A stretch of DNA of 49,070 nt from a bacterium (lineage in GTDB: Bacteria; Chloroflexota; Dormibacteria; Dormibacterales; Dormibacteraceae), in NCBI GenBank assembly GCA_902812395.1, contig CADDZO010000003.1, forward strand, positions 1 to 49,070, written 5' to 3'. The translations under genes and the position numbers were made by a program. This document shows positions 1 to 49,070 of this stretch, piece by piece. The first letter of the stretch is position 1. Each line of letters begins with the position of its first letter. The notes beneath the pieces are model-generated. The model did not search any database and was not told where the DNA came from. It saw nothing but the letters and a program-made list of their open reading frames with translations.

Positions 1-142
1 CGCTGCCCGCGCCCAGGAACAGGGCTCCCTTCAGCACCGCGTGGTTGAGCGCGTGCAGGCAGAGCGCGACCACGGCCAGCGCCTCCAGCATCGGCCGGCC
101 GAGGCTGCGGAACAGCAGCGCGGCGCCACTATGCGGCTTCTA
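1..142 (-). pseudogene. Fragment of a proton-pumping NADH dehydrogenase/hydrogenase-4 type membrane subunit
   Basis: Read on the minus strand, this stretch encodes ...LFRSLGRPMLEALAVVALC followed by LHALNHAVLKGALFLGAGS. The ALNHAxxKGxLFLGAG pattern is characteristic of the antiporter-like subunits of complex I, Mrp and hydrogenase-4 (NuoL/HyfB family), in the helix carrying conserved His and Lys. The frame continues off the left edge of the window. On its N-terminal side it stops at a TAG (complement of 140-142), only four codons before recognisable sequence. The several hundred residues expected upstream are therefore missing and the piece is a relic or truncated copy. An unrelated epimerase remnant begins about 40 bases away. 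Assignment rests on roughly 40 residues. Confidence 0.5.
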
Positions 143-182
143 CGGCGACCCCGCCGACGCGGAGTGACGCAGGCGACAGCTC

Positions 183-537
183 ATGGTTATCCGAGAGGGC
201 AAAGGCGTCATGTCCTTCGTGCACCTCGACGATGCCGCCGCCGCGACCGTGCTTGCCCTGGACCGGGACGGTCCGGTCATTTACCACGTCACCGATGACG
301 AGCCGGCCCCGATGTGCGACTGGGTGCCTGGCTGAGGCACTCGGCGCCAAGGCCCGCCACATACCGATGTGGGTGGCCCCGCTGTTCATGGGCGAGGGGC
401 TGGCCATGATCACCGAGTCCCGGGGGGCATCCAATGCCCGGGCCAGGCGCGAGCTCGGCTGGGTGCCTCGGTACCCGACCTGGCGAGAGGGCTTCTTCGC
501 CGCCTACTGCCGAGGGGCGGTCGAGGCCGGCGTTTGA
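183..537 (+). pseudogene. NAD-dependent epimerase/dehydratase, C-terminal remnant with frameshift
   Basis: The first frame from the ATG at 183 encodes GVMSFVHLDDAAAATVLAL...YHVTDDEPAP, the typical late part of short-chain NAD(P)-dependent epimerase/dehydratase proteins. It ends at a TGA at 333-335. The protein sense continues in the next frame from about 325 (LAEALGAKARHIPMWVAPLF ... TESRGASNARARRELGWVPR) to the stop at 535-537, which is the normal C-terminus of this family. One frameshift near 325-335 thus breaks the gene. The N-terminal Rossmann half (GxxGxxG and YxxxK) is absent upstream, where a TGA lies at 165-167. This is a non-functional remnant. Its sugar or alcohol substrate cannot be inferred. 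Confidence 0.65.
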
Positions 538-570
538 GCCGGCAGCACTGCGAGGCCGTGGGACACCTCG

Positions 571-668
571 CGACTGGACCGTCGGGGCCGTAAGAACCAG
601 AACATTTGCGTCAGGCACCCGGCCGCATACCGACGGGGAATCTCGTCCAGGGCGGGGCGGATGTCAAC
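571..668 (+). repeat. Degraded transposon right-end relic resembling an omegaRNA scaffold (copy B)
   Basis: From about 571 to 668 this sequence aligns by eye with 29456-29560. Shared elements in order are GACTGGAC, a CCG-AAGA-CCA block, CACCCGGC, CCGAC, GGGAATCTC and a terminal GGATGTCAAC. In the second copy the segment between GGGAATCTC and GGATGTCAAC folds into a perfect hairpin; here the hairpin has decayed. Right ends of this shape are typical of IS200/IS605 and IS607 elements that carry tnpB, where they form the guide-adjacent part of the omegaRNA. No tnpB lies beside it. It sits at the 3' side of a decayed minus-strand gene. Confidence 0.5.
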
Positions 669-689
669 GGTGAGGCGCCAGGACGCCGG

Positions 690-1255
690 ATACGATGCCG
701 GCAAGGGCGGCGACGTGGATTGCTCCGCCGCGGCCAAGAAGGTGCCGACTGAGAGGACCAGCGCGAGCACGGTGGGAGTGGCGTTGGCGAGACAGGCGAT
801 GCCGAGATCAGCGTCAGGATGGACTCCCTCCGAGCGAGGTGCGGATGATCGTGCTCCTGTCGTCGATCGACGTCCGGTTGGCGTTCCTGATCGCTGGCTG
901 GATCAGGAAGAGGAGCCGGTTCACGGACACCGAACCGAGGCAGACCACGCCGACGCCAGCGGTGAGCACGGCACGGTGCAGACTGAACGGCAGGGCTCCG
1001 GTGCCCAGGCACACCGAGCCGGCGAGCGCGATCCCGTAGGCCACGTCACCGGAGGGGAGGGCAAGTCCATCCGGGCGCGGCAGCCACAGTGAGGAGCCCA
1101 TCGGCAGAGGGCCGGCAAGGCCCAGGCCAGGGCGGGTGCCTCGGTGTCGCTGGTTACTGGGGCCGGATCACCAAGTACACGACCAGCGGCGCCAGCCCGG
1201 CGAGCGGCAGCCTCAACAGCTCTGCCGGCCAGCTTGCGGGCGAGGGAGCGGTCAC
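690..1255 (-). pseudogene. Decayed multi-pass membrane protein remnant
   Basis: On the minus strand, hydrophobic pieces in different frames follow one another. LRLPLAGLAPLVVYLVIR lies near 1230-1160. VAYGIALAGSVCLGTGALPF and LTAGVGVVCLGSVSVNRLLF lie near 1045-915. ALVLSVGTFLAAA lies near 765-725. The order and spacing look like a small integral membrane protein of the VC0807/DUF3159-like type that has lost its frame at least twice. The 3' end runs into the transposon relic at 571-668. Region 1256-1682 holds no gene I can support. The family assignment is tentative; the statement that this is a broken membrane protein is firmer. Confidence 0.35.
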
Positions 1256-1682
1256 CAAGCGCCTCGGGCCTCTGCCGGTTGCTCGCGTAGGCCAGCCGTG
1301 GCCGCATCGACGATCTGCCGCGGGTGAGTCGGGACGATGGCGCTTCGCCCCCTTGACAATGGCCGGTTGCAACCAGGGCTGCCGGGCGGGGAGCGTTGAG
1401 GACGGACCAGCGGACTGGCCTGGCCGCGGCGACCAGGGGCAGGAAGAGGCCCTGGTTGGAAAGGGGCCAGGGCGCGACGCCGAGGCGCGCCGGAGCTGGT
1501 GACCAATGCCGGATGCCCAAAGCTGGCTGTAGGGGGTGGAAGGAGGACCTGCGACCGCACTCCCTTGCCAAGCTGGTGGTTGGAATCCGCTTGCCACAAC
1601 AGCCGAAAGGGCTCATGATGAGCACAGCGGCTTTGGCTACAGGGAGGGGCCCCCGGCCAACAGAAGAGAGGAGAGATGCATC

Positions 1683-3044
1683 ATGAGCGAGCTCTGGAAG
1701 GGACAGATCTCGCGCCGCGACTTGCTCAAGGGAGCTGCCACCGTCGGGCTTGGCGCGGCCGCGGCCGCGTGTGGCCCGGCGGGCGTCCCGACCAAGAAGG
1801 CGGCAACCGGTGCCGGGCTCAACAAGTCGCTCAGCATCCTCCAGTGGAGCCACTTCATCCCCGCCTACGACGCCTGGCTCGACGCGTTCGCCGCCGACTG
1901 GGGCCGGAGAAACAGGATCCCCACCACCGTCGACCACATCAACACCTACGACCTGCCCGCCCGGATCGCGTCCGAGGCGGCCACGCATGCCGGCCACGAC
2001 ATGATCGAGATGAACGCCCAGATCCTCACCTACCTGTATGAGAAGGACCTGGTGGAGATGGACGATGTGCTCAGCTACGCGGAGAGCAAGCTGGGTCCGG
2101 CAGAACCAATAGCCAAGAGAGTTGCGTTCGTCCACGGCCGCTGGCTTGGGTGGACAGATTTCTATATCGCCATCATGCCGATCGTCCGCACCGATCTAGC
2201 CCAGCAATATGGCTACAGTGTGGATCAACTCAAGACCTGGACCGACTACATGAACATGGCAGCGGTGGGGAAGAGCAATGGTCACGCCGCTGGTCTCGCC
2301 ATCTCGCACTGCAACGACGCCAACCACAACTGGCGGGCCGTGATGTACAACATGGGAGCCAGTATCGTGGAGCACGATAGCAAGACCCTTGCCATCGACA
2401 AGCCGGAGTTCCGCCAGTTTCTGGAGTTCGCGCAGGAGTTCTACACCAAAGCCAACACGCCAGAGGTGTTCGCATGGGACGATGCCTCTGACAACAGGTG
2501 GCTCGACTCGGGGGTGGGTGTCTACATTCACGACGCGATCAGCTCGATGCGCAGCGTCCAGTCGACAAACCCGACCCTTTACAAGAACCTGGCGCTACGG
2601 CCACCAGAGGCTGGCCCCGGCATGCCCAAGGGCGCGACGGTGGTGGACCCCAACTGCTACATCATCTGGAACTGGTCGAAGAACCAGGAAGCGGCCAAGG
2701 AGTTCCTCAAGTACTACATCGACCACTACCACGAGGCGTTCCTCAACTCGCAGCTCTACAACATGCCGACGCATGCGAACCCTTGGAAGCACCAGCTCTT
2801 CACCGACCCCGCTTACGGCGGCCAATGGGCGTCGCCCGAGTTCGCACCGCTCCAGGAGGTCCGTGGCGAGAAGGCTCTTGACTTCGGCTATCCTGGCGAG
2901 CCCAACTACCAGGCCAACCAGGTGTTGGCCCAGTACATCCTGCCCGACACCGTGGCTACGGCAGTCAGGACGCCTGGCAGCGCCGGAGTGGATGCGGCGC
3001 TTAGCTTCATCAGGCAACAGCTCGCGACGATCTACAAGTCTTGA
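1683..3044 (+). CDS. ABC transporter extracellular solute-binding lipoprotein (Tat-exported)
   Basis: This 453-residue substrate-binding protein resembles the sugar-type (family 1) binding proteins that deliver ligand to MalF/MalG-like permeases. The N-terminus carries a twin-arginine motif (SRRDLLKG, Arg11-Arg12), a hydrophobic stretch and a lipobox ending at Cys30 (AAAAC). It should leave by the Tat system and be lipid-anchored. The body shows family features such as the asparagine-rich ligand region (SHCNDANHNW) and late segments like EAAKEFLKYY. I chose the ATG at 1683 because a purine-rich site (AGAAGAGAGGAGAG) lies just upstream and the Tat signal begins directly after. Permeases follow on both strands. 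The substrate is unknown; a carbohydrate or polyol is the default inference. Confidence 0.9.
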   Translation: MSELWKGQISRRDLLKGAATVGLGAAAAACGPAGVPTKKAATGAGLNKSLSILQWSHFIPAYDAWLDAFAADWGRRNRIPTTVDHINTYDLPARIASEAATHAGHDMIEMNAQILTYLYEKDLVEMDDVLSYAESKLGPAEPIAKRVAFVHGRWLGWTDFYIAIMPIVRTDLAQQYGYSVDQLKTWTDYMNMAAVGKSNGHAAGLAISHCNDANHNWRAVMYNMGASIVEHDSKTLAIDKPEFRQFLEFAQEFYTKANTPEVFAWDDASDNRWLDSGVGVYIHDAISSMRSVQSTNPTLYKNLALRPPEAGPGMPKGATVVDPNCYIIWNWSKNQEAAKEFLKYYIDHYHEAFLNSQLYNMPTHANPWKHQLFTDPAYGGQWASPEFAPLQEVRGEKALDFGYPGEPNYQANQVLAQYILPDTVATAVRTPGSAGVDAALSFIRQQLATIYKS

Positions 3045-3083
3045 GAGAGGAGTGGGGCCTGGCCAGCCCTTCTCTGGAGCTGG

Positions 3084-4970
3084 TCAGGCCCCCTCCAGCA
3101 ACGCGGCTCTGAGGCCTCGGACGTAATAGCGCCCCAGGCTCGCACAGACCGCCACGATCGGCAACGTCGACAGGATGATGGCCCCGTTTGCGTTGGCCCA
3201 CTCATCCAGATCGAGCGCGTGGATGCCGAGTCCGACCGGCAGGGTGGTGGTGCTGTTGGTGAGGGAGAACAGGTCGGCGTAGAGGACGTCCGAGCCCATC
3301 ATCCCAACCCCGAAGATGGCGGCCGCAATGACGACCGGCCAGCACATGGGCAGAACGATGCGGAAGAAGACCCGAAGTCGGCCTCCGTCCAGCCACGCAT
3401 GCTCCTCGACCTCTCGGTCCAGTCCCAGGAAGTACGAGTAGAAGAGCCAGGTCGAGAACGGGATCACCAGCGTGAGATAGGCAAGGACGATTCCGGTCAG
3501 CGTGTTGTCCAGGTGGACGGCCGAGTAGATCCGATAGAGAGGAAGGATCACCGCCATCTGTGGGATGAAGTAGGTGGCGAACAACAGCCGCGCAGCCCAG
3601 CGGGCGCCGGGAGGTTGGAACCGGGCCAGCCCGTACCCCGCCATCATGGATACCGCCAACCCGACCGCAAGAACGCTGCCGAACACGATCAGGGTGTTGC
3701 GCCCCCAGATCAGCAGCTGGGGATCGTGCAAGGCCTGCCCGAGGGCGCTGAAGTCGGGGCGGTACGCCCAGAAGATCTGGCCGCCGGGATACTCGCTGAC
3801 CGGTTTGATGGCCTGGATGGCGGTGTAGTAGACGGGGAAGATGTGGAAGGCGAAGACGACCAGTGCGGCAAGGACTCCGGCCGCCACCGCAACCCGTTGC
3901 CAGCCTGGGGACGAGGTGTGGGGCGAGCGTCGGCGGGTCGCCGCCGAAACAGGAACCGCCCGGTAGGGGGTGCGGGTGTCGGCCTCGAGACGCCATGAGT
4001 CGACGCCGGGCACACGGTGGCGGGGCTCCCGCTCGATGAAGTGCAGTGCCGCCACCGCCAGCAGCACCGCCACCGGAACCTGGGTGAGGATGAGGGCGGC
4101 GGAGTAGCCAATCTTCCCGCCCAGGACCAGGTCCAGCCAGGCCTGGGTGCCGATCAGGGGCACGGTGATCCGTCCGCCGGTCTCCTGGTACATGGAGACG
4201 AAGTCGAGATAGGTGATGGTCAGCGCTACTGCCAGGGCAAGGACCGTCATCCGCCGGTTGAGCGGCATCACGACGCGCCAGAAGTAGCGCCACCGGCTGC
4301 GCGCCTCCAGGCGACCGTACTCCAGCAACTCCTCGGGAATGGCGTTGAGGCCGGCGAGCAGGAAGATGGCGATGATCGAGGAGCCGCGCCAGACGTTCAT
4401 GATCCCGATGCTGACCACCTGCCAGGTACCGATCCCGAAGAGGCCGTCCACGAAGAACTTGGCCTGGATCGCCTGGAGCGTGTAGAAGGAGTTGAACGGT
4501 GGCAGGAGCAGCCAATACCAGGCGAAGGCGGCAAAGGAGCTGGGTACCGCCCAGGGGATGAAGACGGCCAGGAAGACGATGGCCCGACCCCAGAACTGCC
4601 ACCAGAGCAGCAGTGCCGTCGCGAGGCCGACCGCGAACTCGACCGCGGCGGTGGCCAGCACCATGAACGCGGTGTTGCGGGCGGCTGCCCAGAAGGTGGG
4701 GTCGGAGAAGATCTGCAGGTAGTTTTGGACACCAATGAACCGTCCCGGCGACGTGACCGTGGCGTCTGAGAAGCTGGTGGCGACGTCGTAGACGATGGGG
4801 AAGAGGAGCAGACCGAACACACAGGCGAGCGCGGGTAGGCACAGGAGATAACCGATCTCCCATTGCCTGCGGAGCACACGTCGTCCCGCCAGGTTCTGTG
4901 GCGCCGCGATTGCCCTCTGGTCGATGACGCCCAGCGCTCTTCCTCCTCGGCGGCTACCGCGGCCCCTCAT
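3084..4970 (-). CDS. Fused MalF-MalG-type ABC transporter permease (two permease domains in one chain)
   Basis: One uninterrupted 628-residue frame contains two complete binding-protein-dependent permease domains. Domain 1 (about residues 35-325) opens with YLLCLPALACVFGLLLFPIV. It includes NYLQIFSDPTFWAAARNT and a degenerate EAA loop (EEYGRLEARSRWRYFWRVVMP-like region). Domain 2 (about 365-628) contains VFAFHIFPVYYTAIQAIKP and a clearer EAA loop (EEHAWLDGGRLRVFFRIVLP). The linker is short, basic and proline-rich. MalF and MalG homologues are normally separate proteins. Convergent with the binding protein gene (40 bases apart) and divergent from a second permease pair. No ATPase gene is nearby. 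The start is the ATG at 4970; no strong ribosome site is visible, so a nearby alternative start is possible. Confidence 0.85.
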   Translation of the reverse strand: MRGRGSRRGGRALGVIDQRAIAAPQNLAGRRVLRRQWEIGYLLCLPALACVFGLLLFPIVYDVATSFSDATVTSPGRFIGVQNYLQIFSDPTFWAAARNTAFMVLATAAVEFAVGLATALLLWWQFWGRAIVFLAVFIPWAVPSSFAAFAWYWLLLPPFNSFYTLQAIQAKFFVDGLFGIGTWQVVSIGIMNVWRGSSIIAIFLLAGLNAIPEELLEYGRLEARSRWRYFWRVVMPLNRRMTVLALAVALTITYLDFVSMYQETGGRITVPLIGTQAWLDLVLGGKIGYSAALILTQVPVAVLLAVAALHFIEREPRHRVPGVDSWRLEADTRTPYRAVPVSAATRRRSPHTSSPGWQRVAVAAGVLAALVVFAFHIFPVYYTAIQAIKPVSEYPGGQIFWAYRPDFSALGQALHDPQLLIWGRNTLIVFGSVLAVGLAVSMMAGYGLARFQPPGARWAARLLFATYFIPQMAVILPLYRIYSAVHLDNTLTGIVLAYLTLVIPFSTWLFYSYFLGLDREVEEHAWLDGGRLRVFFRIVLPMCWPVVIAAAIFGVGMMGSDVLYADLFSLTNSTTTLPVGLGIHALDLDEWANANGAIILSTLPIVAVCASLGRYYVRGLRAALLEGA

Positions 4971-4983
4971 ACTACGACGGCGC

Positions 4984-5012
4984 TTGTGCGTGGGCGTGAT
5001 TCGGCCTATGCT
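4984..5012 (+). promoter_or_regulatory. Predicted sigma70-type promoter for the permease pair
   Basis: TTGTGC (4984-4989), a 17-base spacer, then TATGCT (5007-5012). Transcription would start near 5019, leaving a leader of about 40 bases with GGAGGA ahead of the ATG at 5061. The spacing is ideal and both boxes are reasonable matches. Confidence 0.5.
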
Positions 5013-5060
5013 GAGACCGACAGCAGCGGCGCGCGCCCTGCGGAGGAACGGAGGAGATCG

Positions 5061-6011
5061 ATGGCGGAGACCGCCGAGCAGGCCCGGGCAGTCGCGCTCC
5101 GACTTGCCCGCGCCCGGCGGCGTCGCCACTGGGGCGAGGTCGCTGCTGGCTATGCCCTGGTCTCGCCGGCGATCCTGTATATCCTGGTTCTTGTCGCCTA
5201 TCCCTTCTTCCTGGCACTCTACTTCAGCCTCAGCAACGTCACCGTCGCAGGTGGGTACGGTGGATTCGTTGGGCTGGCGAACTACCTCAGCATCATTCAC
5301 AACTCGGTCTTCATCAAGGCGCTTGAGAACTCGCTCTCCTTCACGTTCTTTGCCGAGATCGGCAAGGCCGTGCTTGGGATCGGCCTTGCCTTCCTCCTTC
5401 TGCAAACGCTGCGAGGGAAGAAGATCATTCGTGGCTTCCTGCTGATCCCCTTCACCATGCCGCTTCCCCTCGCCCTTCTCGGCTGGAAGTGGATGTACGA
5501 CCCTCAGTTCAGTGTGATCAACCGAGTCTTCGGGGACATGCTGCACATCATGCACCACCCCTATCCGGTCTGGTTAGGGGACCCGATCTTCTCCTGGTTC
5601 GCCATCCTGATCGTGAACATCTGGCGCGGCTTCCCATTTGCGGGCGTGATCGTGCTGGCAGGACTCACGTCCATACCCAAAGACATCTTGGATGCTGCCA
5701 AGGTTGACGGTGCCGGTTTCTTCCGGACCTGGCACTTCATCATTGTGCCGTTGATCGCACCGATTCTCTTCATTGGCTTGATCTATGATGTGACGTTTAC
5801 CCTCGGCGACATCACAGTTGTCAACATCCTCACCTCTGGTGGGCCGAACAACGCGACGGAGATACTGCCCCAGCTCGCCTACCAGAACGGCATCGTGGGT
5901 GGCAACCTGGCCAGCGGCGCGGCCGACGCCTTGATACTCTTCCCGCTTCTGCTCGCAGGACTCATCCTCTTCCTGAGGATGCTCTTCCGGAGGACGACAG
6001 TAGAAGAATGA
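5061..6011 (+). CDS. ABC transporter permease, MalF-like
   Basis: A 316-residue inner-membrane permease subunit of a binding-protein-dependent sugar-type importer. Six hydrophobic segments are evident, starting with GYALVSPAILYILVLVAYPF. The C-terminal cytoplasmic coupling loop reads DAAKVDGAGFFRTWHFIIVP, a good match to the EAA motif that contacts the ATPase. The late segment TSGGPNNATEILPQLAYQNG is typical of MalF/UgpA-type subunits. The ATG at 5061 is preceded by GGAGGA and GGAGGAGAT. It overlaps the next permease by four bases (ATGA), so the two are translationally coupled. It is probably the partner of the 6008-6901 subunit and of the lipoprotein at 1683. Confidence 0.92.
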   Translation: MAETAEQARAVALRLARARRRRHWGEVAAGYALVSPAILYILVLVAYPFFLALYFSLSNVTVAGGYGGFVGLANYLSIIHNSVFIKALENSLSFTFFAEIGKAVLGIGLAFLLLQTLRGKKIIRGFLLIPFTMPLPLALLGWKWMYDPQFSVINRVFGDMLHIMHHPYPVWLGDPIFSWFAILIVNIWRGFPFAGVIVLAGLTSIPKDILDAAKVDGAGFFRTWHFIIVPLIAPILFIGLIYDVTFTLGDITVVNILTSGGPNNATEILPQLAYQNGIVGGNLASGAADALILFPLLLAGLILFLRMLFRRTTVEE

Positions 6012-6901
6012 GCGCGACCGTGGCGGCGGTAGGCGTGGAACGGCCTGTGCGCCGGCGCCTGGGCGGACGAAGACTCCGCAATCGGGCGCTTCTGTACCTG
6101 GCTCTCGCCTTCTATCTGGTCGTTGCTTGCTTCCCCGTCTACTACATGCTGATGTCGACGCTCAAGGCCGACTATGACCTTATCGATCCAACCGTCAACC
6201 CGTTGTGGTTCAAACGTCCGCTCGGGCTTGAGCACTTCCAGCAGCTCTTTTCCCAGACTGGGTTCTCTATCTGGGCTGCCAACACAGCAGTCGTAGCTGG
6301 TTGTGTGCTGGGAATCACCCTGGCCGTCTGCATTCCGGGCGGCTACGCGCTTGCGCGTCTGCGGGTGCCCGGTGGACAACACATGGCCATCGGTATCTTC
6401 CTCACCTACCTCATCCCCCCGATCCTTCTCTTCATCCCGCTCAACCAGCTCATCACCAACGTGTTCAACCTGGGCAACACCCGCTGGGCGCTGGTGGTGG
6501 CCTACCCCACCTTCACCATCCCCTTCTGCCTGTGGCTGATGATGGGGTTCTTCAAGCGTGTGCCGCGAGAGATCGAAGAGGCAGCGCTAGTTGACGGATG
6601 TAATCGATGGCAGGCGGTGCGACACGTGGTCCTGCCGGTGAGCGTTCCAGGCATCATTACGGCCGGAGTCTTCGCTTTCACGCTATCGATGCAGGACTTC
6701 ATCTATGCGCTGGTGATGGTCTCCTCGTCCGCCCAACAGGTGATCAACATCGCCGTCCCGACGGAGCTCATCCGGGGCGACGTCTATTTCTGGGGCGAGT
6801 TGCTGGCTGCGGCGTTGCTCCCGGGAGTCATCATCGCCTTCATTTACAACTTCTTCCTCGACTACTTCGTCCAGGGCATCACGGGCGGCATCGGTCGCTG
6901 A
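6008..6901 (+). CDS. ABC transporter permease, MalG-like
   Basis: A 297-residue MalG-type permease. After a basic N-terminus come LALAFYLVVACFPVYYMLMS and the MalG-typical STLKADYDLIDPTVNPLW periplasmic entry. The coupling loop EEAALVDGCNRWQAVRHVVL followed by P is an excellent EAA motif. The start ATG at 6008 overlaps the stop of the upstream permease by four bases. With its partner it forms a full heterodimeric channel. The fused permease on the other strand would form a second one, so the locus encodes two alternative membrane parts with only one binding protein and no ATPase in the window. A shared MsmX-like ATPase encoded elsewhere is the likely energiser. Confidence 0.92.
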   Translation: MSATVAAVGVERPVRRRLGGRRLRNRALLYLALAFYLVVACFPVYYMLMSTLKADYDLIDPTVNPLWFKRPLGLEHFQQLFSQTGFSIWAANTAVVAGCVLGITLAVCIPGGYALARLRVPGGQHMAIGIFLTYLIPPILLFIPLNQLITNVFNLGNTRWALVVAYPTFTIPFCLWLMMGFFKRVPREIEEAALVDGCNRWQAVRHVVLPVSVPGIITAGVFAFTLSMQDFIYALVMVSSSAQQVINIAVPTELIRGDVYFWGELLAAALLPGVIIAFIYNFFLDYFVQGITGGIGR

Positions 6902-7325
6902 GAGAAGCGACCGGGGGCGATGCTTTCGGAGCACCGGCTCGCCGTAGCGAGGGAGATGTGCGGCTGCGCCGCCGGCGTGGCATCGTGCCCGATGGGGCGG
7001 GAGCCGCCGGCCCCGGGTGCGGACGCCTCCCAGTGGAGAGGCCGGGGCGAGGGGTGAGCCTGGGCCGCGCGGATGGGGCCCGCGGGCCCTGCTCCGGCCG
7101 CATCGTCTGCAAGCGGATGTGGCGGCCCGGGCCGGGGGAGGCGATCGACCTGAGGTCGGGGGAGTCCCGGAGCGATCCGGACGCTTCCGGCCACCGGGCT
7201 CGCACATCGAGGCGGTCTCGTACGGCGGGTGGTGTGCGGGCCGCGGGTTACCGGCTTGTCCGAGACCGTCGTCGCGTTTACGCTGACAGAGACGGGGGTG
7301 CCTTGCGGCGAAGGGAGGTCCTGCT
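6902..7325. other. Intergenic region, no gene supported
   Basis: This GC-rich stretch has no frame with recognisable protein sequence. It separates the transporter operon from the CoA-transferase gene and holds the promoter candidate at 7256-7284. Confidence 0.5.
7256..7284 (+). promoter_or_regulatory. Possible promoter for the CoA-transferase operon
   Basis: TTGTCC (7256-7261), 17 bases, then TACGCT (7279-7284), about 40 bases ahead of the start codon at 7326. Spacing is ideal, but the boxes are only moderate matches. Confidence 0.35.
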
Positions 7326-8537
7326 ATGGCGGCGGCGTTGGAGGGCGTGCGGGTGATCGATCTGACCCAGTTCGAGGCGGGAACCTCCTGCACCGAGACG
7401 CTGGCGTGGCTTGGAGCGGACGTGATCAAGGTGGAGCGGCCTGGGGCCGGGGAGCAGGGACGTCACGCCTCGGCCGACCTGCCCGGGGTCGACTCCTGGT
7501 ACTTCCTGTTGCTCAACGCCAACAAGCGCTCGATCACCCTCAACCTCCGCTCCGAGGAGGGTCGCAGGCTGCTGCAACGGCTGCTGGAGATGGGGGACGT
7601 CATGGTCGAGAACTTCGCCCCCGGCGTGATCGAGAGCCTGGGCTTTGGCTACGAGCGGGTCCGGGCCATCAACCAGCGCCTGATCTACGTCCAGATCAAG
7701 GGCTTCGCCTCTGACGGCCCCCGCCGGCGCTACCTTGCCTTCGATCCTGTTGCCCAGGCCGCGGGCGGAGCGGTGAGCCTCACCGGCGAACGGGGAGGGC
7801 CGCCGCTCAAACCCGGCCCTACCATCGGCGACACTGGCACCGGGCTGCACGCCGCGATCGGAGTTCTGGCCGCTCTCCACCAGCGCCAGCGCACGGGGGA
7901 AGGCCAGCACATCGAGGTGGCGATGCAGGACGCTGTCGTCAACTACTGCCGCATCTCCTTCTCCCGGCAGCTGCTCAGCGGCGTGGCGGGAGAGCGATGG
8001 GGCAACCAGAGCCAGCTCGGGCTCACCGCCCCGAGCAACGTCTACCCCTGCCGACCGGGGGGCCCGAACGACTACGTCTTCATCTACACCACCAGGGCCG
8101 GCAACCACCACTGGGAGCGCCTGCTGGATGCGATCGGGAGGCCGGAGTTGAAGGAAGACCAGCGATTCGCCGACCCGGAACGGAGGGCGTGGCACTGCGC
8201 AGAGGTGGACGCCATCATCTCCGCCTGGACGCAACAGCGGGACAAGTGGGAGGCGATGCGCATCCTGGGCGAGGCCGGCGTTCCCTGCAGCGCGGTGTTC
8301 GACACCTTGGAGCTGACCGAGGATCCAGATCTCAACTGGCGGGAGGTGATCGTGACCGTCGATCACCCCGTCCGGGGATGCTTCAAGATGCCCGGCTGGC
8401 CGGTGCGGATGGAACACTCGCACGTCCCGGTGCGAGCCGCACCCCTCCTTGGCGAGCACAACCGGGAGGTGTACACGGGGCTGCTGGGACTGGATGCGCG
8501 TGAGTTGGAACGCCTGGCCGCCACGGGCGTGATCTAG
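7326..8537 (+). CDS. CaiB/BaiF family (class III) CoA-transferase
   Basis: A 403-residue class III CoA-transferase, the family of formyl-CoA:oxalate CoA-transferase and CaiB. It moves CoA between carboxylic acids through an aspartyl intermediate. Family signatures are GVRVIDLTQFEAG near the N-terminus, WLGADVIKVERPGAGEQGR, a block beginning YFLLLNANKRSITLNL, and DVMVENFAPGVIESLGFGYE. The C-terminal half contains EAGVPCSAVFDTLELTEDP and the usual HPVRG...PGWPVRM segment. Length is normal for the family. GGGAGG lies 7-12 bases before the ATG. The ThDP enzyme gene follows after ten bases with its own GGAGG, so both are co-transcribed. The pair suggests activation of a 2-hydroxy acid or oxalate to its CoA ester, then C-C cleavage. 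The substrate itself is not readable. Confidence 0.9.
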   Translation: MAAALEGVRVIDLTQFEAGTSCTETLAWLGADVIKVERPGAGEQGRHASADLPGVDSWYFLLLNANKRSITLNLRSEEGRRLLQRLLEMGDVMVENFAPGVIESLGFGYERVRAINQRLIYVQIKGFASDGPRRRYLAFDPVAQAAGGAVSLTGERGGPPLKPGPTIGDTGTGLHAAIGVLAALHQRQRTGEGQHIEVAMQDAVVNYCRISFSRQLLSGVAGERWGNQSQLGLTAPSNVYPCRPGGPNDYVFIYTTRAGNHHWERLLDAIGRPELKEDQRFADPERRAWHCAEVDAIISAWTQQRDKWEAMRILGEAGVPCSAVFDTLELTEDPDLNWREVIVTVDHPVRGCFKMPGWPVRMEHSHVPVRAAPLLGEHNREVYTGLLGLDARELERLAATGVI

Positions 8538-8547
8538 GGAGGCAGAG

Positions 8548-10158
8548 GTGACCGGCAACCAGATCCTGGCCCGGGCATTGCGCGCATGCGGGGTAGAGCA
8601 CGTCTTCTTCCTCATGGGCGGACCGATGATCGATTGCGAGAACGCGTGCCTGGAGGAGGGAATGCGGATGATTGACGTCCGTATGGAGCAGGCGGCGGCG
8701 ATGATGGCCGTTGGCTACAGCCGGGTCCGTGGGAGCCCCTCCGTCTGCATGGCCGCCTCCGGGCCCGGCACGGTCAACCTGCTCAGCGGCGTCGCCCATG
8801 CCTACGTCGACGGCGCCCCGGTGGTGGCCATCGGCGGCTCCAGCCCGGTGGGCCTCTACGGTCTGGGAGCTTTCCAGGAGATCGACCAGCTGGCACTGGC
8901 GAGGCCCGTCACCTGCTGGGCGGAGCGCTGCTACGATCCCGCCCGTATTCCTGAATACCTGGCCGCTGCCTTCCGGCACGCGATGGCCGGCCGGCCGGCG
9001 CCCGTGTACCTGGACCTTCCCGGCGACGTGCTCTACCGCGATGTCGCGCCCGAGGAGGTGCGCTGGGCCGAGCCTCAGCCCGCACCTCGACCAGCCGGGG
9101 ATGCGGCAGACGTTGCCCGGGCGATCGACGTGATCAGGACGGCACGGCGACCCATCGTGGTGACCGGAAGCGGCATCCTCTGGTCCGGGGCCCACGAGGA
9201 GTTGCGGCGCTGGGTGGAGCGGTGGGGCATCCCTCACTACGCCACTCCCCAGGGTCGGGGCGTGGTCCCCGAGGACCATCACCTGAGCTTCCCGGCGGCG
9301 CGCAGCACCGCGTTCCGTGAGGCCGACTGCGTGGTGGTGATCGGGACCCGGCTCAACTACGTGATCGACTATGCCCGTCCTCCCCGCTTCGCGGCCGACG
9401 CCAGGCTGGTGCAGATCGACATTGATGCTGCCGAGATCGGGAAGACCCGCCCGGTGGACGCCGGGATCGTCGGTGACGCCAGGCTGGTGCTCCGTCAGCT
9501 GCTGGAGGTGGACGGTTCTCCGGACCGCTACGCGGACTGGGTGGGCAGGCTCGCCGAGATCCACCGGGAGAAGTCGATCGATGCCGAGCAGCGAATGAGC
9601 AGCGACCGCACCCCGATTCATCCCCTGCGCCTGTGCAAGGAGCTGCGAGACTTCATGGACCGGGAGGCAGTGTTGAGCGTGGACGGCCAGGAGATCCTGA
9701 ACTACGGGCGCCAGTCGATCCCCATCCATGTGCCCGGACACAGCCTCAACTCGGGACCGTTCGGCACCATGGGAGTCGGACTGCCGCTGGGGCTGGGCGC
9801 GAAGGTGGCCGAGCCCGCCGCCCAGGTGGTCGTCCTGCACGGGGACGGGTCCTTCGGGATCAACGGCATGGAGCTTGACACCGCCGTCCGCCACGACCTT
9901 CCGGTGATCACGGTGATCTCCAACAACGGCGGCTGGACTGCCCGGGACCGCTTCAAGGTTGGGCGCGAGCTGGGCTTTACCCGCTACGACGAGATGGCCC
10001 GAGCGCTCGGTTGCCACGCCGAGTACGTGGAGCGGCCCGACGAGATCCGACCGGCACTGAGGCGAGCTGCAGCCAGCGGTCGGCCGGTGCTGGTCAACGT
10101 GCTGACGGACCCCGAGGCCCGCGCCCAGACCGCGCGCTTCGCCGTGTACACGACCTGA
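8548..10158 (+). CDS. Thiamine-diphosphate enzyme of the 2-hydroxyacyl-CoA lyase/oxalyl-CoA decarboxylase type
   Basis: This 536-residue ThDP enzyme has the three-domain layout of acetolactate synthase relatives. Glu47 (in RMEQAAAM) is the ThDP-activating glutamate. The stretch GGSSP...GAFQEIDQLALARP matches 2-hydroxyacyl-CoA lyases and oxalyl-CoA decarboxylases better than acetolactate synthase. The C-terminal cofactor motif starts at GDG (residues 432-434) and ends in SNN; it is preceded by FGTMGVGLPLGLGAK, again HACL-like. Start GTG at 8548 with GGAGG upstream. Directly downstream of a class III CoA-transferase, it probably cleaves the CoA ester made by that enzyme, releasing formyl-CoA plus an aldehyde, ketone or CO2. 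Oxalate breakdown (Frc/Oxc) and a 2-hydroxyacyl-CoA lyase route are both compatible. Confidence 0.82.
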   Translation: MTGNQILARALRACGVEHVFFLMGGPMIDCENACLEEGMRMIDVRMEQAAAMMAVGYSRVRGSPSVCMAASGPGTVNLLSGVAHAYVDGAPVVAIGGSSPVGLYGLGAFQEIDQLALARPVTCWAERCYDPARIPEYLAAAFRHAMAGRPAPVYLDLPGDVLYRDVAPEEVRWAEPQPAPRPAGDAADVARAIDVIRTARRPIVVTGSGILWSGAHEELRRWVERWGIPHYATPQGRGVVPEDHHLSFPAARSTAFREADCVVVIGTRLNYVIDYARPPRFAADARLVQIDIDAAEIGKTRPVDAGIVGDARLVLRQLLEVDGSPDRYADWVGRLAEIHREKSIDAEQRMSSDRTPIHPLRLCKELRDFMDREAVLSVDGQEILNYGRQSIPIHVPGHSLNSGPFGTMGVGLPLGLGAKVAEPAAQVVVLHGDGSFGINGMELDTAVRHDLPVITVISNNGGWTARDRFKVGRELGFTRYDEMARALGCHAEYVERPDEIRPALRRAAASGRPVLVNVLTDPEARAQTARFAVYTT

Positions 10159-10315
10159 GCCAGGCCGAGAGTACCTCGCTCCCATCCAGCCGGAGGCACC
10201 GGGCATCGCCGCCGCGCCTCTCCCCGCCGCCTGTCGATCCAGAGCGGCGCTCCCATCCCAAGAGCATCGGCAGTCCCGAGGCCAGGCGGTCGTCGTGGCC
10301 GCCAGCGTCGGTCGA

Positions 10316-10334
10316 CCTGCCCTAGGGAGGCAGG
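10316..10334. terminator. Possible bidirectional terminator hairpin
   Basis: CCTGCC - CTAGGGA - GGCAGG forms a perfect six-base stem between two convergent genes (stops at 10158 on plus and 10377 on minus). There is no T-tract. The rest of the 218-base gap shows no gene. Confidence 0.35.
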
Positions 10335-10376
10335 CCCCTCCAACCCGGCCGACCTTCTTCGCGCCCGGCGCGTCTA

Positions 10377-11201
10377 TCAACCCAGCCGATAGACTCGGCG
10401 TGCGGTCGCAGCCCAGATCTCCTGCTGGTCGCCGACCAGCTCTCGCAGCATCTCCACCCACGCCCGGTAACCGATCACGGCAGTGGAGACCGGCCAGTTG
10501 CTGCCGAACATCAGCCTGGAGGGGCCAAGGCAGGCGTGCAGGTGCAGGAGATAGGGGGCGACCTGCTCCGCCTCAAGAGGCCGGTCGCGGGGGCCGTGGA
10601 CGACGACCGACAGCTTCGCCACCACGTTGGAGAGTCGCCCCAGGCGCTCGATCGCAGCCAGCCAGGTCGAGTCCGGAGGCCTCGACAGGTCCGGCTTGCC
10701 CAGGTGCTCGAGGACGATAGTGGTCTCCGGACAGGCTCGGGCGAGCTCAGGCACGGCCGCGATCTGGCCGAGACGTACACAGACGTCGCAGACCAGCCCC
10801 ATCCGGCCCAGGAGGCGGACGCCCCGCAGGTACTCGGCCCGGGTACAGAAGCCAGGGTCGGCCTCGTACTGACAGGTTCGACGCACCGCTCGAACCGCCG
10901 GGATCTGGCGCAGCCGCACCAGCTCGGCATCCACCCCAGGGTCCTCGAGCCTAGCCCAGGCGATGATCGCCGGCAGACGGCCGGGATCGGCGACATCCGC
11001 CGCCCACCTTGCCTCTACCGTCCCGTCGGTGAAGTCGTTGACCTGGACGTTGACGCACGAGGTGACGGGCAGCCCGTCCCAGGCGGCGGTGTAATCCGCC
11101 CAGGAGACATCGCGCCTCAGGTAGGGCGCGGCTAGAATGCCCCGACGCCGGACCAGCCCCTTTCGCCAGATGTGGAAATGGGTGTCGATCAGCTCGAGCA
11201 C
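10377..11201 (-). CDS. Amidohydrolase-2 family metal-dependent hydrolase (COG3618-like)
   Basis: A 274-residue TIM-barrel hydrolase of the amidohydrolase-2 group, which includes lactonases such as L-fuconolactonase and 2-pyrone-4,6-dicarboxylate lactonase. It begins with the metal motif DTHFHIW right at the N-terminus. It contains IVLEHLGKPDLSRP (His ligand on strand 6-7) and ends with LMFGSNWPVS (the family's GSDWP motif, here with Asn in place of Asp). Replacement of that Asp, normally a metal or catalytic residue, is notable; some members tolerate Asn. Start GTG at 11201, only 21 bases from the divergent start at 11223, with a shared -10 box between. Probably hydrolyses a lactone or amide in the local catabolic pathway; substrate unknown. 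Confidence 0.82.
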   Translation of the reverse strand: MLELIDTHFHIWRKGLVRRRGILAAPYLRRDVSWADYTAAWDGLPVTSCVNVQVNDFTDGTVEARWAADVADPGRLPAIIAWARLEDPGVDAELVRLRQIPAVRAVRRTCQYEADPGFCTRAEYLRGVRLLGRMGLVCDVCVRLGQIAAVPELARACPETTIVLEHLGKPDLSRPPDSTWLAAIERLGRLSNVVAKLSVVVHGPRDRPLEAEQVAPYLLHLHACLGPSRLMFGSNWPVSTAVIGYRAWVEMLRELVGDQQEIWAATARRVYRLG

Positions 11202-11209
11202 GGTGCTCG

Positions 11210-11216
11210 TACCCTA
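11210..11216. promoter_or_regulatory. Symmetric bidirectional -10 element with leaderless starts on both sides
   Basis: The heptamer TACCCTA reads TACCCT on the plus strand and TAGGGT on the minus strand, so one element can serve as -10 in both directions. The plus-strand ATG (11223) lies seven bases downstream. The minus-strand GTG (11201) lies nine bases from the end of TAGGGT. Transcription would begin at or within about three bases of both start codons, giving leaderless or near-leaderless mRNAs; neither start has a ribosome site. Confidence 0.5.
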
Positions 11217-11222
11217 GCCTCC

Positions 11223-11996
11223 ATGGACCAGGTGGTGGGCATGATCGGACTCGGCGCTATGGGGGCACCCATAGCCGCCAACCTGGAGCGGGCGGGTTAC
11301 CAGGTCGCCGGCTACGACGTGCGCGGGCACGGCGGCATGGGGTCGGTCGAGGAAGTGGCTGAGCATGCCACCCGGACGGTGCTGGTGATCGTGCGCACCG
11401 CACCGCAGGTCGGGCAGGTGGTGTCGCAGCTGCGGAGGCCGGGGCTGGACGTGGTGGTCATGAGCACCATTGGTCCCACCACCATGGAGCGGCTGGGATC
11501 GGATCTCGCCGCCCGAGGGCTCACCCCCGTCGATGCCCCGATCAGTGGAGGCGTGGCCGGGGCCGAGGCGGGCACCCTGACCATCATGGCCTCCGGTGAT
11601 CTGGCGGCGATCGAGCGCTGCCGGCCGCTGTTCCAGGCCATAGGCAGCAACCTGTTCGTGATCGGAGACCGGGTCGGGCTTGGCCAGGCGGTCAAGCTAG
11701 CCAACCAGCTGATGCTCGCCGCGCACATGGTCGCCTGCGGGGAGGCGGTGCGCATGGTGAGTGGCTATGGCTTGAGCCCGGAGCAGGTGCTCCCGGTGAT
11801 CGAGCGCTCCACAGGGAGTAGCTGGGTTGCGGCCAACTGGCGGACGGTGAAGGCCTGGTGGGGCGAGGGCGGGAGCGACCCTCTGGGCATCATCCACAAG
11901 GACCTGCGTAGCCTGCTCGGCGAGACCGGGGAGCGCGGGCTTCCGCTCCCGCTCACCGCCCTCAGCTTCCAGGAGCTGCTCCAGGCCCGGCGCTAG
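11223..11996 (+). CDS. 3-hydroxyisobutyrate dehydrogenase family NAD(P)-dependent oxidoreductase
   Basis: A 257-residue beta-hydroxyacid dehydrogenase. The Rossmann motif GLGAMGAPIAANL is at residues 9-21, the substrate loop DAPISGGVAGAEAGTLTIMA is mid-chain, and the catalytic-lysine helix KLANQLMLAAHMVACGEA follows. The usual KxxxN reads KLANQ here. The protein is about 30 residues shorter than typical members (about 290), mainly at the C-terminus, but ends cleanly. Members include tartronate semialdehyde reductase and 3-hydroxyisobutyrate dehydrogenase. Start ATG 11223 is chosen because an extension upstream would overlap the divergent hydrolase and because the -10 box at 11210 places the transcription start at this codon. 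Paired with the divergent hydrolase, it likely oxidises or reduces a small hydroxy acid. Confidence 0.85.
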   Translation: MDQVVGMIGLGAMGAPIAANLERAGYQVAGYDVRGHGGMGSVEEVAEHATRTVLVIVRTAPQVGQVVSQLRRPGLDVVVMSTIGPTTMERLGSDLAARGLTPVDAPISGGVAGAEAGTLTIMASGDLAAIERCRPLFQAIGSNLFVIGDRVGLGQAVKLANQLMLAAHMVACGEAVRMVSGYGLSPEQVLPVIERSTGSSWVAANWRTVKAWWGEGGSDPLGIIHKDLRSLLGETGERGLPLPLTALSFQELLQARR

Positions 11997-12529
11997 ACCG
12001 TCCCGGGGGAGAGGTCCGCCCCAGGCCGGTGTCCGCTGACGATGCGCACGGCCGCGACACCGGTCCCAAGTGACCTGGGAAGCAGACCCGGTCTGCCGGT
12101 CCCTCCTGAGTCCGGGCACTGATCGCCGGGCTGGGGCTCGTGAACCGCGGTCTCCGTCGCTCGATTGCGCGCGTTGGGTGCCAATCCACCTTTCCAGGCC
12201 CAGGATGTCTCCACCCAAGCAGGCCGGCGAAGGGATCGCCGACGGATGGCGGTCGGTGCGGTCGCCTTCTGGTCGGAGCGGGAGACCAGCGCAACTGGCC
12301 GAGCGCGCGAGGGCTGGGCAGTACGGTAGGCGGCTCCGGGAACAGGAGCCCGAATCGCAGCCGCGGCGCGGTCAGTGGTGAGTCCTGGCCCTCCCGAGAT
12401 TCAGGCCTACTTCTACCTCGATCTCGATGATCGGTGGCCAGCACAGGAGAAACGTCAGGTAGCCCACCGCACCTGCGAGACGCCGAGCAGATGCAGCCCG
12501 GCGACCTGTGGCGAAAGCCTCGGCTCTGC
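11997..12529. other. Intergenic region, no gene supported
   Basis: About 530 bases without recognisable coding sequence on either strand. Open frames exist because of the high GC content, but they have no family resemblance and no plausible start. Confidence 0.4.
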
Positions 12530-12535
12530 TACCGT
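12530..12535 (+). promoter_or_regulatory. Predicted -10 box of a leaderless codA transcript
   Basis: TACCGT lies exactly six bases before the GTG start at 12542, the spacing expected if transcription begins on the start codon. No ribosome site is present, which agrees with a leaderless message. No clear -35 box is visible. Confidence 0.4.
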
Positions 12536-12541
12536 GCCGGC

Positions 12542-13801
12542 GTGCTCGACATTCTCCTTCGAGGAGCGCGGCTCCCCGGCGCTGCGACACTCCAGGACCT
12601 CGGGGTGGTCAACGGCCGCCTGGGTCTGCCGGAGCCAGAGGCCCGCCTGACCATGGATCTCAAGGGGGCGCTGGTGACGCCGCCGTTGGTGGAGCCCCAT
12701 ATCCACCTCGACGCCGTGCTGACGGTCGGCCAACCACGGCCAAACCTGACCGGATCTCTCTTCGAGGGCATCGCCATCTGGGCCGACCGGGTCAAGTCGC
12801 TCACGGTGGAGGACGTGAAGCGGCGGGCCGAGAAGGTGCTGCGTTGGCAGCTGGCCAACGGCGTCCAGCACGTGCGCACCCACGTGGACGTCTGCGACCC
12901 GGAGCTGCGAGCCTTGCGAGCGCTGGTGGAGCTGCGGCAGGAAATCGGCGACCAGATGGATCTCCAGCTTGTCGCCTTTCCTCAGCAAGGGATCTTCTCC
13001 TTCGAGGGCGGCTCCGAGCTGATGCGCCGCGCCGTCGGTCTGGGGGCGGACGTGGTCGGCGGCATTCCCCACTACGAGCTCACCCGGGAGCTGGGGATCA
13101 AGTCGGTCGAGTTCACGTTCGCGCTGGCGGCGGAGCACGGGCTGCGCGTCGACATCCACTGCGACGAGACCGACGACGACCACTCGCGGTTCGTCGAGGT
13201 GATGGCCGCCGAGACGATCCGGTTGGGCATGGCCGGGCGAGTGACGGCCAGCCATACCACCGCGATGCACTCCTACAACAATGCCTACGCCTACCGCCTG
13301 ATCCGAAACCTGGCCCGGGCGGGCATGCACGTGGTCACCAACCCGCTCGACAACTCGGTGCTGCAAGGGCGGTTCGACAGCTATCCGATTCGACGAGGGC
13401 ACACCCGCGTCAAGGAACTGATGGAGGCCGGTATCAACGTCTGCATCGGTCACGACTCGGTCATGGATCCCTGGTATCCGCTGGGCTACGGCGATCCGGT
13501 CCAGGCCGCATTCGTGCTCGCCCACTACGGCCAGATGTCCGGTGCCGAGGAGCTTCCCCGCCTCATCGATATGATCACCTGCAACCCGGCGCGTGCGCTG
13601 GGGCTCGAGGACTATGGCCTCCGAGAGGGCGGTTCCGCCAACTTGGTCGTCTTCGACGCTGCCAGCGAAACGGACGCGATCCGGCTGGTCCCACGGCGTC
13701 GCCTGGTGCTCCGGCGAGGGCGCATCGTTGCCCGGACCGAGCCGGCACGGACCACCGTGGTCTGGGACGGCCGGGAAGAGGCGGTGGACTTCCAGCCATA
13801 G
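12542..13801 (+). CDS. codA: Cytosine deaminase (CodA-like amidohydrolase)
   Basis: A 419-residue amidohydrolase that follows Escherichia coli CodA almost block by block. The blocks are PPLVEPHIHLDAV (metal-binding His pair), LFEGIAIWADR, ANGVQHVRTHVDVCDPEL, AFPQQGIFSFEGG, HCDETDDDHSRFVE (metal His and catalytic-region acids), ASHTTAMHSYNNAY and CIGHDSVMDPWYPLG with the conserved Asp after His. It should convert cytosine (or a related aminopyrimidine) to uracil and ammonia in the cytoplasm. The GTG at 12542 is chosen because it gives the CodA-like N-terminus and sits six bases from a TACCGT box; longer upstream extensions have no homology. A glutamine-synthetase-like ligase and an APC permease follow. 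Deamination of a different cyclic amine is possible, since CodA relatives vary in substrate. Confidence 0.88.
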   Translation: MLDILLRGARLPGAATLQDLGVVNGRLGLPEPEARLTMDLKGALVTPPLVEPHIHLDAVLTVGQPRPNLTGSLFEGIAIWADRVKSLTVEDVKRRAEKVLRWQLANGVQHVRTHVDVCDPELRALRALVELRQEIGDQMDLQLVAFPQQGIFSFEGGSELMRRAVGLGADVVGGIPHYELTRELGIKSVEFTFALAAEHGLRVDIHCDETDDDHSRFVEVMAAETIRLGMAGRVTASHTTAMHSYNNAYAYRLIRNLARAGMHVVTNPLDNSVLQGRFDSYPIRRGHTRVKELMEAGINVCIGHDSVMDPWYPLGYGDPVQAAFVLAHYGQMSGAEELPRLIDMITCNPARALGLEDYGLREGGSANLVVFDAASETDAIRLVPRRRLVLRRGRIVARTEPARTTVVWDGREEAVDFQP

Positions 13802-14135
13802 CCGGTGCCCGCATGCCAGCGTGGCGTGAGGAGGGCACGGCGTCAACTCAGTTGCAAGTTATCGGAGGCAGAATGGTTGGCAAACGTCATCTCGGTGTCG
13901 GCACCTCTTGCCGCCTGAGCCGTGCTCGTATACCATCCTGCCAACGGCTACCGCCGTTTTTGATGGAGGGACCCGTGCCGATGAAAGCCATCACGGAGCG
14001 CTGCTGCCGCCTGCCGGAGCGTCTCGGGGGATGCGCTTCCGGGTCGCCGGAGCGAGGTGCTCACACACCTGGAGCGGCGTCCACTGCGGCAGGAGCGTTG
14101 CCGAACGATGTTCGATCCACAGCCAGGAGAAGCCG
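13802..14135. other. Intergenic region with weak promoter candidate
   Basis: No supported gene. TTGCCG (13908-13913) and TATACC (13929-13934) with a 15-base spacer is a weak promoter candidate for the downstream ligase. A 58-codon frame from 13963 ends in an ATGA overlap with the next start, but it has no recognisable features. Confidence 0.3.
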
Positions 14136-15590
14136 ATGATCACGCAGCGTCCGGAGGGATTCGTCGCTCGGCATCACCTCTATGACGACGAACGCCGAGA
14201 GGCGGCTGAACGCGCCCTGGCGATGGTGGAGGAGCGCGAACTGCGCACCATCCGCATCATCTGGGTCGATCAGCATGGCCTGCCGCGTTGCAAGTTCGCG
14301 TCACCGCAGGCCTTCCGCGGGGCGCTCACCGATGGCCTCGACTTCTCGGGAGCGCTGGTCAACCTGGATAGCGGCAACCACGTCTTCACCGCCGCGTTTG
14401 CTCAGGACGGCGGACTCAACATCCCCGAGCTGACGGGCTTTCCCGACGTGGTCCTGGTGCCGGACCCTCGCACCTTTCAGGTCCTGCCCTGGGCGGACCA
14501 CGCTGGCTGGGTGCTGGCGGAGTCGTACCTACGCAACGGCAAGCCACATCCCCTCGACAGCCGTCTATTGTTGCAGGTCCAGCTGGAGGCGGCCCGCCGG
14601 CTCGGCTACGAGTACACGGCCGGGCTGGAGGTCGAGTTCTACATCCTGCGCAATGACACCACCCGGATCGAGCTCCACGAGACCGGCTGGCCTGGCCCGC
14701 CGCCCGCCATCAGCATCGTCCAGCAGGGCTACCAGTATCTGTCCGAGACACGGCTGGCGGGGATGGGGTTCGTGCTCGATCAGCTTAGGGATGCGCTCGT
14801 TGCCCTGGGGCTGCCGCTCCGCTCCATGGAGGACGAGTGGGGCCCTGGGCAGATCGAGATCACCTTCCATCCCACTGTGGGGCTGGCGCCGGCCGACGCC
14901 ATGGTGCTGTTCCGGAGCACGGCCAAGCAGATCTGCCAGCGCCACGGACTGCTGGCCACGTTCATGTCCCGGCCTGCGATCCCCAACGTCTCCTCCAGCG
15001 GATGGCACCTGCACCAGTCGCTCCGTCAGCTGGATGGCGGTGCCAACGCCTTCGCCGGCGAGGGCGGCCTTTCGGAAGTCGGGCGTCAGTTCGCGGCCGG
15101 GATCCTCGAGCACGCGCTGGCGATGGCGGTCTTCGCCGTGCCCACCCTGAACGGCTACAAGCGCTACCGCCCGTACTCGTTCGCCCCCGACAACGTGAAC
15201 TGGGCTCTGGAGAACCGGGGGGCGATGCTCCGGGTCCAGGCCGACCCAGGGGACCCGGGGTCCCACCTCGAAAACCGCATGGGCGAGCCGGCGGCCAACC
15301 CGTACCTCTATCTGGCAGCCAACCTGGCTGCCGGCCTGGACGGGATCGAGCGGAAGCTGGTGCCACCGCCGATGACCGGCCCCGATCCGTACGCGGCCCG
15401 GGCCACCGGCACGCCGCTGCCCACCAGCCTTTGGGAGGCGGTGGCGGTCCTGGACAACGACGGCTTCTATCGTCGGGTCTTCGGCGACGTCTTCGTGGAC
15501 TTCATCGTGGCCATGAAGCGGGGTGAGGTAGCGCGCTTCCTCTCGGAGGTCACCGACTGGGAGATGCGCGAGTATCTGGAGAACTTCTGA
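14136..15590 (+). CDS. Glutamine synthetase family protein (gamma-glutamyl-amine ligase type)
   Basis: A 484-residue ATP-dependent carboxylate-amine ligase of the GlnA superfamily. The N-terminal beta-grasp region contains IRIIWVDQHGLPRCK. The catalytic domain shows EVEFYIL (metal ligands), EWGPGQIEITF, SSSGWHLHQSL (equivalent of GSGMHxHxS), LNGYKRYRPYSFAPDNVNW and ENRMGEPAANPYLYLAANLA. The Tyr adenylylation region of GlnA-I is not evident, and the divergent loops fit gamma-glutamylpolyamine or ethanolamine synthetase-type paralogues rather than housekeeping GlnA. ATG 14136 follows AGGAGA by five bases. The next gene is an APC permease, suggesting import and gamma-glutamylation of an amine. 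An ammonia-assimilating role tied to the deaminase upstream is the alternative. Confidence 0.85.
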   Translation: MITQRPEGFVARHHLYDDERREAAERALAMVEERELRTIRIIWVDQHGLPRCKFASPQAFRGALTDGLDFSGALVNLDSGNHVFTAAFAQDGGLNIPELTGFPDVVLVPDPRTFQVLPWADHAGWVLAESYLRNGKPHPLDSRLLLQVQLEAARRLGYEYTAGLEVEFYILRNDTTRIELHETGWPGPPPAISIVQQGYQYLSETRLAGMGFVLDQLRDALVALGLPLRSMEDEWGPGQIEITFHPTVGLAPADAMVLFRSTAKQICQRHGLLATFMSRPAIPNVSSSGWHLHQSLRQLDGGANAFAGEGGLSEVGRQFAAGILEHALAMAVFAVPTLNGYKRYRPYSFAPDNVNWALENRGAMLRVQADPGDPGSHLENRMGEPAANPYLYLAANLAAGLDGIERKLVPPPMTGPDPYAARATGTPLPTSLWEAVAVLDNDGFYRRVFGDVFVDFIVAMKRGEVARFLSEVTDWEMREYLENF

Positions 15591-15629
15591 GGGGTCCTGG
15601 ATGGTCAAACGGAGGAGGTGACTGAAGGA

Positions 15630-17294
15630 ATGAGCGAACACGTCTCGGTGGCCCAGACCGCGGCCACCGCGGTCAAGGGTCGCTACCGACGCGAGCTAGG
15701 CCTCTGGAGCGTGGTGCTCCTTGCCACGGGGGCCATCCTGGGCCCAGCCGTCGGGTTCACCCCGGTCAGCGTACTTGGCGACGCCGGCCCGGCGGGGCTA
15801 TTCGCCTGGATCATCGCGTTCGTGCTGATCGCGGTGGTGGCCATGGCGTACGTCGAGCTGGGCACGATGTGGCCGAGGGCCGGGGGCGTCGCCTACTACC
15901 CTGCCCGCAGCAGCGGACCGGTGGTCGGGGTCCTCAACGCCTGGGGAGCCTTCGTGGGCTACTCGTTGGCGGTGCCCTCGATCGTAGTTGCCTTCGTCGA
16001 ATACCTGAGCTACTGGTTCCCGCAGCTATTCCAGAACGGGTCTCTGACCTGGTTCGGGATCATTGTCTCGCTGCTGGTGACCGCTGCCCTGTTCGTGATC
16101 AACAACCTGCGTATCCGCTACATGGGTGAGATCAACAACGTGCTCACCGTCGCCACGCTGGTGGGGCTGGCGGTGATGATCGTCGCTCTCTTGACTCGCT
16201 TCAACCCCGGAAACTTCCACAACTTCGGCGGTCTCGCCCCGTTCGGAGCCAGTGGCATCCTGATCGCGGTCTCGGCCACGATCTACGGCTACGGCGGCTT
16301 CCGTCAGCCGATCGACTATGCGGAGGAGGTTCGCAGCCCGGGCCGGACGATCCCCCTGGCAGTGGGGATCACACTGGTGATCTGCCTGGCCGTCTACTGC
16401 CTGGAGAGCTTCTCCTTCACCGGTGCCATCAACTGGCACGGCATGGGTCTGAAGCCTGGCTCCTGGGACAAGCTGACTGGCCTCTCCTACCCCTTCGTCT
16501 CGGTCTCTAACGCCGGCAGTCTGGTCGTGATCGGCCTGATTGCCCTCGTGACCACCCTGATTGCCTCCTTCAAGGACGGCTACATCTACTACGGCGGAGC
16601 AGCCCGGGTGGGCCATACGCTGGCCCGCTACGACCGCTACCTGCCGCGGGTCTTCGAGCGCATGAGCGGCCCCGGCATCCCCTTCGTCTCGGTGCTCCTG
16701 GTCCTGATCGTTTCCTTCATCTACCTGATCCTGCTCCCTCGTTTCGCATCGCTCTTCCCCCTGGTGGCCAGCGCGCTGGTCCTCTCCTATGCGCCCGGCC
16801 CGCTGTCTGTGGCCATCTTCCGGCACAAGGAGCCTGGGCAGACCCGCCCCTACCGGGTGCCGGTGGCAAAGGTGCTGATGCCGTTCGGCTTCATAGTCGC
16901 CAGTCTGATGGTGTACTGGTCGGGCTGGCTGGCGATGCGCATCCTCATCCCCTCGGTGGGCGTCGGCCTGCTGCTGCTCTTCTTCTACAACCACCATCGA
17001 CGCCTGACTCGCGACGACGTCGTCTACGGCATCTGGATGCCGGTTTATCTGGGCGTGATCCTGCTGATCTCCTGGCTGGGAGGGAACGCCTTCGGCGGGA
17101 CCAACCTGATCCCGTTCCCGTGGGACACCCTGGTGTTCGCGGTGGTCGCGCTCATCTTCTACTTCATCGGTTACTGGTGTGGGACCCGCTACCAGGGCAG
17201 CGCGATCTTCGAGGAGGAGCACGGTGAGGAGCCCGGAGATGGCCAGGGCGAACCCGTGCGCGGAGAGGTCAGGCCCCAGCCTGAGCCGGCCTGA
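15630..17294 (+). CDS. APC superfamily amino acid/amine permease
   Basis: A 554-residue inner-membrane transporter with about 12 hydrophobic helices. Family features are GLWSVVLLATGAILGPAVGF at helix 1, with the broken-helix glycine pattern, AYVELGTMWPRAGGVAYYPA in helices 2-3, and a long cytoplasmic C-terminal tail rich in Glu. It probably imports the substrate of the neighbouring ligase, such as an amino acid or amine. ATG 15630 is preferred: GGAGGAGG lies at 15611-15618 and GAAGGA directly before it. A GTG at 15618 is an in-frame alternative. The gene begins 39 bases after the ligase stop, so it is probably in the same operon. Confidence 0.87.
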   Translation: MSEHVSVAQTAATAVKGRYRRELGLWSVVLLATGAILGPAVGFTPVSVLGDAGPAGLFAWIIAFVLIAVVAMAYVELGTMWPRAGGVAYYPARSSGPVVGVLNAWGAFVGYSLAVPSIVVAFVEYLSYWFPQLFQNGSLTWFGIIVSLLVTAALFVINNLRIRYMGEINNVLTVATLVGLAVMIVALLTRFNPGNFHNFGGLAPFGASGILIAVSATIYGYGGFRQPIDYAEEVRSPGRTIPLAVGITLVICLAVYCLESFSFTGAINWHGMGLKPGSWDKLTGLSYPFVSVSNAGSLVVIGLIALVTTLIASFKDGYIYYGGAARVGHTLARYDRYLPRVFERMSGPGIPFVSVLLVLIVSFIYLILLPRFASLFPLVASALVLSYAPGPLSVAIFRHKEPGQTRPYRVPVAKVLMPFGFIVASLMVYWSGWLAMRILIPSVGVGLLLLFFYNHHRRLTRDDVVYGIWMPVYLGVILLISWLGGNAFGGTNLIPFPWDTLVFAVVALIFYFIGYWCGTRYQGSAIFEEEHGEEPGDGQGEPVRGEVRPQPEPA

Positions 17295-17304
17295 TCGGTA
17301 AGGA

Positions 17305-17334
17305 GCCGGAGGGGCTCTCAGGAGTCCCTCCGGC
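17305..17334. terminator. Strong bidirectional terminator hairpin
   Basis: A 13-base-pair stem (17305-17317 with 17322-17334, one G-T pair) closes on a TCAG tetraloop. It sits ten bases after the permease stop and 44 bases before the end of the convergent phosphoesterase. No long T-tract follows, so the mechanism may be attenuated or Rho-assisted. Confidence 0.6.
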
Positions 17335-17378
17335 CGTCATTCCGTGTGCTGGCGCCGGCGTCCCGATTCGGAACGCGA

Positions 17379-18848
17379 TCAGTACGGGCAGGCCGGTGGC
17401 ACGCCGGTCAGTGTGGTTTGGGGGCACGGCGGCAGGATCAGCGGCGGCAACGGCTTCTGATGGAAGTCGAAGTCCAGGGCCAGGTTGCCGAGCTGGCTCG
17501 CGTCCTCGCGCACGACGGTGCGGGAATCGGGACGGCCGTCGGTCTTGGGGTCGAGGCGCGAACCGTGCAGGAAGTCGTCCTCGATGAACTTGAGATAAGC
17601 GTCGAAGGACAGCGTCTGGTGGTCGATGTAGCCAGATCGCGCCCAGGGGCTGATCACCAGGCCAGGAACTCGGATGCCATAGCCGAGGGTGTCCACCTGT
17701 GGCGGCACCACGTGGTCGTAGAAGCCGCCCCAGTCGTCCCAGGTGAGGAAGATGGCGGAGGAGTCCCAGTCGGGACTGCGCATCACGGCGTTGACGATGG
17801 TGGTGACATAGGCTTGACCGCGGCTGACCAGAGCCGGCGGGTGCTCGCTGTCGGCGGCATCGGGCAGGATCCATGAGACCGCGGGCAGGGTTCCAGCCTG
17901 TGCTTGGGCGAAGAAGTCGCTCAGGTCCCGGATGTTGCCGAGCTGGCTGTCCTGCGACACATCCGTGAAGCCGGGAAGCACGTTCCAGATCTGGGGTACG
18001 CCGCCCAGCGACTCGATGGCGTCGCCGATCCGGCCGGTGTCGTTGGCGGCCTGGGCGGTTGGTCGTGCCTTCCGACGCCCGGTCCCGCTGGCAGCCAGGG
18101 GCTGGGCGCCGTGGTCCAGGTACCAGGCCCAGCTCACCCCGTAGCGATGGAGCAGCCAGGTGATGTCGGTCCAGGCATAGGGGGTGGGGTCTGCCTGGTT
18201 GGCCAGCTGTGGCATGTCGGAGCTGTAGCAGCTCTTCGGATTGGATGGGTTGCCGCAGGTCGCTGACCATCCGGAGATCAGGAAGAGGTGGGACGGGAAG
18301 CTCCACGAATGCACGGACTCGAACATGTGATCCTGGAGGACGTAGTGCTCGGCGTAGGCCCAATAGTTGGGGATGTCGGATCGGGTGTGATAGCCCATGA
18401 CGTCAGGTGTGGGGGAGTTGGAGCAGATGGGATTGGTTGGGTTGGTACAGCCCTTCTTTCCGGCCAGCGCCTCCCTGATGAAGCCGTCCATCCGACCCCC
18501 GTCCACGTCAGCTGCGCTGGCCTGGGCGACGTGAGGACCTCCCCCGTTCCTGTCCGCATGGTCCGGAAACGGCTTCACGCACTGCTTGGTGACGGGGTCG
18601 GGAACGCAGACCGTGGGAACCCCGTTCGACATCGGGATCCCGTCGGCACCGGGATAGGTGCCGAAATAGCTGTCAAAGGAGCGATTCTCCTGGAAGATCA
18701 CGATCACATGTCGGATGGTCTGGATGCCGGCCTCGGTGACCGCCCCCCGGCCCACCGTGGTGCCGGAGGAGGGGCTGCACGCGGCCAGCGCCAGGGCTCC
18801 AGCCCCGGCCAGCGCAATGAACCTTGCCGAACGGATGGAGATCGACAT
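17379..18848 (-). CDS. Secreted lipoprotein phosphoesterase (phospholipase C/acid phosphatase family)
   Basis: A 489-residue exported phosphoesterase of the PF04185 family, related to non-haemolytic phospholipase C and AcpA-type acid phosphatases. The N-terminus is a lipoprotein signal ending in LALAAC, so it is probably anchored on the outer face of the membrane. The catalytic entry motif [20 protein letters not shown] carries the metal-binding Glu-Asn and nucleophile region. Later metal-site motifs include [20 protein letters not shown] and [14 protein letters not shown]. The ATG at 18848 has GAGGAGCT seven bases upstream on the minus strand; a longer frame to 18893 has no such support. It ends convergently with the APC permease. 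Probable role is scavenging phosphate from phospholipids or phosphoesters. Confidence 0.9.
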
Positions 18849-19299
18849 CGAGCCAGCTCCTCGAGCCCGGGTGCTTCCCCCGGCGCCGCACACTGCGGTC
18901 CAAGGATCTCACCACCGGGGGCGGGCCCGTGGTTGCCGATCGATCAAGGATCTGCAAATGCCTCGCCCATGGCACCGAAAGGTAGGTCTGAACCGTGCCC
19001 CGGCCTCCTCACCGGGTCCCCTTAGCTTGGCATGGATTGAAATCGCGCCCCGCGAGGCTCATGGCCTGGCGACGGCCCAGTTCCGCGGGGTGCCTCCGCC
19101 CATCCCGAGCTGGTCAGCTCAGGTAACGGTCCGTGGCGTCAGTGGAGACCGAGCCTGTCCGGATCAGGCGGTCGGATGAGGACGGGTTTGAGCCAGCTCT
19201 ACCCCTGGGCCGGACGCCGATGGGACCGCTCCAGGTTCAGCGAATTGGGCTCGCTGTACGCCGACCGACACCGTTGTGCGCTGGAAGCAGGGGGTCTGA
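18849..19299. other. Intergenic region upstream of the phosphoesterase, no gene supported
   Basis: No coding sequence was recognised. The right-hand part leads into the IS110 relic, and its outer boundary cannot be drawn. Confidence 0.4.
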
Positions 19300-19735
19300 C
19301 CTCTGGCAGGTCAACGCCCCCGAGGTCGCACAGGTGCCGGGCCAGCCCAAGCCAGGACAAGCTGGACGCTGTCTGGCTGTGCCAGCAGCGCGAGGCCGGC
19401 ATGCGTTGGCCCTCGTTCCACCCGCCCATCGAGATCAGCGGCGCGACGCCGTCCGTCTCTCCGCTTGGACGTGGTCCGGGACCACAAGAGGTGCAAGGAG
19501 AGGGCGGAGAGGCCACTGGGGAACGCGCCCATCAGGCGGCCGAGCCCGCCGACGGCATCGGGGCCGTCGGCCGGGTGATGGAGGCGCTGCTCGCCGGGGA
19601 ACGGGCCCCATGGCCCTGGCGGTGCTGGCCAGGGGGCGGGTGCGGGGCAGGAGGGCAGGTCGCCGGGAGCTCCTCACCGGCCGCTTCGACGAGCACGGCG
19701 CTACCGAGGCGCCAGTCCTGGAAAGGGCAAGCCCT
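19300..19735 (+). pseudogene. IS110-family transposase remnant with several frameshifts
   Basis: Pieces of an IS110-type DEDD transposase appear in order in alternating frames. They are WQVNAPEVAQVPGQPKP, then DKLDAVWLCQQREAGMRWPS with FHPP (equivalent of the DKADAVWLA...GMLRPSFVPP block), then GRVMEALLAGERAP, then MALAVLARGRVRGRRA and LLTGRFDEHGA. At least three frame changes break the sequence, and the N- and C-terminal parts are missing. It is therefore a dead relic. No ends or target duplications could be defined. Sequence from 19736 to 20058 shows nothing further. Confidence 0.6.
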
Positions 19736-20058
19736 GCCTCAGAGCCGTCCTGCCAGCCGGCAGCGCGGCAAGGTCCATACCTTCCGCGCTGAGTGCCCGG
19801 CCGGGATGGTGAAGCGGAGTGGAAAGCAGATGGCCCTGGTCGCGGTTGCCGATCGACCCTGGTCATGGTCTGGCACCTTTTGGCCACCGCGGCCGCCCGT
19901 CACCGTGACCTGGCCCGCGAGTCTTCCGCCGCGGTCGATAGCCAGCGCGAGCTCCCTGCCCACGGTCATGCCAACTCCAGCCGCGGCGGCCACGCCCCCG
20001 TCCACCACCCGGCGCGGGGAGGATTTCCGGGGCAGGCCTGCAGACGGGCGCCCCGGCC

Positions 20059-21207
20059 TCAGGCGCTGCGGTAGAGCTTCGTCAGCACGAACTCGCGGTG
20101 ACCGAGTGCCTCGGCGCAGGTGAGTCGGCCGCAGGCCACCCGGTCCACCAGCCCCAACAGCTGTTCTCCGGCTTCCCGTACCGTGCAGCGCCGCGTCAGA
20201 AGGCCCGAGACGTCGAGATCGATGTGCTCGGCCATGGTGCTGGCGGTTACGGGGTTGGCGGTCAGCTTGATCACCGGGACGATCGGGTTGCCGACGATGT
20301 TGCCCTGCCCGGTGGGGAACAGGTGGAGGACGGCCCCGGCCGCGCCCATCAAGGTGATGAACTCGGCCGCGGCCGAGGACGAGTCCATGAAGTTGAGCCC
20401 CGGCCTGGTCGGGGCCTGGGCCATCTCGAGCGCGTCCACGACCGGCACGGTTCCGGTCTTGGCGATGTTGCCCATCGCCTTTTCTTCGATCGTGGACAGA
20501 CCCCCGCGGATGTTGCCCTGGGTGGGTTGGGACCCGAGCAGATTGGCCCCGGACGCCTCTATCTCGGCCAGGTAGCGGTCGAACATGGCCTGGAACCGAC
20601 GCCTGACCTCGGCATCGGCGCAGCGCTCTGCGATGAGGTGCTCGCCGCCGGTGAGCTCGGATGTCTCGCCGAAGATGACGGTGCCGCCGTCTGCGACGTG
20701 CCGGTCGACGACCTGGGCCACGGTCGGGCAGGAGCCCAGCCCGGTGGTGGTATCGGACTCGCCGCACTTGATAGAGATCGTCAGCTCCTGTCGTGACACT
20801 GGCTCCCGGTGCAGCTCGGAGGCGTCCTGGGCCAGCCGCTGGGCCGCCCGTGCAGCTGCCGCCAGGGTCTCCAGGTCCCCATGGCGCTCGATCGAGAACG
20901 ACTCCACTGGCTTGCCCGACGTCGCAATTCCCTCGGCCACCCGCTCGGTCCAGGTGGGCTCGATGCCGACCACCACCGCGGCGGCGACGTTGGGGTTGCG
21001 CCCGGTGCCGATCAGGGTCTGGAAGGTGAGTTCCAGGTCCTCCCCGTACTGGAGCCGCCCGTAGTGGTGAGGCAGGGCCAGCACACCCGGGACGACCCTG
21101 GCCACAGCCTCGCAGACTGCATTGGAGAGGTCGTCGACGGGGATCACCACCACGTGGTTGCGCACTCCCACCCGCCCGTTGGGACGGCGGTAGCCCAGGA
21201 CGTTCAC
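20059..21207 (-). CDS. suyB: UxaA/SuyB-type lyase large subunit (likely sulfolactate sulfo-lyase subunit B)
   Basis: A 382-residue member of the altronate/galactarate dehydratase C-terminal family. Typical blocks are GYRRPNGRVGVRNHVVVIPV at the N-terminus, then GESDTTTGLGSCPTVAQVVD with the conserved Cys, GGTVIFGETSELTGGEHLI, and QGNIRGGLSTIEEKAMGNIA. UxaA itself is one chain of about 500 residues. Here the small SAF domain is a separate gene, the SuyA-SuyB arrangement of (R)-sulfolactate sulfo-lyase, which releases sulfite and pyruvate. Start ATG 21207 overlaps the stop of the small subunit by four bases (ATGA). Two dehydrogenases of the ComC and SlcC families are divergent neighbours, supporting this reading. 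A split altronate or galactarate dehydratase remains the alternative. Confidence 0.72.
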   Translation of the reverse strand: MNVLGYRRPNGRVGVRNHVVVIPVDDLSNAVCEAVARVVPGVLALPHHYGRLQYGEDLELTFQTLIGTGRNPNVAAAVVVGIEPTWTERVAEGIATSGKPVESFSIERHGDLETLAAAARAAQRLAQDASELHREPVSRQELTISIKCGESDTTTGLGSCPTVAQVVDRHVADGGTVIFGETSELTGGEHLIAERCADAEVRRRFQAMFDRYLAEIEASGANLLGSQPTQGNIRGGLSTIEEKAMGNIAKTGTVPVVDALEMAQAPTRPGLNFMDSSSAAAEFITLMGAAGAVLHLFPTGQGNIVGNPIVPVIKLTANPVTASTMAEHIDLDVSGLLTRRCTVREAGEQLLGLVDRVACGRLTCAEALGHREFVLTKLYRSA

Positions 21208-21506
21208 TGGCTCCGCTCCCAGCGGGCGCTCCGCACGTTGTGGACGTGGACGTGCTGCCCGGCCTGGATGGGATGTCGCGCCAGTGCTACTCTGGTTCGG
21301 TACTCGATCACGTCGGCGCCCTCGGCCAGGTCCGCCAAGGCCACCTTGTGGCCGAGCGGGATCTCCTCCAGCACCTCGAGCTCGATCTCTCGATCGCTAT
21401 CCATGTAGACGGCCCGGCGGCGACCGGCGCCTACCTCCTTCACCGCCACCGCGACCAGGTCACCCTCGTTGTGGATCAAGAAGTCGGGACCCCGTTCATC
21501 GGCCAA
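21204..21506 (-). CDS. suyA: SAF-domain small subunit of UxaA/Suy-type lyase (likely sulfolactate sulfo-lyase subunit A)
   Basis: A 100-residue SAF-domain protein matching the N-terminal domain of UxaA and the separate SuyA subunit. Recognisable parts are FLIHNEGDLVAVAVKEVGAG, IPLGHKVALADLAEGADVIE and the C-terminal IQAGQHVHVHNVRS. The start is TTG at 21506. It is chosen because GGAGG (complement of 21516-21520) lies nine bases upstream and the family sequence begins a few residues later. It is first in a two-gene minus-strand operon and translationally coupled to the large subunit. It shares a 37-base intergenic region with the divergent comC-like gene. Confidence 0.72.
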   Translation of the reverse strand: MADERGPDFLIHNEGDLVAVAVKEVGAGRRRAVYMDSDREIELEVLEEIPLGHKVALADLAEGADVIEYRTRVALARHPIQAGQHVHVHNVRSARWERSQ

Positions 21507-21515
21507 TTGGTCAGT

Positions 21516-21537
21516 CCTCCGGCCACCACCCTATCAT
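21516..21537. promoter_or_regulatory. Overlapping divergent promoters between suyAB and the comC-like gene
   Basis: Within ACCCTATCAT, the plus strand carries TATCAT (21532-21537), six bases before the ATG at 21544; this fits a leaderless transcript, with TTGGTC at 21507 as a poorly spaced -35. The minus strand carries TAGGGT (21534-21529), which would start RNA near 21522 and leave a short leader holding GGAGG (21520-21516) for the TTG start of suyA. The two -10 boxes overlap by three bases. Confidence 0.45.
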
Positions 21538-21543
21538 GGCGAC

Positions 21544-22557
21544 ATGGGCCGTCACTCCGCCGACCGCCTGACGAGCTGGGTGGCAGGCTCACTCGAGGAC
21601 CTGGGGGTGCCTCTCCCCGACGCGCAGGTGGTGGCGGAGAGCCTGGTCGAGGCCGAGCTGGAGGGTCACAGCTCCCACGGCCTGATCCGTCTGCCGTTGC
21701 TGCTCCGCCGTCTCCAACAGGGGATGATCCAGCCCCGTCCGACGATGCGGCTTAGCGGCGGTGCCGCCGCTCTGCTGGACGCCGACAACGGGCTAGGGCC
21801 GGTCGCCGGAGTCCGAGCGGCAGCGGCTGCCGCAGACCGTGCGCGTCAGCACGGTGTGGGTGTGGTCGCGGTCCGTCGAAGCAACCACCTCGGCTCGCTC
21901 TCCTACTACGTCCGCCGGATGGCTGGCCATGGCCTGGTTGGGCTTGCATTCTCCAACACTCCTCCGGCCCTGGCCCCGCCCGGCGCTCGCCGGCCGTTAC
22001 TCGGCACCAACCCGATCGCCGCCGGCTTCCCGGCCGAGAGCGGGCTGGTGGTGATCGATCTCGCGACCTCGCAGGTATCGCGGGGCCGGATCCTGGAAGC
22101 CGTCCGACGGGGGGAGGCCATTCTCGAAGGCTGGGCACTGGACGGTGAGGGCCGCCCTACCACCGACGCCCGGCAAGCGATCGAGGGTAGCTTGGTCCCG
22201 CTCGGCGGGGCCAAGGGGTTCGCGCTAGCGGTGATGGTTGAAGCACTGACCGGCGTCCTCGCCGGTGCCGGGGTGGGCCCTGCGGTTGCCGGCACCTACG
22301 AGGCCTCGGATCGACCCAGCGATGTCGGCCACTGCTTCTGGGCTGTGGACGCGGACGCGATCGCACCCGGGTTCGCCGGGCGGATGGGGCGGCTGGCGGA
22401 GGAGGTCCGGGCTTCAGGGGGACGCATGCCCGGAGATCGCGCCGCGGCCGAGAGGGAGCGCCGGCTCCGGGAGGGTATCGAGCTGCCGGACACCCTGGAA
22501 GCCGAGATCTCTGAGGTCGCCGGCAGGCCGCTGGGAGCATGGGCGCCCGGATTCTGA
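21544..22557 (+). CDS. comC: Ldh2/malate-L-lactate dehydrogenase family oxidoreductase (likely (R)-sulfolactate dehydrogenase)
   Basis: A 337-residue NAD(P)-dependent dehydrogenase of the malate/L-lactate/L-sulfolactate (Ldh2) family, unrelated to classical lactate dehydrogenase. Signatures are HSSHGLIRLPLLLRRLQQG, GVGVVAVRRSNHLGSLSYYV with the conserved catalytic His, LLGTNPIAAGFP and GGAKGFALAVMVEALTGVLA. ComC is the (R)-sulfolactate dehydrogenase that reduces sulfopyruvate in sulfolactate racemisation. The symbol is given because of the neighbours, a SuyAB-type lyase and a D-isomer-specific dehydrogenase, not because sequence alone decides substrate. Start ATG 21544 gives the family N-terminus and lies six bases after a TATCAT box. 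It overlaps the next gene by 19 bases. Confidence 0.7.
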   Translation: MGRHSADRLTSWVAGSLEDLGVPLPDAQVVAESLVEAELEGHSSHGLIRLPLLLRRLQQGMIQPRPTMRLSGGAAALLDADNGLGPVAGVRAAAAAADRARQHGVGVVAVRRSNHLGSLSYYVRRMAGHGLVGLAFSNTPPALAPPGARRPLLGTNPIAAGFPAESGLVVIDLATSQVSRGRILEAVRRGEAILEGWALDGEGRPTTDARQAIEGSLVPLGGAKGFALAVMVEALTGVLAGAGVGPAVAGTYEASDRPSDVGHCFWAVDADAIAPGFAGRMGRLAEEVRASGGRMPGDRAAAERERRLREGIELPDTLEAEISEVAGRPLGAWAPGF

Positions 22558-23504
22558 TCCCGGAGGCGCTGAACGCGTCCCCTGACCTTGTCGGCGAGGG
22601 CCTGGAGGTGTGGTTGGAGCCCGACCTCTGGTCCCGGCGGCAGGATCTGCTCCGCCTCGTGGCAGACGCGGACGGGCTGGTGGTCCGCAACCAGACCCGG
22701 GTCGACCGCGAGCTGCTGGCGTCTGCCCCGCGGTTGCGGGTAGTGGGACGCCTGGGGGCGGGACTCGACAACCTCGACCTCGAGGCGCTTCGGGACCGCG
22801 AGGTTCGGGTGGTGAGCGGGGCGGGCCTCAACGCCCGGGCCGTAGCCGAATACGTGCTTGGAGCGATCCTCGACCTGGCCCGAGGGCTCGCCCGCTCCGA
22901 CCGGGAGGTGCGCTCCGGCGCCTGGCATCGGCACGTGGGAGTGGAGCTGCGGGGCCGCACCCTGGGGGTGGTTGGCCTGGGCGCGACTGGCTCCGAGGTC
23001 TGCCGGCTGGGCCAGGCGCTGGGAATGCAGGTGCTGGGCCACGATCCTCATGCGCCCTGCCCGGACGGGGTCGAGTCGCTCCCACTGCACGAACTGCTCC
23101 AGCGTTCCTTCGTGGTGACCCTGCACGCCCCCCTCACCTCCGACACCCGCCACTTGATCGGTGAGCGCGAGCTGGGCCTGATGCAGCCCGGGGCGCTGCT
23201 GGTGAACGCGGCCCGGGGCGGTCTGGTGGACGAGACGGCGCTGGCCGCAGCTCTGCGCAGCGGGCGGCTGAGTGGTGCGGCGGTGGACGTCCGCCCTCAG
23301 GAGCCACCGCAGGACGATCCGCTCCGCGGCCTCGATCGGGTCCTGCTCACCGCGCACCTCGCAGGGCTGACCGAGGAGTCGCAGGCGGCAATCGCAGCCC
23401 ATGTCTTGGCCGGTGTCCGGGCTATTCTGGCAACGAGCGACGGTGGGAACGATCTGGCGCCCGCTCCGGGAACCGGGGACGCTCGCGACCCGAGCCGCCG
23501 ATGA
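22539..23504 (+). CDS. slcC: D-isomer-specific 2-hydroxyacid dehydrogenase (likely (S)-sulfolactate dehydrogenase)
   Basis: A 321-residue NAD-dependent dehydrogenase of the phosphoglycerate/D-hydroxyacid family. The catalytic domain gives VVGRLGAGLDNLDLEALRD. The Rossmann motif is GVVGLGATGSEVCRLG, and the signature VNAARGGLVDETALAAAL carries the catalytic Arg. EPPQDDPL follows with the catalytic Glu, then TAHLAG with the catalytic His. There is no ACT domain, and the length matches SlcC-type (S)-sulfolactate dehydrogenase (about 310). In the published sulfolactate pathway SlcC and ComC together invert (S)- to (R)-sulfolactate, the SuyAB substrate; both are present here. The ATG at 22539 lies inside the end of the preceding gene, so translation is coupled. 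Other 2-hydroxy acids remain possible. Confidence 0.7.
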   Translation: MGARILIPEALNASPDLVGEGLEVWLEPDLWSRRQDLLRLVADADGLVVRNQTRVDRELLASAPRLRVVGRLGAGLDNLDLEALRDREVRVVSGAGLNARAVAEYVLGAILDLARGLARSDREVRSGAWHRHVGVELRGRTLGVVGLGATGSEVCRLGQALGMQVLGHDPHAPCPDGVESLPLHELLQRSFVVTLHAPLTSDTRHLIGERELGLMQPGALLVNAARGGLVDETALAAALRSGRLSGAAVDVRPQEPPQDDPLRGLDRVLLTAHLAGLTEESQAAIAAHVLAGVRAILATSDGGNDLAPAPGTGDARDPSRR

Positions 23505-24174
23505 GATCGAGCGCCTGATCGAGGAGCGGCGCTACCGGCCCGGCCAGCGCCTTCCTTCGGAGCGGGAGCTGGCCGGCCTGCTTGGGGTCAGCCGGCCCAC
23601 CGTCAGGGAGGGGGTACGCAGGCTCGAGGCCCAGGGCCGTCTCGAGGTCCGGCACGGTTCCGGGGTCTGGGTCCTGCCCTGGGACCCGCTGGGCGGGGCG
23701 GCTCGTGAGGCGTCGCTCCGCGAGCTGTTCGCGATGCGCGAGATCCTGGAGGTGCCGGCTGCGGGCTGGGCCGCAGAGCGTGCTCGGCCGGACGAAATCG
23801 AGCGCCTCCGCCAGCTGCTGGGGGAGCTGGAGGAACTCGGCCAAAGAGCCCCGCTCGACTTCGACCGGCTCCGGCAACTCGACATCAGCTTCCACCTGGG
23901 CATCGCCACCCTGGCTGGCAACCGGTTCTTGCGCCATGTGATGGGGGTCCTGCACGACATGCTGGAGCAAGGGATGGAGACCACGCTGGCAGTGCCCGGC
24001 CGCCTGCCCAGGGCGCGGACCGAGCATGGTGCAGTGCTGGAGGCGCTGGCGACTGGCAATCCCATCAGGGCGCAAAGGGCCATGCGCCGTCACATCCGCA
24101 ATGCCCAGGCGGCCGCTCTGCGCCGAGCCTCCGCTGAAGCCCTCACCCGTGCGAGGCGCGGCATGCCGGTTTGA
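23443..24174 (+). CDS. GntR/FadR-family transcriptional regulator
   Basis: A 243-residue regulator with an N-terminal winged helix (RYRPGQRLPSERELAGLLGV, then SRPTVREGVRRLEAQGRLEV, then RHGSGVWVLP) and a C-terminal all-helical FCD ligand domain. The FCD domain shows ELFAMREILEVPAAGWAAER, and metal-site histidines in DISFHLGIATLAGNRFLRHV and RTEHGAVLEAL. It probably senses an organic acid, and its position after the sulfolactate genes makes it their likely regulator. The GTG at 23443 is preferred. It overlaps the dehydrogenase by 62 bases, and a TATTCT box (23423-23428) inside that gene could drive it with a very short leader. An ATG at 23401 is an in-frame alternative. Confidence 0.83.
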   Translation: MGTIWRPLREPGTLATRAADEIERLIEERRYRPGQRLPSERELAGLLGVSRPTVREGVRRLEAQGRLEVRHGSGVWVLPWDPLGGAAREASLRELFAMREILEVPAAGWAAERARPDEIERLRQLLGELEELGQRAPLDFDRLRQLDISFHLGIATLAGNRFLRHVMGVLHDMLEQGMETTLAVPGRLPRARTEHGAVLEALATGNPIRAQRAMRRHIRNAQAAALRRASAEALTRARRGMPV

Positions 24175-24189
24175 CGTCGGAAGCACCTT

Positions 24190-25330
24190 CGGGCGGCTGT
24201 GGTGGATTCGGAATCCTGCCCGAGCCAGTTCGACGATCGGGCGGGGATCGTGGATGGTCCACTTGGAACCAATCGTCCAGCTCTGCGGATTCTGGGATCA
24301 GTACCCTTGCCCCACCTCGGCGCTGTGAGCGTCTGCCCGAGGAGGCGCGCCGGGCACCACTCCTGTGGTGGTGCTTGTCTGCGCCTTTCCCTGGCCGCGC
24401 GGGTAGCGGTGCGACCGCGGTCACGGTGGCGAGACCGTGGCTTTCGGTGTTCTGGTCGGGCCAGGCGGTCCCAGGGGGCTCAAGCGTCAGCGCAGTCCCC
24501 TGCTGGTCCTGGTCCAGACCCATTCGCCCGCCCAGGCTGGTCGGCTTCGTCGGCGCAGCCCCTACGCCCTCGCTCAGCTCCTAAGTGGAGTCTGGTCGAC
24601 CGATGGGGTCGCCGTGGGACCATGACCGCCTGCGACTTCGCCCGAACGGCGCCGCTGGCCAGCGGGCGGTGGGCGGTCTGGCTCGGCCGGCTGAACATGG
24701 CCCAGTTGCCGGTGGTCCCGTTCTCGAATCGGGTGCGCCTTCGTGCTCTCCAACACTGCCCAACAGGCCGCTCTGCCAAGCCCAATCGGCCCAGAGCTGT
24801 TGCCGAAGGCGATGGCGCGCAACGAGGCGGCGACCCAGAGCGCGACCCCGGCTGGCTCGCCCTTGCGAAGGCTTGCTGATCGGGCCTAGCCCAGGCCCTG
24901 CCCTTCGTCCCCGATGCCCTCAGCTGCGGCTTCGATTGGACTGTCTGCTTGGGCCTGATCCCGATCCGTCGCTGGCGATGCCCGGACCCGGGTGTAGCCC
25001 CACCGACAGCTCCGAGAAGGCATGCGCTGGCTCCCCTGCCAGCCCTTCGTTGGTGCCGTGGTCTCGCTCACGGTCGGATCAACCGGCTCTTCCAGGCGCT
25101 CTGCTGGCCATGATCGTTCCGGCCACGCCGACCGTGCCCCGCCTGTGCTGGCCGGGGCGGTGCTGGGCGGCTTCGGAGCCGGCGGCCTGGGCGGCGCGAT
25201 GGTGACTCTCTGGCTGCGGCGGCGGGCGCCAACAGGGCTCGCAGTGATCGGCACCGGGCGGTTCTGGGCCCTGCTCCTGGCGCCCGTGGCCGCCCTCCGC
25301 GCTCCCGCAGCTGTGGCCTACTCCGCCGCA
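24190..25330 (+). pseudogene. Decayed MFS transporter
   Basis: Successive pieces of a major-facilitator exporter can be read on the plus strand in changing frames. These are FGRLWWIRN and DRAGIVDGPLGTN near the start, CDFARTAPLAS...WLGRLNMAQLPVV near 24630-24720, and AFVLSNTAQQAALPSPIGPE followed by KAMARNEAATQSATPAGSP near 24740-24870. Last come VLAGAVLGGFGAGGLGGAMV and GLAVIGTGRFWALLLAPVAA near 25146-25290. The order matches one 12-helix protein of about 400 residues with at least four frameshifts and internal losses. It is non-functional. It fills the whole gap between the regulator and the transposon fragments. Confidence 0.55.
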
Positions 25331-25349
25331 ACAGTAGGAGGTGCCCGCT

Positions 25350-26688
<1,339 letters not shown>

Positions 26689-26742
26689 GGAGTTGCTCCT
26701 ATTCCCAATGAATGGAGTCTCCAATCAACCTGGGGCAGTCCA

Positions 26743-26799
26743 GAGAGGCGGCGGTGGTTCTCCTCAGAACCCCCAGCTTTAGCCGTGGGGGAGGTTCAG
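26743..26799 (+). repeat. Right-end repeat of a TnpB-type element, copy 1
   Basis: A 57-base stretch is nearly identical to 28174-28228 (two substitutions and two single-base gaps). It includes a TTCTCCTCAGAACCCCC block, a GCTTTAGCC hairpin core and a terminal GAGGTTCAG. It abuts the IS3 end at 26742 and would be the 3' part of the tnpB gene/omegaRNA whose N-terminal piece lies at 25350-25678. Confidence 0.55.
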
Positions 26800-26818
26800 G
26801 GAGTACCTTCGCCTAGTA

Positions 26819-27883
26819 GTGCAGCGAATCGCGGTGATCCCGGGCGACGGGGTGGGGAAGGAGGTGGTCCCGGTTGGCCTGGAGGTCCTGGGCGCGCTCG
26901 GCCTGGCACTCGAGTTCGACCAGTTCCCATGGGGCTGCGAGCACTATGGGCGAACCGGCCGGATGATGCCCGAGGACGGCCTCAAGACGTTGGCCCGCTA
27001 CGACGCCATCTACCTCGGAGCGATCGGCTGGCCCTCGGTGCCCGACCACGTGAGCCTCTGGGGCCTCCTCCTGCCCATCCGCAAGACTTTTGACCAGTAC
27101 GTCAACCTTCGCCCCGTGAGGCTGCTCCCAGGGGTTCGCGGTCCCCTTGCCGGCCGTGATCCGGGGGAGGTCGACATGCTGTTCGTCCGTGAGAACACGG
27201 AGGGGGAGTACTCCGGGGCTGGCGGGCGGGTTCACGCAGGTGCGGCCGCAGAGGTCGCGGTCGAGGTCCCGATCTTCACCCGGCGGGCGATCGAGCGCTG
27301 TGCCCGCTACGCGCTGGAGCAGGCACGACAGCGGCGTCGCTCGCTGGTCAGCGTGACCAAGTCAAACGCCAGCCGCTACGCCTACGTGCTCTGGGATGAG
27401 GTCGTGGCCGAGGTGGCGGCCGGGTTCCCGGAGGTGAGGGTGGAGCGCGTCCATGTGGACGCGATGGCCGCGCGGATGGTGCTGCGGCCGGAGACGATCG
27501 ACGTCGTGGTTGCCTCAAACCTGTTCGGGGACATCCTCACCGATCTGGGCGCGGCCATCCAGGGCAGTCTGGGGCTGGCGGCCAGCGCCAATCTGAGCGT
27601 GGACGGTTTGGGGCCCTCCATGTTCGAGCCGGTTCACGGTTCCGCCCCTGACATAGCGGGCCGGGGCTGGGCCAACCCAGTCGGCGCGGTCTGGTCGGCA
27701 GCCCTGATGCTGCAGCACCTGGGGCACCTCGGGTCAGCCAAACGAGTGGAGGCGGCCATCGACGAGGTCTGCCGCCAGGGGGTTCTGACCCTCGACCTGG
27801 GCGGGCGCGCCTCCACCACCGAGGTGCAGCAGGCGCTCCTGGCCGCACTGGCCGCTCCTGGGAGTCGCCCGTCATCGGAGTGA
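26819..27883 (+). CDS. Tartrate/D-malate dehydrogenase-type decarboxylating dehydrogenase (isocitrate/isopropylmalate family)
   Basis: A 354-residue member of the isocitrate/isopropylmalate dehydrogenase family. Signatures are the N-terminal AVIPGDGVGKEVVPVGLEV, FDQYVNLRPVRLLPGV (substrate Arg region), FVRENTEGEYSGAGG, SVTKSNASRYAYVLWDEV (catalytic Lys) and VDAMAARMVLRPETIDVVVA followed by SNLFGDILTDLGAAIQGSLG (metal-binding Asp). The DAMAARMVLRPE and RENTEGEYSG variants fit the TtuC/DmlA subgroup (tartrate or D-malate dehydrogenase) more than LeuB. The product would be an oxidised and, for malate, decarboxylated acid. Start GTG 26819 lies 20 bases beyond the transposon right-end repeat, so its promoter may come from or be displaced by that relic. 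It is intact amid pseudogenes. Confidence 0.85.
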   Translation: MQRIAVIPGDGVGKEVVPVGLEVLGALGLALEFDQFPWGCEHYGRTGRMMPEDGLKTLARYDAIYLGAIGWPSVPDHVSLWGLLLPIRKTFDQYVNLRPVRLLPGVRGPLAGRDPGEVDMLFVRENTEGEYSGAGGRVHAGAAAEVAVEVPIFTRRAIERCARYALEQARQRRRSLVSVTKSNASRYAYVLWDEVVAEVAAGFPEVRVERVHVDAMAARMVLRPETIDVVVASNLFGDILTDLGAAIQGSLGLAASANLSVDGLGPSMFEPVHGSAPDIAGRGWANPVGAVWSAALMLQHLGHLGSAKRVEAAIDEVCRQGVLTLDLGGRASTTEVQQALLAALAAPGSRPSSE

Positions 27884-27949
27884 CCAAAAATCTCGGCGGC
27901 GCAAGCCCCGCGCTTCCGCGCTGGGGAGAAGCCGCCTGTTCGAATTGGG

Positions 27950-28212
27950 TTGCTCGACGCGGGCCTGCCGCGTGAGTGCTGGCCGGGTGCGGAACCGCTC
28001 CTGCGGGCGGCGTGGAGCCAAGCTACCCAACCTGCGAGTGGAAGGGCGTTTCGCCCTTCCTCCTTCGGGGCCACGCTCTGGAGAAAGAGCGGGTCGCCCG
28101 CAGAAGAGGGGACAGGCCCAAGCCGAGGCCCCGGATGTTGGAGCGCATGCGCAAGCGTGTGGCGAGAGCCGAGGAGAGGCGGCGGTGTTCTCCTCAGAAC
28201 CCCCGGCTTTAG
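27950..28212 (+). pseudogene. TnpB-like C-terminal fragment (second copy), frameshifted
   Basis: One frame encodes CWPGAEPLLRAAWSQATQPA followed by SGRAFRPSSFG. The next continues EKERVARRRGDRPKPRPRML and ends PQNPRL with a stop at 28210-28212. The segment resembles the basic C-terminal tail of TnpB-type proteins in high-GC bacteria. A perfect nine-base-pair hairpin (28040-28048 with 28052-28060) lies inside it, and the right-end repeat overlaps its 3' end. No upstream RuvC part is present; the intact dehydrogenase gene lies there instead. Recognition is from memory of the family and is moderate. Confidence 0.4.
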
Positions 28213-28228
28213 CCGTGGAGAGGTTCAG
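28174..28228 (+). repeat. Right-end repeat of a TnpB-type element, copy 2
   Basis: This is a near-identical partner of 26743-26799. It contains CCCCGGCTTTAGCCG, a stem with a TTTA loop, and ends GAGGTTCAG. The 300 bases that follow (to 28533) hold no gene I can support. Confidence 0.55.
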
Positions 28229-28533
28229 CCGTGGGCGCTCGAGCAGCGAGAGCAGGTGGCCAGGAGTGCTGCGTTCCCTCCTCTTGGCCCGCCCCGCACT
28301 CTCGACCGGCTCATCCGACAGCTGCCTCCATCTCGGTCCACCTGCCGAAAGACCGCTCGACACCCAACCCCGCAGGGCGGTTCGGGTCAGTTCGAGAGGA
28401 TGGATGCCGGCAGTTCGATGATCCGATGCAAGGTGTGGGACCGGAGTGGTCGTTGGGTTCCAGTCTCCGGCCGGGAAGCCTTCAGGATTGGGCCTCGAGC
28501 TGAGCGTACGGTCCCCCGCGGTCCGGCGGTCCT

Positions 28534-29196
28534 TCATCGGCCGCTGGCCGCCGCCACCGCCGGTACGACGCCTGTGCCGCGCGGCGCGCCCTCGGCCGAG
28601 ACCGGAACCATGGCGCCAGGTGTGACCGAAATGCGCGCGGCAGGAAGTGGTCTGGGAGTGCCCAGCCAGTAGGTGGCCACGACCCGGGCCGTGCGGGCGT
28701 CCACCACGACCAGGATCGGACCGGTGGCCACGGGGACGACGATCAGCCGGCAACTAGCCCCTCCGGCCAAGGGCACGCAGGTATGGATCGCTGGCGCTGC
28801 TTGTCCCCATCCTTTGAGGACGACCAGCCAGGCCAGGCGATCGTGACCGACGACAGGCTGATCAGGGGCGGTGACCCTGGCCAGCAAGGTCTCGACCACC
28901 TTCCTCGATACGGGCCCCTGTGCCGCCGCCACCGCCTGGTTGGAGCTGATCGGGCAGTCGAGCGGGCCGTCTTCGACCATTCGTCCAACCATCGGCATTC
29001 CTCGCAGCCCGCAGAAGGGCATCTCGGAGGCTGGAGCCAGGCTGATCCCGAGGCTGTCGAGCGTCGCCTGGGAGACGGTGTGCAACCGGGGGGCGGATTG
29101 GCCGACCGCTAGCGCTAGCTGGACGCCCGCGCCCATCCCGGCCGCAAGCAGCAGGGTCCCGCCAAGACCGACCACGACCGGAAGCCAGCGGTGCAT
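28534..29196 (-). CDS. Membrane-anchored protein of unknown function (tandem paralogue 1)
   Basis: A 220-residue protein with one N-terminal transmembrane or signal-anchor segment (WLPVVVGLGGTLLLAAGMGA). The outer domain has two Cys (near MPFCGLRG and LDCPIS) that may pair, then VSRKVVETLLARVTAPDQP, LAWLVVLKGW and a C-terminal ILVVVDARTARVVATYWLG. The last motif looks like a small beta-domain of the PepSY kind, but the family is not recognised. It shares this whole architecture with 29556-30230; VVETLLARVTAP is identical in both. The ATG at 29196 is preferred because it places the hydrophobic segment at the N-terminus, as in the paralogue; an in-frame start at 29259 exists. No ribosome site is visible. 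Confidence 0.6.
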   Translation of the reverse strand: MHRWLPVVVGLGGTLLLAAGMGAGVQLALAVGQSAPRLHTVSQATLDSLGISLAPASEMPFCGLRGMPMVGRMVEDGPLDCPISSNQAVAAAQGPVSRKVVETLLARVTAPDQPVVGHDRLAWLVVLKGWGQAAPAIHTCVPLAGGASCRLIVVPVATGPILVVVDARTARVVATYWLGTPRPLPAARISVTPGAMVPVSAEGAPRGTGVVPAVAAASGR

Positions 29197-29339
29197 TGCG
29201 TCAGCCGCAACGTGGCTCCCGGCGCCGCATACCGGGCTGCCGGGACGAGCCAACACCATGGCCTCATATTGCTCCCAGGCGATGGGCGTGGGAGCCGGAT
29301 GCGGGCTGTCCTGGCTCGAGGATTGCCGGAGCCCCTACC

Positions 29340-29560
29340 GAGATTGCAGCGCAGTGCGCCGGCCTTCAGGCCGGTGGTGAAGCGCCGCGCGGCCCGCAGG
29401 GTCGCCGTGATACATTTGTGCGGTCCGGTAACGGATTAGGCCGGGAAGCACCCGGTGACTGGACTGGGAGGACCGCAAGAGCCAAGCGGCCCGAACGTCA
29501 ACCACCCGGCGGAACGCCGACCGGGAATCTCCGCCCTTGAAGGGCGGAGAGGATGTCAAC
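29340..29560 (+). mobile_element. TnpB-less transposon relic with omegaRNA-like right end (copy A)
   Basis: About 220 bases lie between the paralogous genes. They contain a perfect hairpin CCGGCC-TTCA-GGCCGG (29359-29374), then a GC-rich structured stretch. The end is GGGAATCTCCGCCC...GGATGTCAAC, where 29528-29537 pairs with 29541-29550 around a TGA loop. This layout (conserved 3' hairpin, GGATGTCAAC end, then flanking DNA) is typical of IS200/IS605 and IS607 right ends that serve as omegaRNA scaffolds for TnpB; the guide would be 29561-29580. No tnpA or tnpB lies nearby. A second, more decayed copy is at 571-668. Confidence 0.55.
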
Positions 29561-30230
29561 CGTTGGAGCGGGCGCTGGGGACCGCCGGTCCTACGACGGT
29601 TCCCGGCACCGACTTGGTGATCGCTGGGACCGAAACGCCGATGTGCGGGGCCGGCTTTCCGGCGATGGGAAGCGGGATGGAATTACCGAGCCAGAACGTG
29701 GCCAGGACCTGGGCCCTGACGGCGTCGACCACCACCAGGCTAGGTCCGACCGTGATCGGCAGAATGCTTGGACGAAGCACGGGCCTGCTCGGCGGCGCCG
29801 TGCAGGCGGTGCAGGCGGGGCCGCCCGGTCGAGGGCTCCAGCCGCGGAGCACCACGAGCCAGGCCAGCCGGCCTTGGCCGATGGTGGGCTGGTTGGGGGC
29901 GGTGACCCTGGCCAGCAAGGTCTCGACAACGGTCCTTGAGATCGGGCCACGCGCGGCCGCGATGGCCAGGTCACGGCTGATCGGGCAGCCGAGCGGTCGG
30001 GCGGCCATGGCCCTCCCCACCAGAGGCAGGTCCTGGAGGCTGCAGTAGGGCATCTCGGTGGCCGGCGCCAAGCTGATATCGAGGCGAGCGAGAGTTGCCG
30101 GCGGCACCGTCCGCAGCCTGGGTTCTGGCTGCCCGGCAGCGAACGTGGTCTGCACCCCCACGGCGACGCCGGTGGCCAGCACCAACGTGCCGACGATACC
30201 GGCGGCGAGCGGAAGCCAGTGGCGTAACAC
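29556..30230 (-). CDS. Membrane-anchored protein of unknown function (tandem paralogue 2)
   Basis: A 224-residue paralogue of the 28534-29196 product. The N-terminal anchor is WLPLAAGIVGTLVLATGVAV. Cys positions are conserved (EMPYCSLQ and PLGCPIS), then VVETLLARVTAPNQP, LAWLVVLRGW, an extra loop with CTAC, and the C-terminal SLVVVDAVRAQVLATFWLG. Identity to the paralogue is obvious in the first two-thirds. GTG 30230 is chosen to match the paralogue's start; the frame stays open to 30464. The last codons and the stop (TCA at 29556-29558 on plus) lie within the end of the adjacent transposon relic, so insertion probably replaced the original C-terminus. Function unknown. Confidence 0.6.
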   Translation of the reverse strand: MLRHWLPLAAGIVGTLVLATGVAVGVQTTFAAGQPEPRLRTVPPATLARLDISLAPATEMPYCSLQDLPLVGRAMAARPLGCPISRDLAIAAARGPISRTVVETLLARVTAPNQPTIGQGRLAWLVVLRGWSPRPGGPACTACTAPPSRPVLRPSILPITVGPSLVVVDAVRAQVLATFWLGNSIPLPIAGKPAPHIGVSVPAITKSVPGTVVGPAVPSARSNG

Positions 30231-30724
30231 GTGAACCGGCAACGTCTGTGGGCGGTGTCGCGTAACGCGGAGCTCGCAGGCACCGCTCCGGCCGGTCCCG
30301 AGCTCGGGTTGCCGGGTTCCGGACCATGGAGACACGGCCTTCCAGTCCTTCCAACGCAGCTTGCCAGTGACCTCCACATGAAAGACGCCCACAGGGCCCG
30401 CGCTCGCTTGCTGCCGCCAGCCGGACCAGATCCCAGGGAGCTGGTGGTCGATCAGCTCGGACAATGGCCGACTCGTCCCCGCCCCTTCTCTACGTGGTTG
30501 AGCTGCCCATCCTCCTTCGCGGGCAGGGCGCGGTCCGCCTCACCCCGCTTCCGTAGGCCTCGAGGGCGTCTCACGGCGGTCGTTTGCTCAGCTTTCCTCG
30601 GTGCAGCGTTGGCTCGACCTCGGGGCGGGCTCGACCGCTCCGGAGGCACGCCCCGAGCTTGGAGCAGGTGCTACTTCGCCCCGGGCGTGGTCGCGGACGT
30701 TTCGCCTCCAGTGGAAGGGACGGT
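30231..30724. other. Intergenic region, no gene supported
   Basis: No convincing coding sequence apart from a possible N-terminal extension of the minus-strand protein. It precedes a good plus-strand promoter at 30725. Confidence 0.35.
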
Positions 30725-30753
30725 TTGACCGGGGAGCGCGGACGGCGTACGAT
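30725..30753 (+). promoter_or_regulatory. Strong sigma70-type promoter for the MetE-like gene
   Basis: TTGACC (30725-30730), a 17-base spacer, then TACGAT (30748-30753). RNA would start near 30760, leaving a leader of about 170 bases before the ATG at 30930. No known riboswitch was recognised in that leader. Confidence 0.55.
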
Positions 30754-30929
30754 CGCCGCAACTCACGAGGGCGCCTTCTTATCGGATCGAGGTCGCCAAT
30801 GGCAGCAGCCCTGGTCGGTCGGGCCGAGGGATCGCGGCTCACCGCCGACGGGCCCGCGTCGACTCGGCTACTGCCCTTGACGGCAAAGGCCCTTTCCCAT
30901 CTGCCGATCGCTGCACTGGAGGTTCTCTC

Positions 30930-32054
30930 ATGCCGCAGCAGCACATGAGCGATTTGACCGGAAAGCTCTTCCCGTGTTCCTTCGTCGGCTCCTACCCTCG
31001 ACCGTCATGGTACGGCTACAACCTTGGCGGACGGGACATTCTGCAGGCATTTCGTGATGAGGACTTCGCCCAGGCATACAGGGATGGCGTCAGGGCGATG
31101 ATCGGGGATCAAGAGGAAGTCGGCCTCGATGTTCTGACGGATGGTCACCTCTGGTACGACAAGCATCAGGGGTTCATCGCATCGTTCGTTCTCTACAACA
31201 TGGAGCGGATCGATGGCATCGAGATCGCTCCTACCGTCGAGATCAGGAATCCAATCTCTCAGCTGGAGAAGGCTCCAGGTATGGAAGAGATCTCCGCGAT
31301 CATGGAGGCGATCTTCGGTGCCACGTTCACCGTCGTTGGTGACCTGAAGCGAGGGCCCATGCGCCATGCGTTCAACTGGAGCATCGCCCAGCGCTGCACG
31401 GCGAAACCCGTCAAGGCTTTCTTCGCAACCGGGCCTGTCGAGCTCTCGACCTTCCTGGCCGACCGCCACTACCGCGACAGAGCTGCGCTTCTGCGAGAGC
31501 TCGCGGACATTTACCACACGGAGATGGTTGAGGCGGTCGAGAGCGGGGCGAAAGTTGTCGAGCTTGACGATCTGATCTTCCTCGCCCCACGCGACGAGTG
31601 GGAATTCGATGTGGAGATCCTGAACCGGGTGTTCGATGGCATCGATGCCTACAGGATCTGGCATTGCTGTCATGGGGGGACGCCAGGTCCAGTTGGGATC
31701 GCCCCATATAGGGAACTGTTCCCATACGTGCGAGACCTTCAGGTCGACAGCTTCGACTGGAGCTTCGCACAGACTGGCTTTCCGGACGATCAGCTCGCCC
31801 TTTTCGCCGAGCCGGGCTTCGACAAGGACCTGGGGCTCGGTGTCATCAGCAACAAGAACTACCTGATCGAGTCGCCGCGAGAGGTGGCGGACGGTATCAA
31901 CAAGGCCGTCCGGTATGTGGAGCCAGCTCGAGTGCACCTGACGTCAGACTGCGGGCTCTTCGCCTATTCACGGGTTGCAGCCAAGGCCAAGCTGAGGTCA
32001 ATGGTCAAAGGAGCGGAGCTGGCCCGGCAGGAGCTGTCCGCAGCCTCGTCCTGA
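30930..32054 (+). CDS. MetE C-terminal-like zinc protein (cobalamin-independent methionine synthase II family)
   Basis: A 374-residue single-domain relative of the catalytic C-terminal half of MetE (COG0620). The N-terminus CSFVGSYPRPSWYG matches the TTIGSFPR entry. The zinc site is preserved: His245-x-Cys247 in IWHCCHGG and Cys341 in LTSDCGLFAYSR. The acidic VVELDDLIFLAP strand fits the substrate site. It lacks the N-terminal folate-binding half of MetE, so it resembles standalone methyltransferases that use homocysteine or other thiols with a different methyl donor. The ATG at 30930 has GGAGG eleven bases upstream; a second ATG five codons later is less well placed. An amine oxidase lies convergently downstream. 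Real substrate unknown. Confidence 0.85.
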   Translation: MPQQHMSDLTGKLFPCSFVGSYPRPSWYGYNLGGRDILQAFRDEDFAQAYRDGVRAMIGDQEEVGLDVLTDGHLWYDKHQGFIASFVLYNMERIDGIEIAPTVEIRNPISQLEKAPGMEEISAIMEAIFGATFTVVGDLKRGPMRHAFNWSIAQRCTAKPVKAFFATGPVELSTFLADRHYRDRAALLRELADIYHTEMVEAVESGAKVVELDDLIFLAPRDEWEFDVEILNRVFDGIDAYRIWHCCHGGTPGPVGIAPYRELFPYVRDLQVDSFDWSFAQTGFPDDQLALFAEPGFDKDLGLGVISNKNYLIESPREVADGINKAVRYVEPARVHLTSDCGLFAYSRVAAKAKLRSMVKGAELARQELSAASS

Positions 32055-32339
32055 GACGTGACGCGACTCTGCTGGCAGTCGGTCCGCCAGCCGAGAGCGA
32101 AGTGGCTGGGGCAGGCTCTGATCGAATACTGGCGGTCGAGTCCGGTGGAAGGAGCGCCGCCGGTCACGATGAGAGAGAGCCGACCTGGCGGAGGGCTTCC
32201 ACGGCCCGATGGTGTCCGCGGACACCGTATTGGCATCCGGATACGACTCAGCCTGCGAGACGACGTCGCGAAGCCATCTCGACTGTAGGCCCAGCTTCGG
32301 TTGCCGTTGGTCAGAGCCTGCACCGGAGCTGCCCCGGGC

Positions 32340-33572
32340 TCACGCCTCGGCCAGGATCTGCTTGCTCACGCGGTAAGCAGACCTGATCGCTCCTTCCATG
32401 CCGCCGGGTCCGACTCGCTCGTCGGTGTGCTCCCCCGCGAAGAACACCCGGCCGTCTAGTGGGGCGGTGATGGTGGGCAGGACGCTCTGCCGTTGGTCTC
32501 CGATCAAGGCCCGCACCACTGCTCGTGACCAGGGATCTCTCGTCCACGACTTCACAGTGCCGAAGATCCGCTTGACCGGTCGCCCCGCCGCCGAGCTGAG
32601 GGTGGCGTCCAGCTGGTCGAGAAGCTCTTCATCCCTCTGGCCGACGGGCTCCGAGTCTCCGGCCGCAAGGCCGCCGACGACGATCTTGTCCCCGGTCTGG
32701 TGGATGGACTGGTCCATGATGAATCCCGGGATGCGGTCGGTGAAGCACCCCGGTCCGATCGCGCCTTTCAGCAGCTCCCGCTCGGCGTACTGGGCCACGA
32801 TCCGGGTCGCGTTGCCGTAGCGGAGTTGGAGCAATGCCTGGACCTTGTCGGCAGGAAGCACAGGATCGAATCCAAGCTCGGGGACGAGTGGTCCTGGCAC
32901 GGTGATCGCTACGCGGTCTCCGCGGAAGGTCGCTCGGTCAGTTTCGACTGTCACCCCATGGCGACCCCAGCCGATGATACGTGCTGCTTGGCCCAGCCGA
33001 ATATCGAGCTCCCTGGCGATCGCTCGGGGCAGCAGATCGTTGCCACCGACGATCTTGCGGTAGCCCTCTCCCCAGGAGATGTCGGCGTTCAGCTCCTCCG
33101 CATCGGCAATGCGAAGCGGCCCGGCCGGCGTGGATTGGGCGATCGCAGTCAACAGGAGCTCGGCCTGCTGGGACACGTGGGCCCGGCGCAGCCACTGAGC
33201 TATGGTCTCGTAGTGGCCGGGGCGGGTGTGCTGCATCGCGGCTTGGATCTCGGCGGCCAACTCCTGAGCGGCCCCTTCAGAGAGCCGCTGTCCACCGAAG
33301 ATGAGCGTTGGTACTCCTGGCCCCAGGCTCAGCTCCTGGCTCAACTCGAGCCCGAATCGCTCACACAGCCGGATCAGGTTGTCCTGCCCCTGGTAGATGA
33401 TCTCCGCGCCGACATCAGCGAACTGACCGTCACTCAGCCCTTCGCGCAAGGTGAGGATCCGCCCGCCCACCCGTCCCTGCGCCTCCAACACGATCACCTC
33501 GTGCCCGGCGGACTGGACCTCGATGGCTGTGACCAGTCCGGAGAGCCCCGCGCCGATGACCAGAAGCTTCAT
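32340..33572 (-). CDS. Flavin-containing amine oxidoreductase
   Basis: A 410-residue FAD enzyme of the monoamine oxidase/phytoene desaturase-like family. The N-terminus is the dinucleotide fold LLVIGAGLSGLVTAIEVQSA, with VLEAQGRVGGRI following (GG-doublet motif). Near the C-terminus, GRVFFAGEHTDERVGPGGME and GAIRSAYRVSKQI form the second FAD contact. It oxidises a primary or secondary amine, giving aldehyde, ammonia and peroxide. No signal peptide is present. Start ATG 33572 follows GAGAGGTGATGG on the minus strand. Its neighbours are a MetE-like gene (convergent) and transposon relics, so no pathway can be assigned. Confidence 0.87.
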   Translation of the reverse strand: MKLLVIGAGLSGLVTAIEVQSAGHEVIVLEAQGRVGGRILTLREGLSDGQFADVGAEIIYQGQDNLIRLCERFGLELSQELSLGPGVPTLIFGGQRLSEGAAQELAAEIQAAMQHTRPGHYETIAQWLRRAHVSQQAELLLTAIAQSTPAGPLRIADAEELNADISWGEGYRKIVGGNDLLPRAIARELDIRLGQAARIIGWGRHGVTVETDRATFRGDRVAITVPGPLVPELGFDPVLPADKVQALLQLRYGNATRIVAQYAERELLKGAIGPGCFTDRIPGFIMDQSIHQTGDKIVVGGLAAGDSEPVGQRDEELLDQLDATLSSAAGRPVKRIFGTVKSWTRDPWSRAVVRALIGDQRQSVLPTITAPLDGRVFFAGEHTDERVGPGGMEGAIRSAYRVSKQILAEA

Positions 33573-33789
33573 CCATCACCTCTCGCGGCCAGAGGCCGTC
33601 GAAGATTGCGAAACAAAGTTCTGCCCGCACGATGCGGTCGCCGTCGAGGACGACCGCGATCCCCGTGGCGCCGGCCCGGCACAGATGCCGAGGCCGTGCG
33701 TGCGATGCCCTTGGGCTTGGGCAATCCGCCTGAGGGACGTCTGCGGTTCCCTGCGGCTGGACCTGGGAGGACGGTGTTTCCGCTCCAGA

Positions 33790-34178
33790 TGACCTGGGCG
33801 TTCCCGGGCATCCGTCTGGTTTTCCGCCCTCCAGCCGCCGCCCTCGGCCGCTCGTGCCGATGCAACCCCGCCGGCTGTCCCACCACCGCCTGAACGATCG
33901 GCCCGAAGTCCCCGCTGTCCACCTCCTCCAGCGAGAGGCGGCCAACAGCCACTCCTGGCTCCTCGAGCGCCGCTGGTAGCTCGCCACGATCTGGGCGTGG
34001 TAGCCATCCGCTGACACCTCTTGGGGCACCTCGCTCACCCGGTGACCCGGACCCGCACCGCCCCCTACCCACCCCGATCTCTCGCTCCGGCAGGTGGGCG
34101 TTCCGGTGGCCACCAAACTCGCTGGTGCGCTGGAGCGCTGGCGTCGTTGACCTCCTCCTCCAGCACCTGCTGAAGCAT
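33790..34178 (-). pseudogene. IS256 (Mutator-type) transposase remnant
   Basis: Minus-strand pieces in changing frames match the N-terminal part of IS256 transposases: MLQQVLEEEVND, then GGHRNAHLPEREIGVG, then VSADGYHAQIVASYQRRSRS followed by QEWLLA, then LSLEEVDSGDFGPIVQAVVG. Three or more frameshifts break it, and the DDE catalytic part was not found. Region 33573-33789 shows nothing further that I can assign. Confidence 0.6.
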
Positions 34179-34336
34179 CCTCCGGGCCGTTGCGGATCCG
34201 TGAGCATGAGTCAGCCGACCCGCACTCACCGGTTGTCCGGTGGCGGTCCCGGTCTTACCCGCTTGCGCGGTGCCGGGTTCCTGCTTCATCGCCGTGTGCC
34301 CAGCACTGCCGGGTCGTACCTCGGCTCCACAGGCGT

Positions 34337-34768
34337 TTATCCTCTGCCACTGACGGCGAGCTTCTCACCCCACGAAGCAGGCTTCGTGGGGGCCCCGAGC
34401 TTGAGCAAGTTCTTCGCAGCGTTCACGTCTCGGTCGATGACCAGGCCACAGTTCTCGCAGCGGAAGATGCGCTCGGCTAGGGCGGAGCCGACCTCGGTCA
34501 CCACGCGGCCCACCGCCAAGCTCTGGGCTGCCGCCCATGCGGTCACCCGAGCAACCTGTCGGTCCAGATCCGCGCGCTGGTCAGCGGAGGACACTCGGGC
34601 ATCCACGACCGTGATCTCCGGAACGGCACTGACCGGCGCCTGATCCACCAGGATCAGCCGGCCGGGACGGCGCGCAGGAACCGGGAGCTTGCCTTCCCAG
34701 AACCAGCGGTACGCGGTCACGGGGTGGACGCCCTGTTGCCGCGCCCACTCCTTCCAGTTCACCCTCAT
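34337..34768 (-). CDS. IS607-type TnpA-TnpB fusion: recombinase N-terminus joined in frame to TnpB C-terminus
   Basis: This 143-residue protein is a chimera made by internal deletion of an IS607 element. Residues 1-42 are a MerR-like DNA-binding domain (MRVNWKEWARQQGVHPVTAY). Residues 55-96 are the start of the serine recombinase fold, with ARVSSADQRADLDRQVARV containing the catalytic Ser region (Ser60-61). At about residue 97 it switches to the C-terminus of TnpB: IFRCENCGLVIDRDVNAAKN (residues 101-120). That block carries the second zinc-finger CxxC and the RuvC-III DRDxNAA motif with its catalytic Asp. The frame is open across the join. Neither parent enzyme can be active, but DNA binding by the N-terminal domain could persist. 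Confidence 0.8.
   Translation of the reverse strand: MRVNWKEWARQQGVHPVTAYRWFWEGKLPVPARRPGRLILVDQAPVSAVPEITVVDARVSSADQRADLDRQVARVTAWAAAQSLAVGRVVTEVGSALAERIFRCENCGLVIDRDVNAAKNLLKLGAPTKPASWGEKLAVSGRG
34368..34391. repeat. Perfect 11-bp hairpin inside the TnpB C-terminal codons
   Basis: CCCCACGAAGC (34368-34378) is the exact complement of GCTTCGTGGGG (34381-34391), with AG between. It lies near the 3' end of the tnpB part, where IS607/IS605 elements overlap the omegaRNA scaffold, and probably is what remains of that structure. Confidence 0.5.
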
Positions 34769-35200
34769 ATATTACATAGGCTCGAACGCCAACAGTTACC
34801 GACCCCCTCGCGGACCACCACCCCCAGGGTATCGCCCGGTGGCGGGACCGGGGTGGTGGGTGGCAGAAGCTGGTATCGCGCGTTCAAGGGTAAGTTGCTT
34901 TGGTTGCTTGCTTGACGAGAAGGCTGCGCTTCTTTGCTCTCTCCCACCCTGGACTGGCTGCGCCGCCGCCGATTTTCCGCCAGAGCCTCGGTGACCTCAT
35001 CGGCCGGTTGGGGGGCTGGATAGTTCATTCCCTGACCGGGGCAGAAAGCCGTACGATCACCACGGTGACACTGGTCGGCGTATCAGGTCGAACGCCCGGT
35101 CGGGTTGGCGCTTCCGGTGATGGCGGGAGATGATCGACTCCGGATCGGCCCGGTCGGTCAGCTCTCTTAAGGTAAGTCTGCTGCTTTCCGAGGACGGACT
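34769..35200. other. Intergenic region including the IS607 left flank
   Basis: No supported gene. The AT-rich ATATATTACATAGG (34767-34780) just upstream of the recombinase start is probably the left-end promoter region of the IS607 remnant. The right part leads to the DUF1445 gene without a clear promoter. Confidence 0.35.
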
Positions 35201-36064
35201 GTGAGGGAGGGGACGTCCACTTTTGACCTGGCCCGTGCCCATCCCGCGCGGGCGCGCGCCCTCATCCGCGGCGGCGGGTGGGAGCGGCCCACCACCGGAC
35301 TCTGCCTCGGCTACCTGCAGGCCAACCTGGTGGTCCTGCCCCAGGAACTGGCTGGCGAATTCCTGGCTGTGTGCGACGCCAACCCTCGGCCAATGCCGCT
35401 CCTCGACTTCACCGTTCCAGGCGATCCCCACCCGCGACGCGTGGCTCCCGAGGCGGACCTTCGCACCGACCTGCCTCGCTACCGCGTCTTTCGCTGTGGC
35501 GAGCCGGTTGCAGAGGTGACTGACATTTGCGACCTGTGGGGCAGGGACTCGGTCGCCTTTCTCCTCGGGTGCAGCTTCACCGCTGAGGGCAGCCTCGTGG
35601 AGGCGGGGGTCAGGTTGCGTCACCTGGAGCTGGGCCTGAGCGTGCCCATGTGGCGGACGACGCTTCAGGTCCAGCCCGTCGGCCGCTTTCGAGGACCGGT
35701 CGTGGTCTCCATGCGGCCCATCCACAGGGAGCAGCTGGAGCTGGCTCAGCGCGTCACCGCTGAGCTGCCGCTGGCCCATGGATCCCCCCTCCACATCGGG
35801 GACCCGGCGGCGATCGGCATCTGCGACCTCGCTCATCCCGACTGGGGCGATCCCATCCTTCCCCTCGAGGACGAGGTGCCCGTCTTCTGGGCCTGCGGCG
35901 TGACCCCACAGGCGTTGATCACCTCCGCGCGTCCGGAGCTCGCGATCACCCATGCCCCCGGTCACATGTTCATCACCGACGTCCCCGTCGCTGCCATCCG
36001 GGGACGGGGGCCGGGTCTGGACCCCTTGCCAGCGGACCCCGCCGCTCGACCGCTCGACCGCTGA
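35201..36064 (+). CDS. DUF1445 family protein (YcsI/UPF0317, D-glutamate cyclase-like putative hydro-lyase)
   Basis: A 287-residue member of the DUF1445 (YcsI) family. Characteristic blocks are GLCLGYLQANLVVLPQELA, RDSVAFLLGCSFTAEG, a VPMWRT segment, CGVTPQALITSARPELAITH and APGHMFITDVPV at the C-terminus. The eukaryotic relative DGLUCY cyclises D-glutamate to 5-oxo-D-proline. In Bacillus, ycsI sits in the 5-oxoprolinase (pxpABC) cluster. Here the next two genes encode HyuA/HyuB, the ATP-dependent hydantoinase/5-oxoprolinase type, which suggests the same metabolite. Start GTG 35201; the usual N-terminus begins about 15 residues later, so a downstream start is possible. Confidence 0.82.
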   Translation: MREGTSTFDLARAHPARARALIRGGGWERPTTGLCLGYLQANLVVLPQELAGEFLAVCDANPRPMPLLDFTVPGDPHPRRVAPEADLRTDLPRYRVFRCGEPVAEVTDICDLWGRDSVAFLLGCSFTAEGSLVEAGVRLRHLELGLSVPMWRTTLQVQPVGRFRGPVVVSMRPIHREQLELAQRVTAELPLAHGSPLHIGDPAAIGICDLAHPDWGDPILPLEDEVPVFWACGVTPQALITSARPELAITHAPGHMFITDVPVAAIRGRGPGLDPLPADPAARPLDR

Positions 36065-36413
36065 ATGCGCGGCTGAGGCCCGACGCCGGTGCAGCCGCCT
36101 CTCGGCGTGGTTGGCTGCAGAGGAGACAGGGGGACCTGGGCCGCCCTCGGCGCAGTCACGGCATGTCCTGCCTGCACGAACAACTGTACCGCGGTCCTGT
36201 CGACTGTGAAGGCAGGTGCCCTGCGCTGCGTCCGGGTAGCCCAAGGGTCGCGCCGGCGGCGGAGACGAGCCTCGCCGCCGACGGCATGGGAAGGTTGCAA
36301 GCCTGGTCCGGCTATGCTCAGCGATCGAGCCGTGGTCGATTCTTCGGTCGCTCTCAGCTGCTCCATGGGCTCCATCCCTAGCGGGCCGTTTCGCCGGGTG
36401 TGACGCTGCTCCC
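36065..36413. other. Intergenic region, no gene supported
   Basis: No coding sequence recognised. A TATGCT at 36313-36318 could be a -10 box, but no properly spaced -35 accompanies it. Confidence 0.35.
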
Positions 36414-38483
36414 TTGACCGACGGCGCCGTGCGTATCGGGGTCGACGTCGGCGGCACCTTCACCGATGTGGTGCTGCTCGACCAGGGCCGGGTGGCGGCA
36501 ACGGCCAAGGTGCTGACCACGCCCGCCGATCCTTCGGTCGCGGTCGCGGACGGCATCGCACGGTTGCTGGCTGGGGTGCCTCCCGCCCGGGTGGCCGAGG
36601 TCGTGCATGGAACGACCCTGGTGGCTAACGCCCTCATCGAGCGCAAGGGAGCGGTGACCGGGCTCATCACCACACGGGGATTCCGCGACGTGCTGGCCAT
36701 CCGTCGCGAGCACCGCTATGACCTCTACGACCTCTTCTTGGAGCTGCCCGAGCCGCTGGTGCCGCGCCGACGCCGCTGGGAGGTCGACGAGCGGGTGCTG
36801 GCGGACGGCAGCGTGGACCAGCCCCTCGGCCCCGGCGACGTCCGCCGTGTGGCCCGCCGGGCTCGGGCGGCCGGGGTCGAGGCGATTGCCATCTCGTTCC
36901 TGCACGCGTACCGCAATCCGACCCACGAGCTCACCGCCGCCGCGATCTTGCGCGATGAGCTTCCGGGGGTGGCGCTCTCCGTGTCGGCGGAGGTGGTGCC
37001 CGAGCTGGGCGAGTACGTCCGGACCTCGACCACGGTCGCCAATGCCTACGTCCAGCCGTTGATCGAGCGGTACCTCGCCACGCTGGAGGCCAGGCTGCGA
37101 ATGCTCGGGGTGAGAGCCCCCATCTCGATCATGCTCTCGACCGGCGGGCTGGCCGACCTCGAGGTCGGCCGTCGCTTCCCAATCCGCCTGGCCGAGTCAG
37201 GCCCTGCGGCTGGGGTCATCGCTGCGGCGGTGGCAGGCGCCAGCGCCGGCCTCCAGGAGGTCCTCGCCTTCGACATGGGAGGTACCACGGCCAAGGCCTG
37301 CCTGGTGGAGGGCACCCCGCTGCTGGCCCGCGAACACGAGGTGGCCCGCGTCTACCGCTTCGCCCGAGAGAGTGGGCTCCCGATTCGAATGCCGGTGATC
37401 GACCTGATCGAGATCGGGGCGGGTGGAGGCAGCATTGCCCGAGCCGACCGCTTCGGCCTGCCTCGGGTGGGCCCGGAGAGTGCTGGGGCCGATCCTGGCC
37501 CCGCCTGCTATGCACGAGGGGGGCATGCGCCGACCGTCACCGACGCCGATCTGCTGCTCGGCCTGCTGGACGCCGACGCCTTCCTGGGCGGAGAGATGCG
37601 GCTCGATGTGGAGGAGGCCAGGCGCGCGTTGGCTGGCCTGGCCCGAGACCTCGGGCTCGGGCTCGAGTCCACGGCGGCAGGTGTGCATCGGGTGGTCAAC
37701 GAGAGCATGGCCGCGGCGGCCCGCATGCATGCGATCGAGCGGGGTCGTGACCTGAGGCGCTTCACCTTGGTTGCCACCGGGGGTGCCGGGCCGGTCCACG
37801 CCTGGGGGGTGGCCAGGGCGCTGGGCATACGCCGGGTGTTGTGCCCACCCAGCGCCGGGGTGGCGTCGGCCTTCGGCATGCTCGCGGCGGCGCCAGCCTT
37901 CGACTTCGCCCGCAGTCGACCCGAGCCGGTCGGCCAGATCGCCTGGGAGGCGGTACTGCGGATGCTGGACGAGATGCGAGCCCAGGGGATCGCGCAGCTC
38001 GGGCGGGTGGGGGTTGACGCCGACCTGGTCCAGATCGAGATCGCGGCCGACGTGCGCCATCGGGGTCAGGGCGAGCCTCTGACGGTCGTCCTGGGTGACC
38101 ATCTGGCGCCCGACCCCTGCTGCCAGGTCGAGGAGGCCTTCGAGCAGGCCTACGTCCGCCTCTACGACCGCCGGCCGCCTGGCGTCGAGGCCGAGGTCCT
38201 GACCTGGCGAATGCGGGTCAAGGGGCCGAGCCCCGCGGCGACGGCAGCGGGCCGGGTGGTCCCAGGACCCGCGCTGAAGGGCCGGCGGCGGCTCTGGTCC
38301 GAGGATCGGGGCAGCTTCGTCGAGGCTGCCGTGCTCGACCGCTACCGGCTCCATCCCGGTGACGTGGTCGAGGGGCCGGCCGTGATCGAGGAACGCGAGT
38401 CAACGGCCGTGGTCGGTCCCGGCGGTCGGGCTCGTCTCGACCCGCTCGGCAACCTGGTGGTAGAGCTCGATGGCCAAGCCTGA
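36414..38483 (+). CDS. hyuA: Hydantoinase/5-oxoprolinase subunit A (HyuA-like)
   Basis: A 689-residue ATPase subunit of the hydantoinase A/oxoprolinase family. It starts with the phosphate-binding motif RIGVDVGGTFTDVVLLDQGR and has HGTTLVANALIERKGAVTGL. The second ATP site is LAFDMGGTTAKACLVEGTPL. IEIGAGGGSIARADRFGLPR and SAGADPGPACYARGGHAPTV are the family's metal and substrate region. With HyuB it hydrolyses a cyclic amide (5-oxoproline, N-methylhydantoin or similar) at the cost of ATP. The start is a TTG at 36414; GTG 36429 is a close alternative, and no strong ribosome site is present. It overlaps hyuB by 14 bases. The upstream DUF1445 gene points to 5-oxoproline chemistry. Confidence 0.88.
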   Translation: MTDGAVRIGVDVGGTFTDVVLLDQGRVAATAKVLTTPADPSVAVADGIARLLAGVPPARVAEVVHGTTLVANALIERKGAVTGLITTRGFRDVLAIRREHRYDLYDLFLELPEPLVPRRRRWEVDERVLADGSVDQPLGPGDVRRVARRARAAGVEAIAISFLHAYRNPTHELTAAAILRDELPGVALSVSAEVVPELGEYVRTSTTVANAYVQPLIERYLATLEARLRMLGVRAPISIMLSTGGLADLEVGRRFPIRLAESGPAAGVIAAAVAGASAGLQEVLAFDMGGTTAKACLVEGTPLLAREHEVARVYRFARESGLPIRMPVIDLIEIGAGGGSIARADRFGLPRVGPESAGADPGPACYARGGHAPTVTDADLLLGLLDADAFLGGEMRLDVEEARRALAGLARDLGLGLESTAAGVHRVVNESMAAAARMHAIERGRDLRRFTLVATGGAGPVHAWGVARALGIRRVLCPPSAGVASAFGMLAAAPAFDFARSRPEPVGQIAWEAVLRMLDEMRAQGIAQLGRVGVDADLVQIEIAADVRHRGQGEPLTVVLGDHLAPDPCCQVEEAFEQAYVRLYDRRPPGVEAEVLTWRMRVKGPSPAATAAGRVVPGPALKGRRRLWSEDRGSFVEAAVLDRYRLHPGDVVEGPAVIEERESTAVVGPGGRARLDPLGNLVVELDGQA

Positions 38484-40161
38484 GCCGGGCGGCAGGGTGC
38501 CTCTTGATCCGGTGACGGTGGAGATCCTCTGGAGTCGTCTGATCGCGGTGGCCAACGAGCAAGCGGCCGCCCTGATGCGGACGTCCTTCACCCCCATCGT
38601 GCGGGAGGTTGGGGATCTGTCGGCGGCGGTCTTCGATGCCAGGGGCAACATGCTGGCCCAGGCGGTTACCGGGACCGCCGGCCACATCAACTCCCTCGCC
38701 ACCGGCATGAAGCACTTCCTGCGTGCCTTCCCGCCCGAGGACTTGGCCGTCGGTGATGTGCTCATCACCAACGACCCCTGGATGACCTCCGGCCAGCTGA
38801 ACGACCTCTCGGTCGTGACCCCGGTCTTCAGGGGTCGGCGCCTGGTCGGCTTCTTCGGGAACACCTGCCACGCCATCGACATCGGCGGCCTGGGCCTGTC
38901 TGCCGATGCCAGAGAGGTCTTCGAGGAGGGCCTCCAGATCCCGATCTGCAAGCTGTACGAGCAAGGGCGGCCCAATCGGACGCTCTTCGACATGCTGCGG
39001 GCTAACGTCCGCGCCCCCGACGAGGTGCTCGGCGATCTCCATGCGCAGGTGGCCGGCAACCAGGTCGGTGCCGAACACCTCCTCCGCTACCTGGACGAGT
39101 TCCAGCTGCCCGACCTGGAGGCGCTCGGGGAGGAGATCCTGGGCCGCTCCGAGCGAGCCATGCGCCAGGCGATCTCGGGAATCCCGGATGGCGACTACGA
39201 GAAGGTCTGCTACACGGATGGCTACGACCGGCCGATCCGGGTTCAGGTCCGGCTCGAGGTCCGGGGGGACGAGATCACCGCCGACTTCACTGGCAGCTCG
39301 TCCCAGGTCGAACGGGGCTTCAACGTGGTTCTCAACTACACGGCCGCCTACACGAACTACGCGCTGAAGTGCGCCCTCTGTCCGGACGTGCCCCACAACG
39401 AGGGTAGCTTCCGCCCGGTGAGGGTGACGGCGCCTGAGGGCTGTATCTTCAACCCGCGCTTCCCGGCAGCGGTAGCCGGGCGCCAGATCGCCGGCCACTT
39501 CATCCCTCACGCCATCTTCGGTGCCCTCGCCCCGGTGCTCGAGAACCGGGTGGTGGCAGAGGGTTCGGGCGGGATCTGGCTGACGACGGTGCGGGGACGG
39601 GGCGAGAGGCGGTTCGTCACCGTCTTCTTCTCGGCCGGCGGCATGGGGGCACGGCCCACTGCGGACGGCCTCTCGGCCACTGCCTTCCCCAGCGGGGTGG
39701 CGTCGTCGCCAGTGGAGGTGATCGAGACCGGCTCACCGCTGGTCATCCGGCGCAAGGAGCTACGCCGCGACTCCGGTGGGCCGGGGCGCTTTCGGGGTGG
39801 CCTAGGACAGTCCATCGAGGTCGAGGTGCGCACCGGCGAGCCCTACGTGGTCTCGGTGCTTTCCGATCGCTTCCTCTATGCCGCCGAGGGCTATGTCGGG
39901 GGCAGGCCGGGCGCGAAGGCGGCCTTTCGGACCTCGACCGGGCAGCGCCGGGACCCCAAGCTCAGCCTTTCGCTGCCGGCGGGCGCGCGTTTCACGCTCG
40001 AGCTTCCGGGCGGGGGAGGCTTTTACGATCCCCGACAGCGTGATCCGGTCCAGGTGGCCGAGGACGTTGCCGAGGGGCTGGTGAGCCCGGCCATGGCCGT
40101 GCGCGAGTACGGGCTCCACCTCGATCGACGACGCCCTCGCCACCGAGCCAGCGGTACTTGA
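38470..40161 (+). CDS. hyuB: Hydantoinase/5-oxoprolinase subunit B (HyuB-like)
   Basis: A 563-residue hydantoinase B subunit. Family blocks are LDPVTVEILWSRLIAVANEQ at the N-terminus, DVLITNDPWMTSGQLNDLSV, VGFFGNTCHAIDIGGLGLSA with metal-binding His/Asp, and the C-terminal RRDSGGPGRFRGGLGQSIEV and LPGGGGFYDP. It works as a complex with HyuA. Start ATG 38470 overlaps the hyuA stop by 14 bases, so the two are translationally coupled. A transporter gene follows after about 110 bases with its own ribosome site, probably importing the substrate. Confidence 0.9.
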   Translation: MAKPEPGGRVPLDPVTVEILWSRLIAVANEQAAALMRTSFTPIVREVGDLSAAVFDARGNMLAQAVTGTAGHINSLATGMKHFLRAFPPEDLAVGDVLITNDPWMTSGQLNDLSVVTPVFRGRRLVGFFGNTCHAIDIGGLGLSADAREVFEEGLQIPICKLYEQGRPNRTLFDMLRANVRAPDEVLGDLHAQVAGNQVGAEHLLRYLDEFQLPDLEALGEEILGRSERAMRQAISGIPDGDYEKVCYTDGYDRPIRVQVRLEVRGDEITADFTGSSSQVERGFNVVLNYTAAYTNYALKCALCPDVPHNEGSFRPVRVTAPEGCIFNPRFPAAVAGRQIAGHFIPHAIFGALAPVLENRVVAEGSGGIWLTTVRGRGERRFVTVFFSAGGMGARPTADGLSATAFPSGVASSPVEVIETGSPLVIRRKELRRDSGGPGRFRGGLGQSIEVEVRTGEPYVVSVLSDRFLYAAEGYVGGRPGAKAAFRTSTGQRRDPKLSLSLPAGARFTLELPGGGGFYDPRQRDPVQVAEDVAEGLVSPAMAVREYGLHLDRRRPRHRASGT

Positions 40162-40269
40162 CGGATCTGCTTGGCCCAGGTAGATTGCGCTCGACCCTGT
40201 GGCCGCTGCTGAGGTGTGACACAGGCGGCGGCAGCGAGGTGCATCCCCGGCAGAGGAGGTGATGTGGCT

Positions 40270-41658
40270 ATGGCGGAGGCAACGCCGGCCACGAGCGCAC
40301 CGGAGGTTGTCACACCAGAGGCGAGACGGGCCTTCTGGGCTGCCTTCCTGGCCTTCTTCGTCGATTTCTACGACATCTACTTGCCGACGGTCGCCTTGAC
40401 CCCGGCCATCATCTACTTCTTCCCCAAGAATCTCCCAATCCAGACGGTGGCCACGTTGAACCTCTTCGTGTTCGCCGTGACCTTGATCGGCCGTCCCATC
40501 GGCAGCATCATTTTCGGCCATTTCGGGGATGTCATCGGCCGGCGACGGACGGCCACGATCGCCATCGGCGGCTTCTCCGTCATGACCTTCCTGATCGCGC
40601 TGCTGCCCGGCTACGCCACCTGGGGCTATGCGGCCATTGTGTTGCTCATCGTTCTCCGCCTGGTGGACGGGATCTTCATGGGCGGCGAGTACACCAGTGC
40701 TAACCCGTTGGCGATCGAGGCCGCGCCCAAGCGTTGGCGTGGTCTAGTAGCCGGTTTCATCCAGTCTGCCTATCCCATCGCCTACATCACCATCTCGGTG
40801 GTGGTCCTGATCGTGTTCCTGTGGGCTCCAGCGGGGACGCTCGACTCCCCCTACGTGCAGCTTTGGTGGCGGCTCCCATTCGTGCTGGGGGCAGTCCTGG
40901 GTGGGCTGATGCTGATCTACTTCGCCCGCGTACCCGAATCGAAGCTCTGGGAAGTACAGGGCAAGAACAAGGTCAGAGCCCCGCTGCTGGATCTCCTCCG
41001 GGGCCGTAACCTCGCCAACCTGGCGCAGGTCTTCCTGATGATGAGCGGGCTCTGGTTTGCGGTGCAGATCTCGATCTCGACGACGCCGACCTTGCTGCAG
41101 ACCGTGCTCAAACAACCGGCTCGAGGGGTCACCTACGGCCTCTTTGTGGCCAACATCTTCCTCGCCGCCGGCTATTACTTGGCCGCCTGGTTGGGCCAAC
41201 GGCTCGGTCGGCGGTTGATGCTGATCGTGTCCGGGGCGGTAGTGGCCGTGGCTGGCACCATTGGCTACTGGTTGATGCTGGCCAACGCCAGTGCCAGGGG
41301 TTCACTGGTGCTGACCATGGTCATCTACGCCGTCGTTCTCGTCCTCACTATCTCGCCATGGGGCATCGTCACCGCCTACATCAACGAGCGCTTCCCGACC
41401 CGGGTTCGGTCCTCAGGCTACGGAATCGGCTACAGCCTGGCAGTCGTTATTCCGTCCTTTGCCAGCTTCTACTTCCTGGGCCTCGAGAGGCTGGGCATCC
41501 CCTACCTCTACGCGCCGCTGGTACTGCTGGCGCTCGCCGGTGTGCTCCAGGTGCTGGGTGCGTGGCTTGGGCCCGAGACCCGGGATGTGGATCTGCAGCG
41601 GGTCGAGCAGGAGCCCGAGGCTGCCACCGCCGGGGCGGGTGAGCCCGCACCTGCCTAG
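40270..41658 (+). CDS. MFS transporter, metabolite:H+ symporter (MHS) type
   Basis: A 462-residue, 12-helix major facilitator. The MHS-type signature is evident: FVDFYDIYLPTVALTPAI in helix 1, GRPIGSIIFGHFGDVIGRRR in loop 2-3, DGIFMGGEYTSANPLAIEAA after helix 4, and INERFPTRVRSSGYGIGYSL in helix 10. Known members import organic acids, betaines and amino acids with protons. GAGGAGG (40253-40259) lies ten bases ahead of ATG 40270; GTG 40264 is an in-frame alternative. Position after hyuAB suggests uptake of 5-oxoproline, a hydantoin or a related acid. A strong hairpin follows the stop. Confidence 0.88.
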   Translation: MAEATPATSAPEVVTPEARRAFWAAFLAFFVDFYDIYLPTVALTPAIIYFFPKNLPIQTVATLNLFVFAVTLIGRPIGSIIFGHFGDVIGRRRTATIAIGGFSVMTFLIALLPGYATWGYAAIVLLIVLRLVDGIFMGGEYTSANPLAIEAAPKRWRGLVAGFIQSAYPIAYITISVVVLIVFLWAPAGTLDSPYVQLWWRLPFVLGAVLGGLMLIYFARVPESKLWEVQGKNKVRAPLLDLLRGRNLANLAQVFLMMSGLWFAVQISISTTPTLLQTVLKQPARGVTYGLFVANIFLAAGYYLAAWLGQRLGRRLMLIVSGAVVAVAGTIGYWLMLANASARGSLVLTMVIYAVVLVLTISPWGIVTAYINERFPTRVRSSGYGIGYSLAVVIPSFASFYFLGLERLGIPYLYAPLVLLALAGVLQVLGAWLGPETRDVDLQRVEQEPEAATAGAGEPAPA

Positions 41659-41672
41659 GGACCTTGCGGCCA

Positions 41673-41702
41673 CTCCGGCCCGGAGGCCGCTCCGGGCCGG
41701 AG
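41673..41702 (+). terminator. Hairpin terminator after the MHS transporter
   Basis: CTCCGGCCCGGA (41673-41684) pairs perfectly with TCCGGGCCGGAG (41691-41702) around a six-base loop, 14 bases past the stop. No T-tract. Confidence 0.5.
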
Positions 41703-41818
41703 GCCGACCGCTCCGGCGCAGCCGGCCCGTCCTCAGCGTCCGGATTCCAGATGGTTGTCTCGGATCACCCTTCCCGGGCGAGGCCGACTGCAGGTCCGGG
41801 CAGGTGGAGGATCTGAAG

Positions 41819-41860
41819 GTGACGACTCCGCCCCGTAGACGGAGCGGCTTCTCAGACAGC
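41819..41860 (-). repeat. Possible right-end hairpin relic of a TnpB-type element
   Basis: On the minus strand this reads GAGAAGCCGCTCCGTC, then a hairpin ending GGCGGAG, then GTCGTCACC. This form is often seen at right ends of IS200/IS605-type accessory elements. It is isolated, with no tnpB near. The remainder of the 41703-42018 gap shows no gene. Confidence 0.3.
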
Positions 41861-42018
41861 AGAAAAATGATCCTGACGGTCCGTCGGACCCACAAGTGGC
41901 GTCTGGACAACGCGCTGAGCGCAGTGGCATACCCCTCTTACCCGCTGCGCACTCCGGCAGCGGATCCGGCCAACGGTACCGGGTTGCGGCCACGGCAAGG
42001 CCCACCGCCACCTTCAAT

Positions 42019-42037
42019 TCCCGGACCCCGTCCGGGA
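42019..42037 (-). terminator. Hairpin terminator of the carboxyltransferase operon
   Basis: TCCCGGAC-CCC-GTCCGGGA is a perfect eight-base stem (42019-42026 with 42030-42037), 13 bases beyond the minus-strand stop at 42051. On the minus strand it is followed by AATTGAAG rather than a T-run. Confidence 0.45.
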
Positions 42038-42050
42038 GGACCCGTCCGGA

Positions 42051-43610
42051 TCAGACAGGAGGTACCCCGTGCCGTCGGTCGGCCAGCGGTCGCTGCCGTG
42101 ATCGGCAGGCGAAGAAGCGTCGGATCAGCTGCTCCCGGAGTTCTTCCGGCTCGACCACGTCGTCCACCACCAGGTTCGAGGCAAGCTTGTACAGGTCGAT
42201 GTCCTGCCGGTATTCGTCCTCCAACTGGCGGCGGCGTTCCTCGCGCTGGGCCGGCTCCAGCTCGGCCAGCCGGTTGTAGAAGACCGCGTTGACCGCCGGC
42301 TCCGGACCCATCACCGCGATCTGGGCTGACGGTAGCGCGATCACCGCGTCGCTCTCGTAGGCGGGGCCGGCCATCGCATACAGCCCTGCCCCGTAGGCCT
42401 TGCGCACGATCACCGAGATCTTGGGCACGGTCGCCTCGGCCACGGCCGTGATCATCTTGGCCCCGTGCCGGATGATTCCCTTGCGCTCGACCTGGGTTCC
42501 GATCATGAAGCCGGGCACATCGGCCAGGAAGAGCAGGGGGAGGTTGAAGGCGTCGCACAGCCAGACGAAGCGGGCGGCCTTGTCGGCGCTGTCGTTGAAG
42601 AGGACCCCGCCCTTCTGCAGGGGCTGGTTGGCCACGATCCCGAGTGGCATGCCGTCCAGACGGGCAAAGCCGCACAGAAGCTCCTTGGCGAACAGTTCCT
42701 TCACCTCCAGCCAGGAACCCTCGTCCACGAGTGCCTCGATGAGGCGGTGCATGTCGTAGCCGCGTTGCGGCTCCAAGGGCACCACCTGGGAGATGGGGCG
42801 GGCACCGGCCCGCGGAGGCCGGCCGGGGGCACCGGGCGGCTGTTCCCTCCAGTTCTGGGGCATGTAGCCGAAGTAGGCGTGGGCGAGGCGGATGGCCTCC
42901 TCGTCATCGGTGACCAGGAAGTCGCCGCAACCGCTCTCGGTGCAGTGCATGCGAGCCCCACCCAGCTCCTCCAGGGTCACCCGCTCGCCGATAACTACCT
43001 CCACCATGCGGGGCGAGCCGAGATACATCGAGGCGTTGCCATCCACCATGAAGACGACATCGCAGAAGGCCGGGATGTAGGCGCCGCCGGCGGCAGAGGG
43101 GCCGAAGAGCAAGCAGATCTGAGGCACCCGGCCCGAAAGCTGTACCTGGTTGTAGAAGATACGGCCGGCGTGTCGGCGCCCTGGGAACATGTCCACCTGG
43201 TCGGTGATCCGGGCGCCGGCGGAGTCGACCAGGTAGAAGAGCGGGATCCCAAGCCGTCCCGCTACCTCCTGGATCCGGACGATCTTCTCCACCGTCCGGG
43301 CGCCCCAGGATCCGGCCTTGACGGTAGGGTCGTTGGCCATCACCGCCACCTGCCGGCCCCGGATGGTGCCCATCCCGGTGACCACGCCGTCGGCGGGCAG
43401 GTCCTCCGCCAGGACATTGGCGAAGAGCCCGTCCTCTACCAGCGAGCCGGCGTCGAGGAGCAGGTCGAGACGCTCGCGGGCGGTCAGCTTGCGCTGCGAT
43501 CGCAGCTTGGGCAAATAGCGGGTGCCGCCCTGCAGCGCCCTGGCCCGCAGTTCGCGGTGGCGCGCGACCTGGGGATCCGCCGCCGACTCGGGGAGCGGTT
43601 CCTGGCTCAC
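42051..43610 (-). CDS. Acyl-CoA carboxylase carboxyltransferase (beta) subunit, methylcrotonyl/propionyl-CoA type
   Basis: A 519-residue carboxyltransferase with the two crotonase-fold domains of biotin-dependent acyl-CoA carboxylases. Domain 1 contains RQVAVMANDPTVKAGSWGAR, YLVDSAGARITDQVDMFPGR, GRIFYNQVQLSGRVPQICLL and AAGGAYIPAFCDVVFMV. Domain 2 has FNLPLLFLADVPGFMIGTQV, VPKISVIVRKAYGAGLYAMA and PSAQIAVMGPEPAVNAVF. The segment DMFPGRRHAGRIFYNQ resembles methylcrotonyl-CoA carboxylase beta, but propionyl-CoA cannot be excluded. ATG 43610 overlaps the stop of the upstream hydratase by four bases. That pairing matches liuB-liuC of leucine/isovalerate catabolism. The partner biotin carboxylase/BCCP subunit is not in the window. 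Confidence 0.88.
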   Translation of the reverse strand: MSQEPLPESAADPQVARHRELRARALQGGTRYLPKLRSQRKLTARERLDLLLDAGSLVEDGLFANVLAEDLPADGVVTGMGTIRGRQVAVMANDPTVKAGSWGARTVEKIVRIQEVAGRLGIPLFYLVDSAGARITDQVDMFPGRRHAGRIFYNQVQLSGRVPQICLLFGPSAAGGAYIPAFCDVVFMVDGNASMYLGSPRMVEVVIGERVTLEELGGARMHCTESGCGDFLVTDDEEAIRLAHAYFGYMPQNWREQPPGAPGRPPRAGARPISQVVPLEPQRGYDMHRLIEALVDEGSWLEVKELFAKELLCGFARLDGMPLGIVANQPLQKGGVLFNDSADKAARFVWLCDAFNLPLLFLADVPGFMIGTQVERKGIIRHGAKMITAVAEATVPKISVIVRKAYGAGLYAMAGPAYESDAVIALPSAQIAVMGPEPAVNAVFYNRLAELEPAQREERRRQLEDEYRQDIDLYKLASNLVVDDVVEPEELREQLIRRFFACRSRQRPLADRRHGVPPV

Positions 43611-44422
43611 CGTCCCCGAAACTCCGGTTGCCGATGCTCGAAGAAGGCTCGTACCCCTTCTCTGGCGTCCTCGGTCAGCGTGACCAGAGCCAGCTGGCCA
43701 CGGAGGTACTCGAGGGCGGCCTCGAAGGGCATGTCCTGCTGCCGGTAGAAGGAGTCGCGGCCTAGCTGGAGCACGGCTGGCGACTTCTCCGCCAAGGCTC
43801 CCGCCACCTCCGCCACCCTGGCGTCGAGCGCGGGCAGGTCAGGCTCCACCCGGTTGACCAGGCCCAGGGCCTTCAGCTCCGCCGCCGTCCAGCGGCCGCC
43901 CAGCAGCTCCATCTCAAGCAGCACCTTGCGGGGTAGGTTGCGGGCCAGCACCGCCTGGATCATGGCCGGCCAGACCCCAACCGTGATCTCAGGGGTGCCG
44001 AAGCTGGCCGACTCCACCGCCAGCAGCAGGTCGCAAGCGCAGGCCAGCCCGAAGCCGCCGGCCAGTGCGGCCCCGTTGATCCGGCCCAGGATCGGTTTGC
44101 CCAGCTCCTGCATCAGCTGGAAGAGGTCGACGAAGAGGCGGCGCTCCCGATGCCGTTCCAGCTCCGGGACCTGCGCCTCGAAGGAGGCCAGGTCGGCGCC
44201 GGCGCAGAACGCCCGGTCGCCGGCCCCGGTCAGTACGATCACCCGGGCCTCCGGCTCCCCGTCGCACCAACGCAGCGCCGCCAGCAGGTCGCGCAGCATT
44301 CCCTGGGAGAGCGCGTTGCGCCGCTCCGGCCGGTTGAGGGTGACCGTGGCCACCCGATCCCGCAGGGCGATGAGCACGTTGTCCAGGTGAGGTGGCTCCT
44401 GCGCCACGACCTCCGCCACCAT
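43607..44422 (-). CDS. Enoyl-CoA hydratase/isomerase family protein (possibly methylglutaconyl-CoA hydratase)
   Basis: A 271-residue crotonase. Signatures are VATVTLNRPERRNALSQGML, RAFCAGADLASFE (oxyanion hole 1), PILGRINGAALAGGFGLACA (oxyanion hole 2, with Gly pattern) and ASFGTPEITVGVWPAMIQAV, where the catalytic Glu position is held (PEITVG). Because it is translationally coupled to a methylcrotonyl-CoA-carboxylase-like gene, methylglutaconyl-CoA hydratase (LiuC) is the best guess. ATG 44422 gives a normal N-terminus. A frame start at 44452 adds ten residues and would overlap the divergent promoter. A TACGAT box lies just upstream. Confidence 0.85.
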   Translation of the reverse strand: MVAEVVAQEPPHLDNVLIALRDRVATVTLNRPERRNALSQGMLRDLLAALRWCDGEPEARVIVLTGAGDRAFCAGADLASFEAQVPELERHRERRLFVDLFQLMQELGKPILGRINGAALAGGFGLACACDLLLAVESASFGTPEITVGVWPAMIQAVLARNLPRKVLLEMELLGGRWTAAELKALGLVNRVEPDLPALDARVAEVAGALAEKSPAVLQLGRDSFYRQQDMPFEAALEYLRGQLALVTLTEDAREGVRAFFEHRQPEFRGR

Positions 44423-44425
44423 GAC

Positions 44426-44432
44426 TATCGTA
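44426..44432. promoter_or_regulatory. Symmetric -10 heptamer between divergent genes
   Basis: TATCGTA reads TATCGT on plus and TACGAT on minus. Plus-strand RNA would start near 44438, giving a leader with GGAG (44453-44456) for the GTG at 44465. On the minus strand the box lies only four bases from the ATG at 44422. Confidence 0.4.
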
Positions 44433-44464
44433 GGGGCGGCCACGGCCGCCATGGAGTGGACCCG

Positions 44465-45538
44465 GTGCCCAAGGGGAACGGATCACGAGCGCTGCGGCCG
44501 TCCCTGGACTGGCTGCTGATCTTCGTGCCGGTGTCCTTTGCCCTGGAGCTGGGCGGGCGCCCGTCCGTCCTCGTCTTCGGTGCCACTGCGCTTGCCATCC
44601 TGCCCCTAGCCGGTCTGATCGGGCGGGCCACCGACCAGCTCTCGCTCAGGGCTGGCCCCACCGTCGGCGGGCTTCTCAACGCCACCTTCGGCAACATCAC
44701 CGAGCTGATCCTGGCTGTGCTCCTGGTCGCGGCCGGCGAGTTCCAGGTGGTGAAGGCCTCCCTGATCGGCTCCATCATCGGGAACCTGCTCCTGGTCCTC
44801 GGCGCCTCTTACCTGGCGGGCGGCATGCGCTTCAAGGAGCAGCGCTTCTCGGCCCAGGCGGTGAGCGTCCACATCACCTCGCTTCTGCTGGCCGTCACCG
44901 GCCTGATCATGCCCGCGATCTTTGTCCTCACCCAGCCTGGGACGGCCGCCCAGCGTGAGGTGATCAGCGTCACCGTGGCCGTGGTCCTGGTCGCCCTCTA
45001 CGGCGCCGCCCTCCTCTTCACCCTGGTCACCCACCGGCACCTCTTCGGCCGGTCGATCGCGGAGGCACCGCGCTGGGGGCTGATGCGCTCGTTGGTGACC
45101 CTGGTCGTGGCGGCGGTGGTGGTGGGCCTCGAGTCGGAGTTGCTGGTGCGCTCGATCGACCCGACGGTGAGGGCCCTGGGCATCTCTCGACTGTTCGTCG
45201 GCCTCTTCGTGGTGGCCATCATCGGCAATGCTGCCGAGCACAGCTCGGCCGTCGCCTTTGCGATCCGCAACCGGATGCAGGTCACGATCGAGATCGCCTT
45301 CGGCTCCTCGATCCAGATCGCGCTCTTGGTCGCACCCCTGCTGGTCTTCATCAGCCTGGCCCTGGGCCGACCGATGGACTTCGTTTTCGGCACCTCCGAG
45401 ATCGCGGCCGTGGCCCTGGCCACGCTGGCCGTGTCAGTCATCTCCTTTGACGGGCGCAGCAACTGGCTAGAAGGACTGCAGCTGATCGGCGTATACGCGA
45501 TCCTGGGAGTGTCGCTCTTCTACATCGGGTCCCGATGA
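44465..45538 (+). CDS. cax: Calcium/proton antiporter (CaCA family)
   Basis: A 357-residue cation/H+ exchanger with about eleven helices in two inverted repeats. The diagnostic alpha-repeats are both present: GGLLNATFGNITELILAVLL in the first half and VVAIIGNAAEHSSAVAFAIR in the second, each with the ion-binding Glu of GNxxE. It exports Ca2+ (or Na+/K+) from the cytoplasm using the proton gradient. The GTG at 44465 is chosen for its GGAG eight bases upstream; GTG 44456 is an alternative. It overlaps the CPBP gene by four bases (ATGA), so the pair is coupled. Divergent from the hydratase operon. Confidence 0.9.
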   Translation: MPKGNGSRALRPSLDWLLIFVPVSFALELGGRPSVLVFGATALAILPLAGLIGRATDQLSLRAGPTVGGLLNATFGNITELILAVLLVAAGEFQVVKASLIGSIIGNLLLVLGASYLAGGMRFKEQRFSAQAVSVHITSLLLAVTGLIMPAIFVLTQPGTAAQREVISVTVAVVLVALYGAALLFTLVTHRHLFGRSIAEAPRWGLMRSLVTLVVAAVVVGLESELLVRSIDPTVRALGISRLFVGLFVVAIIGNAAEHSSAVAFAIRNRMQVTIEIAFGSSIQIALLVAPLLVFISLALGRPMDFVFGTSEIAAVALATLAVSVISFDGRSNWLEGLQLIGVYAILGVSLFYIGSR

Positions 45539-46224
45539 CCGAGATCAGCGGACGCCGCCTGCTGGCCTGTGTCGGCGTGTGGCTGGCGCTGGTCCTGGCG
45601 GCTTTGGTGGTCACTCTGGCTGCCGCTGGCCTGGCAGCGCGTGCCTGGGCCCTGCACCATCGAGCGCTCCTGGTCGCGATCGCCACCGCCGAGGCTTATC
45701 TGGCCTTGCTGGCTGCGCTCATGCTCAGCTACGGCGGTCCTGCCGGCCTCCGCGATCGCCTCCGCTTCCGCTATACGCGCTTGAGGGACGTCGCCCTCGC
45801 CCTGGTGACCTGGGCGGTGGCGCTGATCGCGGCCGACCTGGTATCGGTGCTGGCAGCACCCGTCTTCGGCCCACCCCAGAGCAATGCCGAGGCCGAGCTT
45901 CGCCTCTCCTCCAGCCCGCTCTTCTGGGGGATCATGGTGCCCACCCTCTGCCTGCTGGCGCCGGCCTGCGAGGAGCTGTTCTTCCGGGGCGCTCTCTTCG
46001 GCTGGCTGCGCCGGCACCTGCCGCTGGCCCCGGCGCTGGTGCTGACCGCGGCTATCTTCGCCGGTGCCCACCTGCTTCCCGATCTGCTCCCGGTCCTGTT
46101 CGTGCTCGGCCTTGCTCTCACCTGGGTCCGCTCTCGGACCGACTCCACCTTCAACAGCTTCGTCATGCACGCGACCCAGAACACGGTGGCGGTGATCGCT
46201 ACTTATGAGCTGTTGCGGCGTTGA
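45535..46224 (+). CDS. CPBP family intramembrane metalloprotease (CAAX protease/bacteriocin-processing type)
   Basis: A 229-residue integral membrane protein with about six helices. The CPBP signature is EELFFRGALFGWLR, with the catalytic Glu pair at 146-147, and then FAGAHLLPD with metal His179; a later HATQNT matches the third motif. Such proteins cleave prenylated or other membrane peptides, or act in self-immunity and signalling. It overlaps the antiporter gene by four bases. No substrate peptide was found nearby. Confidence 0.87.
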   Translation: MTEISGRRLLACVGVWLALVLAALVVTLAAAGLAARAWALHHRALLVAIATAEAYLALLAALMLSYGGPAGLRDRLRFRYTRLRDVALALVTWAVALIAADLVSVLAAPVFGPPQSNAEAELRLSSSPLFWGIMVPTLCLLAPACEELFFRGALFGWLRRHLPLAPALVLTAAIFAGAHLLPDLLPVLFVLGLALTWVRSRTDSTFNSFVMHATQNTVAVIATYELLRR

Positions 46225-46525
46225 CCTGCGGTGGCTGCCGCTGCCGACCAGGTTCCGCCTCGGCTCCCACCCGATCACACTGGCTTGCGGTCGGCAGGCT
46301 GGGGGGGGACCAGGCCGGGTGCGCCTGAGGTCCTCTCCCTGGTCCGACGGCCGGCCCTGGCGGCGGCACCCAGGAGATGGTCTGCTGCTGCTCGCAAGCC
46401 ATGTGACCCGTTTGCCATCCAGCTCGTGGCCGGCGACAAGCGAGGGCTGGTGACCGCCGTGCTCTGCAGTCGGGCCACCCCTCGAACGTTCACGAGGTGC
46501 GCCCCTGCTTACGGACGCCCGGTGC
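46225..46525. other. Intergenic region, no gene supported
   Basis: About 300 GC-rich bases between convergent genes. Nothing recognisable on either strand. Confidence 0.4.
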
Positions 46526-46906
46526 TCATAGGGGCAGGTTCTCGAACGTGGCTTGCTCAGCCGGGGTGGGTTCGCCTTCGGGGGTGCCATGCACGTGAAT
46601 GCCGTACTTGCGGCTTACGAGCCGATGAAGGGTGCGGGCCTCGGCCGGATCGAGGTGCCGAGCCCTGAAGGGCACCGTCTGCGCGCCGATCCGGAGCAGG
46701 CCCCGGCCTCTCGCCAGCAAGTTCTGGGGCCAGTCGCGCCCCATTCCACCGCCGGAGCGGATGAACAGGTGGTGGCCGTCGCCCCAGATCCAGATTGTCA
46801 CCCGATGCTCCTTCCCCGTCTTGCGGCCTGTGGTGATCAGCTCCACCTCCCGCTCCCGATCGGCCGCCTCCAGCACCTCGGGGCTGAACGTCGATGTCGA
46901 TCCCAT
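46526..46906 (-). CDS. Small flavin/F420-type split-barrel protein (DUF2255/DDN-like)
   Basis: A 126-residue protein. ELITTGRKTGKEHRVTIWIW followed by DGHHLFIRSGGGMGRDWPQN and ARGRGLLRIGAQTVPFRARH resembles DUF2255 and the deazaflavin-dependent nitroreductase (DDN) group. These are small split beta-barrels that bind FMN or F420 and often lack a known substrate. The ATG at 46906 matches the domain start. A GTG at 47005 would add 33 Arg/Gly-rich residues without homology, but it lies closer to the promoter region near 47040. Confidence 0.65.
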   Translation of the reverse strand: MGSTSTFSPEVLEAADREREVELITTGRKTGKEHRVTIWIWGDGHHLFIRSGGGMGRDWPQNLLARGRGLLRIGAQTVPFRARHLDPAEARTLHRLVSRKYGIHVHGTPEGEPTPAEQATFENLPL

Positions 46907-47036
46907 GCCCGCCACAACCAGCCGCTGCGGAGTCCCTCTTCCACGCACCCGGCGCCGGCCGGCTGTTGGGCCATCCGCTGACGGTCCGAGCGCGCTCCCT
47001 GTCACCGCCGTGGCGAGTCTTTCCTGATACCGATAC

Positions 47037-47065
47037 TGTTATATTCGCCTGGGAGTTGCTCTCCC
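47037..47065 (+). promoter_or_regulatory. Extended -10 promoter and SD-sequestering hairpin for otsA
   Basis: TGTTATATT (47037-47045) is an extended -10 in an unusually AT-rich spot. Downstream, GGGAG (47051-47055), the likely ribosome site for the GTG at 47070, pairs with CTCCC (47061-47065) around TTGCT. On the minus strand TATAAC (47044-47039) could serve the divergent gene. Confidence 0.45.
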
Positions 47066-47069
47066 AACC

Positions 47070-48578
47070 GTGATCGATACTGGCCAAGCCTCGCTCCGGC
47101 GCTACACCAGCCGCGTCTTGGGCCCCTGGTCGCCAATCGTGGTCAGTAACCGCGCGCCCTTTGAGCCCGGGCCCCGGGGCACGATGCGCCGAGGGTCAGG
47201 CGGGCTGGTGAGCGCACTGCTGACGGTAGCCGAAGCGACCTGCGCCACCTGGGTGGCCTGTGCCCGTACCCCGGCCGAGCGCGAACGGGCCGCCGCCGGC
47301 ATGGCGGTGACCGTGCCGATGCCGCGATCTCCAATCCAGGTGCACTATGCCAATCCCTCGCCGGACGCCTACCGGCGCTACTACTCGGTGATCGCCAACC
47401 CCCTGCTCTGGTTCCTCCAGCACTATCTCTGGGGCCTCACCGACGAACCGCTGATAGACGACGCGATCTGGGCAGCCTGGGAGGAAGGCTACGTGAGGGT
47501 CAACCGGCTGATGGCCGAGAAGATCGTCGAGATCGGGCGCCGCGCCCCCCGGCCACCACTGGTCTTGACCCAGGACTACCAGCTGTACCTGGCCCCGGCC
47601 GAGGTGCGGAGGCTGCTTCCCGAAGCCACGCTCCAGCAGTTCATCCACATCCCCTGGCCCACCCCCAACTACTGGAAGGTGCTGCCACGGCCAATGCGAG
47701 ATGCGATCCTCGAGGGGCTGCTGGCCAACGACGTCGTCGGCTTCCAGTCCAGCCTCGACGTGCGCAACTTCCTGATGAGCTGCGAGGAGCTGCTCAACCT
47801 GCGCGTGGACCACCGGGAGCGAGCGGTCCTGTATGGGGGAAGGGTGGTCTGGACCCGGGCCTACCCGATCTCGATCGACGTCCCCGCCATGGAGCGGCTG
47901 GCCTGCAGCCCGGCGGTGGAGCAGGAGGTGGCCGCGCTTCGCCAGCAACGCCCCGAATACCTGATCGTCCGGGTGGACCGCACCGACCCCTCCAAGAACA
48001 TCGTCCGGGGCTTCCTCGCCTATGAGCTGCTGCTCCGGCGGCACCCGGAGCTCCACGGACGGGTCCAGTTCTACGCCTTCCTCCAACCCTCTCGGCAGGA
48101 CATCACCGCCTACCGCGAGTACCTCCAGGACATCCGGCGGACCGCCGCTCGCGTCAACGCCCGCTTCGGCCAGCGGGGGTGGGTCCCCGTCCGGCTGGAG
48201 TTGGCCGAGAACCTGCGCCGGGCGGTGGCCGCGTACCGCGAGTTCGACGTGCTCCTGGTCAACCCCATCTACGACGGCATGAACCTGGTTGCCAAGGAGG
48301 CGACCATGGTCAACCGCCGTGACGGTGTCCTGGTTTTGTCCGAGAACGCCGGCGTCTACGAGGAGCTCGGGAACTGGTCGATCACGATCAACCCCTTCGA
48401 CATCGGCGACACTGCCGACGCTCTCTACGAAGGGCTGACCATGCCCGCCAGCCGCCGCCGGGAGCGCCTGGAGTCGATCCGGCAGTGGGTGCGGGCCAAT
48501 GACATTGGGCGGTGGCTCTCGCTCCAGATCAGAGACCTGCGCGACCTGCTGCCGCCCCCGATCCGGCCCGACGACTGA
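47070..48578 (+). CDS. otsA: Trehalose-6-phosphate synthase (GT20 family, OtsA-like)
   Basis: A 502-residue retaining glycosyltransferase of family GT20. It carries the signatures IVVSNRAPFEP and RGSGGLVSALLTVAEA near the N-terminus, the acceptor-site WPTPNYWKVLPR, FIHIPWP, NDVVGFQSSLDVRNFL, YPISIDVPAMERLA, the nucleotide-sugar Arg/Lys pair in RVDRTDPSKNIVRGFLAYEL, and NPIYDGMNLVAKEATMV near the C-terminus. It joins glucose from UDP- or ADP-glucose to glucose-6-phosphate. The usual HNGGL variant is not present. No otsB phosphatase lies in the window. A related product, such as glucosylglycerol phosphate, is possible. Start GTG 47070 with GGGAG upstream. Confidence 0.87.
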   Translation: MIDTGQASLRRYTSRVLGPWSPIVVSNRAPFEPGPRGTMRRGSGGLVSALLTVAEATCATWVACARTPAERERAAAGMAVTVPMPRSPIQVHYANPSPDAYRRYYSVIANPLLWFLQHYLWGLTDEPLIDDAIWAAWEEGYVRVNRLMAEKIVEIGRRAPRPPLVLTQDYQLYLAPAEVRRLLPEATLQQFIHIPWPTPNYWKVLPRPMRDAILEGLLANDVVGFQSSLDVRNFLMSCEELLNLRVDHRERAVLYGGRVVWTRAYPISIDVPAMERLACSPAVEQEVAALRQQRPEYLIVRVDRTDPSKNIVRGFLAYELLLRRHPELHGRVQFYAFLQPSRQDITAYREYLQDIRRTAARVNARFGQRGWVPVRLELAENLRRAVAAYREFDVLLVNPIYDGMNLVAKEATMVNRRDGVLVLSENAGVYEELGNWSITINPFDIGDTADALYEGLTMPASRRRERLESIRQWVRANDIGRWLSLQIRDLRDLLPPPIRPDD

Positions 48579-48655
48579 GCCGTCAAAAGAACCGTCAAGG
48601 TTCAGAACCAAACCGGTCCTGGCCCCGTTGCTACGGTGTAGGGAGGCGCCCAATC

Positions 48656-48685
48656 GTGACAGCAACGCTTCCAACATTGGGATGA
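48656..48685 (+). CDS. Possible nine-codon leader ORF coupled to the downstream gene
   Basis: GTG ACA GCA ACG CTT CCA ACA TTG GGA TGA has GGGAGG (48641-48646) nine bases upstream. Its stop overlaps the next start (ATGA, 48682-48685). The downstream ATG has no ribosome site of its own, so translation may be handed over. Very short, so chance cannot be excluded. Confidence 0.3.
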   Translation: MTATLPTLG

Positions 48686-49070
48686 ACAGCCTTCGGAGCT
48701 GGTGGACGGAGCGGGAGAGCAAGCTGCCGCCGCTTCTGCTGCTGGTGCTGACGAGGCTGCTGCCCCTGTATCGGCGCGGTCGCCTCAAGGCCGAGCAGCT
48801 GGTACGGACCGCCGAGCCCTGGATCGACGAGGCTGGTGCGCGGCTGCGGGCCGCGGTCGAGCCGCGCTGGCAGCAGTTGGAGCAGCGGGTTGGTCGGGCC
48901 GCGGAGGCCGCCCAGCGCGCGGTCGAGCGGGCAGCCCTGCCCCAGCTGCGCGATGCCCGCGACGCCGCCTCACTCCTGGAGCCGATCGCGCGCCGTGCCG
49001 GTTCGACGGTCGTGCCCAGGGTGAAGGAGGTGGTGCCGGGTCCATCTCCCGCGTTCCGACAGGCTGGCGC
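48682..49070 (+). CDS. Uncharacterised protein, partial (runs off the right edge)
   Basis: At least 129 residues are open to the window end. A short hydrophobic stretch (LPPLLLLVLTRLLPLY, residues 16-31) is followed by a long Ala/Arg/Glu-rich region predicted to be helical and probably coiled (for example LEQRVGRAAEAAQRAVERAA). It could be a membrane-tethered helical protein. No family recognised. TACGGT at 48632-48637 may be its -10 box. Confidence 0.55.
   Translation, partial: MNSLRSWWTERESKLPPLLLLVLTRLLPLYRRGRLKAEQLVRTAEPWIDEAGARLRAAVEPRWQQLEQRVGRAAEAAQRAVERAALPQLRDARDAASLLEPIARRAGSTVVPRVKEVVPGPSPAFRQAG

What the first reader, a model, noticed from the sequence alone, without database searches (positions are those of the whole stretch)
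34337..34768. In-frame TnpA-TnpB chimera from an internally deleted IS607 element
The MerR-like and early serine-recombinase sequence of TnpA runs without a stop into the zinc-finger/RuvC-III end of TnpB. The deletion removed over a kilobase yet kept an open frame of 143 residues. The product retains a DNA-binding domain and a zinc-ribbon tail, so it could act as a repressor of related elements or be a trans-mobilised miniature.
Basis: partly seen in the sequence, partly recalled or inferred. Interest (0 to 1): 0.65.

Follow-up and report, generated by a model that had tools for sequence, protein, structure and literature searches.

The report
Crippled, shortened copy of jumping gene
This is one of many decaying copies of an IS607-type jumping gene in this genome; a chance internal deletion happened to join its two genes in one reading frame, and nothing found suggests the fused protein does anything.

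Summary
Minus-strand ORF 34768-34337 (143 aa) joins IS607 TnpA residues 1 to ~96 in frame to the last ~47 residues of TnpB, inside a 622-bp element with recognisable left and right ends (34807-34186) and a retained RNA motif near the right end. A full-length copy in the same genome is 1,999 bp, so about 1.4 kb is missing.

The interpretation mostly fails. Only the second zinc knuckle remains, so there is no zinc ribbon. The recombinase core is cut off after its first fragment, removing the dimerisation helices and catalytic arginines. Arg24 of the DNA-binding domain, conserved in nearly all copies, is Trp here, and only that domain is predicted with confidence.

The junction occurs once: not elsewhere in this genome, in 41 related genomes, or in a scan of ~85,000 species genomes. 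The genome carries roughly 100 IS607 fragments, including three other internally deleted copies, each with its own junction; the clearest other TnpA-to-TnpB deletion is out of frame. One in-frame case is what a 1-in-3 chance allows.

Verdict: an ordinary internal-deletion relic, possibly still mobilisable in trans, with no evidence that it has been.

The parts
34186..34807 (-). whole internally deleted IS607-family element, 622 bp, left end at 34807, right end at 34186
   Evidence: LE (GGGGTCGGTAACTGTTGGCG) and RE (CTCACTGACCCGCAACGG) boundaries where many copies stop being alike
34337..34768 (-). 143-aa chimeric ORF
34482..34768 (-). TnpA part: winged-helix DNA-binding domain plus strand-helix-strand start of the serine recombinase core, catalytic Ser retained, catalytic arginines lost
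   Evidence: NF033518 and PF00239 matches; phmmer to IS1535 TnpA 6dgb residues 3-47; 97% DNA identity to C15 copy
34337..34482 (-). TnpB part: second zinc knuckle (FRCENCG) and RuvC-III motif (DRDVNAA), C-terminus
   Evidence: PF07282, NF040570, NF038280; frame shared with L115, L025 and L027
34481..34483 (-). deletion junction, 1-nt overlap
34368..34391 (.). palindrome CCCCACGAAGCAGGCTTCGTGGGG, repeated in other IS607 copies
34221..34287 (-). Rfam RF03015 Transposase-2 RNA motif, inside the right end
   Evidence: 56.2 bits, gathering 42.7; same motif in other copies
34278..34333 (-). weak RAGATH-18-like stretch (the family of IS607 TnpB guide RNAs), below the curated cut-off
   Evidence: 26.6 bits, gathering 44.9

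Best explanation
A dead, non-autonomous relic of an IS607-family insertion sequence. A formerly complete copy (about 2 kb: tnpA, tnpB, right end) lost about 1.4 kb by a deletion with almost no microhomology between tnpA codon ~96 and the zinc-ribbon region of tnpB. The joined frame is open by chance. The protein, if made at all, would be a winged-helix domain with unfolded remnants. The DNA ends are largely present, so a full-length TnpA from another copy could in principle still move it; that step is inference and nothing shows it happened.
For: Same LE and RE as dozens of copies in this genome. The genome holds about 96-151 IS607 matches, many with stops or frameshifts or cut short, against 7 in the sister genome and at most one weak match in each of the other 40. 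Elements with both ends in one contig have many sizes (622, 773, 930, 1156, 1443 ... 1997 bp), no two alike. C219 has its own tnpA-to-tnpB deletion, out of frame; C23 and C28 have further different deletions. The window junction is unique. Changes apparently specific to the window copy after its split from its nearest relative include two nonsynonymous ones at conserved sites (R24W, Y56D) and no synonymous one in the TnpA part; the right end also has its own changes. AlphaFold is confident only for residues 1-40; residues 94-143 are below 50.
Against: The ORF has stayed open with no stop since the deletion; but the deletion may be recent and the stretch is short. The wHTH domain is otherwise intact. 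No expression data.
Confidence: 0.88

Rival explanations
1. A miniature non-autonomous element (MITE-like) that TnpA from other copies moves in trans.
For: Left and right ends retained; several copies with near-complete TnpA ORFs of 183-201 aa with the catalytic Ser and the HRDR motif.
Against: Only one copy of the junction in the genome and none in relatives, whereas a mobile miniature should be multicopy. The outermost right end has its own substitution at 34199 (T in all 22 other copies).
Confidence: 0.06
2. A DNA-binding repressor or dominant negative that sits on IS607 ends.
For: wHTH domain present and predicted to fold; TnpA residues 1-50 of IS1535 are needed for end binding (PMC6188088).
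Against: TnpA binds cooperatively as dimers formed by core helices B and D (PMC6188088), which are deleted here; R24W at a position that is Arg in 86 of 88 copies and Arg, Lys or Ala in outside homologues; singleton.
Confidence: 0.03
3. Assembly artefact joining two IS607 copies.
For: Short-read-like draft in 381 contigs; many contigs end inside IS607 copies.
Against: Both halves carry variants not found in other copies, including 34699, 34225 and 34199, and the contig runs on for 14-34 kb on either side; a chimera of known copies would not have private variants on both sides.
Confidence: 0.03

Closest known systems
IS607-family insertion sequences (IS607, IS1535, ISC1926)
   Same: LE/RE layout, N-terminal wHTH plus serine recombinase TnpA, TnpB downstream; TnpA fragment aligns to IS1535 TnpA 6dgb (E 1.7e-11)
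   Different: lacks most of TnpA and TnpB; cannot encode a transposase or a nuclease
Internally deleted, non-autonomous IS derivatives (MITE/MIC-like)
   Same: both ends, coding interior deleted
   Different: single copy, no evidence of movement
IS607 TnpB guide RNA (RAGATH-18-derived reRNA, PMC11061315)
   Same: RNA-motif region between tnpB and the right end kept (RF03015 above cut-off)
   Different: RAGATH-18 match below cut-off; no complete TnpB frame found in the copies fetched

Membership tests
IS607-family element (derivative) | ends shared with full-length IS607 copies | tested here: met
IS607-family element (derivative) | N-terminal wHTH followed by serine recombinase core | tested here: inconclusive
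   wHTH and first ~45 core residues present, rest deleted; NF033518 scores 77.3, below its cut-off of 110
Autonomous IS607 | complete tnpA | tested here: not met
   TnpA stops at residue ~96 of ~190
TnpB RNA-guided nuclease | RuvC I-III and full zinc ribbon | tested here: not met
   only the last ~47 residues, one CxxC
MITE-like miniature family | several near-identical copies | tested here: not met
   junction found once
MITE-like miniature family | moved by TnpA in trans | not testable with these tools
   needs a transposition assay

The most novel reading that the evidence does not exclude
The retained winged-helix domain, or the retained right-end RNA, acts in trans on the ~100 sibling copies (a home-grown brake on, or guide-RNA donor to, the expanded IS607 family).
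Probability: 0.03. Interest if true: 0.55.

Novelty: new member of a known kind. Interest (0 to 1): 0.12.

Why it matters
As found, little: it is one deletion relic in a family under decay. The wider setting is more useful: one draft genome with about 100 IS607 copies or fragments in 3.8 Mb while its relatives have almost none, a natural case for following how an IS607 burst ages.

Tried and rejected
Same fusion elsewhere: searched by protein and DNA in the own genome, by junction pattern in 41 relatives, by protein in ~85,000 species genomes and IMG/VR, and by DNA in plasmids; none. Apparent full-query matches in L060, L063 and L064 proved to be ordinary TnpA. The C15 match to residues 1-133 is a frameshifted TnpA. 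The C28 match to residues 24-141 is a different deletion with stops. My guess that 33570-34186 is an IS256 remnant was not supported by Pfam, and most of that stretch is not repeated in the genome. An alignment with the TnpB tails added (A2) misplaced them and was not used.

Full report
What is there. On the minus strand, 34768-34337 is an open frame of 143 codons. Its N-terminal ~96 residues are IS607 TnpA: winged-helix domain, the ARVSS serine motif, and the first strand-helix-strand of the recombinase core. Its C-terminal ~47 residues are the end of TnpB: FRCENCG, DRDVNAA. Comparing with sibling copies, TnpA identity stops at ...GAGGTCGGCTCCGC and TnpB identity starts at CCCTAGCCGAGCGC, with one nucleotide shared. 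The element itself runs from a left end at about 34807 to a right end at about 34186, 622 bp; both borders were placed where many sibling copies stop being alike. A full-length sibling (L040) is 1,999 bp, so about 1.38 kb was lost.

What was lost. From TnpA: the arginines of the HRDR motif seen in siblings and the helices that form the core dimer in IS1535 and ISC1926 (helices B and D; PMC6188088). That the arginines are catalytic is general knowledge of serine recombinases. From TnpB: everything up to and including the first zinc knuckle (CSGCG), so RuvC I and II and half of the ribbon. The claim of a retained zinc-ribbon tail is therefore wrong. An AlphaFold model gives pLDDT of 85-89 for residues 1-40, 47-66 for 41-100 and below 50 from 94 onward. 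The alignment behind it had rows for the TnpA part only, apart from one unrelated frameshifted tail, so the low confidence of the TnpB tail is weak evidence.

Is it special? The genome (3.83 Mb, 381 contigs) gives 96 to 151 matches to the fusion, nearly all to one half or the other. The only other genome of the genus gives 7, and the other 40 in the family give at most one weak match each. Only the window matches residues 1-143 end to end. The 30-bp junction, with up to 3 mismatches, occurs once in the own genome and in none of 41 relatives. No relative of the fusion came from ~85,000 species genomes, IMG/VR or plasmids. These scans may leave out very near records, so a copy in an unsampled strain is not excluded.

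Siblings decay the same way. Thirteen distinct elements in fetched loci hold both ends or parts of them, with spans from 622 to 1,997 bp and no two alike (the window and L115/L005, L029/L012 are listed twice there). C219 (773 bp) is also a tnpA-to-tnpB deletion, and it is out of frame; C23 (930 bp) is deleted within tnpB; C28 (1,156 bp) has yet another deletion plus stops. One in-frame case among such events is what a 1-in-3 chance allows. This is a handful of events, so it argues against a need for selection and does not exclude it.

Changes in the window copy. Against its nearest sibling (C15, 97%) and the other copies, the window copy has R24W (Arg in 86 of 88 copies) and Y56D, both nonsynonymous, and no synonymous change that is clearly its own in the TnpA part. 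Outside homologues have Arg, Lys or Ala at 24 and Tyr at 56. Numbers are too small for a rate test. Y56D is not unique: 46 of 83 copies in this genome have Asp there. The right end has private changes at 34225 and 34199. Private variants on both sides of the join argue against misassembly from two known copies.

How it could still matter. Full-length or near-full-length TnpA frames exist in the genome, and the right end keeps the RF03015 motif above its cut-off, so trans-mobilisation or donation of a guide RNA cannot be ruled out. IS607 TnpB guide RNAs are RAGATH-18-derived (PMC11061315); the RAGATH-18 match here is below cut-off, RNA folding is only modestly better than shuffles (z -1.98), and no TnpB frame complete through the zinc ribbon was found in the fetched copies, many of which are cut by contig ends.

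Conclusion. Steps shown: the join, the ends, the deletion, its uniqueness in what was searched. Steps inferred: chance retention of frame, lack of function, possible mobilisation in trans.

Noticed in passing
genome G000 (window = C3): Strong IS607 expansion: 96-151 matches in a 3.8-Mb draft against 7 in the sister genome and almost none in 40 others of the family; many contigs end inside copies.
   Followed up: partly
TnpA residue 56 (34601-34603 in the window; L020, L078, L095 and others): The Tyr of the YxRVS motif, invariant in outside homologues, is Asp in 46 of 83 copies, including otherwise complete TnpA frames, and occurs on two sub-lineages. Cause unknown.
   Followed up: partly
L040, L022, L023, L024, L026 tnpB 3' part: Many copies share a change at the zinc ribbon (AAGCTGTCCCTAGCC to AAGGCTGGCC or similar) that shifts the frame and removes the second knuckle and RuvC-III from TnpB.
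   Followed up: partly
34368-34391; 120 hits per strand in G000: 24-bp palindrome CCCCACGAAGNNNGCTTCGTGGGG sits near both the start and the end of tnpB in many copies, in coding sequence. Its presence outside IS607 was not checked.
   Followed up: partly
33572-34185: Broken-looking GC-rich stretch beside the right end, with a partial 75% match at C62:16008-16269; looks like an old transposase remnant but no Pfam match.
   Followed up: partly
34482 and L115 (C219): Two independent deletions start within about 10 bp of each other in tnpA, near GGTCGGCT, which resembles the GGTCGG of the left end. May be chance.
   Followed up: no
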